A stretch of DNA of 64,000 nt from Microbacterium sp. LWH3-1.2 (GTDB taxonomy: Bacteria; Actinomycetota; Actinomycetes; Actinomycetales; Microbacteriaceae): positions 3,782,001 through 3,846,000 of the forward strand of contig NZ_JBEGIK010000001.1 of assembly GCF_040675855.1 (NCBI RefSeq). Direction: 5' to 3'. The translations under genes were made by a program, and so were the position numbers. This document shows positions 1 to 64,000 of the stretch, piece after piece. How positions within the stretch are numbered: the stretch's first letter is position 1; every line of letters starts with the position of its first letter. The notes under the pieces were generated by a model. It saw only the letters and a list, made by a program, of their open reading frames with translations. It was not told the DNA's origin and made no database searches.

Positions 1-853
1 GCACCGCGTGCGCCTCGGGGATGAGCAGCGCACCGGTGAGGTAGTTGGTCTCCACGCGCTGGCGCAGGAAGTCCGCGTACGAGGTGGGCTCGCGGTGGCC
101 GAGGATGCGGCTCGAGAGGGCCTGCAGCACCGCCGTGCGCGGGTCGCCCTTCGTGGTGAGCCGACTCGAGAGGTACAGGCGGCCGTTCTTGATGTCTGCG
201 ACCGAACGCGTGGTCTGCGGCAGGTCGGGCACGTAGTGCAGGGTGAAGCCGAGGTGCGCGGCGATGTCTGATGCCGTGCGCTGCGTCAGCGGACCACCGG
301 GATGGTCGACCGCGTCGAGGATGCGCCGCGCCTGGAGCTCGAGCTCGGCGAAGTAGTTGCTCTGCGTGCGCATGAGCTTGCGCAGCGCCACATTCGCCCG
401 CCGGGCCTCCTCGGGCGTCGCGGCCCGCTCGTCGCGAAGCCGCTCGATCTCGCCCTGCAGCGCCAGCATCGCCTTGAGCGCCTCGGTCGGCACCGTCTTG
501 CCGATGCGGAACGGCGGGATGCCGAGCGCCTGGAACGTCTGCCCGCGCATGGCCCGCTCGAGGGAGATCTCGAGGGTCGCGCGCTCGTCGAGCGGCTGCG
601 ACTCGAGGATCGCGTCGATCGATGACCCGAGTGCACGTGCGATCGCCTGCAGCAGGGTGAGCTTCGGCTCGCGCCGGCCGTTCTCGATCATCGACAGCTG
701 GCTCGGCGCGCGGTCGACGGCGGCGGCGAGCTCTTCGAGCGTCATGCCGCGATCGGTGCGCAGCTGCCGGATGCGGCGGCCGATGGTGAGGGGGTCCACC
801 TCACCATCGTCCGGGACTTCACCGCGCACATCGGAGGTCAACGTCGTCGTCAT
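1..853 (-). CDS. ramB: RamB-like regulator of acetate metabolism (partial, C-terminus off the left edge)
   Basis: Leftward gene of which about 284 codons are visible; the C-terminus lies beyond base 1. A Cro/C1-type helix-turn-helix covers roughly residues 22-78 (segments RQLRTDRGMTLEELAAAVD and APSQLSMIENG). A long helical part follows (residues ~120-175), then the beginning of the ligand-domain region seen in short-chain-fatty-acid regulators of this type. Known for the family: RamB of corynebacteria controls glyoxylate-bypass and acetate genes. The gene diverges from aceB-aceA, which fits that role. The ATG at 853 is the first start in frame; I see no strong Shine-Dalgarno. The name rests on N-terminal domain plus context and is probable rather than proven. 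Confidence 0.8.
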   Translation of the reverse strand, partial: MTTTLTSDVRGEVPDDGEVDPLTIGRRIRQLRTDRGMTLEELAAAVDRAPSQLSMIENGRREPKLTLLQAIARALGSSIDAILESQPLDERATLEISLERAMRGQTFQALGIPPFRIGKTVPTEALKAMLALQGEIERLRDERAATPEEARRANVALRKLMRTQSNYFAELELQARRILDAVDHPGGPLTQRTASDIAAHLGFTLHYVPDLPQTTRSVADIKNGRLYLSSRLTTKGDPRTAVLQALSSRILGHREPTSYADFLRQRVETNYLTGALLIPEAHAV

Positions 854-1114
854 GCCGTGATTCTGTCACGAAAGCAGAAATAACCGAAAACTTCACACCC
901 TGATTCGTCGGGCCAACCCCTGAACTTCACCGCAGAGTGGTCTCACGACGAACCACCGATCCAGCCAGACGCGGATCACGGATGCTGCGACCCGGCCGAC
1001 TCCGCCGGGCCGAGGCATCCCTCACGAACTCCACACCTCGCTCACCCGTCACGATGTGCCACTCGACCTGGCACTTCGCGACAGGTGAGCGGACCCAGAC
1101 AGGAAGGCAGGACC
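854..1114. promoter_or_regulatory. Divergent ramB/aceB control region with an imperfect leader hairpin
   Basis: 261 bp between the two divergent starts. The octamer AACTTCAC occurs twice, at 889-896 and 923-930, a possible direct-repeat operator. An imperfect dyad spans 980-1020: GGATGC at 980-985 pairs with GCATCC at 1015-1020, and CCCGGC at 991-996 with GCCGGG at 1004-1009, with an unpaired patch between. In the aceB leader it could act as a terminator or attenuator. The aceB ribosome binding site AGGAAGG is at 1101-1107. Binding by RamB is inferred from gene order only. Confidence 0.4.
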
Positions 1115-2779
<1,665 letters not shown>

Positions 2780-2835
2780 CGCGCTTCAGCCATGGCTCGT
2801 GCGAGCCACCCTCCCCACCGACAGAAGGAATTGAC

Positions 2836-4431
2836 ATGACTGCCTACCAAGACGACATCGAAGCCATCCGGGCGCTCAAGGAGCAGCACGGCCGCGGCTG
2901 GGATGCCATCGACCCCGAGTCCGCTGCCCGCATGCGGGCGCAGAACCGCTTCCGGACGGGGCTCGAGATCGCCCAGTACACGGCCGACATCATGCGCCGC
3001 GACATGGCCGAGTACGACGCCGATTCGTCGGTCTACACCCAGTCGCTCGGCGTCTGGCACGGCTTCATCGGCCAGCAGAAGCTGATCTCGATCAAGAAGC
3101 ACCTGAAGAGCACGAACAAGCGCTACCTCTACCTCTCGGGGTGGATGGTCGCCGCGCTCCGCTCGGAGTTCGGCCCGCTTCCCGACCAGTCGATGCACGA
3201 GAAGACGGCGGTGCCCGCCCTCATCGAGGAGCTGTACACGTTCCTCCGCCAGGCGGATGCGCGTGAGCTCGACCTGCTCTTCACCAAGCTGGACCAGGCT
3301 CGCGTCGCCGGCGACGAGACCGCCGTCGAGTTCGTCCAGTCGCAGATCGACAACTACGAGACCCACGTGGTGCCGATCATCGCCGACATCGACGCCGGCT
3401 TCGGCAACCCCGAGGCCACGTACCTCCTGGCGAAGAAGATGATCGAGGCGGGCGCGTGCGCGATCCAGATCGAGAACCAGGTGTCGGACGAGAAGCAGTG
3501 CGGCCATCAGGACGGCAAGGTCACGGTTCCGCACGAGGACTTCATCGCGAAGCTCACCGCGGTGCGCTACGCGTTCCTCGAGCTCGGGATCGAGAACGGC
3601 ATCATCGTCGCCCGCACCGACTCGCTCGGCGCCGGACTCACGCAGAAGCTCGCGGTCACGCACCGGCCCGGCGACCTCGGCGACCAGTACAACGCCTTCC
3701 TCGACGTCGAGGAGATCTCAGGCGCCGACCTCGGCAACGGCGACGTCGTCATCAAGCGCGACGGAAAGCTGCTGCGGCCGAAGCGCCTCGCCAGCAACCT
3801 GTACCAGTTCCGCTCGGGGACCGGCGAGGCGCGCGTCGTGCTCGACTGCATCACGTCGCTGCAGAACGGCGCCGACCTGCTGTGGATCGAGACCGAGAAG
3901 CCCCACGTGGAGCAGATCGCCGGCATGGTCGACGCGATCCGCAAGGAGATCCCGAACGCGAAGCTCGTCTACAACAACAGCCCGTCGTTCAACTGGACGC
4001 TCAGTTTCCGCCAGCAGGCGTACGACCTGCTCGCCGAGCAGGGCGAGGACGTCTCGGCCTACGACCGCGGTGACCTGATGAGCGTCGACTACGACGACAC
4101 CGAGCTGGCGCGGCTGGCCGACGAGAAGATCCGCACGTTCCAGCGCGACGGCTCGGCGCGCGCCGGGATCTTCCACCACCTCATCACGCTCCCGACGTAC
4201 CACACGGCGGCGCTGTCGACCGACAGCCTCGCGAAGGGCTACTTCGGCGACGAGGGCATGCTCGCGTATGTGAAGGGCGTCCAGCGTCGCGAGATCCGCG
4301 AGGGCATCGCCACGGTCAAGCACCAGAACATGGCCGGAAGCGACATCGGCGACAACCACAAGGCGTACTTCGCCGGCGACGCCGCCCTCAAGGCGGGCGG
4401 GCAGCACAACACGATGAACCAGTTCAGCTGA
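2836..4431 (+). CDS. aceA: Isocitrate lyase (long 531-residue form)
   Basis: Splits isocitrate into succinate and glyoxylate, feeding malate synthase encoded just upstream. The catalytic signature reads DEKQCGHQDGK with the active-site cysteine at residue 222; this KQCGH variant and the length of 531 residues mark the longer proteobacterial-style class rather than the ~430-residue KKCGH form typical of corynebacteria. The magnesium-site segment IIADIDAGFGN precedes it. AAGGAA upstream supports the ATG at 2836. A strong hairpin at 4445-4486 closes the aceB-aceA unit. Confidence 0.96.
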   Translation: MTAYQDDIEAIRALKEQHGRGWDAIDPESAARMRAQNRFRTGLEIAQYTADIMRRDMAEYDADSSVYTQSLGVWHGFIGQQKLISIKKHLKSTNKRYLYLSGWMVAALRSEFGPLPDQSMHEKTAVPALIEELYTFLRQADARELDLLFTKLDQARVAGDETAVEFVQSQIDNYETHVVPIIADIDAGFGNPEATYLLAKKMIEAGACAIQIENQVSDEKQCGHQDGKVTVPHEDFIAKLTAVRYAFLELGIENGIIVARTDSLGAGLTQKLAVTHRPGDLGDQYNAFLDVEEISGADLGNGDVVIKRDGKLLRPKRLASNLYQFRSGTGEARVVLDCITSLQNGADLLWIETEKPHVEQIAGMVDAIRKEIPNAKLVYNNSPSFNWTLSFRQQAYDLLAEQGEDVSAYDRGDLMSVDYDDTELARLADEKIRTFQRDGSARAGIFHHLITLPTYHTAALSTDSLAKGYFGDEGMLAYVKGVQRREIREGIATVKHQNMAGSDIGDNHKAYFAGDAALKAGGQHNTMNQFS

Positions 4432-4444
4432 GTTCTCAAGAGAG

Positions 4445-4486
4445 CGGATGCCTCGACCCGGCGAACCCGCCGGGTCGAGGCATCCG
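4445..4486. terminator. Terminator-type hairpin after aceA
   Basis: Perfect 19-bp stem: 4445-4463 pairs with 4468-4486 around the loop AACC. It contains GGATGCC and GGCATCC. There is no long T run on either side. It also lies just past the remnant gene read from the right, so it may serve both directions. Confidence 0.8.
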
Positions 4487-4516
4487 TCGTCCCTCCCCGT
4501 CGCCGGGACGAGCGCC

Positions 4517-4832
4517 TCACACGAAACGCTCTCGCAGGCGGGCGAGAGCCCAGTCCCAGTCGATGCGCGCCTGCTCCAGGCGGACCGCGGGACCGAGCCG
4601 GTCAGTCACGAGATCGTCGTACAGGTCGTGGTCGGCGATGTCGCAGAACCCGCCATGCGGCGTGCCGCTCCCTCAGGCGATCGAGTTCTTCGACGTCGAT
4701 TCTGCGTCCAGGCGAGGAGACAGCCCCGGCACCGGCGAATGCGTGACCGCGCGACTGTTCGACGGCCCGCTCGCCGAGCGGGCTCATCGCCAACAGCTCG
4801 ACGAGCACCGACGCGGCGATCACCGCCGTCAC
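4517..4832 (-). pseudogene. Broken PIN-domain (VapC-like) toxin remnant
   Basis: Begins with GTG at 4832, overlapping the antitoxin stop by four bases (GTGA), the usual layout of such pairs. The first 26 or so residues (VTAVIAASVLVELLAMSP) match the start of a PIN ribonuclease, including the hydrophobic strand, although the first acidic residue of the DAS-type motif is missing here. After residue ~27 the frame no longer resembles the family. A different frame, closed upstream by a TGA, gives a plausible protein tail ending at 4517 (DIADHDLYDDLV ... LARLRERFV). I read this as an internally deleted or frameshifted toxin joined to another gene's 3' end. The identity of the tail is unknown. Confidence 0.5.
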
Positions 4833-5071
4833 GCGGCGTCGCGTTCTGCCCGCAGGATCTTCTGAGCCTCGTCGCCGAGATCGACAGCGCCGCGGGTACG
4901 CACGCGGTCGAGGAGTTCGTCGAGGGTCGGGTGCTGCGCTTCGCGCTCGAGGATCTCGAGGACGTCATCCGACAGGCTGCGTCCCGACGCGGCCGCGCGG
5001 GCCTTCAGCGTGCGGTGGACGCATTCGGGCACGTCGCGGACCTGGAGGTTCGACCTGCGATCATGACGCAT
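4829..5071 (-). CDS. FitA/VapB-like ribbon-helix-helix antitoxin
   Basis: 80 residues. The N-terminus NLQVRDVPECVHRTLKARAA is a typical ribbon-helix-helix strand and helix, followed by SGRSLSDDVLEILEREA, as in FitA/VapB antitoxins that bind DNA as dimers. The C-terminal half should be the toxin-binding tail. It overlaps the start of the broken PIN toxin by four bases, so this looks like a former toxin-antitoxin operon in which only the antitoxin survives. The gene ends next to the response regulator stop at 5082 but runs away from that operon's promoter; whether it is cotranscribed is unclear. Confidence 0.75.
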   Translation of the reverse strand: MRHDRRSNLQVRDVPECVHRTLKARAAASGRSLSDDVLEILEREAQHPTLDELLDRVRTRGAVDLGDEAQKILRAERDAA

Positions 5072-5081
5072 GTGAAGGTCG

Positions 5082-5714
5082 TCAGCTCAGCAGTCCGCGC
5101 TCCATGGCGAGGGTCACGGCGCGGGTGCGGTCGGCGACGCCGAGCTTCTCGAACACCTTGAGCAGATGCGTCTTGACGGTGGACTCGCCGATGCCGAGCA
5201 CGGCGGCGATCTGCTTGTTGCTGTGGCCGGTGGCGACCAGCCGCAGCACGTCAAGTTCCCTCACGGTGAGCACGGTCTCGGGCGCGGGGCGCCGCATCCG
5301 CTCCACGAGCCGCACCGCCACCTGGGGCGACAGCGCCGACTGCCCCGCCGCCACCGAGCGGATTCCCGCGACGATCTCGGCCTGCGGTGCGGCCTTCAGG
5401 AGGTACCCCGTGGCGCCCGCCTCGATGGCCGCCAGGATCTGGTCGTCGGACTCATAGGTGGTGAGGATCAGCACGCGCGGCGGCGGGTCGCCCGCCTCTC
5501 CCCCCGCGATCCGCGCGGTGGCAGCGACGCCGTCGACCTTCGGCATGCGCAGATCCATCAGCACGACATCGGGACGGGTCGCGGCCGCGAGGCGGACCGC
5601 TTCGTCGCCGTCGGATGCCTCGGCAACGACCTCGAAGCCGGGCTCGTCCGAGAGCAGCCCGGAGAGGCCGGCGCGCACGACCGGGTGGTCGTCGGCGATG
5701 AGCAGCCTGATCAT
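5082..5714 (-). CDS. NarL/LuxR-type response regulator
   Basis: 210 residues. Receiver domain at 1-120 with acidic residues DD at 8-9 and the phosphorylation site Asp54 in VLMDLRMPK; C-terminal GerE-type helix-turn-helix at ~145-205 (LTVRELDVLRLVATGHSNKQIA and VKTHLLKVFEKL regions). It overlaps the histidine kinase by four bases (ATGA), so the pair is translationally coupled. It probably regulates the ABC exporter genes upstream in the same operon or a related stress response. The inducing signal cannot be read from sequence. Confidence 0.93.
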   Translation of the reverse strand: MIRLLIADDHPVVRAGLSGLLSDEPGFEVVAEASDGDEAVRLAAATRPDVVLMDLRMPKVDGVAATARIAGGEAGDPPPRVLILTTYESDDQILAAIEAGATGYLLKAAPQAEIVAGIRSVAAGQSALSPQVAVRLVERMRRPAPETVLTVRELDVLRLVATGHSNKQIAAVLGIGESTVKTHLLKVFEKLGVADRTRAVTLAMERGLLS

Positions 5715-6967
5715 GGGTGTTCCCCCATCGTCGGCATCGCGTCGGCCGCGGCATCGCCCGTCGTGGCCGGGGCCGCCGGGACCGCCTCGCCCTGCGCGTC
5801 GCCCGACGCCGCAGGAAGCCTGACCGTCAGCGTCGCGCCCTCGCCCGGCACGGAGGCGACATCGAACGCGCCCCCGGCCAGCGCCACGCGCTCGCGCATG
5901 CCGTCCAGCCCGAAGCCGCTTCCCGGCCGGGAGACGTCGAAGCCTCGTCCGTCGTCGCGCACCTCGAGCACCGCGGCGCCGTCCGCCGCGACCTCCACGC
6001 GCACGGTCACCTTCGCGGCGCCGGCGTGCTTCGTCACGTTCGACAGCGCCTCCTGCAGGCAGCGCAGCAGCACCACCTGCGCCTCGCGGTCCAGGTCGCC
6101 CCGCACGCCGGCGGTGTCGAGCGCGATGCGCGCCGCGCCGTGTTCGCGGAACCGATCGATGAGACGCTCGACCGCGGCGCCGAAGGCCGGCTCGCGGGGA
6201 ACGGCCGCCGTGCGGGCGACGAGCGCCCGGGCCTCGGCGAGGGCGTCGCGCGCGACCCGTTCGACGGTCGCGATCGTGGTGGCGGCAGCATCCGTCTGCC
6301 CGTCCCTGGATTGCCGCCCCGCGCGCTCGGCGAAGATCACGAGGCCCGCGAGAGTCTGCGCCAGGGTGTCGTGGATGTCGCGGGCGAGACGCTCGCGCTC
6401 GGCCGACGCGCCGCGCTCGCGGCTGAGCGCCTCGACCTGGGTCTGCGCCGCGGTCAGTTCGGCCAGCAGGCGCTCGCGCTCCTCGCCGTACTCGGCGATG
6501 CGGGCGATCCACAGGCCGATGGCGATCGCGAACGAGAGGGAGAAGACCGCGGTGGTCGCGCCGGCGAGCAGGGAATCCAGGTTCAGGCCGTAACCGAAGC
6601 TCGCCCCCACGAAGACGCTCCCCGCGATGACCGCCGATCCGCCGATGCCGCGACGCCGGGAGTCGCCGATGACCCACACCAGGGGGTACGCCAAGGTCTG
6701 GAGCATCGCCATGAACGGCGCCGCGCCGGCGCCGATCCCCGCGGCGACCGCTGCCACCGACAGGAAGGCGGGGTACCGCCATGCCGCGCGCGGAGGCTCG
6801 ATCGCGCCGCGACCGATCAGGGCATAGCCCAGGACGAAGAGGCCGATCGCCGCGAGGGCGATCGCCGTGCGGGCGGCGTTGGCGGGCGGGAAGAGGAAGA
6901 CGAGCGCGATGGCGATGACGGCCGACACGATCGACACGATCGCGTCCCATCCCCGCTTCGTCAGCAT
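5711..6967 (-). CDS. Membrane sensor histidine kinase (HisKA_3 type)
   Basis: 418 residues. The first ~150 carry about five or six hydrophobic segments with little extracytoplasmic loop, as in intramembrane-sensing kinases. The phosphoacceptor region is ERLARDIHDTLAQTLAGL, with the histidine preceded by RDI, typical of NarL-partner kinases. The ATP-binding domain at ~295-400 shows LQEALSNVTKHA (N box), DDGRGFD and GFGLDGMRERV (G boxes). It is the third gene of a four-gene leftward run (ATPase, permease, kinase, regulator), an arrangement common for drug or cell-envelope stress exporters. Confidence 0.92.
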   Translation of the reverse strand: MLTKRGWDAIVSIVSAVIAIALVFLFPPANAARTAIALAAIGLFVLGYALIGRGAIEPPRAAWRYPAFLSVAAVAAGIGAGAAPFMAMLQTLAYPLVWVIGDSRRRGIGGSAVIAGSVFVGASFGYGLNLDSLLAGATTAVFSLSFAIAIGLWIARIAEYGEERERLLAELTAAQTQVEALSRERGASAERERLARDIHDTLAQTLAGLVIFAERAGRQSRDGQTDAAATTIATVERVARDALAEARALVARTAAVPREPAFGAAVERLIDRFREHGAARIALDTAGVRGDLDREAQVVLLRCLQEALSNVTKHAGAAKVTVRVEVAADGAAVLEVRDDGRGFDVSRPGSGFGLDGMRERVALAGGAFDVASVPGEGATLTVRLPAASGDAQGEAVPAAPATTGDAAADAMPTMGEHP

Positions 6968-7036
6968 CTTCCCTCTCCCGTTTCGGCGATCGGCGCCCGG
7001 TCTCCGCGCGATCCGCGGAGGCGGGGCACCGTCAGG

Positions 7037-7903
7037 CTATGCGTCGCGCCGGATCCAGCGGAAGGTGACGCGCGACAGCACCAGACCCACGATCAACCAG
7101 ATTCCGAGAGCGATCGCGACGCCTGCGAGGTTCCACTCGCCGTTCTGCTCGAGTGCCGCGTACGCGTCGGGCAGGAACACCGCACGCATGCCCTGTGCCA
7201 TCCACTTGAGCGGGAACAGCCCCGCGACGTTCTGCAGCCAGTCCGGCAGCTGCGAGAACGTGAGGTACACGCCCGAGATGAACTGCAGCGCGAGGGCGAT
7301 CGGAACGACGACGGCGGTGGCACTCTTCGCGGTGCGCGGCACGGACGACAGCGCGACACCGAGGAGGGCCGACGTCGTGATCCCGAGGACGAACACCCAG
7401 GCGAAGGTCATCCAGCGCTCCGGCTCGGTCGGCAGCTCGACGCCGAGCACCGCGGAGGCGAACACCAGCAGCAGTGCGGACTGCAGCACTCCCGTGACCA
7501 GCACCTGCCCGATCTTGCCGATGAAGTAGCTCACCGGCGACAGCGGCGTGCCGCCGAGTCGCTTGAGCATGCCGTCGGAGCGCTCGATCGCGATGTCCAT
7601 GGCCAGATTCTGGAAGCCCGAGAGCAGCAGGCCCGCGGCGATCATGCCGGGCAGATACAGCTCGGCCATCGAGATCGGTGGCACGCCAGGAGCGATCTGC
7701 ACGTCGCCGTCCGACCCGAACGCGACGCTGAACAGGCCCAGCATGAAGACGGGGAAGAGGAACGTGAAGAACAGCGTGTCGCCCGAGCGGAAGTACTGCG
7801 CCAGCTCGAACCGCGTGCGCCAGATGCCGACGCTCAGGACATTGCGCCGCGGGCGACGCGAACGGATACCGACGGCACGCGACCCCTCGACGGTGACGCT
7901 CAT
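7037..7903 (-). CDS. ABC-2 type exporter permease (DrrB-like)
   Basis: 288 residues with six predicted membrane helices and the ABC-2 pattern: a cytoplasmic N-terminus, a helix near FFTFLFPVFMLGLF, a loop facing outside, and SYFIGKIGQVLV before the second helix group. It overlaps the ATPase gene by four bases and would form the membrane half of the exporter. Known relatives export antibiotics or lipids; the substrate is not evident here. The kinase gene follows after 69 bp. Confidence 0.9.
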   Translation of the reverse strand: MSVTVEGSRAVGIRSRRPRRNVLSVGIWRTRFELAQYFRSGDTLFFTFLFPVFMLGLFSVAFGSDGDVQIAPGVPPISMAELYLPGMIAAGLLLSGFQNLAMDIAIERSDGMLKRLGGTPLSPVSYFIGKIGQVLVTGVLQSALLLVFASAVLGVELPTEPERWMTFAWVFVLGITTSALLGVALSSVPRTAKSATAVVVPIALALQFISGVYLTFSQLPDWLQNVAGLFPLKWMAQGMRAVFLPDAYAALEQNGEWNLAGVAIALGIWLIVGLVLSRVTFRWIRRDA

Positions 7904-8793
7904 CGCACCGCTCCCTTCTTCTCGGCGGCCGCACCCGCGGTCGCCTCCGCGGTGGTCTCACCGACCATTTCGAGGTAGACGTCCTCGAGGCTCGGCCGCA
8001 CGATTTCGAGCTCGGCGGGCGCGCCGCCCAGCCGCGCCGCCAGGGCGGTCGCGAACGCGAAGGGGTCCTCGGTGCGCTCGTGGCGCAGCATCCCGTTCTC
8101 CACCCATCGCACGATCGGCACCCGCGCAGCCTCACCGCCGAACCCCGCGACGGGGCCGATCGCCTGCAGCCGTCCGGCGGCGATCACCGCGACGCGGTCG
8201 GCGAGCTGCGCCGCCTCGTCCAGGTAATGCGTGGTCAGCACGATCGTCGTGCCTTCGGCCTGGAGGCGCCGGATGAGCTCCCAGAACTCGCGACGGGCGT
8301 GCGGGTCGAAGCCTGTCGTGGGCTCGTCGAGGAACAGCAGCTCGGGGCGACCGATGATGCCGAGGGCCACGTCGACCCGTCGCTGCTGTCCGCCCGAGAG
8401 CTTCGAGATGCGGGTCTTCGCCTGCGCCTCGAGGCCGACGGCGGCGATCACGTCGTCGACGTCGCGCGGATCCGGGTAGAAGCCCGCGAACTGCCGCAAC
8501 TGCTCGCGGACCGTGACGAGGCCGGACTGGCCGGTCGACTGGAGCACGATGCCCAGTCGCGCCTTGAGGTCGAGGCCACCCGTGGCGGGGTCGACGCCGA
8601 GCACCTCGACGTCGCCGCCTGTGCGCCGCCGGTACCCCTCGAGGATCTCGACGGTGGTCGACTTGCCGGCGCCGTTCGGCCCGAGGAGGGCGAACGTCTC
8701 GCCGCGCTCGATCTCGAACGACACCCCGTCGACGACCGTGCGATCGCCGTACGTCTTGCGCAGGTTCCGCACCCGCACCGCTAGTGTCTGCAT
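7900..8793 (-). CDS. ABC exporter ATP-binding protein (DrrA-like)
   Basis: 297 residues. Walker A GPNGAGKSTT at ~38-47, Q-loop region at IVLQSTGQSG, signature LSGGQQRRVDVA, Walker B LLFLDEPTTGFD and the switch histidine in VLTTHYLDEA. The C-terminal ~70 residues carry the extension seen in DrrA-type subunits (ends ... SLEDVYLEMVGE, then an Ala-rich tail). First gene of the exporter/two-component operon and overlapping the permease by four bases, so it is the likely site of promoter control. Confidence 0.94.
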   Translation of the reverse strand: MQTLAVRVRNLRKTYGDRTVVDGVSFEIERGETFALLGPNGAGKSTTVEILEGYRRRTGGDVEVLGVDPATGGLDLKARLGIVLQSTGQSGLVTVREQLRQFAGFYPDPRDVDDVIAAVGLEAQAKTRISKLSGGQQRRVDVALGIIGRPELLFLDEPTTGFDPHARREFWELIRRLQAEGTTIVLTTHYLDEAAQLADRVAVIAAGRLQAIGPVAGFGGEAARVPIVRWVENGMLRHERTEDPFAFATALAARLGGAPAELEIVRPSLEDVYLEMVGETTAEATAGAAAEKKGAVR

Positions 8794-8847
8794 GCTTCCA
8801 GCGTCGCCGGGAACGGATGCTGCGCCCAGCCGTCATCCGCAGGAGAA

Positions 8848-8871
8848 GGCATCCCCCATTCGGTGGATGCC
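8848..8871. terminator. Hairpin downstream of the small membrane protein gene
   Basis: GGCATCC at 8848-8854 pairs with GGATGCC at 8865-8871, with two further inner pairs. It lies between the stop of the 8913-9251 gene and the start of the ABC operon, so it probably ends the former. Weak by length (7 bp plus inner pairs). Confidence 0.5.
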
Positions 8872-8912
8872 GTCGTCCACCGTGCGCTCCCGCTGCCCGC
8901 GGCGCGATCCGG

Positions 8913-9251
8913 TCAGTGACCCTGTGCAGTCGTCACCGGCACGGGAGCCGGAGCCGCCGCGCCGGCCGCCCGCTCCTCGGCGCGCAGCAGGCGCTGACCG
9001 CGGATGCCTCCCGCGAGCGCCCACGCGAGCAGCCACACCCCGGAACCGACCGTCACGATGAATGCGACGCGCAGGCCGACGTCGGGGTCGAGCAGCACCA
9101 CCAGGGCGATGAGCGACATGACGCCGCCGACGACAGCGCCCGTGGCGCCGATCATCGTCAGCACGCAGCCGCGCGCGAGCCACCACGCGATGCCACCGGC
9201 GATGACGAGCACGATGGCGAGCACGACGGCTCCCCAGATCCAGGCGTCCAC
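8913..9251 (-). CDS. Small three-helix membrane protein of unknown function
   Basis: 112 residues from a GTG at 9251 ([20 protein letters not shown]). Three hydrophobic segments at about 6-26, 36-60 and 66-85, followed by a basic/Ala-Pro rich cytoplasmic tail. I recognise no family. The frame is open further upstream, but the hydrophobic protein begins at this GTG; an ATG just upstream is in another frame. It diverges from the aminotransferase gene, with about 150 bp between the starts. Confidence 0.65.
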
Positions 9252-9390
9252 GACGCATAGGGTACCGCGCCCCCGGGCCGATCCGGAAGTGCGCTTACCG
9301 ATCGGACGCTCCGTCGTGTCGCGCCCGAATCGCGCACACGAGCGGGCCACGCGTGCGCGATCGGCGGCTGAAACGTCGCGAGGCGCCGAC

Positions 9391-9402
9391 TACGCTCGAA
9401 GC
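9391..9402 (+). promoter_or_regulatory. Probable -10 element of a leaderless promoter
   Basis: TACGCT at 9391-9396 ends six bases before the GTG at 9403, the spacing expected when transcription starts at the start codon itself. No Shine-Dalgarno lies before the GTG. The -35 element is not clear. Confidence 0.45.
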
Positions 9403-10623
9403 GTGACCGAACGCCCACCGCTCTCCCGCAAGCCCACGCTTTCCAAGAAGCTCAGTGCCATCGCCGAGTCCGCGACCCTCAAGGTCGATGCCAAGGCGAA
9501 GACGCTGCAGGCCGCCGGCCGGCCCGTGATCTCGTACGCGGCCGGCGAGCCCGACTTCGCGACCCCGCAGTTCATCGTGGACGCCGCCGCCGAGGCGCTG
9601 CACAACCCCGCGAACTTCCGCTACACGCCCGCAGCCGGCCTCCCGGTGCTGCGCGAGGCGATCGCCGCGAAGACGCTCCGCGACTCGGGCCTCGAGGTCG
9701 ACCCGTCGCAGGTTATCGTCACCAACGGCGGCAAGCAGGCCGTCTACCAGGCCTTCCAGACCGTGGTGAACCCCGGCGACGAGGTGCTGCTGCCGGCGCC
9801 CTACTGGACGACCTACCCCGAGGCGATCGCCCTGGCCGACGGCATCCCCGTCGAGGTGTTCGCCGGTGCCGACCAGGACTACAAGGTGACCGTCGAGCAG
9901 CTCGAGGCCGCCCGCACCGACAAGACCACGGCCCTCGTGTTCGTGTCGCCCTCGAACCCGACCGGCTCGGTGTACACCCTCGAAGAGACCGAGGCGATAG
10001 GCCGCTGGGCCGTCGAGCACGGAGTCTGGATCATCTCCGACGAGATCTACCAGAACCTCGTCTACGAAGGCACGCGCGCCGTGTCGATCGTGGAGGCGGT
10101 TCCGGATGCTGCGGCCCAGACGATCCTCGTCAACGGCGTCGCGAAGACCTACGCGATGACCGGCTGGCGCCTGGGATGGATGGTCGGCCCCCAGGACGCG
10201 ATCAAGATCGCCGGCAACCTGCAGTCGCACCTGTGCTCGAACGTGAACAACATCGCGCAGCGCGCGGCGCTGGCCGCGCTCACCGGTCCGCAGGACGAGG
10301 TCGAGCAGATGCGCCAAGCCTTCGACCGCCGCCGCAAGCTCATCGTCGCCGAACTATCGAAGATCGACGGCGTCCAGGTGCCCACCCCGCTCGGCGCCTT
10401 CTACGCGTACCCGGACGTGCGCGGCCTCCTCGGTCGCGAGTGGGCCGGGATCACGCCAACGACCTCTCTCGAGCTCGCCGACCTCATCCTCGAGAAGGCC
10501 GAGGTCGCCGTCGTTCCGGGCGAGGCCTTCGGCCCGTCCGGCTACCTGCGCCTGTCGTACGCGCTCGGCGACGACGCCCTCCTCGAGGGTGTGCAGCGCC
10601 TGCAGCGCCTCTTCGCGTCGTAA
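9403..10623 (+). CDS. aspC: Aspartate aminotransferase (class I/II, subgroup Ib)
   Basis: Transfers the amino group between aspartate and 2-oxoglutarate using pyridoxal phosphate. 406 residues. The cofactor lysine is Lys248 in [15 protein letters not shown]; other landmarks are [11 protein letters not shown] (substrate side), [11 protein letters not shown] (phosphate contact), [10 protein letters not shown] and [10 protein letters not shown], and an arginine in SGYLRLSYA near the C-terminus that binds the alpha-carboxylate. The GTG at 9403 is the only good start, with a -10-like box directly upstream, suggesting a leaderless mRNA. A hairpin at 10639-10674 closes the gene. Confidence 0.93.
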
Positions 10624-10638
10624 CGCACCCACCCTTCT

Positions 10639-10674
10639 GAACGCGGATGCCTCGGCCCAGAGGCATCCGCGTTC
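10639..10674. terminator. Hairpin terminator after the aminotransferase gene
   Basis: 15-bp stem: 10639-10653 pairs with 10660-10674 around GGCCCA. Again built on GCGGATGCCT/AGGCATCCGC. Confidence 0.8.
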
Positions 10675-10705
10675 CTCCGTCTGCGGCTCGCGCATCACGC
10701 GGTTT

Positions 10706-10836
10706 TGGCGAGTCGCCACGAATCGCTAGAACGACCGCTACCTTCTGGCGACTCGCCAAAGGAAGCGACGTCTTCACCGGCAGAGATTTTGACGAGTCGC
10801 CAGAATCGTCACTCAATCACCCTGCTTCTGGCGAGT
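10706..10836. repeat. Diverged palindromic repeats upstream of the DUF559 gene
   Basis: Copies of the 13-bp palindrome TGGCGASTCGCCA at 10706-10718 and 10746-10758, a one-mismatch copy at 10790-10802 and a truncated copy at 10829-10836. Starts are spaced 40, 44 and 39 bp, close to the 39-bp period of the array on the other side of the gene, while the sequences between palindromes differ. The palindromes are often preceded by TTTT or TTCT. Confidence 0.8.
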
Positions 10837-10953
10837 GAGCTGAGCGCGGCGCACATCCACGCCTGTTCCTCCCCAGCGCCCGCGGGTGGGCGAGATTCCT
10901 TGGAAACGTCGGTTCGTTGCGGGCACCGCACCCAATGTGGTGACGATCGAGGG

Positions 10954-11850
10954 ATGCGCGACTGGAACCTCCCGCCCCACCTGCTTCCAAGCTTCACCGT
11001 GCGCGAGGCACGCGACGCCGGGGTCGCCCCCTCGCAGCTTTCGGCGAGGTCGCTGCTGCACCCATTCCATGGCGCTCGAACGACGAGGGAACTGAGCCCG
11101 GTAGCGCGCCTCGAGCTCCTGATGCGCGCCCTGCCCTCACAGGCTTTCGCCTGCGGCCCGACTGCGGGCGTCGTACTCGGCGTGCCGCTCCCCGTCGCTC
11201 TCCAGAACGACGCGTTCGAACGACCGACGATCGCGGTGCCGTATCCGAACAACAGAATCCGAGGGCGGCGAGTTCGCGGACGATCTCTGCAGATCGCGGA
11301 CGATGAGGTGCTGACGAGGCGTCGCATCCGTGTGACTCGTCCATCGCGGACGTGGCGCGACCTCTCCGCCGAGCTGGACCTTCCTGCGTTCGTCGCCGTG
11401 ACGGACTTCCTCATTGCGCGCAACCGACGCCGTTGCACGATCGATCAACTGACGGCGGAGCACACCCGAGCGCCGCGCTCGCCTGGCGCTGGAACTCGTC
11501 GCCGCGCCCTCGAACTCTGTTCGGAGCGTTCGGAGTCACCCCGTGAGTCCGAGCTCCGTTGCGTTCTCGAACTGGCCGGACTCCCGCGGCCTGAGTGCAA
11601 TGTCGAAATCCATGACGGCACACGATTGGTCGCCCGCGTCGACATGCTCTACCGCGCGCAGAAACTGATCATCGAGTACTACGGCGATTACCATCGCGAT
11701 CCGGATCAGTGGAGCCGCGATGAAATGCGGCGCGCCGAACTGGAGTCTCTCGGCTACCGATTCACCGTGGTCACACGGCGCGACTTCGACGACCTGCCCG
11801 CCCTCACGGCCCGTATCCGCCGACTCCTTTCTGTATCGACCGCAAGCTGA
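10954..11850 (+). CDS. AbiEi-like N-terminal domain plus DUF559 (Vsr-like) nuclease
   Basis: 298 residues. The N-terminal ~60 (FTVREARDAGVAPSQLSAR...LHPFHGA) resemble the winged-helix start of AbiEi-type antitoxins. The C-terminal third is a DUF559 domain of the very-short-patch-repair/PD-(D/E)xK fold: RVDMLYRAQKLIIEYYGDYH with candidate metal ligands Asp230 and Glu241, then ELESLGYRFTVVTRRDF. The function of this widespread actinobacterial combination is not established. The ATG at 10954 follows GATCGAGGG, a weak ribosome site. It lies between two sets of TGGCGASTCGCCA repeats, which raises the idea that protein and repeats belong together. Confidence 0.8.
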   Translation: MRDWNLPPHLLPSFTVREARDAGVAPSQLSARSLLHPFHGARTTRELSPVARLELLMRALPSQAFACGPTAGVVLGVPLPVALQNDAFERPTIAVPYPNNRIRGRRVRGRSLQIADDEVLTRRRIRVTRPSRTWRDLSAELDLPAFVAVTDFLIARNRRRCTIDQLTAEHTRAPRSPGAGTRRRALELCSERSESPRESELRCVLELAGLPRPECNVEIHDGTRLVARVDMLYRAQKLIIEYYGDYHRDPDQWSRDEMRRAELESLGYRFTVVTRRDFDDLPALTARIRRLLSVSTAS

Positions 11851-11924
11851 TCTGCAATCAGGCCGCCCAGGCGCGTGCCCTGGCGACACGATCCGGCGGC
11901 CGTCGGATGCGTCCTGTCGAATAT

Positions 11925-12296
11925 CCGGCGACTCGCCAAAACCCAGGACGAATGCCGCGTGTTCCGGCGACTCGCCAAGACCCAGGACGAATGCCGCGTG
12001 TTCCGGCGACTCGCCAAAACCCAGGACGAATGCCGCGTGTTCCGGCGACTCGCCAAAACCTAGGACGAATGCCGCGTGTTCCGGCGACTCGCCAAAACCC
12101 AGGACGGATGCCGCGTGTTCTGGCGACTCGCCAAAACCCAGGACGGATGCCACGTGTTCTGGCGACTCGCCAAAACCCAGGACGAATGCCGCGTGTTCCG
12201 GCGACTCGCCAAAACCCAGGACGAATGCTGCGCGTTCCGGCGACTCGCCAAAACCCAGGACGAATGCCGCGTGTTCTGGCGACTCGCCAAAACCCC
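11925..12296. repeat. 39-bp tandem repeat array (nine full copies plus a partial tenth)
   Basis: Unit starts fall at 11925, 11964, 12003, 12042, 12081, 12120, 12159, 12198, 12237 and 12276 (truncated). Each unit holds GGCGACTCGCCA, usually preceded by C (units 6, 7 and 10 by T, which completes the 13-bp palindrome), then AAACCCAGGACG and ATGCCGCGTGTT. Units differ at only a few positions. The period is a multiple of three, so long artificial open frames run through it. It lies between the convergent DUF559 gene and murB. There are no unique spacers, so it is not a CRISPR. Confidence 0.95.
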
Positions 12297-12371
12297 AGAG
12301 CCCGAGAGCCCGAGCGCCCGCGAGCCCGAGCGCCCGCGAGCCCGAGAGCCCGCGAGCCCGCGAGCGCGGGG
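12297..12371. repeat. Low-complexity GAGCCCGCGAGCGCCC tract
   Basis: Irregular short repeats of GAGCCCG and GCGCCCGCGAG directly adjoining the 39-bp array, up to 25 bp before the murB stop. Probably slippage-generated. Confidence 0.8.
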
Positions 12372-12395
12372 CGGGTGGGATGCTTCGCCCCTGGG

Positions 12396-13532
12396 TCAGA
12401 GCTCGACGTTCACCAGGACGGGCTCGGGCTGCAGGATCAGGCCGAACTCGGACTGCACGCGGCCCTGGATGAAGCGCGCGAGCTCGGCGAGCTCGGCGGC
12501 GGTCGCGTGGCCCCGGTTCGTGAGCGCCAGGGCGTGCTTGGTCGACAGGCCGGCGCGCGAGCGCGGCAGCTTGAAGCCCTTGCGCACGCCGGCGTGCTCG
12601 ATGAGCCAGCCGGCGCTCACTTTCACGTCGGACTCGACGGTCGTGGGCGCGGGCACGTAGCCGTCGAAGTTCGCCAGCGGGATGACGAGCACGGGGTCGA
12701 GGTCGGGGTGCACGGGCCAGCGCGGGCACGCCTCGGGGAGCGTGCGGGCGAAGGATGCCGACACCACGGCGTTCTGGAAGAACGACCCGGCGCTGTACGT
12801 GTCGGGGTCGTCTGCGTCGAGCACCATGCCCTTGCTGCGCCGGGTCTCGAGGATGCGCTCGCGCACCCACGCGAGGGTCGCCTCGTCGTCGGGACCGAGG
12901 CGCAGCGCGGTACGGAGCTGATCGCCGGCGATGCGACGGGCGCCCTGACCGATGTCGGGGAGGTCGAGCGTCACCGAGAGGATCACCGCGCGCCGCGCGG
13001 GAACCGAGCCGTAGTGGTGCTTGAGAACCGAGGTGCGGAAGCCCAGCCCCAGCTCGGCGGCGGGAACGGTCGACACCTCGCCCGTCGACTCGTCGAGCAG
13101 CTCGACCTCGCTGAGGGTCTGCACGATCTCCTGGCCGTACGCACCGATGTTCTGCACCGGGGCGGCGCCGACGGTTCCGGGGATCCCCGACATCGCCTCG
13201 ATCCCGCCGAGTCCTTCGGCGACCGCGAACGCGACGAGGTCGTCCCAGTCGTGCCCCGCCTGGACCGTGAGCCGCACGCGTCCGGGGACAGGGGACGCCA
13301 TTCGTTCGATGCCGGTCGTGAGCACGCGCACGACGGTGCCCTCGAACGGCTCATCGCCGACGAACAGGTTCGATCCGCCGCCCAGCACGAGCCACTCGTC
13401 GCCGGTGGCCCACACGTCGCGCAGGGCGTCGACGAGCTCGGCGGTGGTGGCGGCGTCGATCATGCGCTCCGGTGTGCCGCCGGTGCGGAGCGTCGTGAGC
13501 CGCGCAAGCGGGACGGGGGTCACTGTGGTCAT
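12396..13532 (-). CDS. murB: UDP-N-acetylenolpyruvoylglucosamine reductase
   Basis: Reduces the enolpyruvyl group on UDP-GlcNAc to give UDP-MurNAc, using FAD and NADPH, in peptidoglycan precursor synthesis. About 378 residues. FAD-domain landmarks are LVLGGGSNLFVGD, MSGIPGTVGAAPVQNIGAYGQE (shown in part here: GIPGTVGAAPVQ) and YSAGSFFQNAV, where the serine is the proton donor position of type I MurB. I placed the start at the ATG at 13532 (MTTVTPVPLARL); an ATG nine bases upstream (13541) is equally in frame and neither has a clear ribosome site. Last gene of the DUF2510-TauE-MaoC-MaoC-MurB run. Confidence 0.94.
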   Translation of the reverse strand: MTTVTPVPLARLTTLRTGGTPERMIDAATTAELVDALRDVWATGDEWLVLGGGSNLFVGDEPFEGTVVRVLTTGIERMASPVPGRVRLTVQAGHDWDDLVAFAVAEGLGGIEAMSGIPGTVGAAPVQNIGAYGQEIVQTLSEVELLDESTGEVSTVPAAELGLGFRTSVLKHHYGSVPARRAVILSVTLDLPDIGQGARRIAGDQLRTALRLGPDDEATLAWVRERILETRRSKGMVLDADDPDTYSAGSFFQNAVVSASFARTLPEACPRWPVHPDLDPVLVIPLANFDGYVPAPTTVESDVKVSAGWLIEHAGVRKGFKLPRSRAGLSTKHALALTNRGHATAAELAELARFIQGRVQSEFGLILQPEPVLVNVEL

Positions 13533-13550
13533 TTCATGCACGGGCGTGTG

Positions 13551-13964
13551 TCAGACGGTCCGGACGCGCACCTGCGCCTTGACGAGCACCGTGGTGCCTT
13601 CGAATGACACGGTGAGGTCGATGCGCGCCGACTCCTCGTCGACCGCGCCGACCTTCGCGACGACGGTGACATCGGCGCCGGTCTCCGGGTCGACGACGAC
13701 GGGCTTGGTGAAGCGCACGCCGTACTCGAGGATGCGGCCGGTGTCGCCGACCCACGACTCGATCGTGCCGACGGCGAGGCCCATCGTGAGCATGCCGTGG
13801 GCGAGGACGCCGGGCAGGCCCACCGCGGAAGCCACATCGTCGCGGTAGTGGATCGGGTTGAAGTCCCCGGAGGCCCCGGCGTAGCGCACGAGGGACTCGC
13901 GTGTGAGGTGCACGGTGCGATCGGCGACGACGTCGCCGATGGTCAGGTTCTGGAGCGCACTCAC
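13551..13964 (-). CDS. MaoC-like hot-dog dehydratase, HadB-type
   Basis: 137 residues forming a single hot-dog fold. The catalytic hydratase motif is GDFNPIHYRDDVA (Asp and His of the hydratase-2 motif) and the second landmark is GVLAHGMLTMGLA. Known relatives (HadB of mycobacteria, R-specific enoyl hydratases) dehydrate 3-hydroxyacyl thioesters and work with a partner subunit. The partner is the gene immediately upstream, with a four-base ATGA overlap. The pairing of two MaoC genes before murB is a familiar actinobacterial order. Confidence 0.88.
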   Translation of the reverse strand: MSALQNLTIGDVVADRTVHLTRESLVRYAGASGDFNPIHYRDDVASAVGLPGVLAHGMLTMGLAVGTIESWVGDTGRILEYGVRFTKPVVVDPETGADVTVVAKVGAVDEESARIDLTVSFEGTTVLVKAQVRVRTV

Positions 13965-14410
13965 TGGTCGTCCTCCCCCACGAGCAGGACGGACGTCGCG
14001 GTGACGACGTGAACGCCCGCGGCATCCGTGATCTCGGACTCGCTCGTCACCAGCGCCGCCGCGGCCATGCCCCGGATACCGGTGACGGAGAGCTTCGCAG
14101 TCAGCTCGTCGCCTGCCACGATCGGCCGCGAGTAGCGGAACCTCTGCTCGGCGTGCAGCACGTTCTTGAGGACGATGCCCGAGTCGGGCTCGCCCAGCAG
14201 CTGCTGGAGCGTGGCGTCGGTCACGACGATCGCGAAGGTCGGCGGCGCGACGACGTCGGCGTAGCCGAGCGCCTGGGCGGCGGCGGGGTCGGTGTGCTGC
14301 GGGTCATCGGCGAAGACGGCGCGCGCGAACTCGCGCACCTTCTCGCGACCCACGAGGTAGGGGGTCGTCGGCGGGAAGTCGCGGCCGACGAGCTCGGGGT
14401 TCACTGGCAC
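13961..14410 (-). CDS. MaoC-like dehydratase partner subunit, HadA/HadC-type
   Basis: 149 residues beginning MPVNPELVGRDFPPTTPYLV, the characteristic opening of the non-catalytic FAS1-dehydratase-like subunit. It lacks the D-x4-H hydratase motif seen in the next gene, as expected for the substrate-binding partner. The two overlap by four bases and should form a heterodimer acting on 3-hydroxyacyl chains. The TauE gene ends nine bases upstream. Confidence 0.85.
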   Translation of the reverse strand: MPVNPELVGRDFPPTTPYLVGREKVREFARAVFADDPQHTDPAAAQALGYADVVAPPTFAIVVTDATLQQLLGEPDSGIVLKNVLHAEQRFRYSRPIVAGDELTAKLSVTGIRGMAAAALVTSESEITDAAGVHVVTATSVLLVGEDDQ

Positions 14411-14419
14411 CAGGCCATC

Positions 14420-15259
14420 CTACCGAGCCGGCTCCGCCGGCCCGGCCGGGCCGGTCGCCGGGCGAGGGCGGCCGCGCCAGGCCCGCAGGCCCATCTGCAC
14501 CGCGATGATCACCAGATAGGCCGCGAACAGCATGTTGCCGACGAAGGGATCGATGAGGGTCGCCGCCCACGCGCCGAGCGCCGTCGTCGTGCACGCCGCG
14601 ACGCCGATGATCGCCGCGGCGACGAGGTCCACGTTGTGCCGGCGGATGTTGCCGACCGTACCCGAGACCGCCGTCGGGATCATCATGAGCAACGATGTTC
14701 CCTTGGCCACGAGGTCGCTCGTGCCGAACAGCACCATGAGCGCGGGGACCACGATGATGCCGCCGCCGACGCCGATGAGCCCGGACAGGATGCCGGTGAC
14801 CACGCCCAACACGACGAGCAGGACTCCGCTCAGCCAGGTGAGCGAGAGCTCGGCGTCGCGGGACGGGATGACGATGAACAGGCTCACGATGACGGCGGCG
14901 AGGAAGCCGACGAACGCCGACCGCAGCACCGTCAGCGAGAGGCGCGGCAGCAGCCAGGTGCCGATCTGGGCGCCGAACACCGCACCGGCGGCGAGCAGCA
15001 GCGCGGGGATCCACGCCACCGAGCCGTGCACGGCGTACGAGATGACGCCGACCGTCGCGGTGGGCACGATCGCCGCGAGCGACGTACCGGCCGCGAGGCG
15101 CTGGTCGAAGCGGAGGAACAGCACGAGGAAGGGCACGATGACCGTGCCGCCACCCACACCGAACAGGCCCGACAACAGCCCGGCGAGCAGACCGATGCCG
15201 ACGCAGGTGAGGATGAAGCGAGCACCGTGGGTGGGGCGCGCTGCGTCGTGCGGGGTCAT
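14420..15259 (-). CDS. TauE/SafE-family membrane transporter
   Basis: 279 residues with about eight membrane helices in two homologous halves. Each half opens with the family repeat: GLLSGLFGVGGGTVIVP near residue 25 and GILSGLIGVGGGIIVVP near residue 160. Family members export sulfite or organosulfonates or move related anions; the substrate here is unknown. It overlaps the DUF2510 gene by four bases and precedes the MaoC pair by nine, so it sits inside the operon. Confidence 0.9.
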   Translation of the reverse strand: MTPHDAARPTHGARFILTCVGIGLLAGLLSGLFGVGGGTVIVPFLVLFLRFDQRLAAGTSLAAIVPTATVGVISYAVHGSVAWIPALLLAAGAVFGAQIGTWLLPRLSLTVLRSAFVGFLAAVIVSLFIVIPSRDAELSLTWLSGVLLVVLGVVTGILSGLIGVGGGIIVVPALMVLFGTSDLVAKGTSLLMMIPTAVSGTVGNIRRHNVDLVAAAIIGVAACTTTALGAWAATLIDPFVGNMLFAAYLVIIAVQMGLRAWRGRPRPATGPAGPAEPAR

Positions 15260-16125
15260 TCCGAGTACAAGTAGTCGATCAGCCAGTCACCGTCGGACTC
15301 GACCAACGTGTACTCGTAGACCTGTGCGACCTCGGTGGGCTCGGTCGGCTCGCCGTTCTCGTCGACGAGCGACAGGAAGGTCTCGTTCGTCGTCACGGTG
15401 ATCTCGTCGCCGACAGTCTCCACGTCGGTGATGTTCACCGTGTAGTCCTCGATCCCGGTACTGAAGGCCGCGGCCTGATCGGCGAAGGCCGCGCAATCGC
15501 TCAGCTCCGACTCGGTACGGAATTGTTCGGTCGTGGCAGCGATGAGCTTCTCGCAGTCGCCCTCCTGCCAGGCGTCGTCGTAGAGCCCGACGGTCGCGAC
15601 CGCTGTGCGCTCGTCGTCGGACTGGCCGCCCGAGTTCGCCGTCGATGCCGACAGAATCAGCAGCGGGATCACGACGGCTGCCGCGATCACGATGCCCAGC
15701 AGCACGACACCGAGCACGACCCACACGATCCACAGCTTCGACTTGCTGCGGGGCTCGGTCGCCGCGGAGAAGCCGCCCCCGGCCGGGGCGACGCCGGCGG
15801 GCGTTCCGGGGTAGACCCCCTGCGGATACCCCTCGACCGGCGCATACCCGTCCACCGCCGGATACTCCCCCGACGCGACGGGACGGCCGGACCGACCGAC
15901 GGCGTCGGACTCGGCCGAACCCTCGGGACGGGCGGCAGCATCGGCCGGAACGGTCACCTCGGCCTGCTGGTCGAAGCCGAGCCGGGAGGCAACGATCTCC
16001 GCCTCGGACGGCGCAGGCGAGGTCTCCGGATCGGGCTGCGCGACGTGATCCGTCCACTGCGTGCCGTCCCACCAGCGCATCGCGCCGTGACCGTCGTCGT
16101 ACCAGCCGGGAGGAGTCGTCGTCAT
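15256..16125 (-). CDS. DUF2510 membrane-anchored protein with NTF2-like outer domain
   Basis: 289 residues. N-terminal DUF2510 motif (PPGWYDDGHGAMRWWDGTQWTDH), then a Pro/Gly/acidic linker, one membrane helix at ~125-150 (LWIVWVVLGVVLLGIVIAAAV), and an extracytoplasmic C-terminal domain with two cysteines (GDCEKLI ... LSDCAAF) that resembles a small NTF2/lumazine-binding fold. The ATG at 16125 gives MTTTPPGWYDD; a TTG six bases upstream is less likely. First gene of the operon leading to murB. Function unknown; such proteins are common in actinobacterial envelopes. Confidence 0.8.
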   Translation of the reverse strand: MTTTPPGWYDDGHGAMRWWDGTQWTDHVAQPDPETSPAPSEAEIVASRLGFDQQAEVTVPADAAARPEGSAESDAVGRSGRPVASGEYPAVDGYAPVEGYPQGVYPGTPAGVAPAGGGFSAATEPRSKSKLWIVWVVLGVVLLGIVIAAAVVIPLLILSASTANSGGQSDDERTAVATVGLYDDAWQEGDCEKLIAATTEQFRTESELSDCAAFADQAAAFSTGIEDYTVNITDVETVGDEITVTTNETFLSLVDENGEPTEPTEVAQVYEYTLVESDGDWLIDYLYSE

Positions 16126-16165
16126 CCTCAAACCCTATCCCCGCGACATATCGGGCAAGGGACGA

Positions 16166-16203
16166 CGGATGCTGCCACCCGGTGCTTCGGGTCGCAGCAT
16201 CCG
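16166..16203. terminator. Hairpin terminator between the copper ATPase and the DUF2510 gene
   Basis: CGGATGCTGC at 16166-16175 pairs with GCAGCATCCG at 16194-16203; after one C-C mismatch, ACCCG at 16177-16181 pairs with CGGGT at 16188-16192. It sits just after the ATPase stop in the leftward direction. Confidence 0.75.
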
Positions 16204-16211
16204 CGTCCGGA

Positions 16212-18431
16212 TCAGCGATCGAGGACGGCGCGGGCGCTCCGGTCGGGGCTGAGATCGAGCCGGCGCAGCAGCTGTGCGTTCAGCGCCACCACGACCGTCG
16301 ACAGCGACATCAGGATCGCGCCGACCGACATCGGCAGCACGAAGCCGATCGGGGCGAGGATTCCGGCCGCGAGCGGGACGGAGATCAGGTTGTACCCCGC
16401 GGCCCACCACAGGTTCTGAGTCATCTTGCGGTAGCTCGCACGCGACAGCTCGATGACCGACAGCACCGACCGCGGATCGCTCGAAGCGAGGATCACTCCC
16501 GCCGAGCCGATGGCGACATCGGTTCCGGCGCCGATCGCGATGCCCACGTCCGCACGCGCGAGCGCCGGCGCGTCGTTGACGCCGTCACCCACCATCGCGA
16601 CCTTGAGACCCTCGCCCTGCAGTTCGGCGACCTTGCGCTCCTTGTCTTCGGGGCGCACCCCGGCGAAGACGCGACGGATGCCGAGCGCCTGAGCCACCGA
16701 CTGCGCGACGGGTTCGGCATCGCCCGTGATCATCACGACCTCGACACCGAGCTTGTGCAGCGCATCGACGGCCTCGTGCGATTCGGGGCGGATCTCGTCG
16801 GCGAGAGCGAGCCCGCCGACGACGGCGCCGTCGCGTACGACGTGGAGCACGATCGAGCCCCGGCGCCGCCAGAGGCCCGCGACCGCGACATCCCTGGCGC
16901 CGACCTCCTCGAGCAGACGTGGGCCGCCGACCCGGACGACGTGCCCGTCGACCGTCGCCGTCACGCCGACCGCCGGCGAGGACTGGAAGCCGGACGCGGG
17001 AGCGAGAGCGACACCGCGCTCCCGGGCGGCGCGCACGATCGCCTTCGCCAGCGGGTGCTCGCTGTCGGCCTCGGCAGCCGCGGCGAGCGCGAGCACGCCC
17101 TCGGCATCGAGATCGCCCGTCGCGGCCACGTCGACCACCGTCGGCTCGCCCTTCGTGAGGGTGCCCGTCTTGTCGAACAGCACGGCGCCGATCGTGCGCA
17201 TGCTCTCGAGTGCGAGGCGGTCCTTGACGAGCACGCCGCCGCGCGCCGCGCGCTCGGTCGCGATCGACACCACGAGGGGGATCGCGAGGCCCAGCGCATG
17301 GGGGCACGCGATCACGAGCACGGTGATCGTTCGCACGACCGCCTCGTCGGGCAGTCCGAACGCGGTCCAGACGATCGCGGTCAGCGCCGCGGCGATCAGC
17401 GCGAACCAGAACAGCCAGCCCGCGGCGCGGTCCGCGAGGCGCTGTGCGCGCGAGGTCGAGTTCTGCGCCGCGGCGACGAGCCGCTGGATCCCGGCGAGGG
17501 TGGTGTCGTCGCCGGTGGCGGTGACCTCCACTCGGAGGCCCGAGTCGGTCGCGACGGTGCCGGCCGTCACGTGGTCGCCGGCACTGCGGGCGACCGGACG
17601 GGACTCGCCTGTGACCATCGACTCGTCCATGTCGGCGGCGCCGTCGACGATCCGCCCGTCGGCGGGAACACTGCCCCCGGGACGCACCACCACGACGTCG
17701 CCGAGACGCAGCTCGGACGGCACCACCGTGACGATGCGGTCTCCGTCCACGCGCTCGGCCTTGTCGGGAAGGAGCGCCGCGAGCGAGTCGAGCGCCGACG
17801 TCGTCTGGGCCAGCGAGCGCATCTCGATCCAATGGCCGAGCAGCATGATCACGATGAGGAGGGCCAGCTCCCACCAGAACTCGAGTTCGTGGTGCAGCAG
17901 ACCGAGGCTCGCTCCCCACGACGCGAAGAACGCGACCGTGATCGCGAGCCCGATGAGCAGCATCATGCCGGGCTTGCGCGCACGAAGCTCAGACGCGGCA
18001 CCCGACAGGAAGGGCCAGCCGCCCCAGAAGTACATGACGGTGCCGACGAGCGGCGAGATCCAGCGGACCCACGGCGCGTCGGGCAGCGTGTAGCCGAGAA
18101 CCATCGCGAACATGCCCGAGAACGCGACGACCGGCACCGCGAGGAAGAGGTTGATCCAGAACAGCCGGCGGAAGCGGGCGACGTGGTCCGGGCCGTGGCC
18201 GACGTGACCCCCATGGCCCGTGTGCGCGCCGTGCCCGGCAGAGGCGGCGTGGGCGTCGTGATCCGTGTGGGCACCGTGATCGGCGTGGTCGTCGTGCGGT
18301 GAATGGTCGTCGTGCTGTGCGGGGGCGGTACTGTCCGTCGCCGCGGTGGCACTGACCGCATGGTGCGCCGTGTGGTCGTGTCCAGCAGGGTCGTGCGCCG
18401 CGTGGTCGTGGTCGTGATGCGGATCGGTCAC
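16212..18431 (-). CDS. copB: CopB-type (P1B) copper-translocating ATPase
   Basis: 739 residues. The first ~95 are a histidine/aspartate-rich metal-binding tail instead of a CxxC domain. The transport motif in helix six is CPH (codons at 17298-17306), which defines the CopB class (copper or silver export) rather than the CPC class. Catalytic landmarks are the TGES actuator loop, the phosphorylated aspartate in DKTGTLTKGEP, and GDGVNDAPAL. Start: GTG at 18431 with GAGGAG six bases upstream; the open frame runs further but is not protein-like. A CsoR-type operator lies about 30 bp upstream, predicting copper induction. No csoR gene is in the window. Confidence 0.93.
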   Translation of the reverse strand: MTDPHHDHDHAAHDPAGHDHTAHHAVSATAATDSTAPAQHDDHSPHDDHADHGAHTDHDAHAASAGHGAHTGHGGHVGHGPDHVARFRRLFWINLFLAVPVVAFSGMFAMVLGYTLPDAPWVRWISPLVGTVMYFWGGWPFLSGAASELRARKPGMMLLIGLAITVAFFASWGASLGLLHHELEFWWELALLIVIMLLGHWIEMRSLAQTTSALDSLAALLPDKAERVDGDRIVTVVPSELRLGDVVVVRPGGSVPADGRIVDGAADMDESMVTGESRPVARSAGDHVTAGTVATDSGLRVEVTATGDDTTLAGIQRLVAAAQNSTSRAQRLADRAAGWLFWFALIAAALTAIVWTAFGLPDEAVVRTITVLVIACPHALGLAIPLVVSIATERAARGGVLVKDRLALESMRTIGAVLFDKTGTLTKGEPTVVDVAATGDLDAEGVLALAAAAEADSEHPLAKAIVRAARERGVALAPASGFQSSPAVGVTATVDGHVVRVGGPRLLEEVGARDVAVAGLWRRRGSIVLHVVRDGAVVGGLALADEIRPESHEAVDALHKLGVEVVMITGDAEPVAQSVAQALGIRRVFAGVRPEDKERKVAELQGEGLKVAMVGDGVNDAPALARADVGIAIGAGTDVAIGSAGVILASSDPRSVLSVIELSRASYRKMTQNLWWAAGYNLISVPLAAGILAPIGFVLPMSVGAILMSLSTVVVALNAQLLRRLDLSPDRSARAVLDR

Positions 18432-18461
18432 GGTGCTCTCCTCGTCGAAGTACGTTCCGTT

Positions 18462-18478
18462 ATACCCCCTAGGGGTAT
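18462..18478. promoter_or_regulatory. CsoR-type copper operator
   Basis: Dyad TACCCC-CTA-GGGGTA at 18463-18477, flanked by A and T. This GC-box inverted repeat is the classic operator of CsoR/FrmR-family regulators. It lies between the divergent copper ATPase and the hydrolase fusion gene, about 31 bp before the ATPase start. Confidence 0.8.
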
Positions 18479-18585
18479 CAACTTCAATCGCGCTCGCGAG
18501 TGACGTATTCCGGCTCCCGCCGAATCGTGGCGGATCTCGGCGGGACGCGCGACACTGACTGCACCCGGAGTCGCGAGGAGCATGA

Positions 18586-19968
18586 ATGGACATCATCCTG
18601 GTCTCAGGTCTGTGGATGGGCGGATGGGCGTGGTACGAGATCGCGCCCGCCCTCGAACGGGAAGGGCATCGGCCGGTGGCGCTCACGCTTCCCGGCATGG
18701 GGTCGGCGGATGCCGACCGCTCCGCGATCACCCTGGCCGACCACGTCGCGGCCGTCGTCGCCGCGATCGACGAGGCACCCGGCGAGAAGGTCGTTCTGGT
18801 CGGGCACTCCGCCGGCGCCGGCATCGTCTACGCGGCTGCCGACGCGCGCCCCGACCGTGTCGCCCGGCTGATCCTCGTCGGCGGATTCCCGACCGCTGAC
18901 GGCGACCCGCTGCTCGACGGGTTCGCGACGGAGGGCGGCGAGCTTCCCCTGCCCCCGTGGAGCGAGTTCGAGGAAGCCGATCTCCGCGATCTCGGCGAGG
19001 GCGGCATGACGGCGTTCCGCACGTACGCGATCCCCTCACCCGCGGGTGTGGTCACCGGCATCCAGCGCCTCGGCGACGAACGCCGGCTCGACATTCCGGT
19101 CACCGCCGTCGCGACCGAGTACACGGTCGCCGACCTGCAGGGCTGGATCGACGCGGGGGCACCGCCGGTGCGGGAGTTCGCGCGCCTGCGCGACGTCACG
19201 TACGTCGACCTGCCGACGGGGCACTGGCCGCAGCTGACGCGTCCGCAGCAGCTGGCCCGCGTCATCCTCGCGCAGCCGCCGCTGGGCGACGGCAAGATCG
19301 CCCCGGAGGTCGAGACGATCAGCCCGGTCGCCTTCCACGCGTCCGAGGGCGTGGAGGACTGGCGGGTCCTGTACTGGGGCGCGCACGCCTTCTTCCGCGC
19401 CGACTCGCTCTCCCAGGGCGCGCGCCTGGTGGCGGAGGTCGCCGCCATCGCGGAGCGCCTCGAGCACTACCCCGACATCGACCTCCGACCCGAAGGCGTC
19501 TTCGTCAAGACCTTCAGCCGTCGCGACGGCGCACTGAGCCGGACGGATACCGAGCTCGCAGCATCCGTCTCACGCGCCGCCCGCGAGCTCGGTCTCGAAG
19601 CCGATCCGTCCGTGCTCACCGTCGTCGGCATCGCCGTGGCGCAGGGGCCCGACACGCACGTCCGGCCGTTCTGGAGCGCCGCGCTCGGCTATGACCCGCT
19701 CGGCGCCGAGGACGCGATCGATCCCCTGCGCCGCAACCCACATGTGTGGTTCCACCCGCTCGCGCCGCCGAAGCCGGGCCGCGGGCGCACGCATATCGAC
19801 ATCTCGGTGCCGCGTGACCAGGTCGAGGCGCGGGTGGCGGCGGCGCTGGCCGCGGGTGGACGGATGGCCGACGACTCGCACGCGCCGGAGTGGTGGACTC
19901 TGACGTCGCCCGACAACCACGGCGTCGACATCGCGGCGTGGCCCGACGACTCTGACTTCTCCGGCTGA
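18586..19968 (+). CDS. Three-domain fusion: alpha/beta hydrolase, pterin-carbinolamine-dehydratase-like, VOC
   Basis: 460 residues. Residues ~1-235 form an alpha/beta hydrolase: oxyanion region VSGLWMGGW, nucleophile elbow GHSAG, and the terminal histidine in LPTGHWPQL. Residues ~245-330 (DWRVLYWGAHAFF ... LEHYPDIDLRPEGVFVKTF) match the pterin-4a-carbinolamine dehydratase-like fold. Residues ~345-460 (DPSVLTVVGIAVAQ ... FWSAALGYDP ... HIDISVPRDQVEARVAAAL) match a glyoxalase/VOC domain. Dehydratase-VOC fusions are known in actinobacteria; the added hydrolase is unusual. Substrate unknown. It diverges from copB but has no evident copper role. No strong ribosome site; the ATG at 18586 follows GCGAGGAGC by a few bases. 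Confidence 0.85.
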   Translation: MDIILVSGLWMGGWAWYEIAPALEREGHRPVALTLPGMGSADADRSAITLADHVAAVVAAIDEAPGEKVVLVGHSAGAGIVYAAADARPDRVARLILVGGFPTADGDPLLDGFATEGGELPLPPWSEFEEADLRDLGEGGMTAFRTYAIPSPAGVVTGIQRLGDERRLDIPVTAVATEYTVADLQGWIDAGAPPVREFARLRDVTYVDLPTGHWPQLTRPQQLARVILAQPPLGDGKIAPEVETISPVAFHASEGVEDWRVLYWGAHAFFRADSLSQGARLVAEVAAIAERLEHYPDIDLRPEGVFVKTFSRRDGALSRTDTELAASVSRAARELGLEADPSVLTVVGIAVAQGPDTHVRPFWSAALGYDPLGAEDAIDPLRRNPHVWFHPLAPPKPGRGRTHIDISVPRDQVEARVAAALAAGGRMADDSHAPEWWTLTSPDNHGVDIAAWPDDSDFSG

Positions 19969-19991
19969 GCTCCCCCGCGACCGGCCTGCCG

Positions 19992-20486
19992 TCACCTCAG
20001 CATGCGGACGTCGACGATCGACGGCACCATCGGGTCGGTCTGCTCGGCGCCGTCGAACTCGAACCCGTTGCGCCGGTAGAAGGCGATGGCGCGCGGGTTC
20101 TCCTTCGCCACCCACAGCACGGCCGGCCCCTCCTCCAGCACCGCGTCGAGGAGCGCCTGTCCGGCTCCTCCACCGTGATCGGCGGCGGCGACGTAGAGCA
20201 TGTAGAGCTGGCGCTCGCGCGGCGGCGCCGCGCCGCCGAACTCGAGGCCCGGCCCGGAGGTCGCGAAGCCGATGATGCGGCCGTCGCTCTCTGCGATCCA
20301 GACGCGCCATTCGTCGCGGGGGTTGTCGAGGATGCGGGTCCACATGCTCCGTCGCCCCTGCACGAACTCGTCGTCGAAGAATCCGGCGGGCAGGAGGTGC
20401 GTGTACGTCTCCCGCCACGTCGCCACGTGCAGCGCCGCGATCTCGGCCGCGTCGCGCGGTTCGGGCACGCGCAGGGTGAACGTCAT
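19992..20486 (-). CDS. GNAT-family N-acetyltransferase
   Basis: 164 residues starting MTFTLRVPEPRDAAEIAALHVATW. The acetyl-CoA binding segment (motif A) is LYVAAADHGGGAGQALLDAV, with an altered R/Q-x-x-G-x-G/A loop, followed by AVLWVAKENPRAIAFYRRNGF, the usual C-terminal strand-helix of GNATs. Substrate unknown. I chose the internal ATG at 20486 because upstream codons are not family-like. It converges on the fusion gene, with 23 bp between stops. Confidence 0.87.
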   Translation of the reverse strand: MTFTLRVPEPRDAAEIAALHVATWRETYTHLLPAGFFDDEFVQGRRSMWTRILDNPRDEWRVWIAESDGRIIGFATSGPGLEFGGAAPPRERQLYMLYVAAADHGGGAGQALLDAVLEEGPAVLWVAKENPRAIAFYRRNGFEFDGAEQTDPMVPSIVDVRMLR

Positions 20487-20555
20487 GCCGTCATCCTGCC
20501 AGCGGGCGCGGCGGCCGGACAGGTGCACGACGATCGCCCCAGGCTGGAGCCGGCG

Positions 20556-22196
20556 TCACCCGACGGAGCCGTACGTCGCGAAGAAGCGGTCCCGGAAGGC
20601 GTCCATGCGCCACACCGGCGACGCGTCCGCCGGGCGCAGACCCGCCGTCCAGCGCCAGTCGGCGATCGCGTCGATCACCGCCGGATCTCTCGCGATGACG
20701 CTGACCGGCACGTCCCGACCGGCCTCCTCGCCGCTCACGATCGCCGCCGGCTGGTGGTCGCCGAGCAGGACGACGACCAGGTTCGGGTCGTCGACGTTAT
20801 CGAGGAAGGAGAGCACCGACCCCAAGGAGTACTCGACCGATCTCCCGTAGGAGCGCTGGACCGCCTCCGGGTCCTTCCAGACCTCGCTCGCCTGCTCACC
20901 ACGGTCCGGCTGTGCGTCGTAGATCGACCCGTCGCCGACGTCGTTCCACGGCACCAGCTCGGGCAGCGGCGCCCACGGCGTATGCGACGACACCAGGTCG
21001 ATCTCCGCCATCACCGGCCGGTCGGAGTCCGCGAGCACGTGGTCGGCGAAGTGCTTGAGCGTGTACTGATCGGGGATGCGCGCGTACCCGAACGACGGCC
21101 CGAGATAACCGACGTTCGTCGCGTCGAGCATCGTGTCGTAGCGGTAGAACGATGAGCCGACATCCCACGGATGCCGGTTCGATGGGACGTCGCTGACGGT
21201 GCGCCAGCCGGCACGGCCGAACGCCGAGCTGAGAGTGAGGCGGTCGGTCCGCACCACCAGGTCATACACCGCCTGCGAGTCGACCCACACGCCGGTCTGC
21301 AACGTCGCATGCGCGAGCCAGCTCACCCCGCCGAAGGTCGGTGACGTCAGCCAGGCACTCCGCGTGGTGAAGCCGTCGGCCGCGAGCGTCCGGTCGCCAC
21401 GGCGGAGCACGTCGTTCACGCCATCCGAGATGCCGTCGCCCTCGAGAGCGACCCTGCCGTAGCTCTCGACGAACACGAACAGCACGTCCTTGCCCTCGAG
21501 AGCGTTCAGCAGGTCTGTCGCCGGCACGTCGCTGAACGGGTCGTCGGCGACTTCGCGGGCGACCCGGGCCCGCGTCTCGAGCGCAGACACGGCTCGCGAG
21601 ACCGCGGTGCCGAGGGACGTGGCGGATGCCGCGGCCGCGACCGGGTCCGGAATGCGCAGCGGCGACGCCACCGCCGCCATCGCGATCCACGCCACGGTGA
21701 CGGCGGCGAGGGCACCCCGTCCGCGGTCGCCGCGCTGCCGCAGCGCGGCATCGACGTGCAGCGAACCCCATCCGACCGCGGCCCCGACCGTCACGACCAG
21801 CGCGACCGCCCCGGCGAACAGCGCGGTGGCGGGAGCCGCTCCGATCGCCGAGGCCAGGACCCCGTACGCGTCGCCCAGCTGGGGCCAATCCAGCGGCACG
21901 AAGTGGATGCCGAGCGCCGCCTGATAGCCGCGATCGATGCTCGCGAGGAGGACGGCGAGGGCGACGAACACGCCGAACGCGGTCGCGACGGCGAGGCGCA
22001 GCATCCGCCACGGGATCAGCGCGAGCACCAGCAGCGTGACGATCGACTCGACCGGGATGCGGACGAGGTCGGCGATCGAGCCTGTCGCCAGCACCCCGGG
22101 AATGAGGGGGAGCACGACCAGAGCGGCGATCGCGCCGCCGAGGAGGAGCCGCCGACGCCCGACCGGAACGACCCGCACGCCGGGCATCGTGCTCAC
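20556..22196 (-). CDS. Membrane-anchored sulfatase-fold protein (alkaline-phosphatase superfamily)
   Basis: 546 residues. The N-terminal ~200 hold about four or five hydrophobic segments; the C-terminal ~330 form an extracytoplasmic sulfatase-like domain beginning DVLFVFVESYGRVALEGDG and ending VVVLLGDHQPAAI, where Asp-His match metal ligands. The nucleophile region appears to be SAWLTSPTFGGVSWLAHATL. Relatives include phosphoglycerol transferases (LtaS/MdoB type). Start: GTG at 22196, whose GTGA overlaps the stop of the reductase gene; an ATG at 22187 is possible. Last gene of the seven-gene coupled operon; it could modify an exported glycoconjugate with a phospho-alcohol. Confidence 0.82.
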   Translation of the reverse strand: MSTMPGVRVVPVGRRRLLLGGAIAALVVLPLIPGVLATGSIADLVRIPVESIVTLLVLALIPWRMLRLAVATAFGVFVALAVLLASIDRGYQAALGIHFVPLDWPQLGDAYGVLASAIGAAPATALFAGAVALVVTVGAAVGWGSLHVDAALRQRGDRGRGALAAVTVAWIAMAAVASPLRIPDPVAAAASATSLGTAVSRAVSALETRARVAREVADDPFSDVPATDLLNALEGKDVLFVFVESYGRVALEGDGISDGVNDVLRRGDRTLAADGFTTRSAWLTSPTFGGVSWLAHATLQTGVWVDSQAVYDLVVRTDRLTLSSAFGRAGWRTVSDVPSNRHPWDVGSSFYRYDTMLDATNVGYLGPSFGYARIPDQYTLKHFADHVLADSDRPVMAEIDLVSSHTPWAPLPELVPWNDVGDGSIYDAQPDRGEQASEVWKDPEAVQRSYGRSVEYSLGSVLSFLDNVDDPNLVVVLLGDHQPAAIVSGEEAGRDVPVSVIARDPAVIDAIADWRWTAGLRPADASPVWRMDAFRDRFFATYGSVG

Positions 22197-22936
22197 CGAC
22201 GCTCGGCGGCGGCGCGTCCGGCTCCCGTCGGCTCGGCGTGGAGCATGCCGAAGCGGTCCGACAGGGCGTAGCGCAGGAGCACGACGTCGCCGATCTGGCG
22301 TGTGTCGGCGAGGTGCGCACGGCGGGATGCCGTCCACGGGAAGGCGCCCGGTCCGACGACGCGCGGGGCGCCGGTCTCACCGACGAAGAACGGCGCGACC
22401 ACCAGGTGGAGCTCGTCGACGAGGTCGGCACCGAGGAACTGGGTCAGCACCGTGCCGCCCCCCTCGACCATGAGGCTTCGCACTCCGTGATTCGCGCCGA
22501 GGTCGTCGAGCAGAGCGTCCATCGTGACGCAGTCATCGCCGATCCCGACGACCACCGCGCGATGGCCCAGCCGTACGCCGAGATCCGCCGCGCGATCCCG
22601 CGGGCAGTAGACGATGCGCGGCCCCTCCCCCGTCGTGAAGAACGCGGCGTCCGGTGACAGGTCGCCGCTCGCGGTCACCGTCACCTTCGCCGGCGATTCC
22701 TGACGCCCCGAGGCCAGGCGCCGAGCGCGACGCGCGGCATCCCGCACCAGCAGGCGCGGGTTGTCGCGGCGCACCGTGGACGCTCCGACCATGATCGCGT
22801 CGTGCAGCGCGCGCACGTCGTCGACGCGGTCGAGGTCGGCGGCGTTGGACATCGCGAGCCGGGCGGGCTCGAGGCTGTCGAGGTAGCCGTCGATCGACAT
22901 CGCGCAGCTGAGGGTGACATACGGTCGCTCGCTCAT
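22193..22936 (-). CDS. RibD C-terminal-type (pyrimidine/dihydrofolate-like) reductase
   Basis: 247 residues in the RibD C-terminal/DHFR-like fold: VTLSCAMSIDGYLDS at the N-terminus, IMVGASTVRRDNPRL for NADPH binding, and SLMVEGGGTVLTQFLGADLVDELHLVVAPF, the hallmark of the riboflavin reductase domain. It lacks the deaminase half of RibD. Known members reduce ribosylaminopyrimidines or pterin-like compounds. The start at 22936 has GAGGAG upstream and overlaps the UPF0104 stop. In this operon it probably reduces a pathway intermediate rather than serving riboflavin synthesis. Confidence 0.85.
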   Translation of the reverse strand: MSERPYVTLSCAMSIDGYLDSLEPARLAMSNAADLDRVDDVRALHDAIMVGASTVRRDNPRLLVRDAARRARRLASGRQESPAKVTVTASGDLSPDAAFFTTGEGPRIVYCPRDRAADLGVRLGHRAVVVGIGDDCVTMDALLDDLGANHGVRSLMVEGGGTVLTQFLGADLVDELHLVVAPFFVGETGAPRVVGPGAFPWTASRRAHLADTRQIGDVVLLRYALSDRFGMLHAEPTGAGRAAAERR

Positions 22937-23886
22937 GCGGATCTCCTCTTCCCGATGATGCCCGCTGCGGGCAGCGATCGGAAGCGGTCCGCGAGCAGTG
23001 CGAGGCAGCCGGGAAGAACCGCGACGACGGTGAGCACGCCGAACCCGGTCGACACGGCGATCCCCGCGCCCGCCCCGAGTCCCGCGAGTGCGAACGCGGA
23101 GGCCGCGACCGCCTCGCGCGGACCCCAGCCGCCGACGTTGACCGGGATGGCGGCCGCGCCGAGCACGATCAGCGCCACGACGGCCAGCTCGTCCGCACCG
23201 GCATGCACTCCCGCCGCCACCCCCGCGATCACGAAAGTCGCGGCGTGCGCCGCGATCACGACGACCGACGCGGCCGCGATCGCGAGCAGCGCGGCGGGCC
23301 GCGTGAGGACGGGTCGCAGCATCCGGTACTCCCGTCGCAGCGCAGCGCGCCCACGCCGGGTGCCGGCGACGACACCGAGGACCGCGAGCGCCAGCGCGGC
23401 GATCGCACCGCTGATCCGGGCCAGCGGCGCGAGCGGTGACGCCAGGCCCAGCGGCAGCAGGATCGCGAGTGTGACCACGATCTGCACGAGCTGTCCCGCG
23501 ACGCGCTCCGCGGCGACCGCCCGGGCGGCGAGGTCGACACGCTCGTGGTGCCGCCCGTGCGCATACGCCCGGTGGACGTCGCCCATGACTCCGCCGGGCA
23601 GCACGGTGTTGAGGAACTGCGAGCGGTAGTACGAGGCGATCGCCTCTCTCCAGGGGAGCGGCAGCCCGAATCCCGCGGAGACGATGCGCCAGCGCCACGC
23701 GGCGGCCGCCGTGGCGACGGACGCGAGCGCCACGGCGGCGACGATCGTCACGGGCGAGATGGACGCCAGGCCGTGCAGGAACGGCCCGATGCCGACGACG
23801 GCGACCGTTCCCGCGACGACCGCGAGCGCCGCCGCGATCCGCAGCACGGTGCGCAGGCGCGGCGGGATCCTGCTCAGCGCGGCCAT
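22933..23886 (-). CDS. UPF0104 / LPG-synthase-TM-like membrane protein
   Basis: 317 residues with about eight membrane helices. The conserved stretch is WREAIASYYRSQFLNTVLPGGVMGD with the downstream RAVAAERVAGQLVQ, both typical of the lysylphosphatidylglycerol-synthetase membrane domain family. Members of this family are proposed or shown to flip lipid-linked substrates. It overlaps the methyltransferase gene by 13 bases and the reductase gene by four. Its presence suggests that the pathway product is lipid-linked or crosses the membrane. Confidence 0.85.
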   Translation of the reverse strand: MAALSRIPPRLRTVLRIAAALAVVAGTVAVVGIGPFLHGLASISPVTIVAAVALASVATAAAAWRWRIVSAGFGLPLPWREAIASYYRSQFLNTVLPGGVMGDVHRAYAHGRHHERVDLAARAVAAERVAGQLVQIVVTLAILLPLGLASPLAPLARISGAIAALALAVLGVVAGTRRGRAALRREYRMLRPVLTRPAALLAIAAASVVVIAAHAATFVIAGVAAGVHAGADELAVVALIVLGAAAIPVNVGGWGPREAVAASAFALAGLGAGAGIAVSTGFGVLTVVAVLPGCLALLADRFRSLPAAGIIGKRRSA

Positions 23887-24710
23887 GCCAGGAGGTCCTC
23901 ATGTGAGACGGTGACGTGCAGTCGCCCGGCGGCAGCCTGCGCCAGACGGCGCTCGCGGTAGTCTGCGGCGAGCGCCGCGAGCTCGGGACGCTGCTCGACG
24001 GAGGCGCCGATCCAGCCGTCCAGCCATTCGCCGATCAGCGCGGTGTCCCGGCGCGCGAGGCGCCACGGGGTCGCCGCGATGCGGACGTTCCAGCCGGCAT
24101 CGGCGAAGACGGCCCGGACCGCGGCAACCGCGTCGGGTCCCAGCATCCGCCGCCCTGACGCGTCGCGTCGCTGATGCGCGTTGAAGGCGGACTCGATCGC
24201 CCGCCCGACCTCGTCGGGCCGCTCGGCGGGACGAAGCCGCACCGAGCCCGTGACCGAGAGGCTGAACAGCGCCGGCGTGCCCGCGGCGACGCAGGCCGCG
24301 ACGACATGGGCGGCTTCGGCTTCGGTGATGACGTCGAGGAGAGCGGATGCCGTCACCGCCGCCGCACCGTGGAAGGCGTCGATCGGCAGCGAGGCGAGGT
24401 GCTCCACGACGGTGTCCGCGGCGATGGGGCGGCCCGACGCGTCGACGACGGTGCGCAGATCGAGATGCTCGACGATGTCGGCGTCGCCGTCGCGGAGCAC
24501 CCACCGCTGCGGGCCGGGGAGGCGCGGAGCGAGCCAGCGGGTCATCGATCCGGTGCCCGCGCCGAGGTCGTGCAGCACGAGGGGCGCCGACGCCGAGCCC
24601 GGAGCGAGCAGGCGTGCGAGCTCGTGGGCGAGGTCGGCCGAGCGCGCGTCGTCGTCGGCGGGCGCCCTCAGCGCGAGCCAGTCCGCCGTCGCTGTCGAGA
24701 TCGACGTCAT
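23874..24710 (-). CDS. SAM-dependent methyltransferase (class I)
   Basis: 278 residues. The SAM-binding motif I is VLHDLGAGTGSMTRWLAPRL near residue 45, with motif II around WVLRDGDADIVEH and a downstream SALLDVITEAEAAHVV region. The C-terminal half (~150-278) is specific and not assigned. Start at 24710 overlaps the glycosyltransferase stop (ATGA). Acceptor unknown; it may methylate the sugar or heterocycle made by this operon. Confidence 0.82.
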   Translation of the reverse strand: MTSISTATADWLALRAPADDDARSADLAHELARLLAPGSASAPLVLHDLGAGTGSMTRWLAPRLPGPQRWVLRDGDADIVEHLDLRTVVDASGRPIAADTVVEHLASLPIDAFHGAAAVTASALLDVITEAEAAHVVAACVAAGTPALFSLSVTGSVRLRPAERPDEVGRAIESAFNAHQRRDASGRRMLGPDAVAAVRAVFADAGWNVRIAATPWRLARRDTALIGEWLDGWIGASVEQRPELAALAADYRERRLAQAAAGRLHVTVSHEDLLAWPR

Positions 24711-25720
24711 GCCACCTCCAAGACATCCGCCACGCGGGTCACCGTGTCATGCCATGCCGGCAGCGTCGCCCGAGCGGCGCGCGCTTCGCGGCGCAGGCGC
24801 GCCCGAAGCGCGGGATCCGCCAGCCATGCCTCGAGCGCCGCGGCGAGAGCCGTGGGATCGCCCGGTCGTACCAGCATCCCTCCGCCGCCCACGAGCGCGT
24901 CGGGGATGCCCCCGGTCTCGGCGGCCAGCACCGGGATCCCCCGCGCCCGCGCATCTGCGATCGCCATGCCCGAGCTCTCGACGCGCGACGGCGCGACCAG
25001 CAGCGCACAGCGGCGGTAGGCGTCGTCGAGGGCGCTGTCCTCGAGCACTCCGGTGAGCCGGACCCTGCCGTCGAGCGCGGTCGCCTGCCGGGCGATGCCC
25101 GCGGCGAACTCCGGAAACGCCTCGGTCGACCCGACGATGGTGCAGCGCCAGTCCTCGGTGCGCAGCCGGCTGAGCGCGGCGAGGAGCGTGTCCTGCCCCT
25201 TGTGGGGGGCGATCACGCCGATGCACAGCAGCTCTCCGTCGTCCGCCGGCGGCCCGGGGTCCGCAGGAAGGGTCCCTGGGACGGCGACGACCGTGCGATC
25301 GGGGTCCGCGAGTTCCCGTCGGGCCAGCTCGGCCGCCGTCCAGGCGCTCGTGACGATCACGCGGTGCGCCGACGCGAGGGACCGCCTCTCGGCGTCGATC
25401 GCGGCATCCGTCGCATCCGGGAAGGCTGCCGTGACCATGTGGGCGAGCACCGTGAGTCGCAGCCGCCGCGCCGCCTCCTCCACGGCTGCCGGCGCCCACC
25501 CCGCCACCAGTCCGTCGACCAGCAGCCGCGATCCGTCAGCCGCGTCACGGAGGACGGATGCTGCGCCTTCCGCGTCCGCCGTCTCGCACACGTCGACGTC
25601 CCAGCCGCGGCGCCGGAGCCCGTCGCGGAGGTGGCGGTCGTAGACGTTGCCTCCGCTCACGCATCGGGGATCGTCGACCCCCGCGGGGACGACGAAGCGG
25701 AGGGACGGAGCATCCGTCAC
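24707..25720 (-). CDS. GT4-type glycosyltransferase
   Basis: 337 residues. N-terminal GPGGV-like loop [20 protein letters not shown]-terminal Rossmann half with [46 protein letters not shown] (E-x7-E type nucleotide-sugar motif) and [14 protein letters not shown]. This is the GT-B fold of retaining family-4 enzymes. Start: GTG at 25720 ([11 protein letters not shown]), with GTGA overlapping the PTPS stop; the frame is open far upstream but only because of shadow sequence. Donor and acceptor unknown. Confidence 0.87.
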
Positions 25721-26112
25721 ATCGCCACCTCGTAGGACGCCCACGCGACGTGCGACTCGTGCAGCGTGACGACGATCCCGCTCAGCCGCGCCTCGCCGAC
25801 ATCGCCGACGCGTACGCGCGCGACCAGGCGGTCGCCGATGATCTGGCACAGTCGCTCGGTCGTGGTGTTCACCCCCTGCAGGTCGGGCTCCTCGTCGAGG
25901 TTGCGGTAGGTCAGGGCGCCCACGATCTCGCGAAGCACCTCGCTCGCGCGGCCGATGTCGACGACGACGCCGTGCTCGTCGAGCTCGTCGGCACGGAACG
26001 TCGCGTCGACGAGGAACGTCGCGCCGTGCAGCTGCTGCGCGGGTCCGAAGACCTCGCCGCGCAGGCTGTGGGCGATCATGAGGTGGTCGCGGACGGTGAG
26101 GCTGAAGCTCAT
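25717..26112 (-). CDS. PTPS/QueD-fold protein lacking canonical catalytic residues
   Basis: 131 residues with the tunnelling-fold pattern of 6-pyruvoyl-tetrahydropterin synthase: His15 (IAHSL), His29 (LHGATF), Asp52 (VVVDIG), [11 protein letters not shown] at 82-92 and Glu119 (LHESHVAW). However, the HGH zinc motif reads HGA, the usual active-site Cys four residues before it is Ala25, and the usual Asp-His pair of LDHRNLN reads Thr-Tyr (ALTYRNLDE, residues 66-74). It probably still binds a pterin-like ligand through Glu119 but either catalyses a different reaction or is non-catalytic. Start at 26112 overlaps the dehydrogenase stop (ATGA). Confidence 0.8.
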
Positions 26113-27140
26113 TCGGCAGTCCAATCGATCGTGTGGCACAGTTCATCGGCGGTGCCGTCGGCGAGCGCCGCGGTGACCTCGGACAGCTGCCGCCAGGACG
26201 AGGTGCCGCTGAGCAGCGCGTCGTATGCGGGATCCTCGAGCAGTCGCAGGGCGAGCGCAAGCCGGTTGCGCGTCGTGCGGGAGCCTCTCCGGCGTGCCGC
26301 GACCGCGCCGACCTGACTCGGCCGGAGAGCGATGCGGCGAGAGTGGAAGTCCGCGCCGAGCTCGAGCCAGACCGGACGGTTGCCGTACCAGCTGGCGACG
26401 ACCACCTCGCCGTCGGTGGGCGCGATGGCCAGCGCCAGGTTCAGACCGGCACCTGCGCCGCTGGCCTCGATCACGACGTCGGCCTGCGGGACATCGTCGG
26501 ACGCGAGGGCGAAGCCGACGTCGAGCGCCTCGGCGGTGATCGCGCGCGCGGGGTCGACATCGACGAGAGTGACATCGGAACCCGGGATGCCGCGCGCCAC
26601 ACGCGCGATCGCGCACCCGATCATGCCCGCGCCGACGACGACCACCCGGTCGCCGACCAGCGGGGCGGCATCCCAGAGCACATTGACCGCGGTCTCGACC
26701 GCCCCGGCGAGCACCGCCCGGCGCGGCGGAACACCATCCGGCAGCGGATGGAGGGCGTCGGCGGGCACGACGAAACGGGACTGGTGCGGGAACAGGGCGA
26801 ACACGGTGCGGCCGCGGAGCCAGGCGGGCCCGTGTTCGACCGTTCCGACGCTGAGGTACCCGTACTTCACCGGGAACGGGAACTCGCCTGCCTGGAAGGG
26901 CGCGCGCATGCGCTCGTGCTCCGACTCCGGCACCTCTCCCCGGGCGACCAGCGACTCGGTTCCCCGGCTGACGCCGGTGTAGAGCGTCCGCACCGACGCC
27001 TCACCGTCGGAGACATCGGGCACCGGCTCACTGCGGAACTCGCCCTGCCCCGGGGCGATCGACCACCATGCGGTCGCAGCATCCGGAATCTCGTGGTGAA
27101 CCTCAGCGGGTCCCTGCGTCGTGTTCCCCGTGACCGCCAT
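26109..27140 (-). CDS. Zinc-type (MDR) alcohol dehydrogenase-like protein
   Basis: 343 residues of the medium-chain dehydrogenase superfamily. The nucleotide-binding motif is [17 protein letters not shown] with [11 protein letters not shown] beyond it; the N-terminal GroES-like part includes [12 protein letters not shown] and [10 protein letters not shown]. The usual GHExxG and structural-zinc cysteines are absent, as in the subgroup that acts on tethered or sugar substrates. First gene of the leftward operon; the divergent phosphatidyltransferase start is only 20 bp away, so promoters must overlap coding sequence. Substrate unknown. Confidence 0.83.
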
Positions 27141-27160
27141 GAGGAGTACACGGAGCGCGC

Positions 27161-27913
27161 ATGGGAAAAGTTCAGTGGGTGCCCTGGTGGTGGGTCGCGG
27201 CCGGATTCGCCGGGATGATCGCGATCGGCATGGCGACGGCGCTGACGGCGGCGGCGTGGACGACAGGCATCGGGTATCTCGTGGTGTCGACGGCTTTGCT
27301 GAGCCGGGGCATCCGCCGCGGGCGGGTCGAACGCTTCGGACCCGCGAACGCGGTCACCGCGACGCGATCGATGTTCGTGGGGCTCGTGACCGCTCTGGTG
27401 GTGGCGTCCTTCGCGGACGCGGTGTCGACTGCGCTGCTGGTCACGCTCGTCGCCGTGGCGCTCGCGCTGGACGGCGTCGACGGGTACGTCGCCCGTCGGA
27501 CCCGCAGCGAGAGCGAGCTGGGCGGGCGCTTCGACATGGAGGTCGACGCCTTCCTGCTGCTCGTCCTGTGCGTGTATGACGCACGGTACGTCGGCTGGTG
27601 GGTGCTCACGATCGGCCTCCTCAGGTACGCGTTCGTCATCGCCGGCCTGTGGCTGCCGTGGATGAGGCGGACGCTGCCCCCGCGCTCTTGGCGCAAGGTC
27701 GTCACGGCCGCTTGCGGCATCGCCCTGGCCATCGTCGCGTCCCAGCTGCTGCCCGCCGCGGTGAATGCCGTCGTCGCTGTGGCGGCGCTCCTGCTGGTGC
27801 TCGAGTCCTTCGGACGCGACGTCCTCTGGCTCATCCGTGTGAACCTCGCGGGCGCCCGGCTCGTTTCCCTCGAGAAGGCGTCGACCACCTCACCTCCGGA
27901 AGAGAGCAGGTAG
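27161..27913 (+). CDS. CDP-alcohol phosphatidyltransferase family protein
   Basis: 250 residues with about six membrane helices. The catalytic CDP-alcohol signature D-x2-D-G-x2-A-R-x8+-G-x3-D-x3-D is present as LDGVDGYVARR followed by LGGRFDMEVDAF, with all four aspartates. Such enzymes displace CMP from a CDP-activated alcohol, usually CDP-diacylglycerol. It diverges from the seven-gene operon with a 20-bp gap and probably supplies or modifies the lipid part of the same product. A second small membrane protein follows after 4 bp. Confidence 0.87.
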   Translation: MGKVQWVPWWWVAAGFAGMIAIGMATALTAAAWTTGIGYLVVSTALLSRGIRRGRVERFGPANAVTATRSMFVGLVTALVVASFADAVSTALLVTLVAVALALDGVDGYVARRTRSESELGGRFDMEVDAFLLLVLCVYDARYVGWWVLTIGLLRYAFVIAGLWLPWMRRTLPPRSWRKVVTAACGIALAIVASQLLPAAVNAVVAVAALLLVLESFGRDVLWLIRVNLAGARLVSLEKASTTSPPEESR

Positions 27914-27917
27914 GACC

Positions 27918-28340
27918 ATGACCGAATCCAGTGGGCGCGCGCTCTGGACCATGCGCATCCTCAGCGCGATCGCCCTCCTCGCCGCAGGCGGCATCCACGT
28001 CTATCTCGCGTTGAACGGCGTCGGCGGCTTCCTGGGGGTGATGTTCATCCTCAACGGCGTGGCCGGGCTCGTCCTGGCTGCGGGGATGCTGCTCCTTCGC
28101 GGTCGCCTCCTGCAACTCGTGACCGTTCTGAGCCTGCTGTTCCTCATCGCGACGCTGGGAGCCCTCGTCCTGGCACTCACGGTGGGGCTGTTCGGCATCC
28201 ACCAGGCGTGGAACTTCACGCTCGTACCCCAGACCGTGATCGTCGAGTCGATCGGCATCGTGATCCTCGGGATCACGACGGCGATGGTGCTGCGCCCGCA
28301 GCCGGTGCCAGGCATGCGCCGGCACGCCACGGGCGTCTAG
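27918..28340 (+). CDS. Four-helix membrane protein of unknown function
   Basis: 140 residues with four hydrophobic helices at about 12-32, 38-60, 66-90 and 105-125 and a basic C-terminus. No family recognised with confidence. AGCAGGTAGGACC lies just before the ATG, overlapping the end of the phosphatidyltransferase gene four bases away, so the two are cotranscribed. A strong hairpin follows at 28369. Confidence 0.75.
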   Translation: MTESSGRALWTMRILSAIALLAAGGIHVYLALNGVGGFLGVMFILNGVAGLVLAAGMLLLRGRLLQLVTVLSLLFLIATLGALVLALTVGLFGIHQAWNFTLVPQTVIVESIGIVILGITTAMVLRPQPVPGMRRHATGV

Positions 28341-28368
28341 TCGACGACCGACCGGGTCGCGAGAACCG

Positions 28369-28404
28369 CGGACCGCCCCGCCACCGGGGTGGCGGGGCGG
28401 TCCG
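28369..28404. terminator. Bidirectional hairpin terminator
   Basis: Near-perfect 16-bp GC-rich stem, 28369-28384 with 28389-28404, around CGGG. It lies between the convergent four-helix protein gene and the MHS transporter gene and can serve both. Confidence 0.85.
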
Positions 28405-28412
28405 GGTGAGGC

Positions 28413-29783
28413 TCAGGCGCCCGCGGGCACCTTCTCGGCCGCGAGTTTCTCCTCGTCGAGACGGTCGAGCTCGTGGAGCGACGACCCCTTCGTCTCGCGC
28501 ATGGAGATGACCGCGATGAGGGTGATCGCCGCGGCGATCGCGAGGTAGACGGCGACCGGGATGTACGAGCCGGTGCTGGCCAGGAGCGCCGTCGCGATGA
28601 TGGGCGCGAGCGAGCCCGCGACGATCGACGTCACCTGGTAGCCGAGCGAGACGCCCGAATAGCGCATGCGCGTCGGGAACATCTCGGACATGATCGCCGG
28701 CTGTGGCGCGTACATGAAGGCGTGGATGAACAGGCCCAGGCTGATCGCGGCCACGATGATCGCAGGGTTGCGCGTGTCGAACATGGGGAAGGCGATGAAG
28801 CCCCAGGCGGCCGCCCCGAGCGTGCCGATCAGGTACACCGGCTTGCGGCCGATCTTGTCGGTCAGGCCGCCGATGAGCGGAATGACGATCATGTGGACGA
28901 TGTGCGAGATGACGAGGAGACCCAGGATCTCGGCCGTGTCGACCTCGAGAGCCACAGCCAGGTACGTGATCGAGAACGTCACGACGAGGTAGTACATGAT
29001 GTTCTCCGCGAACCGGAGGCCCATCGCCGTGAGAACGCCGCGCGGGTAGCGCTTGAGCACCTCGAGCACACCGAAGCGCAGTGCCGTCGACTGCTCGACC
29101 TCTTTCTGCACCTCGAGGAAGATCGGCGCGTCGGTGACGCGCGTGCGGACGTAGTAGCCGATCGCGACGATGACGACCGACAGCCAGAAGCCGATCCGCC
29201 AGCCCCACGAGAGGAACTGCTCCTCGGTGAGCGTGCGGCTGAGCACGAGCAGGACGACCGTCGCCACCAGGTTTCCGATGGGCACGGCTGCCTGCGGCCA
29301 CGACGCCCAGAAGCCGCGCGTCTTGTTCGGCGAGTGCTCCGCGACGAGCAGGACCGCGCCGCCCCACTCACCGCCGACGGCGAACCCCTGCGCGAACCGC
29401 AGTGCCACCAGAAGGGCAGGAGCCCAGTAGCCGATCATGTCGAACGTGGGGAGGCATCCCATCAGGAAGGTCGCCACGCCCACCAGGATGATCGCGAACT
29501 GCAGCAGCTTCTTGCGCCCGTACTTGTCGCCGAAATGGCCGAAGACGATGCCGCCCAGCGGACGGGCGATGAAGCCGACCGCGTAGGTCACGAACGCCGC
29601 GATGATGGGGGCGTACGGGTCGTCCGACGGCGGGAACATGATCTTGTTGAAGACGAGCGTCGCGGCAGTGGCGTAGAGGAAGAACTCGTACCACTCGACG
29701 ACGGTGCCCGCCATCGAGGCCGTGACGACCCGCCGCAGGCTCGACTGCTTCATCGAGACCGGGGGTGTCTGGGGTGATGCCAT
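28413..29783 (-). CDS. MHS-family (metabolite:H+ symporter) MFS transporter
   Basis: 456 residues with 12 predicted helices. The family markers are ASMAGTVVEWYEFFLYATAA in helix one, the loop GHFGDKYGRKK between helices two and three, and RFAQGFAVGGEWGGA. Members such as ShiA, KgtP and ProP import carboxylates, betaines or similar metabolites; this one cannot be assigned. Start: ATG at 29783 (MASPQTPPVSMKQ) behind AAGGAGGTAC, a strong ribosome site, rather than the longer open frame. Apparently monocistronic. Confidence 0.92.
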   Translation of the reverse strand: MASPQTPPVSMKQSSLRRVVTASMAGTVVEWYEFFLYATAATLVFNKIMFPPSDDPYAPIIAAFVTYAVGFIARPLGGIVFGHFGDKYGRKKLLQFAIILVGVATFLMGCLPTFDMIGYWAPALLVALRFAQGFAVGGEWGGAVLLVAEHSPNKTRGFWASWPQAAVPIGNLVATVVLLVLSRTLTEEQFLSWGWRIGFWLSVVIVAIGYYVRTRVTDAPIFLEVQKEVEQSTALRFGVLEVLKRYPRGVLTAMGLRFAENIMYYLVVTFSITYLAVALEVDTAEILGLLVISHIVHMIVIPLIGGLTDKIGRKPVYLIGTLGAAAWGFIAFPMFDTRNPAIIVAAISLGLFIHAFMYAPQPAIMSEMFPTRMRYSGVSLGYQVTSIVAGSLAPIIATALLASTGSYIPVAVYLAIAAAITLIAVISMRETKGSSLHELDRLDEEKLAAEKVPAGA

Positions 29784-29948
29784 GCGCCGGTACCTCCTTG
29801 TAGAGCGCGGTGGCGACTCGGGGAGAACCGCCTTGCGGGACGTTACCTGACGCACGATTCAGGTTTCAAGGGGTTGATCCGGCCAGGGCGAGTGAAGTTC
29901 GACGGATCTTCTCGCTTCGGCAGAGGGCCGCCGACCGGCGGGCCTCCG

Positions 29949-30182
29949 TCAGTCCCACGCAGCGACGAGCATCCACTGACCGTCGACCTCTTCGACGTCC
30001 ATCACGCGCGTCCGGTGGTCGACGTCGCTGCGCGCGGTGAACCGCCAGCTCTGGAACAACCGGCCGCCGTCGCTCCGAGTCGGCGTGTCGATGATGCGCC
30101 ACCGCTCATGGTCGACGACGAGGCGCACCGGCCGCCCCTGCTCGCACCAGACCTGAACATCCTCACGTGCAACCATCCGCAT
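29949..30182 (-). CDS. Small DUF6504-like protein behind a LexA-like box
   Basis: 77 residues from the ATG at 30182 (MRMVAREDVQVWCEQG), chosen because AAGGAG lies six bases upstream; an ATG 15 bases earlier lacks one. The pattern PVRLVVDHERWRIIDTPTRSD ... WRFTARSDVDHRTRVMDVEEV resembles the short DUF6504-type proteins that I associate with the actinobacterial ImuB/DnaE2 mutasome; that assignment is from memory of the motif and should be searched. The near-consensus LexA box 15 bases upstream supports SOS regulation. No DNA polymerase gene is adjacent. Confidence 0.6.
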   Translation of the reverse strand: MRMVAREDVQVWCEQGRPVRLVVDHERWRIIDTPTRSDGGRLFQSWRFTARSDVDHRTRVMDVEEVDGQWMLVAAWD

Positions 30183-30196
30183 GATGCGCTCCTTCA

Positions 30197-30212
30197 TCGA
30201 ATCTATGTTCGA
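30197..30212. promoter_or_regulatory. LexA (SOS) box candidate
   Basis: TCGAATCTATGTTCGA, within the perfect 7-bp inverted repeat CATCGAA-N6-TTCGATG (30195-30214). The actinobacterial LexA consensus is TCGAAC-N4-GTTCGA, so there is one mismatch. It lies immediately upstream of the small gene starting at 30182. Confidence 0.65.
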
Positions 30213-30256
30213 TGGTAGAGCGCGAGGAACCCGGGCGCAACAGTGCGTGCGTCGGA

Positions 30257-30463
30257 CTAGGCGGTTCGGCTGTCAGCGTCGGCCGCGGCATCCACCGCTG
30301 CGAGGTGGATCGCGGCGACACCGTCGCGCAGTGCCCCCACGGGCACCTCGACGGTCTCGTACTGGGACGTGAACCCGTTCTCGTCGACCACCGACACGGT
30401 CACCAGGACGTGGCCCCGGCGTGGCAGGCGCGACGCGGTGCGGGCGAGTCTCTTCGTCTTCAT
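30257..30463 (-). CDS. Small hypothetical protein
   Basis: 68 residues from an ATG at 30463, preceded by GGAGGGGAC, a good ribosome site. The protein opens MKTKRLARTASRLPRRGHVLV, is basic at the N-terminus and then alternates hydrophobic and polar residues (VTVSVVDENG ... YETVEVPVG), suggesting beta strands; the C-terminus is Ala/Asp rich. No family recognised. Neighbours are a zinc-ribbon nuclease upstream and the SOS-box gene downstream. Confidence 0.5.
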   Translation of the reverse strand: MKTKRLARTASRLPRRGHVLVTVSVVDENGFTSQYETVEVPVGALRDGVAAIHLAAVDAAADADSRTA

Positions 30464-30523
30464 GTCCCCTCCGCCCACTACCGTAACGACGACCTCGGAC
30501 ACGCGCGCGCCGCACGCGCGGAG

Positions 30524-31354
30524 TCACCTCAGGTACGCATCGACGATGAGTGCACCACGGATCCCGCGCAGTGCCTCGATGACGAGTCCACTGCCACGCG
30601 TGGTCCAGGACGACATCACGATGTCGTGCGGACCGATCGGCTCGAGTTTCCCCGTCCGCACGCGGACCACCTCCCATCCGGCTGCGCGGATGACGCGGTC
30701 TTGGCGGCGGTCCGCCTCCTCGCGCCTGCCCACGTGCTCCAGCCCGTGCTTGCCGACGGTGTCGTACTCGAGCGCGATCCGGAGCTCCGGGAGGAGAATG
30801 TCTGGCCACACCTCGAGGTGGTCGAAGAACGGCCGCGAGGTGCGGATCGCCGTGAAGCCCGGTGTGACCGCGAGCTTCGCGAACACGTCTGCGCGCACCC
30901 GCGCTTCGACAGCCGACGCCGGCTTCGGGGCGCACACGCTCACGAACGGCTCCCCCGCCGGCAGTTCCGGGGTCTTGGCACACAGCCTGCGCGGCGGTTT
31001 GCGGTGCGGCACACGCTCGGCTCCGGACGGCCGCGTCGCGATGCGCGGTGGGTTCGCCAGAGCCGAGCACTCCGGACACCAGGCCGAGCGGCGGCGCTCG
31101 CGGTCGGGGCGCTCGCGCTGCTCCGACGGGGTGGCCGCGAACGTATGTCCGGCCTCGCACTGCCACAGCAGCAGCACGTCAGCGGCCGGGGGCACCTGAG
31201 TCAAGGTGATGCCGGCATTCAGATCCGGGTGGTACTGCCGGATGAGCGCAGGATACGCCGCCCAGTGCGTCCGGTAGGTGCCCACCGGGTACGGCACCTC
31301 GACGCCCTTCGAGAACTGGCGTCTCGCCCACCACAGTTCCACCCTCTCCGGCAT
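30524..31354 (-). CDS. Zinc-ribbon plus PD-(D/E)xK nuclease-like protein
   Basis: 276 residues. The N-terminal half has a treble-clef/zinc-ribbon with one Cys/His pair (WQCEAGHTF) and one Cys pair (AWCPECSAL), as in DUF4379-like domains. The C-terminal half resembles a Vsr/DUF559 nuclease: DILLPELRIALEYDTVGKHG followed by DRVIRAAGWEVVRVRTG, with Asp and Glu in metal-ligand positions. Such proteins are probably DNA-acting, but no biological role is known. No methylase or other restriction gene lies beside it. Confidence 0.75.
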   Translation of the reverse strand: MPERVELWWARRQFSKGVEVPYPVGTYRTHWAAYPALIRQYHPDLNAGITLTQVPPAADVLLLWQCEAGHTFAATPSEQRERPDRERRRSAWCPECSALANPPRIATRPSGAERVPHRKPPRRLCAKTPELPAGEPFVSVCAPKPASAVEARVRADVFAKLAVTPGFTAIRTSRPFFDHLEVWPDILLPELRIALEYDTVGKHGLEHVGRREEADRRQDRVIRAAGWEVVRVRTGKLEPIGPHDIVMSSWTTRGSGLVIEALRGIRGALIVDAYLR

Positions 31355-31394
31355 GGGCGCACTCTAGGCGGGACCCCCGACACGGCCGCGACGG

Positions 31395-31916
31395 CTAGCG
31401 GCCGTCGCGGACCTCGGCTGCAGCGGCGACCTGGTTGTGGAGTTCAACATGGTCCGCGGCGGTCAGTTCCTCGGCGCCGCCGAACGCGTACGGCGCGCCC
31501 TCGCCGGTCTCGATCCGCGCCTTGAGGCTGCCGTTCACGAACATGCCCCACGCGTTGGTGCAGATGTCGTAGCAGTCATCGTCTGCCGTGAGCCCGTCGT
31601 GGGTGAAGACGACTCGCGTGCGCGCGTCATCCTCGAGGATGTCGAACCGGACGGTCGTGCCGTTCCACTCCTGCTTGTCGGCGACGAAGTCGAGATGGCT
31701 GCCGGTGACCAGCCAGGTCACCCGGCGGCCGGGCTCCAGCTCGGTGACCCGGAATCCGCTGTAGTGCAGGCCCGGGACGACGTAGACGAACTCGCCGCCC
31801 ACCTCGGTGGTCGAACCGGTGGTCCGTCCCCACCATCCTGCGACGTCATTGATCGCGTCGAAAGCGTCCTGTGCCGAGGCATCCACGGTGATCGTCGTGG
31901 TGAAGCTCGCGGTCAT
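31395..31916 (-). CDS. SRPBCC (AHSA1/START-like) family protein
   Basis: 173 residues beginning MTASFTTTITVDASAQDAFDAIND, the usual first strand and helices of the START-like fold, then VAGWWGRTTG, GRRVTWLVTGSHL and a C-terminal long helix (AWGMFVNGSLKARIE). These proteins bind hydrophobic ligands; the ligand is not known. Start at 31916 taken at the first ATG that fits the fold. It is divergent from the HxlR regulator, with two matching operators between them, so it is the probable target of that regulator. Confidence 0.85.
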   Translation of the reverse strand: MTASFTTTITVDASAQDAFDAINDVAGWWGRTTGSTTEVGGEFVYVVPGLHYSGFRVTELEPGRRVTWLVTGSHLDFVADKQEWNGTTVRFDILEDDARTRVVFTHDGLTADDDCYDICTNAWGMFVNGSLKARIETGEGAPYAFGGAEELTAADHVELHNQVAAAAEVRDGR

Positions 31917-31955
31917 GCTTCCTGCTCCCTTGCTCGCGACCCGTTCGAGTCGATG

Positions 31956-32004
31956 ACTTGTGTGACGCAAGTGACCCTAGTCGTGCTGCTTGCATCACGC
32001 AAGT
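31956..32004. promoter_or_regulatory. Two operator-like dyads between the SRPBCC and HxlR genes
   Basis: ACTTG-N7-CAAGT at 31956-31972 and CTTGC-N5-GCAAG inside 31988-32004. The two sites are near copies of each other and their centres are 32 bp apart, three helical turns, so they lie on the same DNA face. Probably bound by the HxlR regulator. Confidence 0.65.
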
Positions 32005-32018
32005 GGTAGATTCGACGC

Positions 32019-32495
32019 ATGCTCGGCAAGACCTACGACACGCAGGTGTGCTCGATCGCGCGCTCCCTCGAGATGGTCGGGGAGCGCTGGAGCCTGCTCA
32101 TCGTCCGCGACGCCCTGTTCGCTCGGGTGACGCGGTTCGGCGACTTCCAGCACAACCTCGGCATCGCGACGAACATCCTCGCCTCGCGGCTGGAGTCGTT
32201 CGTCGCCGCCGGCATCATGGAGCGGGACGGTGCGGTCGACTACGTGCTGACGCCGAAAGGCCGGGCGCTGGCTGTTTCGCTGATCGCACTCACGGAGTGG
32301 GGCGACGACTGGGCGTCACCGATCGATCCCCCGATCCTCTACCGCCATTCGGTGTGCGACAACGCGGTCCACGCCGCGGCGACGTGCGTCGCGTGCGGCG
32401 TGGTGCCGGCGGAAGAGGTCGCGATCCAGATCGGGCCCGGCATGCCCGCCGAGTACCTGGCCGCGCGGCGCGGTGGCTCGCGCGCTCACTCATAG
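32019..32495 (+). CDS. HxlR-family winged-helix regulator
   Basis: 158 residues. The HxlR hallmark is CSIARSLEMVGERWSLLIVRDALF near the start, followed by RFGDFQHNLGIATNILASRLESFVAAGIM and a wing (VDYVLTPKGRAL). The C-terminal ~50 residues carry five cysteines (VCDNAV, ATCVACGV), which might bind metal or sense oxidants. It diverges from the SRPBCC gene and probably represses both. Confidence 0.88.
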   Translation: MLGKTYDTQVCSIARSLEMVGERWSLLIVRDALFARVTRFGDFQHNLGIATNILASRLESFVAAGIMERDGAVDYVLTPKGRALAVSLIALTEWGDDWASPIDPPILYRHSVCDNAVHAAATCVACGVVPAEEVAIQIGPGMPAEYLAARRGGSRAHS

Positions 32496-32508
32496 GCGCA
32501 GCATCCGT

Positions 32509-33123
32509 CTACGATCCGTCGCGGAGGTTCGACACCAGGGCCTCCCTCAGGACGATCTCGTCGAACCGCGCCGTGCACGACTCGCCGAGCGGCGCCTGCG
32601 CCATGAAGCCTACGCGGGCGGGCGAGGCGCCCTCGGCGAGCGAGAACAGCCGCACGAAATCCCATCGCACGCCGTCGTGTGAAGCATGGAACGCCCAGGC
32701 GTCCCCGCCCAGGTGCGCGATCCGCAGCCACACCGCGCGGTGGGCGACCACTGCGGAGTTCACGTCATCCGATGAGCCGCGGGTGACCACGCTGACCACC
32801 ATCGCGTCGCCCTGCGGCGAGTACTCGAAGCAGAGCTTCGCCCAGTGGTCGCTGTCACGCCAGATCGTCAGCACCCCGGCGTCGAAGGTCGTGCGCTCGC
32901 CGACGACCTCGACCCGCGCCTGCAGCATGAACGGCGAACCCGGTGCGACGAAGGAGAGACTGGATGCCTCGTGCTGCGGCGGTGCGCCGGTCGCATCGTT
33001 CGTCCAGTCGACACCGGCACCGCAGGTCAGCTCGAGAGCACGGCCCGGTTCGTCGTACTGCGCCATGGACGGGCCGTGCGTCCACTCCAGGTCGGGCAGT
33101 CCCTCCACACTCGGCGTCGACAT
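32509..33123 (-). CDS. DUF1349 (concanavalin-like) protein
   Basis: 204 residues, matching the DUF1349 beta-sandwich found alone or at the end of beta-xylosidases: FMLQARVEVVGERTTFDAGVLTIW, WAKLCFEYSPQGDAMVVSVVTRG, and WAFHASHDGVRWDFVRLFSL. It lacks any catalytic domain or signal peptide. Start: the second of two adjacent ATGs (33123), five bases after AGGGAG. It diverges from the LuxR/MalT-type regulator, which may control it. Confidence 0.85.
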   Translation of the reverse strand: MSTPSVEGLPDLEWTHGPSMAQYDEPGRALELTCGAGVDWTNDATGAPPQHEASSLSFVAPGSPFMLQARVEVVGERTTFDAGVLTIWRDSDHWAKLCFEYSPQGDAMVVSVVTRGSSDDVNSAVVAHRAVWLRIAHLGGDAWAFHASHDGVRWDFVRLFSLAEGASPARVGFMAQAPLGESCTARFDEIVLREALVSNLRDGS

Positions 33124-33254
33124 CATCGCTCCCTCTCGCTTGACGCTGCGGCGGGCGCCCGGCAGCAGACTACGACCGTATCTGTCGCGACGACGTTGGA
33201 GGGATCGGCGCCCCCCGTCGCGCGCACCGTTTGTGGTGGTTTCACCCCGCCCCC

Positions 33255-33267
33255 TATGATTCGGACC
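33255..33267 (+). promoter_or_regulatory. -10 element TATGAT of a probable leaderless promoter
   Basis: TATGAT at 33255-33260 ends seven bases before the GTG at 33268. A weak -35-like TTGTGG is at 33231-33236. This favours the GTG at 33268 over the ATG at 33256, which lies inside the -10 box. Confidence 0.5.
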
Positions 33268-35511
33268 GTGCCGGACATGCTCCGCGAGTCGCTCCTGGGG
33301 GGACGCGATCTGCAGGCGGTGCTGCTCGAGAGCAAGACCCAGGTCCCGCCCTGGCGGACCAATGCTGTCAGCAGACACCACGAGATCGATCGTGCCCGGG
33401 CGAGCGGTGCCCGCATCGTCTCGATCGCTGCTCCTGCCGGGTACGGCAAGTCCACGATGCTCGCCGAATGGGCCTCCACCGAGACTCGCGCGGCAGCCTG
33501 GGCCTCGCTCGAGCGCACCGACGACGATCCCGCGACACTGCTGCCGATCCTCGCATCCGCGTGCTCCAATTTCTCGGCGGTCGCAGCGGCCGTCGTCGAC
33601 GAGATGCGCGGCATCGGGGCGACCGCGCTCGGGCGTTCCGCTCCGCTGCTCGCCGCAGCGGTGGCCTCCACAACCGACGACTTCGTCCTCTTCATCGATG
33701 ATCTGCACCTCGTCGCCTCCACGGCGTGCCAGGACGCCCTCGAAGTGATCCTGGCGCGGGTGCCGGCCGGTTCACAGGTCGTCCTCGCGGGCCGGCAGGC
33801 GCCTCCGTTTCTCGCCCGGCTGCGGGCCCAGGGTGTCGTCTGGGAGATCTCGGCCGAGGATCTGTCGCTCGACGTCGACGACGCCCGCCTGCTGTTCGAC
33901 GAGGCCGGAGCCTCCGGTGTCGCCGCGACCGACCTCGCCGGGATCGTGGCGAAATGCGAAGGCTGGCCCACCGGCCTATACCTGTGCGCGCTCGTCGCGC
34001 GTGCGGGCGGCGACGCCACGACCGTCACGGGCGAGGAACGGTACGTTGCCGACTACCTCTACCGCGAGTGCATCTCGCGGCTCCCTGAGCCGACCCAGCG
34101 GTTCCTGCGCCGCAGCGCCGTGCTCGAACAGGTCTCACCGGAGGCGTGCAACGCCGTGTTGCAGATCGAAGACGCCCGCAACCGGCTCTACGAACTCGAA
34201 GAGGCGAACCTGTTCCTCGTCCCGATGGACAGGAAACGCAGCTGGTTCCGCTTCCACGCCTTGTTCCGCGAGTATCTCCTCGCGGAGCTGGAAAAGTCGG
34301 AAGGCTCCGAGGCTGCAGCCGACCTGCATCGGCGCGCAGCGACCTGGCACGAGGAACGGGGCGCGCCCGCGTTCGCGGTCGAGCACCTCCTCCAAGCGAA
34401 GGAGTCCGCACGTGCTGCCGCACTCGTCGCGGACCTGGGCCTCGCCATGTACGGGCAGGGCCAGGTCATGACGACGCGGCGCTGGCTGGACGACCTGGGC
34501 GACGACGTGCTCATCGCCAATCCCGCGCTCGTGGTGTCGAGGACGTGGACCGCCGTTCTGCTCGGCGAGGTGCGGGAAGGGGAGAAGTGGGCGCGACTGC
34601 TCGACGAGGTCGACGCGAGCGGCTTCCCCGACGAAGACCGCGTGCTGTTCGAATCCGCACGTGCCATGGTGCGCGCCGCGATGTGCGTCCACGGGTACGA
34701 ACAGGTGATCGTCGACGCGGCCTACGCCCTCGAGAATGAGCCCGTGGAAAGCCCGTGGCGCGATCAGGCCCTTCACCTCTGGGGCTCAGCACTCCTGTTG
34801 TCGGGGGATCCGGGCACCGCGCGCGGCGTCTTCGCACAGGCGGTCGAACTGGCGACGGTCATGCAGAACCCCGACACCGTCATCTTGAGCGAGCCCGAGC
34901 TCGCGCTGATCGCAATCGACGACGGCCATTGGGTCGCCGCCGCGGCCCATGCTCGGCGCGGTGTCGACGCGATCGACGCGAGCCACATGGAGGGTTACCC
35001 GACGACGGCCCTCGCCCTCGCGGTCGCCGCCCGCGTGGCCGTGCACGGCGGCGACCGCGAGCGCGGCGAGCGCCTCCTCGCTCGCGGCATGCGGGCTCGG
35101 ATCGGCTGCACCCATCTGCTCCCCTGGCTGTCCCTGCGCGTGCGCCTCCAGCTCGCCAAGGCCCACGTCATGCTCGGCGACCGCTCAGCAGCGTTCCATC
35201 TCCTCGCGGAGTGCGGCCGCCTGCTGGAGAAGCGGCCCGACGTCGGCAGCATCGCCACGCAGATCGAGGAGTTCCGGGCCGGGCTCGCGGTCGAACCGCA
35301 CGCCGAAGGAACGGTGCCGCTGACGCCTGCCGAACTGCGCCTGCTGCCGTACCTGCAGACGCACCTGACGATCGCCGAGGTCGGCCAGCGTCTGTATGTC
35401 TCGCGGAACACGGTGAGTTCGCAGCTCAGCTCGATCTACCGCAAGCTCGGAGTGACCACCCGAGGCGGCGCGGTCGAACGCGCCGTCGCGATCGGCCTCC
35501 TCGGCGCGTAG
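33268..35511 (+). CDS. MalT/LAL-type large LuxR regulator
   Basis: 747 residues. An N-terminal STAND ATPase has Walker A APAGYGKSTM and Walker B FVLFIDDLHLV; a winged-helix and a helical repeat region follow; the C-terminal GerE helix-turn-helix is at ~685-745 (LTPAELRLLPYLQTHLTIAEVG, with SRNTVSSQLSSIYRKLGV). MalT-type proteins bind an inducer and ATP, oligomerise and activate transcription. The target may be the divergent DUF1349 gene. Start at GTG 33268 because of the -10 box just upstream; ATG 33256 and ATG 33277 are alternatives. Confidence 0.88.
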   Translation: MPDMLRESLLGGRDLQAVLLESKTQVPPWRTNAVSRHHEIDRARASGARIVSIAAPAGYGKSTMLAEWASTETRAAAWASLERTDDDPATLLPILASACSNFSAVAAAVVDEMRGIGATALGRSAPLLAAAVASTTDDFVLFIDDLHLVASTACQDALEVILARVPAGSQVVLAGRQAPPFLARLRAQGVVWEISAEDLSLDVDDARLLFDEAGASGVAATDLAGIVAKCEGWPTGLYLCALVARAGGDATTVTGEERYVADYLYRECISRLPEPTQRFLRRSAVLEQVSPEACNAVLQIEDARNRLYELEEANLFLVPMDRKRSWFRFHALFREYLLAELEKSEGSEAAADLHRRAATWHEERGAPAFAVEHLLQAKESARAAALVADLGLAMYGQGQVMTTRRWLDDLGDDVLIANPALVVSRTWTAVLLGEVREGEKWARLLDEVDASGFPDEDRVLFESARAMVRAAMCVHGYEQVIVDAAYALENEPVESPWRDQALHLWGSALLLSGDPGTARGVFAQAVELATVMQNPDTVILSEPELALIAIDDGHWVAAAAHARRGVDAIDASHMEGYPTTALALAVAARVAVHGGDRERGERLLARGMRARIGCTHLLPWLSLRVRLQLAKAHVMLGDRSAAFHLLAECGRLLEKRPDVGSIATQIEEFRAGLAVEPHAEGTVPLTPAELRLLPYLQTHLTIAEVGQRLYVSRNTVSSQLSSIYRKLGVTTRGGAVERAVAIGLLGA

Positions 35512-35533
35512 GCGACAGGTCGCCGCCCGCCGC

Positions 35534-35935
35534 TCAGCGCTCGTCGTTCTGCAGGTCCTCGGTGTAGCCGAGCGCGGACGCGATGCGCGGGGCCGCCGCA
35601 ACCGCCCTGGGCAGGCCGACGACGGTGACCAGTCCATCCATCACGGCGATGATCTCCTCGGCGGCGACGCCCGCGGAGAGCGCGTCGTCGATGGCGGTCC
35701 GCAACGACACGTCCGGTGCCGACATCGCGATGAGCGCACCGATCCGGATGAGGTCTCGAGTGCGGTGATCGAGACATCGCGACCAGAGTTCGCCGGAATC
35801 ATCTGCGAGGGCGGGGTCGCCGATGCAGAACCGCCGGAGAAGCTCAGATCCATCCAACGCCGGTCTCCCACCTTCGCGAACAAGCTGCGGAATGATCCCC
35901 CCACATTCACACGGCAGCGGTCGTCGACGCACCAC
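35534..35935 (-). CDS. Carboxymuconolactone-decarboxylase (CMD/AhpD-like) family protein
   Basis: About 133 residues. The CMD core is LDHRTRDLIRIGALIAMSAPDVSLRTAIDDALSAG (shown in pieces: RTRDLIRIGALIA and AIDDALSAGVAAEE), followed by IIAVMDGLVTVVGLPRAV. The CxxC redox pair of AhpD is absent, so a peroxidase role is unlikely. The start is uncertain: GTG at 35935 or 35932, or a TTG at 35860 nearer the conserved part. Convergent with the LuxR gene. Confidence 0.75.
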   Translation of the reverse strand: MVRRRPLPCECGGIIPQLVREGGRPALDGSELLRRFCIGDPALADDSGELWSRCLDHRTRDLIRIGALIAMSAPDVSLRTAIDDALSAGVAAEEIIAVMDGLVTVVGLPRAVAAAPRIASALGYTEDLQNDER

Positions 35936-36368
35936 ATAGATAGCGTGAACCGCCCGGGGGCAAGGTGACGCGCGGCATCATGGCACCGAATGCCGCAACC
36001 ATCGAAATCTCGGTGGCGGCGCTTCCCTACATCGGCCAGGCGATGAGCAGCCGTCACACGAGCACCATCGTGTTCGGCGGGATGATGATCGGGGCGGTGA
36101 TGCGGACCCGCGGACAGCTCTCTTCCCTCCCCTTGTTCGCCAAGACGCTCGGCGTGCCCTCCCACTTCGCACTCGTCTCGGTGCCCACCCGCCGATCGTC
36201 CCTTCCTACCCCCAAGGTCGTCATAGACGACCATCGCACTGATGCCCTCCATGGCCCAGCACCCTCGGCTCGATCTGGCCCACACCGGCCGATGTGGGTG
36301 ACTGACCATGATCATCGGTCGCCGGTCAAACCGGGTGCGGCTAGCACGCCTCGCCGACGCCCCGTTCG
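35936..36368. other. Intergenic stretch with no convincing gene
   Basis: 433 bp between the CMD gene and the GntR promoter. Several short open frames exist on both strands, but none shows a recognisable motif, ribosome site or consistent third-position GC pattern. It may hold decayed sequence and the upstream control region of the GntR gene. Confidence 0.6.
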
Positions 36369-36380
36369 TACACTGGGGAA
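36369..36380 (+). promoter_or_regulatory. -10-like TACACT before a leaderless GntR gene
   Basis: TACACT at 36369-36374 ends six bases before the ATG at 36381, the leaderless spacing. No clear -35. Confidence 0.4.
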
Positions 36381-37124
36381 ATGACCACCCCCGAGCCGAA
36401 CCGTTCGCAGACGGACGTTGTCATCCATGGCATCAAGGCGATGATCGTTGACGGCAGCCTTTCGGCCGGCTCGCGCCTTCCCATCGAGAAGGAACTCGCC
36501 GCAGCGCTCGGCGTGTCGCGCGGACCGCTCCGCGAAGGTGTGCGCGCGCTCGTGATCCTGGGGGTCCTTGAGACGCGCCAGGGCGACGGAACGTACGTGA
36601 CCTCGTTGGACCCCTCTGTGCTCATGAGTTCGCTGGCGTTCCTGGCCGACCTGCGAGATCCCTCCACGAGCGGCCAGTTGCTGCAGGTGCGCCGATTTCT
36701 CGAGGTCGAGAGCGCTGCCCTGGCGGCGACGTGCATCGACGAGTCTGGATTGTCCGAGCTCGAGGCCATCCTCGACCGGATGGACGCATCGACCGCCGAT
36801 CTCGACGCGATGGACGTCGAGGCGTTCATCGACGGCGACTCGGAATTCCACTCCCGCATCGCACAAGCGACTGAGAACCCCACGCTCGCCGCGTTCATAG
36901 ACTCGCTGGTCGGACGCACCATGCGCATCCGGATCGGGCGCGCTGTGCGTGAGGGGGGCTCCATCGCCGCGACCCAGGCCGAGCACCGTGCCATCGTCGA
37001 TCAGTTACGTGCGGGAAGTCCCGACGGCGCCCGCATCAGGATGGCGGCCCACATCCTCGGAGTCGAACAGTTCGCGGTCGATCATGCGACCGACAATCCC
37101 TCGTCACGCGGTGACGCCCAGTAG
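36381..37124 (+). CDS. GntR/FadR-family (FCD) regulator, probably of fucose catabolism
   Basis: 247 residues. N-terminal winged helix: [29 protein letters not shown]-terminal all-helical FCD domain with the metal/ligand residues in [19 protein letters not shown] and [15 protein letters not shown]-type GntR proteins usually sense sugar acids. It converges on the L-fuconate dehydratase gene and overlaps its 3' end by 43 bp, so the two transcripts are complementary there. Its probable inducer is a fuconate-pathway acid (inference from neighbours). The ATG may be used without a leader. Confidence 0.88.
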
Positions 37125-38407
37125 CCGCCGGAGGGGAAGTCCCACTCCGCCACCGATGACTCGAACATCTGCGCGCTGTATCCGGGTCGGGAGGGCAGGA
37201 CATAGTGCCCGTTGTCGACGATGCACGGATCGACGAAGTGCTCATGCAGGTGGTCGACGAACTCGGTGACTCGATTCTCCAGCGAGCCGGAGACGGCCAC
37301 ATAGTCGAAGATCGACAAATGCTGGACGAGCTCGCAGAGCCCCACCCCTCCTGCGTGCGGGCACACCGGTACGTCGAACTTCTTCGCCATGAGATACACG
37401 GCGAGGATCTCGTTTACGCTTGCCAGGCGGGCGGAGTCGAGCTGGCAGAAGTCGATGGCCTCCGCCTGGAACATCTGCTTGAACAGCACTCGATTCATGC
37501 CGTGCTCTCCGGTCGCGACGCCGATCGGCGCCACCGCCCTCCGGACGGCAGCGTGGCCGAGCACGTCATCGGGGCTCGTCGGCTCCTCGATCCATAGCGG
37601 CTTGAACTCCGCCAGGGCGCTGATCCATTCGATCGCCTCCGGCACATCCCATACCTGATTCGCATCGATCATCAGGTGCGTGTCCCACCCGATGACCTCG
37701 CGCGCGATGCGGAGGCGACGGATGTCGTCCTGCAGGTCGGCGCCCACCTTGAGCTTGAGGTGCCGATAGCCCGCGTCGACCGCTTCCTGCAGCAAGCGGC
37801 GGAGCTTGTCGTCGCTGTAGCCCAGCCAGCCAGCGCTCGTCGTGTAGCACGGATAGCCGCCGCGTGCCTCGAGCGCGGCGATCCGCTCGGCCCGTGTCGG
37901 AGCCATCTCGGAGAGGATCGCGATGGCCTCGTCACGGGTCAGGGCGTCGGAGAGATAACGGAGATCCGCGGCGTCGACCAGCTGCTCGGGAGTCATGTCG
38001 ACGAGGAGGCGCCACAAAGGCTTGCCGGCTCGACGAGCAGCGAGATCCCACACCGCGTTCATCGCGGCCGCCATCCCGAGATGCACCACGCCCTTCTCCG
38101 GACCCAGCCAGCGCAGCTGCGAGTCGCTCGCGAGACGGCTATACACCCCGCCGAGGTCGCCGACCGCTTCGTCGACATCGAGCCCGATGAGAGGGAGGGC
38201 ACGCTGGCGCGCGGCCTCCACCGCGAGGTCGTTGCCGCGACCGATGGTGAAGGTGAAGCCGTAGCCGGCCAGTCCTGGCTCGTCCGTCTCCAGGACGACG
38301 TACGCGGCTGAGTAGTCGCCGTCCTTGTTCATCGCGTCGGAGCCGTCCATGCTCAGCGAGGTCGGAAAGCGAACGTCGTGTACGCGCACAGCGGTGATGG
38401 TCGTCAT
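37082..38407 (-). CDS. fucD: L-fuconate dehydratase (enolase superfamily)
   Basis: Removes water from L-fuconate to give 2-keto-3-deoxy-L-fuconate. The product is 441 residues and all catalytic positions fall at the same numbers as in the characterised Xanthomonas enzyme: Lys218 and Lys220 (HLKLKVG), metal ligands Asp248 (MIDANQ), Glu274 (WIEEP) and Glu301 (ATGEH), and His351 (CPHAGG). The ATG at 38407 overlaps the stop of the aldo/keto reductase gene (ATGA), so the two are coupled. Together they give two steps of the non-phosphorylated L-fucose pathway; the lactonase and the later keto-deoxy-acid enzymes are not in the window. Confidence 0.94.
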
Positions 38408-39420
38408 GGGGATGCCTGTTCGATCGAAGAAATGGACGGAGTGGCGAGTTCGGCGGGGATCACGTCGGCGTCGGCGAGCGCCGACCAGAGTTCCGGGTCG
38501 ATCGCGGCGTGGAGCCGCTCGATATTGCTGCGCACGTGGGATGCCGTCCTCATTCCGATCACGACGGACGAGATGGCGGGGTGCCGGAACGGGAATTGCA
38601 GAGCGACAGTCGGCAGGTCTGCGCCGTAACGTGCACAAATCGCAGCGATCTCACGGACTCGCTCGATTATCGGACGCGGCGCGGGGCCGTAGTCGTAGGA
38701 CGCACCGTCGGGAACCGTCGAGTTGCTGAGCAGTCCGGAGTTGTAGACGCCGGCGGCCACGACGCTTGTTCCGCGCTGGAGGGCGAGCGGCAAGAGATCG
38801 TCGAGCGCAGTCTGCTCGAACAAGGTGAAGCGACCCGCGAGCATCACCACGTCGATCGGCAACTCCCGAACGAATTCGGCGAGCATCGCCGATTGATTCA
38901 TGCCGGCTCCGACTGCCCGCACCACTCCTTCATCGCGAAGCTCGATAAGAGCGGGCAGCGCTTCATCGAGGGCCTGCGTCCGCAAGGCATCCGGATCATG
39001 CAGGTATGCGATGTCCACCCTGTCGAGAGAAAGGCGCGTGAGGCTCTCGTCGATCGAGCGACGGATGCCGTCGCGGCTCAGATCCCAGCGACGCCGTCGC
39101 ACGCCGGACACGACAAACCCTTCATCGTCCGGACGCACGACATCTGCCGGGTCGTCCACGATGAGCCTGCCGACTTTGGTGGACAGGACGAATTGGTCTC
39201 GCGGACGATCCGCAAGCGCCGCGCCGAGACGGCACTCGGACAGCCCGAGACCATAATGCGGGGCAGTGTCGAAATACCGGATGCCCTCGTCCCACGCAGC
39301 ATCAACGGCGGCCCGCGCCTCCTCCTTCGTGGTCTCCCGCCCCAGATTGCCGAGCTGGGCCGCCCCGAATCCGAGTGGACCCGATGACCTCACTGACCAA
39401 GGCGAATGCACGACAGACAT
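38404..39420 (-). CDS. Aldo/keto reductase, probable L-fucose dehydrogenase
   Basis: 338 residues in the AKR barrel. The catalytic tetrad is visible as [13 protein letters not shown] (Asp, Tyr), VLSTKVGRL (Lys) and IAYLHDPD (His). The segment [17 protein letters not shown] and the overall pattern match the D-threo-aldose/L-fucose 1-dehydrogenase branch, which oxidises L-fucose to L-fucono-lactone with NAD(P). Coupling with fucD by a four-base overlap supports that role. GAGGAGG stands just before the ATG at 39420. A TATGAT at 39477-39482 (minus strand) is a possible -10. Confidence 0.87.
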
Positions 39421-39714
39421 CCGAACCTCCTCACGGCAGACAGCCCCGGCCTGCGGACTGACCTGGTGCAGCGTAGATCATATCAATCGGCCACTGTTCC
39501 GCCGACGTTTCGCCGCATTCTTCCGCGATTCGCCACAATACATCTGATGACTTGCGGAGACGTCAGGCTCGCAATCGTGTACGTCGGTCATTCAAGCCCA
39601 CAGGATCCGGACTGTCGCCCATTGATCGAGCTGGCTCCGTACCCGCTTATCCGCTCGCAGGAGCTCTTCGAAAACCGAACGGAGACGACCACGTGCACGT
39701 ACCAACGGGTAGCC

Positions 39715-39728
39715 TGTTGACGTCAACG
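39715..39728. promoter_or_regulatory. LacI-type operator upstream of lacI-1
   Basis: TGTTGACGTCAACG, nearly a perfect 14-bp palindrome centred on ACGT, 28 bp before the first LacI gene. It belongs to the same family as the sites at 41002, 49442, 49478, 50645 and 50679. Confidence 0.75.
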
Positions 39729-39756
39729 GATAGCAAGCCGGTTGGAAAGGGTGCCG

Positions 39757-40797
39757 ATGCCGTCAGAGCGCACTCGCTCGGTGTCGATGCGCGACGTGGC
39801 CGAGCTCGCAGGCGTGTCCGGTCAGACCGTCTCGCGAGTCGCCAACAACATCGGAAACGTCGCCGAGCGAACCCGCCGACGTGTGGAACTGGCGATGGAG
39901 GAACTCGGCTACCGTCCGAACATCGCTGCGAGGGCCCTGCGCAGTGGCGAGTTCCGCTCTATCGCCGTTGTCGCATTCGGACTCGAGACCCTCGGCAACA
40001 TTCGAACCGTGAGCGCGATCGCCGACGAAGCCGCGCGGAGGAGCTACGCGGTCGAACTGATCTCAATACAACACGCCCCCGACGAACCGGGCACGGCCGA
40101 CTTCTCCTGGGCTATGCGGAGGCTCGGACAGGACGCCGTCGACGGCATCATCCTCATCCTGGAGACGAGCAAGTCGGCCACTGCTGCGCTCGAGCTGCCC
40201 TCGGGGGTCCCCGCGGTGATCGTCGATGCCGGGGCGGCCTTCGAGCACCCGTCGGTGGACGCGAATCAGGAGCAAGGCGCCCGACTCGCCGTCGACCATC
40301 TCCTGTCCCTCGGACACCCAACGGTGTGGCATATCGCTGGACCACCGGAGTCGAACGCCGCAGCTGCACGTGCGAGAGCGTGGCGTTCTCGCCTCGAGGA
40401 CGCTGATCGCCTCGTCCCCGACCCGGTCATCGGCGATTGGACACCGGATTCGGGCTATGCGGCGGGTCTCGAACTCGCGGCTCGCGGCGGAGTGAGCGCG
40501 GTCTTCGCCGCAAATGACCAGATGGCGCTCGGCGCGCTTCGCGCGTTTCACGAGCGCGGAGTCGCCGTTCCCGCAGCCGTCAGCGTCGTCGGGTTCGACG
40601 ACATGGCTGAGTCGGCGCAATTCTGGCCCCCGCTCACGACAGTACGCCAGCATTTCGAGATCGCAGGCGCGACCGCTGTGACGCTGCTCGTGGACCAGAT
40701 CGAGCGGCGTGAAGTCCCAGCTGGAAGACGCTTGATCGATACGGAGTTCATCCTCCGAGCATCGACCGGCCCCTTCCGCGAGCGCCCAGCTTCCTGA
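39757..40797 (+). CDS. LacI-family regulator 1
   Basis: 346 residues. Helix-turn-helix VSMRDVAELAGVSGQTVSRVAN at the N-terminus, hinge ELGYRPNIAARALRSGEF, then the periplasmic-binding-like sugar domain with HPTVWHIAGP, VFAANDQMALG and VVGFDDMAESAQFWPPLTTVRQ. Start at ATG 39757 with GGAAAGG six bases upstream. It is closely similar over its full length to the second LacI protein (49571-50614), including the recognition helix, so both probably bind the same operators. An operator in its own upstream region suggests autoregulation. It probably controls the GH95/GH29 unit downstream. Confidence 0.92.
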   Translation: MPSERTRSVSMRDVAELAGVSGQTVSRVANNIGNVAERTRRRVELAMEELGYRPNIAARALRSGEFRSIAVVAFGLETLGNIRTVSAIADEAARRSYAVELISIQHAPDEPGTADFSWAMRRLGQDAVDGIILILETSKSATAALELPSGVPAVIVDAGAAFEHPSVDANQEQGARLAVDHLLSLGHPTVWHIAGPPESNAAAARARAWRSRLEDADRLVPDPVIGDWTPDSGYAAGLELAARGGVSAVFAANDQMALGALRAFHERGVAVPAAVSVVGFDDMAESAQFWPPLTTVRQHFEIAGATAVTLLVDQIERREVPAGRRLIDTEFILRASTGPFRERPAS

Positions 40798-40960
40798 CCC
40801 GCCGAGCGGCGCCGCGACTGCTCGGCGGGCTGCTGGCGCGCAGCAGTGGTGTCTGACGTGTCGGTTCGCTTCAATGAGCGCGGGGTCGAGGCTGACGAGC
40901 GGGGGCATCTGACGCGTACACCCGCCGGGACACCACATTGGACGTCCTACCCCGGGCAGC

Positions 40961-41015
40961 TTGACACTTGCTGACCTTGAGAGCATAATCTAAACATCGG
41001 ATGATTACGTAAACA
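40961..41015 (+). promoter_or_regulatory. Strong promoter with LacI operator for the GH95-GH29 unit
   Basis: -35 TTGACA at 40961-40966, exactly 17 bp, -10 CATAAT at 40984-40989. An operator TGATTACGTAAACA lies at 41002-41015, just after the expected start of transcription. A degenerate operator-like sequence at 40969-40982 occupies the same place between -35 and -10 as the true site at 50645. The bases around the 41002 site (CGGATGAT-ACGTAAACATTCGC) recur at 50676-50697. Confidence 0.75.
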
Positions 41016-41354
41016 TTCGCATTATGCCGATGCCTGACGCACCTCGAGCACGAAAGACGAAGATGTCCCCGATCAGCACATCTAGCGCCCCGAAGCTGGC
41101 GCAACACGATGAAAGTCGGGCGAACTCGGGTGAGCGATTCATCAGCAGTATCCGCTGGACCGGTGACTTTCTGGCAGGTCGATTTCTCTCTTGAGGGCGA
41201 AGGTGCGCTTCAGAATCCGCAGATTCTCACCGGTCTCGAGAGCGTCGTGGCGGCCCGGTACGTGTAGATCTGGCAGAACCCCCCGCGGCGCCTCCTGATT
41301 TCAGAATCAGTAGCCTGCCGCGACAGACCCCCCTCCCCCGGACTTGGAACCCCG
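41016..41354. other. Long leader before the GH95 gene with two small open frames
   Basis: About 340 bases between the promoter and the GH95 start. An ATG at 41024 opens 56 codons ending at 41194, and a GTG at 41130 opens 45 codons ending at 41267 in another frame (VTFWQVDFSLEGEG ... LESVVAARYV). Neither has a ribosome site or a known family. The second looks like it could be the tail of a lost enzyme gene. A short hairpin CTGATT-TCAG-AATCAG lies near 41306-41321. Confidence 0.45.
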
Positions 41355-43691
41355 ATGACACAGCGAATCACGCTCGACAGCCCCGCCCGCCAGTTCCTGG
41401 ACTGCTTCCTGCTCGGCAACGGGTCACTCGGAGCAGCCGTCGGAGGGCAGCCGGTCGCAGAGTCGTTCGACGTCAACGTCGACACCCTGTGGTCGGGCGG
41501 ACCGCAGACCGTCGCCCCGGTGTCCTCCTCGACCGCGATCGAGGAGGTGCGCGCCGCGATCCGCCATCACCGCTACGCCGACGCAGACCGGCTCGCCACT
41601 GGCCTCCAAAGCGATCGGTGGACACAGTCATACCAGCCCTTGGGACGGATCACGTGGCGGTATGGAGCCGCGCTGAGTGATGCGCAGGCAGACGCGACCG
41701 CCTACTCACGGGAGCTGGACCTCGATTCTGCCGTGGCCGCGGTGCGCTATCTGAGCGAGACGGGTCCAGCCGAGCTGAGCACATTCGTCACTTCGCCACA
41801 CGGAGTCCTGGTCGCCGAGGCGACGGGACAAGTCGGCGACGGCACGGTGACGTTCGAAAGCGAACACCCCCACAGCGTCATCGAGTGGGTCGTCGGAGAC
41901 ACGAGCTGGCTGGTGGCAACGGGCCGCGCGCCGAGTCACGCCCTGCCGGAGTACGTGATGGCGGCCGGCGAGGATCTGATCTACGACGAATCGACGCCCG
42001 GCCCCGAGGGGACCGTAGCCGCCGGGATGGGCTGGGCGATCACGATCGCGTGCGAGGAGCGGGGCGGGAGCCGACGCTTGATCGCTTCCGCCGTCACCGG
42101 ATTCCGTGGATGGGACCAGAGCCCGGTGGCTGACCTTTCGGCGCTCGCGGATGAGGCGCGCTCTCTCGTGACGGCGGCGCTTGACCACACGACCGAGCAT
42201 CTTCTGCGCGAGCACATCTTGGATCACAGAGCGCTATTCGATCGCGTCGAGCTGGATCTGTCACCGTCGAACAATGAATCCGCCACTGCGGCCGAGCGCT
42301 ACTTCGCTCTGGGGCGGTACCTGCTGATCGCGAGTTCGCGAGAAGGCACCCAGGCGGCGAATCTGCAGGGCATCTGGAACACCACCCGCCGCCCATCCTG
42401 GAGCTGCAACTACACCACGAACATCAACGCGCAGATGAACTACTGGCCAGCGGAGGTGACGGGCCTTGCGGAGCTGCATCTCCCGCTGCTGAGCCTTGTC
42501 TCCGATCTCGCTGTTGCCGGCAGCGAGACGGCTCGAACGGTCTATTCCGCGCGCGGTTCGGCCGTCCATCACAACACAGATCTCTGGCGATTCACTCCCG
42601 CCGTCAGCGGGAAGCCCGAGTGGGCGAACTGGCCGTCGGGCCTGCTCTGGCTGTCGGCGCATCTTGCCGAGCACATCGCTTTCGCCGATCCTGCTGACGC
42701 GGAAGCTCTGGCCGCAAAGGCCGTGCCGGTGTTCGAGGCCACGATCAGCTTCGCGCTCGACATGCTGGAGGAGGACGAGGACGGATGGCTCGTCTTCAGC
42801 CCCTCGACATCACCGGAGCACGCCTTCGAACTCGACGGCGCGTACCACGCCGTCTCACGCGGCGCCGCCATGGATCAGGAGCTCGTCCTCGAGGCATTCA
42901 CCAATTACCTGGTGGCGGGCCGTATCGCGGGCCACGCAAACGCCGGCCTGATGGACGAGGTGGCGACTGCGCTTGCTCGGGTTCGCCCACCGCTCGTTGG
43001 CGAGGCCGGCGACCTGCTCGAATGGGACTCAGAACGCGTCCCCATGGAGCTCGGTCATCGTCATGTGTCTCATCTGTACGGGGTGTTCCCGGGCTCCCGC
43101 ATCACGCCGAGGCGCAATCCGGAGCTACTCGAGGCTGCTGCACGGGCGCTGCGGGTCCGGCTCGCGAACGGCGGAGGCCACACCGGCTGGAGCAGGGCAT
43201 GGGCGCTGTGTCTTGCAGCCCGATTGGGCGATGCCGCGCTTGCCGAGGAGTCGATCCGTGGGCTCGTTGAGGAGCTCAGTTCAGAATCACTCCTCGATAC
43301 GCACCCCCTGGATGGACGCGCACCAGTGTTCCAGATCGATGGGAACCTCGGTGGGAGCGCCGGCATGGCGGAACTGCTCGTACAGAGCCACGACGATGCC
43401 ATCAGCCTTCTGCCGACCCTGCCGCCGAGTTGGTCCGCGGGGTCCGTTCGAGGGCTGCGTGCTCGCGGCGGCTACACCGTCGGGCTCACGTGGACAGACC
43501 ACACGCTCGAATCGGCCACGATCCACCAACCGGGCATCGAGACGACGATCGAACTCGCCGCGCACCTCGAGACGCGCGTGATCGGCCCTCAGGGCCTCGT
43601 GGACGTGCTGAAGGAGACGCTCGGCCTCGGGGAACGCCGACGGCTGACCTGGCGCGGCGAACCCGGCCGCTATTCGGTCCTCGTCACATGA
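41355..43691 (+). CDS. GH95 alpha-L-fucosidase (intracellular)
   Basis: 778 residues without a signal peptide. The family opening [21 protein letters not shown] segment (here [11 protein letters not shown]) and LWSGGPQ are followed by the catalytic (alpha/alpha)6 barrel: [24 protein letters not shown] with Asn356 and Asn358 in the positions that orient the catalytic water, and [17 protein letters not shown] with Asp662 as the probable base. Known GH95 enzymes remove alpha-1,2-linked fucose from galactose by inversion; a few act on related galactosides. The start at 41355 has only a weak ribosome site. First enzyme gene after the 40961 promoter, followed by GH29 after 56 bp. Confidence 0.92.
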
Positions 43692-43747
43692 TCACCAGCC
43701 CGCGACCCCGCAAGATGTTCCACCGATAACAAGGAGAAAGATTTCAG

Positions 43748-45292
43748 ATGACCGGCCCCTTCTCGCCGCTCGACCCGAACTCGTTGCCCGCCCCCGTCGA
43801 CGTGTCGGACAACTCGGCGGCGTTAGCGGAAGTACGTGCGGTGATCGAAGCCGGCCCGTACTCCGACACCTGGGAGTCCCTCCGTGCGTACGAGCCGCCG
43901 CGATGGTATATCGATGCCAAACTCGGCATCTTCATCCACTGGGGCGTCTACTCCGTACCCGCGTTCCACAACGAGTGGTACTCGCGAAACATGTACCTCG
44001 AGGCGTCCCCCGACTTCGCGCACCACCGCGAGACCTTCGGCGAACACCGCGACTTCGGGTACAAGGACTTCATCCCTCACTTCACTATGCATGACTTCGA
44101 TCCGCACGAATGGGCGGCTCTGTTCAAGCGCGCCGGGGCGCAGTTCGTCGTTCCAGTCGCTGAGCATCACGACGGCTTCGCGATGTACGAGACTCAGCGC
44201 TCGCGATGGAACGCCGCGGCGATCGGCCCCCGCCGTGATGTCTTCGGCGATCTCACGGAGGCTGTCGACCAGGCCTGGATGGTGCCCGGCGCCTCATCGC
44301 ACAGGGCGGAGCACTGGTTCTTCATGAACGGGGGCTCACGGTTCGACTCGGACGTACGCGACCCGGCCTACGCAGACTTCTACGGTCCCGCTCAGCGTGA
44401 AGAGGTGGCGCCCAACGAGCGCTTCCTCGAGGACTGGTTGCTGCGCACCGTGGAGGTCATCGACAAGTACCGACCGCAGGTGCTGTGGTTCGACTGGTGG
44501 CTCGAGCAGCCCGCGTTCGAGCCGTACCGGCTCATGCTCGCTGCCTACTATTACAACCGCGCCGCCGAGTGGGGGCGTGAGGTCGTGATCAACTACAAGT
44601 GGGACGCCTTCGCCGACGGCAGCGCCGTTTACGACATCGAGCGCGGGACCATGGGCGGGATCCGACCGGCTGTGTGGCAGAACGACACCGCCGTCTCGAA
44701 GACGTCGTGGAGCTGGATCGAGAACCACGAGTACAAGACGGTCGACACCCTCGTCGCCGAGCTCGCAGACACAGTGTCGAAGAACGGCCTGCTCCTACTC
44801 AACGTCGGCCCCAAGCCTGATGGGACGATCCCGGATGCCGAGAAGCGGGTCCTCGAGGGCCTCGGAGACTGGCTGTTCCGCAATGGCGAGGCGATCTACG
44901 GCACGCGGCCCTGGCGAATCGCGCAGGAGGGACCGACACAGCCTGTCGTCGGCTCCTTCGTGGACGCCGACTCCCCCGCCTACGAGTCTTCAGACATCCG
45001 CTTCACCACTCGACACGACGTCACGGGCGACTATCTGTACGCGATCCTCCTCGCAGAGCCCGAGGACGGGGTCGCGCGCGTCCGCGCGCTCGGCACAAAC
45101 GCCGGTCTGCTCGACCGCGGCATACGCGAGGTCAGCGTGCTCGGGGTCGCCGGCCCGGTGGCGTGGGAGCGTACCTCTTCGGAACTGAGCGTGACACTGC
45201 CGCCGCGCTCTCCTCTCGCCGGAGGACCGGTCGTCAAGCTGTTCCTCGAGGACGCCGTCGTGCTCCCGCGACAGGACTTCCTGCACGGCTGA
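43748..45292 (+). CDS. GH29 alpha-L-fucosidase (intracellular)
   Basis: 514 residues without a signal peptide. The family block WYIDAKLGIFIHWGVYSVPAF comes near residue 55, HNEWYSRNMY next, and the nucleophile region is VLWFDWWLEQPAF with Asp249 as the likely catalytic nucleophile. The C-terminal ~100 residues form a beta-sandwich. GH29 enzymes retain configuration and release fucose of several linkages, complementing GH95. AAGGAGAAAG precedes the ATG. A hairpin follows at 45333. Confidence 0.93.
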   Translation: MTGPFSPLDPNSLPAPVDVSDNSAALAEVRAVIEAGPYSDTWESLRAYEPPRWYIDAKLGIFIHWGVYSVPAFHNEWYSRNMYLEASPDFAHHRETFGEHRDFGYKDFIPHFTMHDFDPHEWAALFKRAGAQFVVPVAEHHDGFAMYETQRSRWNAAAIGPRRDVFGDLTEAVDQAWMVPGASSHRAEHWFFMNGGSRFDSDVRDPAYADFYGPAQREEVAPNERFLEDWLLRTVEVIDKYRPQVLWFDWWLEQPAFEPYRLMLAAYYYNRAAEWGREVVINYKWDAFADGSAVYDIERGTMGGIRPAVWQNDTAVSKTSWSWIENHEYKTVDTLVAELADTVSKNGLLLLNVGPKPDGTIPDAEKRVLEGLGDWLFRNGEAIYGTRPWRIAQEGPTQPVVGSFVDADSPAYESSDIRFTTRHDVTGDYLYAILLAEPEDGVARVRALGTNAGLLDRGIREVSVLGVAGPVAWERTSSELSVTLPPRSPLAGGPVVKLFLEDAVVLPRQDFLHG

Positions 45293-45332
45293 GCCACGCC
45301 CGGTACTCTCACCCGAAACGGTGAATCCGTTG

Positions 45333-45370
45333 CGGCGGATGAGCGGCTCGATGAGCCGGCTCATCCGCCG
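45333..45370. terminator. Hairpin terminator after the GH29 gene
   Basis: CGGCGGATGAGC at 45333-45344 pairs with GCTCATCCGCCG at 45359-45370; the loop itself holds a short GGCT/AGCC pair. Confidence 0.75.
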
Positions 45371-45383
45371 TGCGCGGCGCGGG

Positions 45384-45903
45384 TCAGCCGCGGGTCACGC
45401 GCAGCGAGATCAGCAGGCCGCCGGAGACGAAGACGTCCGTCACCGGATACATGTCCTCGAGCAGGCGAGGGGCAATCGGCCACGTCTCCATGTCGTGATG
45501 CGCTCCTCGTTCTCCCAGCGCTCCGCGTACCAGAGTTCCGCTCGTCGAAGAGATATCGATCGTCGTGTGCTGCGCACCACCGACGTCACGTGATCCGCGG
45601 TGGTGACGACCGTCTCGATGAAACCGTCCATGTCGACGGCCGAGGCGAGGAAGCTTGCCCTGTCTCCGTCGGTCCCGCGGGGTACGCATGGCGCGGGATG
45701 AACTCGACGTCCTCGCGGGTATGCTCCAGACGGCGAATGGCTCGTCGGCGCCGTTCCGCGACGCTGCTCGGACAGGGTAGTGTCCCGGGACGTTGCAGTG
45801 CTTCAGGAGGTCGGAGTGCCTCCGCCGCGCCGCGCGTGCCCCGGGTCGACGGCAGACATCAGCACGATCGTCACGCCGAGCTGGTTCACCAGATCGAGCA
45901 CAT
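45384..45903 (-). pseudogene. Decayed gene remnant, unidentified
   Basis: On the minus strand three frames alternate in protein-like stretches: RDVLDLVNQLGVTIVLMSAVD ending in a stop near 45810, then RRRRAIRRLEHTREDVEFIP, then MDGFIETVVTTADHV, and finally TWPIAPRLLEDMYPVTDVFV to a stop at 45384. The frame changes suggest at least three shifts in one or two former genes. I cannot name the family. It ends exactly where the duplicated 960-bp segment begins. Confidence 0.4.
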
Positions 45904-46863
45904 CCCGACGGAAGCCCTGGTGGGCCGGCCGGGTGTCCCGGCCGGCCCACGCTGGATGCCCGTGCGGTCTACTTCAAACGGAACTGCGCCTTCAGCTCGA
46001 CCCCGTCCGTGCTGCGCACGATCACGTCGAAGCACCCGGTAGTCCCCTTCGAAGTCTTCCAGTTGTACTGGAACTGCCCCGCCTCCACGTCGTAACTCAA
46101 CGACGTACCACCCGCAACAAGCGACTCGATCTCATCGGACGGCGCCGCCGGATCACACGAATGCTGCACCGTCCGCAACGACTCGATCGCCGTCGTCGAC
46201 GTCAGCTCCTCCTCACCGAAGAACAGCTCGAACTTCAACGGAACCGTCGAACCGCCCTTGACCACATTCACCACACCCGCCATATCCACCGGAGCATAAA
46301 AACCCCTGAAGGTCCGCGGCTGAACAACACTGAGGGTCACCTCCCGAGCCTCCTCCACATTGCCCGCCGCATCCACCGACCGGAACTTCACGACATACGC
46401 GCCCACCTCCGTGAACGACACACCCGCCGCCGTCGCCGCAACCCAGCTCGCTCCACCATCCGTCGAATACTCCGTCAACGCCACACCCGACGTCTCATCC
46501 GACGCCGAGAACGTCGCCGACACCGCCGACCCCGCCAGCACAGCCCCCGAACCCGGCGACACCACCGCCGAAGTCACCGGCGCAACCGTGTCCACCGAGA
46601 CCGGCAACTGCCCCACCTCCGACACATTGCCCGCCTCATCAGTCGCGCGATAACTGAACGTCGTCGCACCCTCCGGGATCGACACCGGCGAAGAGTACGC
46701 ACTCCACGCCCCCTCACCCAACCGATACTCCACACTCGCCACAGCCGAATCCGCATCCGACGCCGACACACTCACCGACACCGGCGACACAAACCAACCA
46801 CCCGCACCATCCGCCACCACCGGCAACGTACTCGCCGACACCACCGGCGCCACCGTATCCGGC
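45904..46863. repeat. 960-bp near-identical duplication, copy A
   Basis: Matches 58563-59522 at a constant offset of 12,659 with three differences: C/T at 46086/58745, A/C at 46572/59231, T/C at 46664/59323. Two are silent and one changes Thr to Ala. It covers a terminator hairpin and the last ~298 codons of the beta-helix protein. Confidence 0.95.
45921..45949. terminator. Terminator hairpin of the beta-helix gene
   Basis: Perfect 13-bp stem TGGGCCGGCCGGG with its complement around TGT. An identical hairpin ends the GH95-like secreted gene at 58580-58608. Confidence 0.85.
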
Positions 46864-49421
46864 GAGGGCGCAACCTTGAACGTCAGTGTGAGGCGCGGCG
46901 CCATGCCGGCCGCGTTCGGGTTGCGTGCAGCCATTTCCCGCGACACGAAGAGAATGTCCTGCTTCTTTGTCTCGTTGACCGCAAGGGAGAGCACGGAGGT
47001 GTTGGTCGGGAGGTTGTTCAGCAGCGGAAGGATGTTGACCTTCGCGTTGACCCCGACCGGCTTCTGCGTCGCGCTGTACGACGCGTCGCTACCGACCTTG
47101 GCCGAAGTGACGTCGAAGGGCGCCGAGCTTGCCGTTACCGAGGTGTCGATCGTCGGCTTCGTCAGCCACGTGACGGCTCCCGCGACCGTGTTGGTCCGCG
47201 TCGTGGGCGTCGTCTTGCCGTTGCCTTCGATCCATCCAGGGGTGGCTCGAGCGGCGACCAGGGCATTGGTGCCGGTCAGCGCGGTCTTCGCCGGTCCCGC
47301 GTATGTCATGGTCAGCTCTGCCGAGAGCAGTTCGCCCTGCCGCACCCGCTCGGCGAGATCTCCCAACTCGAAGGAGAGCAGCGCGAGCTTGGCGTCGCGG
47401 TTGGACTGGTTGCCCGCGTACTTCTCGCCGAGCACCCCGCCGAGCGTGGCATCGTTGAAGTTCAGCAGACGCAGCAGCTCGTTGTCGCCGTAGTTCTGGC
47501 TCTGTTCGGTATTCCAGCTCTGCACGCTCGCGTCAGCGGAGACCGGAATATCGATCCTTTCGGCATTCGGGTCGATGACTGTGACCCGCACCGAGCCCGT
47601 GGCCGTCGCGCCGCGGGAGTCCGTGGCCAGAAGAGGGATGACGTTGGGGCCCGCCTGAGAAGCCGTCGGCGTCCAGCGCAGCACGTTGCCGGTGATGCTG
47701 GCGCCGGCGGGGAGGGCATCGGAGGACACCACGACGGTGTCTCCGTCTCCGTCGCTGACGGGGATCGGAAGGACGAGCTCGGTTCCAACTTGCACCTCCG
47801 CATCTGCGATCGCACCGAAGACCGGTGCCACGTCCCGCACGAAGTCGAAGTCGACGTTCGTGACGTTGTTCAACGAGAGTTTGATCTGCGTCGCCCTCGT
47901 GACGGGCGTTCCGGCCACCGTCAGACCATGGATGGAGAGATTCGTCGTGTTCGACACCTGCATCGGAAGGTTCTTCGAGAACCACGCGTTGTCGAACACG
48001 AGCGACCCGAGGCGAGCCGAAGCGGTGCTTCCGCTCCCGCCGATTGCGAAGTTGTTGTTCACTTTCGAGGTGTCCCAGGAGCTGTTCCGGAAGGTCAGGC
48101 TCGTGACTTCAGTCCCGCCGCTCAGCGCGAGGCCCTGGTTCGTCGTACCGACGTAGTTGACGTTGTCGAAGGTGAAGTCACGCTGCAAATACCCTCCTCC
48201 GTTTCCGATCCGGGTGCCGTTGCCCGCGCCCACGGTCCAGCCGAGGTGGTTCTTCACCGAGATGCCGAAGGTGTCTGCCGTGTCCCAGGTCAGACGGTCC
48301 GGGTCGGGCAGGAACTTGTCGTTCGGGTTGTAGTGGCCGCTGGCGAAATTGTCGTCGTTCCCGAGAGTCAGCGCCCCGTTGACGGTGACGTTCTGACCGC
48401 TCGCCAGGTTGACGCCGTCGACCCAGGGGTTGGCGTACGGCGTGAGTCCCTTGATGTTGTTGAACGTCACGTTCTTGGCGGTGTGGGTCTCCCAGTTCCA
48501 CTGCTTCGCATCGCGGGCGAGGGTGTCGTTGAACACGATGTTCTGCGAGCGCACGATCATGACACCGCCCTGGTGCTGCGACGTCGCGGCATCGTGGCGC
48601 CATCCGCCCGCGCCGGTGTCGTAGTTCGCGAACCCGTTCCCGTCGTACACTCCACGACCCGAGAACGTGATGTTCGCGGAGTCCCAGATGCCGATCGTCG
48701 GCTCCATCGCCTCCATGGTCGGCTGGATGCGGTTCTTCAGGAGAACCCCTTCTTCGGTGTAGATCGTCACGGGCTTGGTGCGGCCGTGCAGATCGATACC
48801 GCGGTGGGTGTACCACCCGTCCGGAAAGTACAGCGTGTCCTTGGTGCTGTCGGAGTACAGCTCGTCGATCGCCGCAGCGATCTGGCTCGTCTGATCCGTG
48901 GCGCCGGTGGCATCCGTGACGAAGTCCATCACATTGACGACGTTCGGTGCCGTCGGATCAGGGATGTTGGCGGGGTTCTCCGGGGGGTCGTTGACGATGG
49001 CAAGACCCGGCGCGGATCCGTTGACCTCCACGATCGCGTACCGCAGCGCATCCGACATCTCGAAGGTCAGGGTGTTGCCGGAGACCGTGACGGCGGAGCT
49101 GGGATAGTAGCGCTCCGGATAGATCTTCCACGAGGTGATCGGCGCGTTCGCCGTCACAGACAGGACCGGCGTCGCATCCTCGGAAGCGAATCGGGCGACT
49201 GCCATTCGGTTGTTGGATCGGTTCGCGTACTTCGCGACGAACACGTCGGTGCCATTCGCCGAGAGGAGGTACCGATCCGAAGGGACGTCTCCCGGGGTGT
49301 CCCGGTAGGCGTGTACCAGCGGCTCGACTTCCGCGGAGGCCGGGGGCACCGCAGAGATCAATGGTGCGAGCACAAGGGCGGTTATCGTGGCGATGATCGC
49401 CCACGGTGACTTCTTCGTCAT
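45969..49421 (-). CDS. Secreted multidomain right-handed beta-helix glycan-active enzyme with PxKF tail
   Basis: 1150 residues. Signal peptide at 1-34 (MTKKSPWAIIATITALVLAP...ASA). Residues ~35-150 form a beta-sandwich like the front domain of dextranase-type enzymes; ~155-520 a right-handed beta-helix (NVVNVMDFVTDATGATDQT, LYFPDGWYTHRGIDL, ITFSGRGVYDG, DGVNLASGQNVTVNG); ~525-620 an Ig/cadherin-like domain; ~625-850 a CBM96/DNRLRE-like domain (DASVQSWN ... NYGDNELLRL); ~853-1150 two Ig-like repeats and a PxKF domain. It is probably a GH28/GH49-like hydrolase or a lyase; exact specificity is open. ATG at 49421 with GAGGAAGC upstream. The promoter carries two LacI-type operators. Confidence 0.85.
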   Translation of the reverse strand: MTKKSPWAIIATITALVLAPLISAVPPASAEVEPLVHAYRDTPGDVPSDRYLLSANGTDVFVAKYANRSNNRMAVARFASEDATPVLSVTANAPITSWKIYPERYYPSSAVTVSGNTLTFEMSDALRYAIVEVNGSAPGLAIVNDPPENPANIPDPTAPNVVNVMDFVTDATGATDQTSQIAAAIDELYSDSTKDTLYFPDGWYTHRGIDLHGRTKPVTIYTEEGVLLKNRIQPTMEAMEPTIGIWDSANITFSGRGVYDGNGFANYDTGAGGWRHDAATSQHQGGVMIVRSQNIVFNDTLARDAKQWNWETHTAKNVTFNNIKGLTPYANPWVDGVNLASGQNVTVNGALTLGNDDNFASGHYNPNDKFLPDPDRLTWDTADTFGISVKNHLGWTVGAGNGTRIGNGGGYLQRDFTFDNVNYVGTTNQGLALSGGTEVTSLTFRNSSWDTSKVNNNFAIGGSGSTASARLGSLVFDNAWFSKNLPMQVSNTTNLSIHGLTVAGTPVTRATQIKLSLNNVTNVDFDFVRDVAPVFGAIADAEVQVGTELVLPIPVSDGDGDTVVVSSDALPAGASITGNVLRWTPTASQAGPNVIPLLATDSRGATATGSVRVTVIDPNAERIDIPVSADASVQSWNTEQSQNYGDNELLRLLNFNDATLGGVLGEKYAGNQSNRDAKLALLSFELGDLAERVRQGELLSAELTMTYAGPAKTALTGTNALVAARATPGWIEGNGKTTPTTRTNTVAGAVTWLTKPTIDTSVTASSAPFDVTSAKVGSDASYSATQKPVGVNAKVNILPLLNNLPTNTSVLSLAVNETKKQDILFVSREMAARNPNAAGMAPRLTLTFKVAPSPDTVAPVVSASTLPVVADGAGGWFVSPVSVSVSASDADSAVASVEYRLGEGAWSAYSSPVSIPEGATTFSYRATDEAGNVSEVGQLPVSVDTVAPVTSAVVSPGSGAVLAGSAVSATFSASDETSGVALTEYSTDGGASWVAATAAGVSFTEVGAYVVKFRSVDAAGNVEEAREVTLSVVQPRTFRGFYAPVDMAGVVNVVKGGSTVPLKFELFFGEEELTSTTAIESLRTVQHSCDPAAPSDEIESLVAGGTSLSYDVEAGQFQYNWKTSKGTTGCFDVIVRSTDGVELKAQFRLK

Positions 49422-49441
49422 TGCTTCCTCACTCGTCGAAC

Positions 49442-49491
49442 TGTTAGCGTCAACAAAGCGATGATAGGTCTGATGACTGTTCACGTCAACA
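49442..49491 (-). promoter_or_regulatory. Promoter of the beta-helix gene with two LacI-type operators
   Basis: On the minus strand: -35 TTGACG (49484-49489), 17 bp, -10 TATCAT (49461-49466). Operator TGTTGACGTGAACA (49478-49491) overlaps the -35 and operator TGTTGACGCTAACA (49442-49455) covers the start of transcription. This is a classic double-site repression layout. Confidence 0.75.
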
Positions 49492-49570
49492 GCTCGAAGG
49501 ACGCATCTGTCGCCCACCGCGGAAACGATTCACGACGTGATCAGACAGGCCGGGCGAGCAACCCGTATGG

Positions 49571-50614
49571 TCAGCGCGAGGCCCGGTTCCAGCGCCGGGT
49601 GGACTCCCGGACAACGAGTTCGGTGTCCACCTTCCAGACGCCCGGTGCGACCTCGCGCCCCTCGATCTCGTCAACCAGGAGCGCGACGGCGGTGACCCCT
49701 ACGAGGGCGAACTGCTGTCGCACCGTCGTGAGCGGCGGCCAGAACTGACCGGACTCTGCCATGTCGTCGAAGCCCACGACGCTCACTCTGTCGGGGACCG
49801 ATACACCCTTCTCGTGGAGGGCGCGCAGCACGCCGAGCGCCATCTGATCGTTGGCGGCGAAGACTGCGCTCACGTGGGGTCGGTCGGCCAGTTGCAGACC
49901 GGCTCGATATCCCGACTCCGGCGTCCAATCGCCGGAGAGCGCGGGGGGCACCTCTCGTCCCAGCCCCTCGAGTCGCGACTGCCACGCCCGTCGACGTGCG
50001 GCCGCCGCATTGGAGATCTCAGGTCCGGCGACATGCCACACGGTGGGATGCCCGAGTTCCAGGAGATGGTCAACTGCGAGGAGGGCGCCCTGCTCCTGAT
50101 GGGCATCGACCGTCGGGTAACGGTGGTCCGGCCCTGCGTCAACGATCACAACAGGGACGTTCTCAGGAACTCCCAGGGCCGCTGCCGTGGCATCGGTCGT
50201 CTCCAGGATGAGGATGATGCCGTCCACGGCCTCCTGCCCGAGGCGCCGCATAGCCCAGGAGAAGTCCGCGGCGCCGGACGTACCTCCCGTCGACTGGATC
50301 TGAATGAGCTCGATCGCGTAGTTGCGTCGCGCCGCCTCGTTGGCGATGGCACTGATCGTGCGCACGTTCCCCAGGGAGTCGGCGTCGAAAGCGACGACGG
50401 CGATGGAGCGGAACTCCCCCGATCGCAAGGCGCGCGCGGCGATGTTCGGGCGGTAGCCGAGTTCTGCCATCGCCTGTTCGACCCGCTCCTGGGTCATCTT
50501 CGCGACGTTGCCCATTCTGTTCACCACCCGCGACACGGTCTGCCCAGAGACGCCGGCCAGTTCCGCGACGTCACGCATCGAGACCGATCGGACGCGTTCA
50601 GTCTGCGAAGACAT
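49571..50614 (-). CDS. LacI-family regulator 2
   Basis: 347 residues. Same recognition region as regulator 1 (VSMRDVAELAGVSGQTVSRV) and the same sugar-domain landmarks (HPTVWHVAGP, VFAANDQMALG, VVGFDDMAESGQFWPPLTTVRQ). The two differ mainly in surface positions and linkers. The ATG at 50614 follows AAGAAGG; the longer open frame is upstream control DNA. It diverges from the sugar importer operon; the shared region has two operators, so it should repress itself and the importer until an oligosaccharide inducer binds. Confidence 0.92.
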   Translation of the reverse strand: MSSQTERVRSVSMRDVAELAGVSGQTVSRVVNRMGNVAKMTQERVEQAMAELGYRPNIAARALRSGEFRSIAVVAFDADSLGNVRTISAIANEAARRNYAIELIQIQSTGGTSGAADFSWAMRRLGQEAVDGIILILETTDATAAALGVPENVPVVIVDAGPDHRYPTVDAHQEQGALLAVDHLLELGHPTVWHVAGPEISNAAAARRRAWQSRLEGLGREVPPALSGDWTPESGYRAGLQLADRPHVSAVFAANDQMALGVLRALHEKGVSVPDRVSVVGFDDMAESGQFWPPLTTVRQQFALVGVTAVALLVDEIEGREVAPGVWKVDTELVVRESTRRWNRASR

Positions 50615-50636
50615 CAGACCTTCTTTCGCTTCGAAC

Positions 50637-50692
50637 TTGACAAGTGGTGACGTCAACAATCTAATATGAGTTCGCGGATGATCACGTAAACA
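50637..50692 (+). promoter_or_regulatory. Divergent importer/lacI-2 promoter region with two operators
   Basis: Plus-strand promoter: -35 TTGACA at 50637-50642, 17 bp, -10 TCTAAT at 50660-50665. Operator TGGTGACGTCAACA at 50645-50658 lies between them; operator TGATCACGTAAACA at 50679-50692 lies after the start of transcription. On the minus strand TTTACG near 50684-50689 and TATTAG near 50661-50666 can serve the LacI gene, so both operators would affect both directions. Confidence 0.7.
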
Positions 50693-50719
50693 TTCGCGTC
50701 ACCGCAAGATTGGACATCG

Positions 50720-51655
50720 ATGTCGACCATGGCACGGCCCGCGGAACTCACCGCAAGCCGACTGACACCCAGCCGATCACGCCGCCGATCACGCCACGGG
50801 TGGGCTGGACTGGCCTTCCTGGCACCCTTCCTCTGCGTATTCGTCCTCACGATCCTCGCACCGGTCATCTATGCGATCGTGCTCAGCCTGTTCCGTCAGC
50901 GGCTGATCGGTGGCAACTCCTTCGTCGGATTCGAGAACTACCTCGCCGCATTCACCGACCCCAAGTTCCTCGAGGGCCTCCTGCGCGTGGGTGCGTTCCT
51001 GGTGATCCAGGTGCCGATCATGCTGGCGCTGGCTCTCCTCGCCGCGATGGCGATCGACTCCCGCCGTGTCGCGCGACCGGCCTTCTCCCGCGTCACGATG
51101 TTTCTGCCGTACGCGGTCCCGGGGATCGTGAGCGTCCTGATGTGGGGATTCCTCTACTCCGGCCGTCTCGGGCTGGTCGGGAACATCAACTCGCTCGTCG
51201 GTTTCGAGCTGATCACGCCGTTCGCCGCGGAATGGATCCTTGTGGCCATCGGGAACATCGTCACGTGGGAGTTCCTGGGTTACAACATGGTCATCTTCTA
51301 CGCGGCGTTGCGAACCATCCCCGAGGAGCTGTACGAGGCCGCCGCCATCGACGGCGCGGGCTCGTGGCGGATCGTGACAAGCATCAAGCTCCCCGCCCTT
51401 CGCGGCGCCATCGTCATCGCAACGATCTTCTCGATCATCGGAAGCGTCCAGCTCTTCAACGAACCGAACATCCTGCGGCCGAACGCGCCAGGCGTGATCA
51501 CGAGCTACTACACCCCGAACATGTACGCGTACAACCTGAGCTTCATCGGGCAGCAGGCCAACTATGCGGCGACGTTGGCCATCATCATGGGCATCGCCAC
51601 GGCGGTGGTCGCCTACATCGTCCAGGTTCGCGGTACCCGCCAGGAGATCCAATGA
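50720..51655 (+). CDS. Sugar ABC importer permease 1 (MalF-like)
   Basis: 311 residues with six predicted helices. The cytoplasmic EAA loop that contacts the ATPase is EELYEAAAIDGAGSWRIVTSIKLP. The N-terminus is basic and cytoplasmic (SRSRRRSRHGWAG). CUT1-family importers take up di- and oligosaccharides. It overlaps the second permease by four bases. ATG at 50720; a second ATG nine bases on is possible. No importer ATPase is in the cluster. Confidence 0.93.
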   Translation: MSTMARPAELTASRLTPSRSRRRSRHGWAGLAFLAPFLCVFVLTILAPVIYAIVLSLFRQRLIGGNSFVGFENYLAAFTDPKFLEGLLRVGAFLVIQVPIMLALALLAAMAIDSRRVARPAFSRVTMFLPYAVPGIVSVLMWGFLYSGRLGLVGNINSLVGFELITPFAAEWILVAIGNIVTWEFLGYNMVIFYAALRTIPEELYEAAAIDGAGSWRIVTSIKLPALRGAIVIATIFSIIGSVQLFNEPNILRPNAPGVITSYYTPNMYAYNLSFIGQQANYAATLAIIMGIATAVVAYIVQVRGTRQEIQ

Positions 51656-52533
51656 GTCACACCATGACGCGTCGCCGTCGCCTTTCCACCACCCCGCGCA
51701 AGTCGGTCGCCCTCACGGTGATCATGGCCTTCTTCGTGCTCTACTCGCTCGTGCCACTGGCGTGGCTCATCATCAGCGCCACCAAGACGCAGCCGGAACT
51801 CTTCACGTCATTCGGATTATGGTTCTCGGGCCCGTTCGCCCTCTTCGACAACATCTGGCAGACACTGACCTTCGACAACGGCATCTTCCTTCAGTGGTTG
51901 GGCAACACCGTCCTCTACGTCATCGCCGGTGCAGGTGGCGCCACGCTACTGGCGACCCTCGGCGGATACGGTCTGGCGCGGTTCGAGTTCCCGGGCAAGC
52001 GCGCCGTCTTCACCCTCATCCTGGCCGCGATCGCGATCCCGGGCACAGCCCTTGCCGTGCCGACGTTCCTCCTCTTCAGCCAGATGGGCCTCACGAACAC
52101 GGTGTGGTCCGTGATCATCCCATCGCTGGTGTCTCCGTTCGGGCTCTACCTGATCTGGGTCTACGCACGAGACGCGATTCCCACGGAACTGCTCGAGGCT
52201 GCGCGGGTGGACGGGTCAGGAGAACTCCGCACCTTCTTCACCATCTCCCTTCGGCTGCTCGCCCCCGCGGTGGCGACCGTGGGACTCTTCTCCATCGTCG
52301 CTTCGTGGAACAACTACTTCCTCCCCCTGATCATGCTCAGCGACCCGGAACTCTATCCCCTGACGATCGGACTCAACCTCTGGAACGTCCAGGGGCAGGG
52401 CATCGGCGCCGATCCGATCTACAACCTCGTCATCACCGGAGCGCTGCTCACGATCATTCCGATCGTCGGGGCATTCCTGCTCATGCAGCGGTATTGGCAG
52501 TCCGGTCTTGCGGCCGGAAGCGTCAAGGCATGA
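51652..52533 (+). CDS. Sugar ABC importer permease 2 (MalG-like)
   Basis: 293 residues with six helices and the EAA loop TELLEAARVDGSGELRTFFTISLRL. The start ATG at 51652 overlaps the stop of permease 1 (ATGA). It forms the membrane channel with permease 1; the binding-protein gene follows 67 bp downstream. As in other actinomycetes, a shared MsiK-type ATPase encoded elsewhere is the probable energy subunit. Confidence 0.94.
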   Translation: MSHTMTRRRRLSTTPRKSVALTVIMAFFVLYSLVPLAWLIISATKTQPELFTSFGLWFSGPFALFDNIWQTLTFDNGIFLQWLGNTVLYVIAGAGGATLLATLGGYGLARFEFPGKRAVFTLILAAIAIPGTALAVPTFLLFSQMGLTNTVWSVIIPSLVSPFGLYLIWVYARDAIPTELLEAARVDGSGELRTFFTISLRLLAPAVATVGLFSIVASWNNYFLPLIMLSDPELYPLTIGLNLWNVQGQGIGADPIYNLVITGALLTIIPIVGAFLLMQRYWQSGLAAGSVKA

Positions 52534-52600
52534 CCGCTTCGGCTGATGACCTCGATCCCCTGCCCGGGGCATACATCACCACCAACGAAAGGAACACAGC

Positions 52601-53944
52601 ATGAACCGTCGTCTGATCGTGCGCAGCGTCGCCGCGAGCGTCGCCGCCGCCCTGGTCGGCGTCACCCTCGCCGCTTGCGCCAGCACCGGCACGCCCGAGT
52701 CATCGGGAGAGAAGGGGGCCGACGCCGTCGAGAACGCGTTGAATGAAGGTGGCGAGATCACCTTCTGGAGCTGGAACACGACATCTGAGGACCAGGTCGC
52801 GGCGTTCGAGAAGGCCTACCCGAAGGTCAAGGTCAACCTCGTCAACTCCGGCGGCGCGGGAGACAGCAACCTGAAGCTGCAGAACGCGCTGGCCGCCGGC
52901 AAGGGCGCGCCCGACGTGGTCCAGCTCGAGTACATGTCGGTCCCGCAGTTCGTGCTCGCCGACGCATTCGTCGATCTCACCGACTACGGCTTCGCGGACC
53001 TCGAGGACCTGTACACGGCCTCGTCGTGGCAGAACATCAGTCAGGGCGGCATCTGGGGTCTCCCCCAGGACTCCGGTCCGATGGCTCTCTTCTACAACCA
53101 GGCCACCTTCGACAAGTTCGGCCTCACCGTGCCCACGACGTGGGACGAGTACATCGACGCGGCACGCCAGCTCCACGCCGCCGACCCGGAGTACTTCATC
53201 ACCAACGACTCCGGACTCGACGGCGGATTCGGCTCCGCGATGCTCTGGCAGGCGGGCTCGAAAGCCTTCCAGACCGACGGTGACGAGGTCACCATCGATC
53301 TGCAGGACGAGGGCGCCCAGCGTTACGCCGAGACGTGGGGGACACTTGTTGACGAGGGTCTCCTCGACGGCATCGGCGGCTGGAGTGACGAGTGGTTCGC
53401 AGGCCTCGCCAGCGGCAAGATCGCGACGCTCCCCGCCGGCGCCTGGATGGCTGGCGTGCTGGAGGCCGGCGCGGAAGACGGCGCCGGCAACTGGCGCGTC
53501 GCGCCGATGCCGACGTACGACGGCGGTGAGCCCGCCACAGCGGAGAACGGCGGCAGCACGATGGCCGTCACGAAGCAGTCCAAGAGCCCCGCGCTCGCTG
53601 CAGGCTTCCTGAAGTGGCTGAACTCGTCCGACGAGTCGATCGACATCTTCGTGGGTGCCGGCGGCTTCCCCGCCACGACGGCTCAGCTCGAGTCGTCTGA
53701 GTTCCTGGACGCCGAGCCGGAGTTCTTCGGCGGCCAGCAGATCAACCAGGTCCTGGTCGAGGCGGCCAAGTCGGTCCTCCCCGGCTGGCAGTACCTGCCG
53801 TGGCAGGCCTATGCGAACAGCATCTACGGTGACGCGATGGGGCCGATCTACGCAGACCGAGGCGACCTCGCGGACGGGCTGACCGCATGGCAGGACGCCA
53901 ACATCAGCTACGGCCAGGAGCAGGGCTTCACTGTCGGAGAGTAG
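52601..53944 (+). CDS. Sugar ABC importer binding lipoprotein
   Basis: 447 residues. Lipoprotein signal with lipobox TLAAC, cysteine at residue 26, followed by a flexible STGTPESSGEKG linker. The mature part is a family-1 binding protein (EITFWSWNTTSEDQVAAFEKAYP; GAPDVVQLEYMSVPQF; MALFYNQATFDKFGL; GSTMAVTKQSKSPALAAGFLKWL). Many aromatic residues line the presumed cleft (YNQ, W at WGLPQDSG), fitting an oligosaccharide ligand. AAAGGAACACAGC precedes the ATG. Gene order LacI, permease, permease, binding protein, GH35, GH42 suggests the ligand is a galactose-containing oligosaccharide, perhaps fucosylated. Confidence 0.93.
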   Translation: MNRRLIVRSVAASVAAALVGVTLAACASTGTPESSGEKGADAVENALNEGGEITFWSWNTTSEDQVAAFEKAYPKVKVNLVNSGGAGDSNLKLQNALAAGKGAPDVVQLEYMSVPQFVLADAFVDLTDYGFADLEDLYTASSWQNISQGGIWGLPQDSGPMALFYNQATFDKFGLTVPTTWDEYIDAARQLHAADPEYFITNDSGLDGGFGSAMLWQAGSKAFQTDGDEVTIDLQDEGAQRYAETWGTLVDEGLLDGIGGWSDEWFAGLASGKIATLPAGAWMAGVLEAGAEDGAGNWRVAPMPTYDGGEPATAENGGSTMAVTKQSKSPALAAGFLKWLNSSDESIDIFVGAGGFPATTAQLESSEFLDAEPEFFGGQQINQVLVEAAKSVLPGWQYLPWQAYANSIYGDAMGPIYADRGDLADGLTAWQDANISYGQEQGFTVGE

Positions 53945-53952
53945 GACCCGAT

Positions 53953-53988
53953 GGGTGCGGGTCGTTCCTCCGAGAGCGACCCGCACCC
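53953..53988 (+). terminator. Intercistronic hairpin after the binding-protein gene
   Basis: 12-bp stem GGGTGCGGGTCG with its complement (53953-53964 and 53977-53988), 12-base loop. No T run. It may stabilise the binding-protein message or partly terminate before GH35. Confidence 0.6.
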
Positions 53989-54015
53989 TGATCGGTTAAT
54001 AAGGAGTATCCACGT

Positions 54016-55776
54016 ATGACCGCCTCCCGCTTCGCGTACGACGATGAGACGTTCCTCCTCGACGGTGAGCCACTGCGCATCCTCTCCGGCGCCCTCCATT
54101 ACTTCCGGATCCATCCCGACCAGTGGGCCGATCGCATCGCGATGGCGCACCTCATGGGCTTGAACACGATCGAGACGTACATCCCGTGGAACGCGCACAG
54201 CCCGACACGCGGGACCTTCGAGACGAACGGCGGTCTCAATCTGGGCCGGTTTCTCGATCTCGTCGGTGAGGCCGGGATGCACGCGATCGTGCGGCCGGGG
54301 CCATACATCTGTGCCGAATGGGACGGGGGCGGTCTTCCGGCGTGGCTCCTGACAACGCCTGGAATCCGCCTGCGTTCCTCGGAGCCTCGCTATCTTGCCG
54401 CCGTCACCGAGTACCTGGAGGCGGCGCTGGCCGTCGTGGCCCCCCGGCAGGTCGACAGCGGCGGTCCCGTAATCTTGCTCCAAGTGGAGAACGAGTATGG
54501 GGCTTACGGCAGCGACGCCGACTACCTTCGGTCGCTGACCGACACCTACCGGCGCAACGGCATCACCGTCCCCCTTACGACCGTCGATCAGCCTCGAGAC
54601 GGGATGCTCGAGAAGGGAAGCCTTCCCGAGCTGCTGTCGACCGGGTCCTTCGGCTCGCGCGTCGACGAGCGTCTGGCCGCCCTCCGGGCGCACCAGCCGA
54701 GCGGCCCGCTCATGTGCTCGGAGTTCTGGTGCGGGTGGTTCGACCACTGGGGAGGATTCCACCATGTGACGGACGCTGCGGAGTCCGCCCGCAACCTGGA
54801 CAGACTGCTCGAAGCAGGGGCGTCGGTGAACATCTACATGCTTCACGGCGGCACGAACTTCGGGCTCACCAACGGAGCGAACGACAAGGGCGTCTATCAG
54901 CCGACCGTGACGTCGTACGACTATGACGCCCCTCTCGATGAGGCCGGCCGTCCCACCGAGAAGTTCTGGAAGTTCCGGGAAGCTATCGCGCGGCACAGTG
55001 CTGTTCCGCCGCTCCCCTCAGATGTACGGGTCGCTTCGGAGTTCGTGGTTCCCGAATCGGTGCCGCTGATCGGCGCGGGCCTTCTGGACGATGTCGCGCC
55101 CGGGGAGTGGTCGGCTTTCGAGAGCGCACCGACGATGGACGACCTCGGCATGGCAAGCGGCTTCCTCCGCTATCGAGCCTTCCTCTCCGGTGGTGACGAA
55201 CCGACGGTGCTGGATCTCGGGGAGGTGCGCGATCGCGCGTGGGTCTTCCTCGACGGGATTGCCGTGGGTGTCCTGTCCCGCGCTGCCGGCGATCACTCGA
55301 TCGCCCTTCCGCGCGGGTTCGGTCGCCTCGACGTCCTGGTGGAGGACGAAGGCCGAGTCAACTATGGTCGACGCATCGGCGAGCCGAAGGGTCTCATCGG
55401 ACCGATCACCCTTGGCGCGCTCGAGATCGCAGGCTGGGAGGTCGCCCCTGTACCGATCCACGACCTGCCCGCTATCGCCGAATGCTCGCCGGCATCGCCG
55501 TTGCCGCTTCGCGCGGGCCTCATCCGCGCCCATTTCGAGCTGCACGAGCCCGCTGATCTCGCCATGGTGACGAGCGACCTCGGATGGGGTGTTGCGTGGG
55601 TCAATGGGTTCGCCCTCGGCCGATTCCGGCCGCGCGGTCCTCAGCGGACGCTCTACGTGCCGCGGCCCGCCACACAGTCGGGACGCAATACGGTCGTCTT
55701 GTTCACACAGGAGCCGCCGCGTTCGCGCCAGCTGAGCTTCCACCCGTCTCTCGACCTGGGACCCGTCGATGATTGA
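54016..55776 (+). CDS. GH35 beta-galactosidase (intracellular)
   Basis: 586 residues without a signal peptide. The family opening FLLDGEPLRILSGALHYFRI and GLNTIETYIPWNAHSP lead to the acid/base Glu160 in LLQVENEYGAYG and the nucleophile Glu236 in MCSEFWCGWFDHWG; LHGGTNFGLTNGA follows. The C-terminal ~200 residues form jelly-roll domains. GH35 enzymes cleave terminal beta-galactose with retention. AAGGAG lies before the ATG. It overlaps the GH42 gene by eight bases, so the two galactosidases are made together. Confidence 0.95.
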   Translation: MTASRFAYDDETFLLDGEPLRILSGALHYFRIHPDQWADRIAMAHLMGLNTIETYIPWNAHSPTRGTFETNGGLNLGRFLDLVGEAGMHAIVRPGPYICAEWDGGGLPAWLLTTPGIRLRSSEPRYLAAVTEYLEAALAVVAPRQVDSGGPVILLQVENEYGAYGSDADYLRSLTDTYRRNGITVPLTTVDQPRDGMLEKGSLPELLSTGSFGSRVDERLAALRAHQPSGPLMCSEFWCGWFDHWGGFHHVTDAAESARNLDRLLEAGASVNIYMLHGGTNFGLTNGANDKGVYQPTVTSYDYDAPLDEAGRPTEKFWKFREAIARHSAVPPLPSDVRVASEFVVPESVPLIGAGLLDDVAPGEWSAFESAPTMDDLGMASGFLRYRAFLSGGDEPTVLDLGEVRDRAWVFLDGIAVGVLSRAAGDHSIALPRGFGRLDVLVEDEGRVNYGRRIGEPKGLIGPITLGALEIAGWEVAPVPIHDLPAIAECSPASPLPLRAGLIRAHFELHEPADLAMVTSDLGWGVAWVNGFALGRFRPRGPQRTLYVPRPATQSGRNTVVLFTQEPPRSRQLSFHPSLDLGPVDD

Positions 55777-57799
55777 GAAGGACCCGCGCATCCGTTACGG
55801 CGGCGACTACAACCCGGAGCAATGGCCCGTCCACGTCTGGGACGAGGACGTCCGGCTCATGCAGCAAGCGCACGTGACCACGGCGACCGTCGCGGTGTTT
55901 GCGTGGGCCAAGCTCGAGCCCGCGCCGGGCCGGTACGAGTTCGCCTGGCTCGATGATGTGCTCGACCGCCTGCACGCCGGCGGCATCCGCGTGATACTGG
56001 GCACCGCCACGTCGTCGCCACCGGCATGGCTTGCCCACCGGCACCCCGAGTCGCTGCCTCTGTCGATCGACGGAGTGCGGCTCGCGTTCGGATCCCGCCA
56101 GCAGTTCAGTCCCAGCTCGGCGGCGTATCGCCACCACGCGATGCGGTTGGTCACCCAGCTCGCATCCCGGTACGCCCAGCACCCCGCTGTCGAGGGGTGG
56201 CACGTCGGCAACGAGTACGGCAACCACGTGACGCGCAGCTATGACCCGGAGTCGGCGGAGGCCTTTCGCATCTGGCTGCAGAACCGCTATGGCGACATCG
56301 GCACGCTGAACGCAGCATGGGGCACGGCATTCTGGTCGCAGACGTACCAGAGCTTCGCAGAGGTGGGTGTCCCATCCGCGGCACCGATGATCCGCAACCC
56401 CACACAGGTCTTGGACTTCGACCGGTTCAGCTCCGACGCCCTCCTCGAGTTGTACCGCGCGGAGGCGGAGATCATTCGGTCTCATACCTTGGAAAGCCCG
56501 ATCACCACCAACTTCATGGGCTTCTTCAAGGACATCGACTACTGGTCGTGGGCACCTCACGTCGACGTTGTCTCGGACGACCTCTATCCCGATCCTGCGG
56601 ACCCGCGCAGCCATGTGCTCTCCGCAGCCGCGCGGGATCTCATGAGATCGCTCGGCGCGGGCAGACCGTGGCTACTCATGGAGCAGGCGACATCCGCGGT
56701 CAACTGGCGGCCACCCAACGTGCCGCTCGCGGACGGTCGGCACCGTCTGAACTCGCTTCAAGCCGTCGCGCGCGGCGCTGACGGCATCCTCCATTTCCAG
56801 TGGCGACAGTCCGCCGCGGGCGCAGAGAAGTTCCATTCCGCGATGCTTCCGCATGCGGGCGAGAACACGCGCGTGCACCGGGGCGTGCGCGCCCTCGGCG
56901 CGGAGCTGCGCGAGCTGGGGGATCTGGTCGGCGCAGGAGTGCCCGCGAGGGTCGCGCTCTGCTTCGACTGGGATTCGTGGCGGGCGATCGAGCAGGACGG
57001 CACCCCGGCTACGGTCGACTATCTCGATACCGTTCTGCGGTTCTACGAGGGATTCCTCCGCCGTGGCGTCACGGTGGACTTCCTGCATCCGGAGGCGGAC
57101 TCGACGGCGTACTCGCTCGTGGTCGCACCCGCGGCACACGTGCTTTCTGACGATGCCGTGCACGCGCTCGCGTCTGTCCCCGCTCGCGGTGGCACGCTCG
57201 TGGTCACCTATCTCAGTGGCGTCGTGGACGAGAATCTCCACGTCCGGCTCGGAGGGTACCTGGGCGGCGAGGGGGCTCTGCGCAGCGCCCTCGGCGTCAG
57301 AGTCGAGGAGTTCGCCCCCGCTCCGGACAGCACCGCCTTCGACGTCACGGGCGACTACGCAGGCGCGTCGGACTTCTGGCAGGAGCTGATCCGGGTCGAC
57401 GACCCGCACGTCGAGGTGGTGTCGTCGTTTGCGAGCGGCTTCGCGGCGGGCTCTCCCGCTATCACGGTCAAACGTGGTGTCGACGGCGCCGGGGCAGCCT
57501 GGTATGTCGGCACCCGGCCGTCGACAGCACTGGTGGACAAGCTTGTCAGCGCTTGGCTCGCCGACAGCAATATCCCCGCAGTCTTCGAGCACGCCGCCGC
57601 AGGCGTCGAGACGGTCCTCCGCGGAGGCCGACGATTCGTCGCCAACCATTCCGAAGCACCTGTGCATCTGAGTGTCGACAATCGCCGCATCGAGCTGTCT
57701 GGCTACGACTGCACATGGATCGGGACACGAGAAGAACCGATCGAAATCACGTGGACGAGTGCCGGGCCGACGTTGATCCCGTCCGAAGGGGAGATCTAG
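55769..57799 (+). CDS. GH42 beta-galactosidase (intracellular)
   Basis: 676 residues, the normal GH42 length. GGDYNPEQWP opens the barrel; the acid/base is Glu149 in HVGNEYGNHV and the nucleophile Glu305 in WLLMEQATSAVNW, followed by the conserved ADGILHFQWRQSAAGAEKFHSAML-type stretch (here QWRQSAAGAEKFH). A trimerisation domain and a beta-sandwich follow. No signal peptide. GH42 enzymes prefer beta-1,3/1,4/1,6-linked galactose in oligosaccharides. The eight-base overlap with GH35 indicates translational coupling. It is the last gene of the importer operon. Confidence 0.95.
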   Translation: MIEKDPRIRYGGDYNPEQWPVHVWDEDVRLMQQAHVTTATVAVFAWAKLEPAPGRYEFAWLDDVLDRLHAGGIRVILGTATSSPPAWLAHRHPESLPLSIDGVRLAFGSRQQFSPSSAAYRHHAMRLVTQLASRYAQHPAVEGWHVGNEYGNHVTRSYDPESAEAFRIWLQNRYGDIGTLNAAWGTAFWSQTYQSFAEVGVPSAAPMIRNPTQVLDFDRFSSDALLELYRAEAEIIRSHTLESPITTNFMGFFKDIDYWSWAPHVDVVSDDLYPDPADPRSHVLSAAARDLMRSLGAGRPWLLMEQATSAVNWRPPNVPLADGRHRLNSLQAVARGADGILHFQWRQSAAGAEKFHSAMLPHAGENTRVHRGVRALGAELRELGDLVGAGVPARVALCFDWDSWRAIEQDGTPATVDYLDTVLRFYEGFLRRGVTVDFLHPEADSTAYSLVVAPAAHVLSDDAVHALASVPARGGTLVVTYLSGVVDENLHVRLGGYLGGEGALRSALGVRVEEFAPAPDSTAFDVTGDYAGASDFWQELIRVDDPHVEVVSSFASGFAAGSPAITVKRGVDGAGAAWYVGTRPSTALVDKLVSAWLADSNIPAVFEHAAAGVETVLRGGRRFVANHSEAPVHLSVDNRRIELSGYDCTWIGTREEPIEITWTSAGPTLIPSEGEI

Positions 57800-58037
57800 C
57801 GCTGCGAGCACGTGTGAGCGTTGATGATCTCACGCCCTGGGCGCCTGACCCGGCGGAGTGATCGTCGAAGAATCGGGGTACAGCTTCGGTTGATCCCCGT
57901 TCGACGACGATACGATTCGAATCACCTTGCGGGCCGGTAGCCGCACTTCCTGGATGTCGAGTGAGCTGGTTGTCGGGAAGCCGAGCAACCTGGAGTTCGA
58001 GGTCGGCGAGAGAGTCTGACACTGTCCCTCCCCCGCG

Positions 58038-58600
58038 TCACGCGGAATACGACTGCGCCAGGAGGAACCTGAGTTCCTGGATGCCGAGAGCACGCCCTTG
58101 ACGAGCGGCCTGCTCGTAAGCGGCCAAGCTGATCACGGTCGAGACGGGCTGCCCCGTGTCGGTGAGCACGTGCGCGGCGCGGAGGGCGGCCTGGCCGGGC
58201 GGGATGCGTTCCTTGCACCGGTGTGGGGGTCTCGGCGGCGCCGGCCGATGCGAGAGCGATCGCCTCGAGCGCGGTGACGTGGCCGGAGTCTCGCATGGCG
58301 ATACCCAGGCCTGATTCGGCGACCCGGTGTCGGGCGACAACCATGCCGGCGACGGTGGCGATGTCGATGGTGTCGGAGCCGAGCCGCTGCGGACCTCGAC
58401 CTTCGCGGCGGCCAGCTCGGATGGGACGGAGTAGCGGTTCCCGCGCCAGTCGATGGGCGCCTGCCGGTCGCTGTGCGCAGTTCGGTGACGACCACCGGGT
58501 ACACGACTCGCCCCGGCGGGTCATCCCGGCGGCGGGCGAACGCCTCGACAGAGGCTCGCCCGCCCGACGGAAGCCCTGGTGGGCCGGCCGGGTGTCCCGG
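58038..58600 (-). pseudogene. Decayed transposase fragment (IS21/IS481-like C-terminal region)
   Basis: In shifting minus-strand frames the sequence reads EAFARRRDDPPGR, DWRG-like coding for a Mu-transposase C-terminal domain, then SDTIDIATVAGMVVARHRVAESG and RDSGHVTALEAIALAS, and finally KERIPPGQAALRAAHVL ... SLAAYEQAARQGRALG, with a stop at 58038. This is the pattern of the C-terminal beta-barrel and tail of IstA-type transposases. No N-terminal catalytic part or inverted repeats are seen. The bases 57800-58037 to its left hold no recognisable gene. Confidence 0.6.
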
Positions 58601-59522
58601 CCGGCCCACGCTGGATGCCCGTGCGGTCTACTTCAAACGGAACTGCGCCTTCAGCTCGACCCCGTCCGTGCTGCGCACGATCACGTCGAAGCACCCGGTA
58701 GTCCCCTTCGAAGTCTTCCAGTTGTACTGGAACTGCCCCGCCTCTACGTCGTAACTCAACGACGTACCACCCGCAACAAGCGACTCGATCTCATCGGACG
58801 GCGCCGCCGGATCACACGAATGCTGCACCGTCCGCAACGACTCGATCGCCGTCGTCGACGTCAGCTCCTCCTCACCGAAGAACAGCTCGAACTTCAACGG
58901 AACCGTCGAACCGCCCTTGACCACATTCACCACACCCGCCATATCCACCGGAGCATAAAAACCCCTGAAGGTCCGCGGCTGAACAACACTGAGGGTCACC
59001 TCCCGAGCCTCCTCCACATTGCCCGCCGCATCCACCGACCGGAACTTCACGACATACGCGCCCACCTCCGTGAACGACACACCCGCCGCCGTCGCCGCAA
59101 CCCAGCTCGCTCCACCATCCGTCGAATACTCCGTCAACGCCACACCCGACGTCTCATCCGACGCCGAGAACGTCGCCGACACCGCCGACCCCGCCAGCAC
59201 AGCCCCCGAACCCGGCGACACCACCGCCGACGTCACCGGCGCAACCGTGTCCACCGAGACCGGCAACTGCCCCACCTCCGACACATTGCCCGCCTCATCA
59301 GTCGCGCGATAACTGAACGTCGCCGCACCCTCCGGGATCGACACCGGCGAAGAGTACGCACTCCACGCCCCCTCACCCAACCGATACTCCACACTCGCCA
59401 CAGCCGAATCCGCATCCGACGCCGACACACTCACCGACACCGGCGACACAAACCAACCACCCGCACCATCCGCCACCACCGGCAACGTACTCGCCGACAC
59501 CACCGGCGCCACCGTATCCGGC
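58563..59522. repeat. 960-bp near-identical duplication, copy B
   Basis: Second copy of the segment at 45904-46863, in the same orientation. It contains the terminator and the last ~298 codons of the GH95-like secreted enzyme. It adjoins the decayed transposase on its left. Confidence 0.95.
58580..58608. terminator. Terminator hairpin of the secreted GH95-like gene
   Basis: Identical to the hairpin at 45921-45949: 13-bp GC-rich stem, TGT loop. Confidence 0.85.
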
Positions 59523-62500
59523 TCACCGAGAGCGAAGGTGATCGTCTTGCTCTCGCCTTCGTCGAACGCGACCTTCAGGGGCTCTCCGTTGTTGTGCACC
59601 TTCACGCCGTCGACCATGGCAGAGGCCCACGGGATTCCGCTGCGGACATCGATGGTCTGCTCGCGCAACGAGGTGAGGGTCATTGTCGCCGAACCGGCGT
59701 CGACATCCCACTCGAGGTTCGTGACTTCAGCCTGGGTTCGTGCCATCGAGCCGGACACGGATCCGGCGTTCATCCCCGTGGGGAGCGCAGGGAGGATCTC
59801 GATCTCGCCCTCGTCAGAGTAGACGAGCGTCTCGAGCAGCAGTGTCGGGACTGTGTTGAGGATGTCGGATGCGTAGGCCGAGGCTCCGTTCACGTTGTGG
59901 TTGGTCGTGAAGCTCGAGTAGTACGCGTTTCCGCCGAGAAGCTGCAGGAGCGACTCTGTCGCCCCCTGCGCGTTCTTCAGGCGCGCGTCGACCAGCCCCA
60001 TGTGCAACCATCCGTGACCGGACTGTTTGTCACCGGCGGTGGTCTTGCGCAGCTCCATCGCAGTCTTCAGCCCGTCGATGATCTCGGGGGTGAGGTCGTG
60101 CGCGGGCCATGCGAAGTACGCGTGACTCACGTGACGGTGAGCGTGGTTCTCGGTGTAGCGGCCGAGCGACCACTCGCGAAGTGCGCCCGTGCCGTCGTAC
60201 GTCTCGGGCGGCAGCTTTGCCCTCAGTGACTCCCAGCCCGCGATGCGCTCCGCGCTCTCGGCATCCGCTTCGTTCGCATACTTCTCAGCCTCGATCGTCA
60301 TCCGCAGACCATCGCGCGCCGCCGCGATGTCCATCGTGCAGTTGATCGCAATGGCCGAGTTGCCCCCCAGAGGACGATTCTCGGGTGAGTAGCACGGGAG
60401 GAGGAGATAGTGCTCGCCGTCGGCGAGTGCGGTCTTCCCCGGCTGGTAGCGGGCTTCCTGGGCCGCGTCGCCGTAGTACTGCGGGTCGACGAACTGCTCC
60501 CAGAAGTTGGACTGTTTGCGCAGGAGTGGCAGGAGCAGGTCTTCGACCAGGCGCAGGTATCCACGATCCTCGATCGCCGCGAGTTGGGCCTCGGTGAGGT
60601 CGGTCTCGTCGGGACTCAGCACCGATGCCAAGGAGCTCACGTCGATGTCGTCGGCCAGCGGGATGTGGGCGTCACCGCGGGTCATCCAGTACTCGTAGAG
60701 GGGCAGGATGAGCCAGCTGGCTCCAGCGTTCCAGTATTCGAACGGGTACACACCACCGTTCCAGGTGAAGTGGACGAGGCTTGCGCGGTCGGAGTCGGTG
60801 CGCGGCGGGGCGAGCAGGGCGTCTGTCATGCCGTAGATCTTCTGGGCGTTGATCTCCCAGTCGGGCGCAGTGCGCAGGATGAAGTTCGCGTAGCCCTCGA
60901 TCTGCGTCTGCAGGTTGCCGATGTTGGCACCGGCGATCTGCAGGTTCACGTTCGCGTCCGTCGTCCAGTCGGCCTGCCAGGCCGAGTTCCATCCGCCTGC
61001 CCACATTCCGCCAAGGCGTGGGGTACTGAAGCCGCTCGAGCTGATCGTCGCGTAGCGCCCGGCGTTGAATGCGCGCTCGACCATAGCGGGGTTGAGCGCC
61101 CCGGCGTTCAGTTGCTGCTTGGCGATGAGCGCTTCGTTGCTCAGGGCCGAGTCGGCTTCCGCACCGGGCAGATCCAGCTTGACGGCATTGAACTCCTCTC
61201 TCTGACCGGCGGCGTGCGGCGCAAGCAGAGCGTCGTAGTCCAGCGCCCCGCCAACGATGTACTCCGGCTTGGAGATCACCGCCTCGATGTCGTTGCGCAA
61301 TTGGTCGACCACGCCGAAGTCCTGTTGAGCGGCGAATTCGTCGATCGTGCCGATGTTCGTGTCCCGCGCAGACTTCGAGATGAGGAAGACCTCGTCGGCG
61401 TCGGTGATCGAGATGCCGTAGTACTTCGAACCCGGCACCGCGCGGGCCCCCAGCGGCTTGGTGACTTCGTAGGGCTCCTTGTGGCCACCCTTCGCGACAA
61501 CATACGTCACACCGGCGAATCCACCGTTCTTGAGCTCGCTGTTGGCAAACGACGGGTAATGCGCGACCTGGCCGATGTAGTCGGCTTCCGGATCGACGAA
61601 CTGCTTGTAGCGAAGCGCCGTGTTGAGGGTGCCACCCTCGACCGCCATCTCGTCGATAGGCGTGACATCGAAGTCGAGGTCGACCTTCGCTCCTGTGGAC
61701 GAACTCGACAGTCGAGTCACGACGACATTGTCGGGGCGAGATGCGAAGGTCGTACGCTCCCACTTTCCTCCGTCGTCGACGTAGTCCACCCCGACCTCAC
61801 CGGTCTCGTAGTCGGTCCATCGCCAATTCCCGCTGAGCGGACCGGACGACCGAGGCCTGAGGTTCAGCTGATGGGAGGGGTGGTACGTGTAATCGAACTG
61901 CAGGGCCCACGGCGTGTCGGTGCGAGGGTCCTGACCGTTGAAGACTTGCTGTCGCACGCTGGGCAGGTGGGACGCCAGGTTCGGAGTGTCGCGCTTGTCG
62001 TTGGTCGGCATGTTGAATGCCATGTTCTGGTAGATGATCGTGTCGGCCAGCGGGTTGCCCGCGATCACCGCACCGTTTTCTCCATTTCCGGTGACCATCC
62101 CTGCTCGCCACCACGTGTTCGGGCTCGACGACTTGGTGGGGAACGTGGTCGAGACGACTCTGCTGTTCGTGCTCGGCGGCGGCGGGATCGACGCGTGCTT
62201 ACGGACGATCACGTCGGTCAGGGTGCCGGTGAAGTAGGGGTCGGTGGTCCAGACCGGGCGGCCGAGATAGCCGAAGACAGCGGAGCCATTGTTCAGCTGC
62301 GGTGCGGTGGTACCCATGTTCGCGCTGCCCAGGAGAGCGCCATTGACGTACGCGTCGTAGGACCCATCGTTCTTCAGCACCGCTGTCGTTGTGGCGTAGG
62401 CATCGGACGCGTAGGTCACGGGGCCCTGAATCTTGGCCCAGCGACTTCCGAACCTCGACTCCCACACTGCCTGTCCGGTGACGAGTGGATGGAAGCGGAG

Positions 62501-62947
62501 GTGGTTCTGCGAACTGCTCGTACCCGTCGAGAACAAGCCCTCGTTGTTGCGCGTGCCCACCTTGTAGCGCAGTTCGACGACGACCGCTTGTTCGTTGCCG
62601 ATGAAATTCGGGAGCTCGATGTAGCCCGTTCCATTGAACTTGAGTGCTTGGTCATCACCATCGGTGACGAAGTCGGCCGCACCGAGGCCCACGAGGCGGG
62701 CATCCCTCCCACGGCCCGACATGTCTTTGAGGACACTGCCTTCGAACGACATGTCATAGTGCACGAGCACTTCCGGCTCCGCGGAACCATCCGGGGCGGC
62801 GCCTGCCGCGGGGGTCGCCGCAACCGCACCCGCGACGAGCGCTACTGACACGGCGAGCGCGATCGGTGCTCGCCCTGGCGGCGTCCTCCGGGAGCGCGAT
62901 GGACTGAAGAAGACTCTATGGAGGCTTCGGTGGAGGCGATTGGGCAT
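58628..62947 (-). CDS. Giant secreted GH95-like enzyme with LamG and PxKF domains
   Basis: 1439 residues. Long basic signal region with hydrophobic core APIALAVSVALVAGAVAATPAAG (in part) at ~30-50. Residues ~60-225 are a LamG/concanavalin-like domain (VLVHYDMSFEGSVLKDMSGRGRD ... GSAVFGYLGRP). Residues ~245-1110 are GH95-like: WWRAGMVTGNGENGAVIAGNP, WQADWTTDANVNLQIAGANIG, HRHVSHAYFAWPAHDL, SGHGWLHMGLVDARL. The usual FQIDGN motif with its aspartate reads TNHNVNGASAYASDI, so specificity or mechanism may differ. Residues ~1142-1439 are the duplicated Ig-like/PxKF tail. ATG at 62947 (MPNRLHRS); AAGGA nine bases upstream. Confidence 0.85.
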   Translation of the reverse strand: MPNRLHRSLHRVFFSPSRSRRTPPGRAPIALAVSVALVAGAVAATPAAGAAPDGSAEPEVLVHYDMSFEGSVLKDMSGRGRDARLVGLGAADFVTDGDDQALKFNGTGYIELPNFIGNEQAVVVELRYKVGTRNNEGLFSTGTSSSQNHLRFHPLVTGQAVWESRFGSRWAKIQGPVTYASDAYATTTAVLKNDGSYDAYVNGALLGSANMGTTAPQLNNGSAVFGYLGRPVWTTDPYFTGTLTDVIVRKHASIPPPPSTNSRVVSTTFPTKSSSPNTWWRAGMVTGNGENGAVIAGNPLADTIIYQNMAFNMPTNDKRDTPNLASHLPSVRQQVFNGQDPRTDTPWALQFDYTYHPSHQLNLRPRSSGPLSGNWRWTDYETGEVGVDYVDDGGKWERTTFASRPDNVVVTRLSSSSTGAKVDLDFDVTPIDEMAVEGGTLNTALRYKQFVDPEADYIGQVAHYPSFANSELKNGGFAGVTYVVAKGGHKEPYEVTKPLGARAVPGSKYYGISITDADEVFLISKSARDTNIGTIDEFAAQQDFGVVDQLRNDIEAVISKPEYIVGGALDYDALLAPHAAGQREEFNAVKLDLPGAEADSALSNEALIAKQQLNAGALNPAMVERAFNAGRYATISSSGFSTPRLGGMWAGGWNSAWQADWTTDANVNLQIAGANIGNLQTQIEGYANFILRTAPDWEINAQKIYGMTDALLAPPRTDSDRASLVHFTWNGGVYPFEYWNAGASWLILPLYEYWMTRGDAHIPLADDIDVSSLASVLSPDETDLTEAQLAAIEDRGYLRLVEDLLLPLLRKQSNFWEQFVDPQYYGDAAQEARYQPGKTALADGEHYLLLPCYSPENRPLGGNSAIAINCTMDIAAARDGLRMTIEAEKYANEADAESAERIAGWESLRAKLPPETYDGTGALREWSLGRYTENHAHRHVSHAYFAWPAHDLTPEIIDGLKTAMELRKTTAGDKQSGHGWLHMGLVDARLKNAQGATESLLQLLGGNAYYSSFTTNHNVNGASAYASDILNTVPTLLLETLVYSDEGEIEILPALPTGMNAGSVSGSMARTQAEVTNLEWDVDAGSATMTLTSLREQTIDVRSGIPWASAMVDGVKVHNNGEPLKVAFDEGESKTITFALGEPDTVAPVVSASTLPVVADGAGGWFVSPVSVSVSASDADSAVASVEYRLGEGAWSAYSSPVSIPEGAATFSYRATDEAGNVSEVGQLPVSVDTVAPVTSAVVSPGSGAVLAGSAVSATFSASDETSGVALTEYSTDGGASWVAATAAGVSFTEVGAYVVKFRSVDAAGNVEEAREVTLSVVQPRTFRGFYAPVDMAGVVNVVKGGSTVPLKFELFFGEEELTSTTAIESLRTVQHSCDPAAPSDEIESLVAGGTSLSYDVEAGQFQYNWKTSKGTTGCFDVIVRSTDGVELKAQFRLK

Positions 62948-62996
62948 GTCTAACGTCCTTCGTCTGATGGCGATCGTGCAACACCGCGCGGTGCCG

Positions 62997-63019
62997 TCAT
63001 CAGCATAATAATCTGATGA
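62997..63019. promoter_or_regulatory. Inverted repeat upstream of the secreted GH95-like gene
   Basis: TCATCAG-N9-CTGATGA, with TATTAT-like -10 sequence inside it on the minus strand. A related half-site, ATTCATCACATTAAT, lies at 63092-63106. It differs from the ACGT-centred LacI operators, so another regulator may act here. Confidence 0.5.
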
Positions 63020-63293
63020 ATCTCGCCGAATCCATAGACTGAGGTCATCTGTTTTGGCGGAGGGTCGTTCGCTTGACGTATGCTGGCAGCTATTCATCAC
63101 ATTAATCTGCTCCGACTGACGAGGCCGGCAGGTCCCCTTCTGCGCTGGAAGGATCGGCGCGGTGAAGCGACAGACAAACACCGACGATCTACCGTTCGAT
63201 CGCCTCGCAGGCCGTCGATCGTCTTCACCTGCGCCGACGAAGCGCCTCTGATCGCTGGGTGGGTCCCGCAAACGCCTGAAAGGCTTACGAGGA

Positions 63294-63613
63294 ATGACCT
63301 CCGACGAAACACTTCCGTCGTCTCCTCAGGCCGGCGCAGAGGCAGTCACCTCCTCCCCGGTCGACGGGTCCCGGATCGAATGGCGAGGAGCGGCGAGGTG
63401 ATCGCCGTGGAGGCGTGGGGCACCGACAGCGTCCGTGGCCACCGAGCCGAAACCGAACCGTGATCGACGATCGTTGGGCGGTTCTGGATCCCGCACCGAG
63501 CGATGCGCTCATCGCGCTCGCCAGCAAACCAGCCATGCTCCGAAATGGTGCGATCACCGTCGTCGCGGAGGCGGGGGCCGAGCCAAGTCCTCCAGGGACT
63601 GACCAGCAGCACG
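63294..63613 (+). pseudogene. Frameshifted GH31-like N-terminal fragment
   Basis: From the ATG at 63294 the frame reads MTSDETLPSSPQ ... SRIEWRGAAR and stops; the next frame continues GEVIAVEAWGTDSVRG; a third gives RWAVLDPAPSDALIALASKP and RNGAITVVAEAGAEPSPPG. Read together they match the N-terminal beta-sandwich of GH31 enzymes (alpha-xylosidase/glucosidase family). Two frameshifts plus loss of the catalytic barrel make it a pseudogene. The GH43-like gene begins 37 bp later. The region 63020-63293 has no other gene that I can support. Confidence 0.55.
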
Positions 63614-63649
63614 GACGGTCAACGCATGAATCAGATAATGAGGAACACA

Positions 63650-64000
63650 ATGATCACGCAGAATGACGCAGGCCGCCCGTCGACGTACGCAGGTTATCTC
63701 TACGTGCATTTCAAAAGGGAGACCGAGCACGGGGAGCAGGTCTACTTCGCCCTGAGCGACGGCGACGATCCCTTGCACTTCGACGACCTCAACGACGGCA
63801 AGCCCGTTCTCTGCTCCACGCTTGGCGATCGCGGCATCAGAGATCCGCACATCGTCCGGTCGCCGACAGGCGACCGGTTCTACCTCGTGGCGACCGATCT
63901 GCGTGTCTACGGCAATGACGACTGGGAACGCCTCCAGCGACGGGGCAGCCGCTCAATCATGATCTGGGAGTCGGAGGATCTCGTCGACTGGGGAGAGGGT
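63650..64000 (+). CDS. GH43-like glycoside hydrolase (partial, runs off the right edge)
   Basis: 117 codons are visible. The opening STYAGYLYVHFKRETEHGEQVYFALSD (in part YLYVHFKRE) and the segments DDLNDGKPVLCSTLGDRGIRDPHIVRS and FYLVATDLRVYG ... IMIWESEDLVDW match five-bladed beta-propeller GH43 proteins, with Asp in RDPHIVR as one of the catalytic acids. The subfamily resembles arabinanase/arabinofuranosidase-like proteins. GAGGAA lies four bases before the ATG. No signal peptide at the N-terminus. Confidence 0.8.
   Translation, partial: MITQNDAGRPSTYAGYLYVHFKRETEHGEQVYFALSDGDDPLHFDDLNDGKPVLCSTLGDRGIRDPHIVRSPTGDRFYLVATDLRVYGNDDWERLQRRGSRSIMIWESEDLVDWGEG

Follow-up and report, generated by a model that had tools for sequence, protein, structure and literature searches.

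A block of genes in Microbacterium sp. LWH3-1.2 is found again across many genera with the same genes and a closely similar gene order, and because of this recurrence the grouping exceeds what chance would give. We read it, with our confidence about evenly balanced, as a dedicated side branch that would leave riboflavin synthesis at 2,5-diamino-6-ribosylamino-4(3H)-pyrimidinone 5'-phosphate (DARP) and end in a glycosylated, methylated and lipid-linked product.

The window, the whole 64,000-nucleotide stretch analysed, contains all nine reading frames of the original prediction in their expected places. Seven run leftward on the minus strand, with overlaps of 4 bases at the MDR/PTPS, PTPS/GT4, GT4/methyltransferase and UPF0104/RibD junctions and 13 at methyltransferase/UPF0104. 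The predicted range of 4 to 13 bases is thus borne out at these five junctions; at the sixth, RibD/sulfatase-fold, it applies only if translation of the downstream gene begins with the GTG at 22196 (4 bases), the overlap being zero with the ATG at 22187. The overlaps suggest that the run may be translated as a single coupled unit. Divergent from it, after the expected gap of 20 bases, the CDP-alcohol transferase gene starts at 27161, facing the MDR start at 27140. Pfam matches above curated cut-offs were found for PTPS (PF01242, 1.2e-23), GT4 (1.2e-26), LPG_synthase_TM (UPF0104; 1.1e-28), RibD_C (2.7e-41) and CDP-OH_P_transf (2.1e-13), while those of the MDR, methyltransferase and sulfatase-fold proteins lie below theirs. 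As predicted, the window has no GTP cyclohydrolase; the genome's one GTP cyclohydrolase I and one GTP cyclohydrolase II are both encoded elsewhere.

Homologous loci were collected as 95 rows representing 93 distinct places, and the 60 rows with 7.5 kb on both sides were used for counting (the other 35 were excluded). The short rows L002, the window's own place, and L003, identical to L026 in the 270-base PTPS core, both fall outside the 60. Among these full-flank loci MDR (60/60), GT4 (60/60), UPF0104 (59/60) and CDP-alcohol transferase (58/60) genes are nearly constant, followed by the methyltransferase (53/60) and GTP cyclohydrolase II (46/60); the sulfatase-fold gene is present in 26 (31 of the 95 rows, with six queries) and that of the 140-aa membrane protein in 13. 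The original prediction had made its pathway idea depend on co-occurrence outside close relatives; such co-occurrence was found, and the block stands. At least 437 PTPS-like relatives of the window's protein were confirmed, and the gene is present in 20 of 396 genomes across the phylum (E ≤1.1e-35), with a patchy distribution inside the genus (7 of 35 genomes). Six neighbour genes scanned in Streptomyces (beta-lactamase fold, amino-acid dehydrogenases and others) were judged to be lineage synteny. No paper on the block was found in the open-licence literature, although published studies of SCO6650 and SCO6655 may treat part of it.

One pointer to the entry compound is the cyclohydrolase that travels with the block. 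The original prediction had considered a pterin precursor and proposed a search for genes, especially a GTP cyclohydrolase, that keep the block company elsewhere. One does co-travel, at the 46 loci counted above, but it is the riboflavin-type enzyme GTP cyclohydrolase II and not FolE, the genome's own FolE giving no tblastn match in any of the 95 rows at 1e-10. A domain check of the family found PF00925 in L031, and both L031 and L064 match RibA models. At the position of E. coli Tyr105, mapped on the PDB record, 58 loci have Tyr (22), Met (31), His (4) or Cys (1). A creatininase-family gene (PF02633 at 6e-67) is missing from all 22 Tyr-type loci and present in all 36 of the others, counts that are uncorrected for ancestry, the rule tracking bacterial families; in 5 of the 36 the gene was detected by tblastn, and it was confirmed in all 4 of those genomes that were searched. 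All of 17 further loci obeyed the split (17 of 17; 18 of 18 with L162, set aside because L082 has an identical PTPS sequence). This further set comprised 32 loci, of which 14 show no cyclohydrolase and are uninformative on the rule; eight of its genomes are also among the 95 rows, but there as pieces of 3.4 kb, not long enough for the cyclohydrolase to be visible. SCO6655, which we take to be a GTP cyclohydrolase II making formamidopyrimidine, presumably has Met at the Tyr105 position, like the Streptomyces loci here.

Both arrangements, the Tyr-type enzyme alone and the variant enzyme with its creatininase partner, should give the riboflavin intermediate DARP, which is well supported by these comparisons as the probable entry compound; the Tyr/non-Tyr rule offers a simple biochemical test. 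The side-branch reading is weakened by the creatininase scores, which are nearest to the MftE model (142.8 bits, cut-off 172) and reach only 39.1 bits with ArfB (cut-off 180). A family precedent is BrbF of Sinorhizobium, a creatininase-family formamidase that makes DARP according to the part of PMC9478397 available to us. The block's enzyme, likened to it by family, would carry out the same deformylation, but BrbF serves riboflavin synthesis and the block's creatininase pairs with a non-Tyr cyclohydrolase II. The reactions of cyclohydrolase II, formamidase and reductase are of the riboflavin type, as would be expected if the block were a second copy of a supply set for riboflavin or deazaflavin, accompanied by passenger genes. 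However, the genome's riboflavin genes lie at other places (RibA and RibD by profile, RibE and lumazine synthase by eye), on which ground a plain riboflavin duplication was set aside, and neither GT4, methyltransferase, PTPS fold nor lipid genes have a role in riboflavin synthesis; we consider such a supply set very improbable.

For the side branch from DARP, the next indication is the stand-alone RibD_C reductase (22193..22936), in which only PF01872 was found, with no deaminase domain. Like Rib7-type DARP reductases of archaea and fungi, the protein has a single RibD_C domain, and TIGR01508 (archaeal DARP reductase) is the best NCBIfam model for three of three cluster proteins, at 124.6–134.6 bits, scores that are below the cut-off of 186.45 and beat the general RibD_C model by just 5 to 22 bits; the genome's own RibD scores 83.3 bits with the archaeal model. 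Unlike Rib7-type enzymes, the window's protein has GT4, methyltransferase and lipid genes as neighbours in its block. The nearest PDB chain by sequence is 5xux ('Conserved protein'), which we take to be Methanosarcina Rib7; next come Rv2671 and named DARP reductases. In one genome cyclohydrolase II and RibD_C are fused in one reading frame, and this fusion, the model scores, the frequency of cyclohydrolase II and the Tyr/creatininase split together argue for the side branch. The sub-threshold RibD_C scores detract from it, as do the 24 of 31 full-flank creatininase-type loci where RibD_C was not seen nearby.

The PTPS-fold protein (25717..26112) is of the same family as SCO6650 of Streptomyces coelicolor, labelled uncharacterised in the PDB, whose entry 3d7j is its nearest solved structure (profile E 4.1e-70). 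The window's block differs from SCO6650/SCO6655 by its RibD_C and LtaS-like genes and by lacking an internal cyclohydrolase gene. Curated PTPS models score under cut-off (QueD 43.1 bits against 89.25, 6PTHBS 30.9 against 125.5). The fold assignment of the original prediction is sound, but the catalytic residues (Cys and the Asp-His dyad) and one of the three zinc His are lost: the alignment, checked with a distant homologue aligned to PDB sequences, places Ala at the Cys and Thr-Tyr at the Asp-His positions in the window's protein, and HGAT replaces the zinc motif HGH in 95 of 95 rows. The ring-binding Glu is retained in 22 of 22 aligned PTPS-like sequences. The fold and this Glu are shared with PTPS-I to IV of COG0720 (6-pyruvoyl / 6-carboxy-tetrahydropterin synthases), from which the protein is separated by the lost residues and by a block partner that is cyclohydrolase II, not FolE. 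The accessible part of PMC5041015 names PTPS-I to IV, none of them with the block's gene context. A biopterin, folate or queuosine-type route was rejected on the FolE count (0/95) and the lost PTPS residues.

These proteins might instead make a soluble glycosylated, methylated tetrahydropterin like the cyanobacterial pterin glycosides, with RibD_C and MDR as pterin reductases, the PTPS-like protein taking a neopterin derivative as substrate, and export as the only role of the membrane proteins. The PTPS fold with its conserved Glu would suit this, as would the DHFR-like fold of RibD_C, its relative Rv2671 presumably having dihydrofolate reductase activity. Pterin chemistry is also favoured by a deeper core, RibD-MDR-PTPS-GT4/MT, seen in a single distant family (seven loci), since FolB adjoins it in all seven and the PTPS zinc motif (HGH) is kept there. 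The absence of FolE from the 95 rows and the missing catalytic Cys and dyad tell against it, while DARP is the better match for GTP cyclohydrolase II, the formamidase and the cyclohydrolase-RibD_C fusion, and we regard a tetrahydropterin as rather unlikely. The pepteridine cluster, as far as described in the accessible part of PMC5384830, is tetrahydropterin-derived with a PTPS homologue but, unlike the block, uses GTP cyclohydrolase I and NRPS-like enzymes.

The steps of glycosylation, methylation, lipid attachment and export are proposed from protein families only. The BchC-like MDR dehydrogenase (26109..27140), first of the leftward run, matches NCBIfam bchC at 44 bits, far under the cut-off of 291. 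The GT4-family glycosyltransferase (24707..25720) is followed by a SAM-dependent class I methyltransferase (23874..24710), whose model (pLDDT 89.2) has class I methyltransferases as its best fold matches; GT4-methyltransferase fusions exist among related loci.

A lipid-linked product is suggested by the membrane genes. The CDP-alcohol phosphotransferase (27161..27913, plus strand) has the CDP-alcohol phosphotransferase motif D-x2-D-G-x2-A-R-x8-G-x3-D-x3-D invariant in 15 of 15 aligned sequences. Among 58 related genomes 14 have the PTPS-like gene, and the CDP-alcohol transferase (13 genomes) and the flippase-like UPF0104 / LPG_synthase_TM membrane protein (22933..23886; 11 genomes) are confined to those 14. 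The membrane protein with an LtaS-like alkaline-phosphatase-superfamily domain (20556..22196, start maybe 22187) has LtaS/LtaP as top fold matches, with TM-scores of only 0.32–0.35 of the query and phosphoethanolamine transferases and sulfatases close behind (model pLDDT 74.5). It shares with the lipoteichoic acid synthase LtaS a conserved Glu, Thr, His and Asp-His, presumably the LtaS-type catalytic residues, and differs in having no PDB sequence match and in the limited spread of its gene (26/60 loci). The 140-aa membrane protein (27918..28340, plus strand) is loosely associated and has no family match in Pfam or NCBIfam. The lipid reading is weakened because no lipid genes were detected in the seven distant-core loci and because L148 and L149, nearer relatives than that core, show only MDR, PTPS and GT4.

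The same distant core, with its RibD_C, MDR, PTPS, GT4 and methyltransferase, would be consistent with a soluble DARP-derived secondary metabolite, a glycoside of a diaminopyrimidine or pteridine. In that case the CDP-alcohol transferase and UPF0104 would have a part in resistance, export or an unrelated lipid. The block's patchiness in the genus is typical of secondary metabolites, and DARP is a known natural-product precursor, that of 8-azaguanine (PMC7109123, seen in part). In the main group, however, these two membrane genes are as constant as the soluble ones, and among the 58 related genomes they were found only alongside the PTPS-like gene, so that a soluble metabolite seems improbable. 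An 8-azaguanine-like route was considered and set aside: the partner in that cluster, by the same partial source, is a nitric oxide synthase, and none was present among the recurrent neighbours scanned.

Our best reading of the product is a glycosylated, methylated diaminopyrimidine or pteridine that would be lipid-linked and flipped in most lineages. GTP would be converted to DARP, a step well supported by comparison, by Tyr-type cyclohydrolase II in one step, by the variant cyclohydrolase and creatininase-family formamidase in two, or, in this Microbacterium genome, by the housekeeping RibBA. From its family, fusion and neighbourhood, the stand-alone RibD_C would reduce DARP to the ribitylamino compound. 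The altered PTPS-fold protein may then bind and shape the diaminopyrimidine, perhaps with closure of a pteridine ring. The MDR may oxidise or reduce a carbon of a side chain or sugar, before GT4 would add a sugar and the methyltransferase a methyl group. Finally, in steps whose genes are unseen in the deepest relatives, the CDP-alcohol transferase would make a phosphatidyl-linked form of the product, the UPF0104 protein would flip it and, in some lineages, the LtaS-like enzyme would transfer its phospho-head group to a surface acceptor.

More tentatively, the product could be an actinobacterial membrane lipid of a new class: a ribityl-pyrimidine or ribityl-pteridine, glycosylated, methylated and phosphatidyl-linked, that would be made from DARP, with two interchangeable sets of enzymes providing the DARP. 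It would reach the surface by flipping and, in some lineages, act as donor for an LtaS-like transferase. For SCO6650, with its structure solved and function unassigned, the gene company points to DARP rather than dihydroneopterin triphosphate. Since the block is common, identification of one product would inform on many soil bacteria.

The nine genes at 20556..28340 were present as the original prediction had described them, with reading frames checked. Seven genes run leftward with successive overlaps of 4, 4, 4, 13, 4 and 4 bases (MDR, PTPS-like, GT4, methyltransferase, UPF0104, RibD_C and a sulfatase-fold protein), and two rightward genes, for a CDP-alcohol transferase and a 140-aa membrane protein, start 20 bases away from the first of them. 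Among the window proteins, PTPS, GT4, UPF0104, RibD_C and the CDP-alcohol transferase scored above the Pfam cut-off, and MDR, the methyltransferase and the sulfatase fold only below it; the methyltransferase gave a confident structure model whose top fold matches are class I methyltransferases. The own genome is 3.9 Mb, and the PTPS-like protein is 90% identical to a protein of Microbacterium sp. Leaf288, which makes Microbacterium the probable genus. A gene adjoining the block (18586-19968, +) is kept in 10 loci, all Microbacterium, the window counted; a Pfam scan of its homologue in locus L016 found alpha/beta hydrolase, Pterin_4a (carbinolamine dehydratase-like) and Glyoxalase_6 domains.

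A genome collection was scanned with the window PTPS-like protein, giving at least 437 confirmed relatives, of which the best 80 were retained. These loci, 14 short loci from 58 related genomes (the own genome among the 14) and the window make 95 rows at 93 distinct places, in genera that include Microbacterium, Streptomyces, Micromonospora, Actinomadura, Nocardioides, Terrabacter, Geodermatophilus and Amycolatopsis. Homologues no more than 8 kb away were counted in the 60 rows that have 7.5 kb or more of flank on each side (full-flank loci): MDR 60/60, GT4 60/60, UPF0104 59/60, CDP-alcohol transferase 58/60, methyltransferase 53/60, GTP cyclohydrolase II 46/60, RibD_C 36/60, creatininase 31/60, sulfatase-fold protein 26/60 and 140-aa membrane protein 13/60.

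Since these loci had been picked by the PTPS-like protein, a reverse search was made from the lipid genes. The PTPS-like gene occurs in 14 of the 58 related genomes, and all carriers of the CDP-alcohol transferase (13/58) and of UPF0104 (11/58) fall among those 14 (Fisher p, uncorrected for ancestry, 4e-12 and 2e-9); in three of the 13 (G039, G048, G057) the transferase and the PTPS-like gene lie on different contigs. Distribution is patchy, as 7 of 35 genomes of the window's genus, own included, have the PTPS-like gene. The block is a real, widespread, uncharacterised gene set and its genes almost surely form one pathway. This conserved co-travelling set supports in part the proposed glycoconjugate pathway.

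The label 'pterin-type' does not stand as worded; 'riboflavin-branch diaminopyrimidine, possibly pteridine' is preferable, as the enzyme absent from the window block and present in related loci is GTP cyclohydrolase II, and FolE has no match in any of the 95 rows. At the position of Tyr105 of the E. coli enzyme (taken from the PDB record), the 58 cyclohydrolases in these rows have Tyr (22), Met (31), His (4) or Cys (1). Tyr-type loci have RibD_C in 22/22 and a creatininase-family gene in 0/22; the latter accompanies 36/36 of the Met, His and Cys types. One of these 36 genes, in L059, has a single in-frame stop, TGA, a possible pseudogene or sequencing error. Among 32 loci fetched later 18 had a cyclohydrolase; with one duplicate excluded, 17/17 fit the split (5 Tyr-type without creatininase, 12 Met-type with it). 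The types track bacterial families, and these counts therefore represent far fewer effectively independent cases. SCO6655 of Streptomyces coelicolor reportedly has Met at this position and makes the formamidopyrimidine, not the riboflavin intermediate 2,5-diamino-6-ribosylamino-4(3H)-pyrimidinone 5'-phosphate (DARP). PMC9478397 describes a Sinorhizobium creatininase-family enzyme that deformylates the formamidopyrimidine. With these precedents, the Tyr type alone and the Met type plus creatininase should be two enzyme modules delivering the same compound. The two types share ~45-55% identity, and the Met type is closer to the genome's own RibBA (55-58%; 11 sequences compared), which suggests that they may be separate recruitments. 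The window block is without a cyclohydrolase, as are 14/60 full-flank loci; the single RibA match in the own genome lies outside the block and would provide DARP. We consider DARP the likely entry compound of the pathway.

The window RibD_C lacks the deaminase domain (Pfam). All three cluster RibD_C proteins scored match the archaeal DARP reductase best among the NCBIfam models, at 124.6-134.6 bits, under the cut-off of 186.45; the margin over the general RibD_C model is 5 to 22 bits. The own-genome RibD fits bacterial models better and reaches 83.3 bits with the archaeal one. The closest solved structure to the window RibD_C is 5xux ('Conserved protein', which we take to be Methanosarcina Rib7); Rv2671 and named DARP reductases come next. 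In locus L147 (11496-12803, -) GTP cyclohydrolase II and then RibD_C share one reading frame, a fusion that argues for consecutive steps. Among the 31 full-flank creatininase-type loci, seven have a RibD_C of another subtype (25-30% identity to the window's, where BLAST aligned) and 24 have none nearby. The own genome has twelve RibD_C-family matches, only one adjoining riboflavin genes.

The PTPS-like protein belongs to the family of S. coelicolor SCO6650, whose structure is PDB 3d7j ('Uncharacterized protein SCO6650'). HGAT replaces HGH in 95/95 rows, and the protein has Ala at the catalytic Cys position and Thr-Tyr at the Asp-His dyad; the ring-binding Glu is retained in 22/22 aligned sequences. 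Seven loci of one distant family, part of 17 of its genomes with a match, retain HGH, have Ala at the Cys position and, in the five where it is readable, His-Tyr at the dyad. Judging by these residues, this branch probably never performed PTPS chemistry; the protein may bind the diaminopyrimidine.

On the lipid side, the CDP-alcohol transferase has its full motif in 15/15 aligned sequences. Top fold matches of the sulfatase-fold protein are LtaS and LtaP, then phosphoethanolamine transferases and sulfatases; the structure model is only moderately confident (pLDDT 74.5) and the TM-scores are low. A phosphatidyl-linked head group that is flipped and then transferred by an LtaS-like enzyme would be chemically coherent. 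Two loci (L148, L149) have only MDR, PTPS and GT4 nearby. We give the whole proposed riboflavin-branch pathway roughly an even chance.

The seven distant loci have the gene order RibD_C, MDR, PTPS, GT4; at 1e-8, the lipid genes, cyclohydrolase II and creatininase gave no match in them. GT4 and methyltransferase are a single protein in L157 and L158, the other five match both halves, and L147 also has a GT4-methyltransferase fusion (8653-10557, +). In 7/7, FolB (dihydroneopterin aldolase family; L157 7266-7640, -, from a Pfam scan of L157 only, with matching places in L158 and L174-L178) adjoins RibD_C divergently, which speaks for pterin chemistry. In all seven, FolB is followed by a gene judged by eye to be acyltransferase-like. 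As these loci have no lipid-gene matches, the soluble part looks, from gene content, like the older core of the pathway, to which lipid attachment, if it takes place, seems to have been added later.
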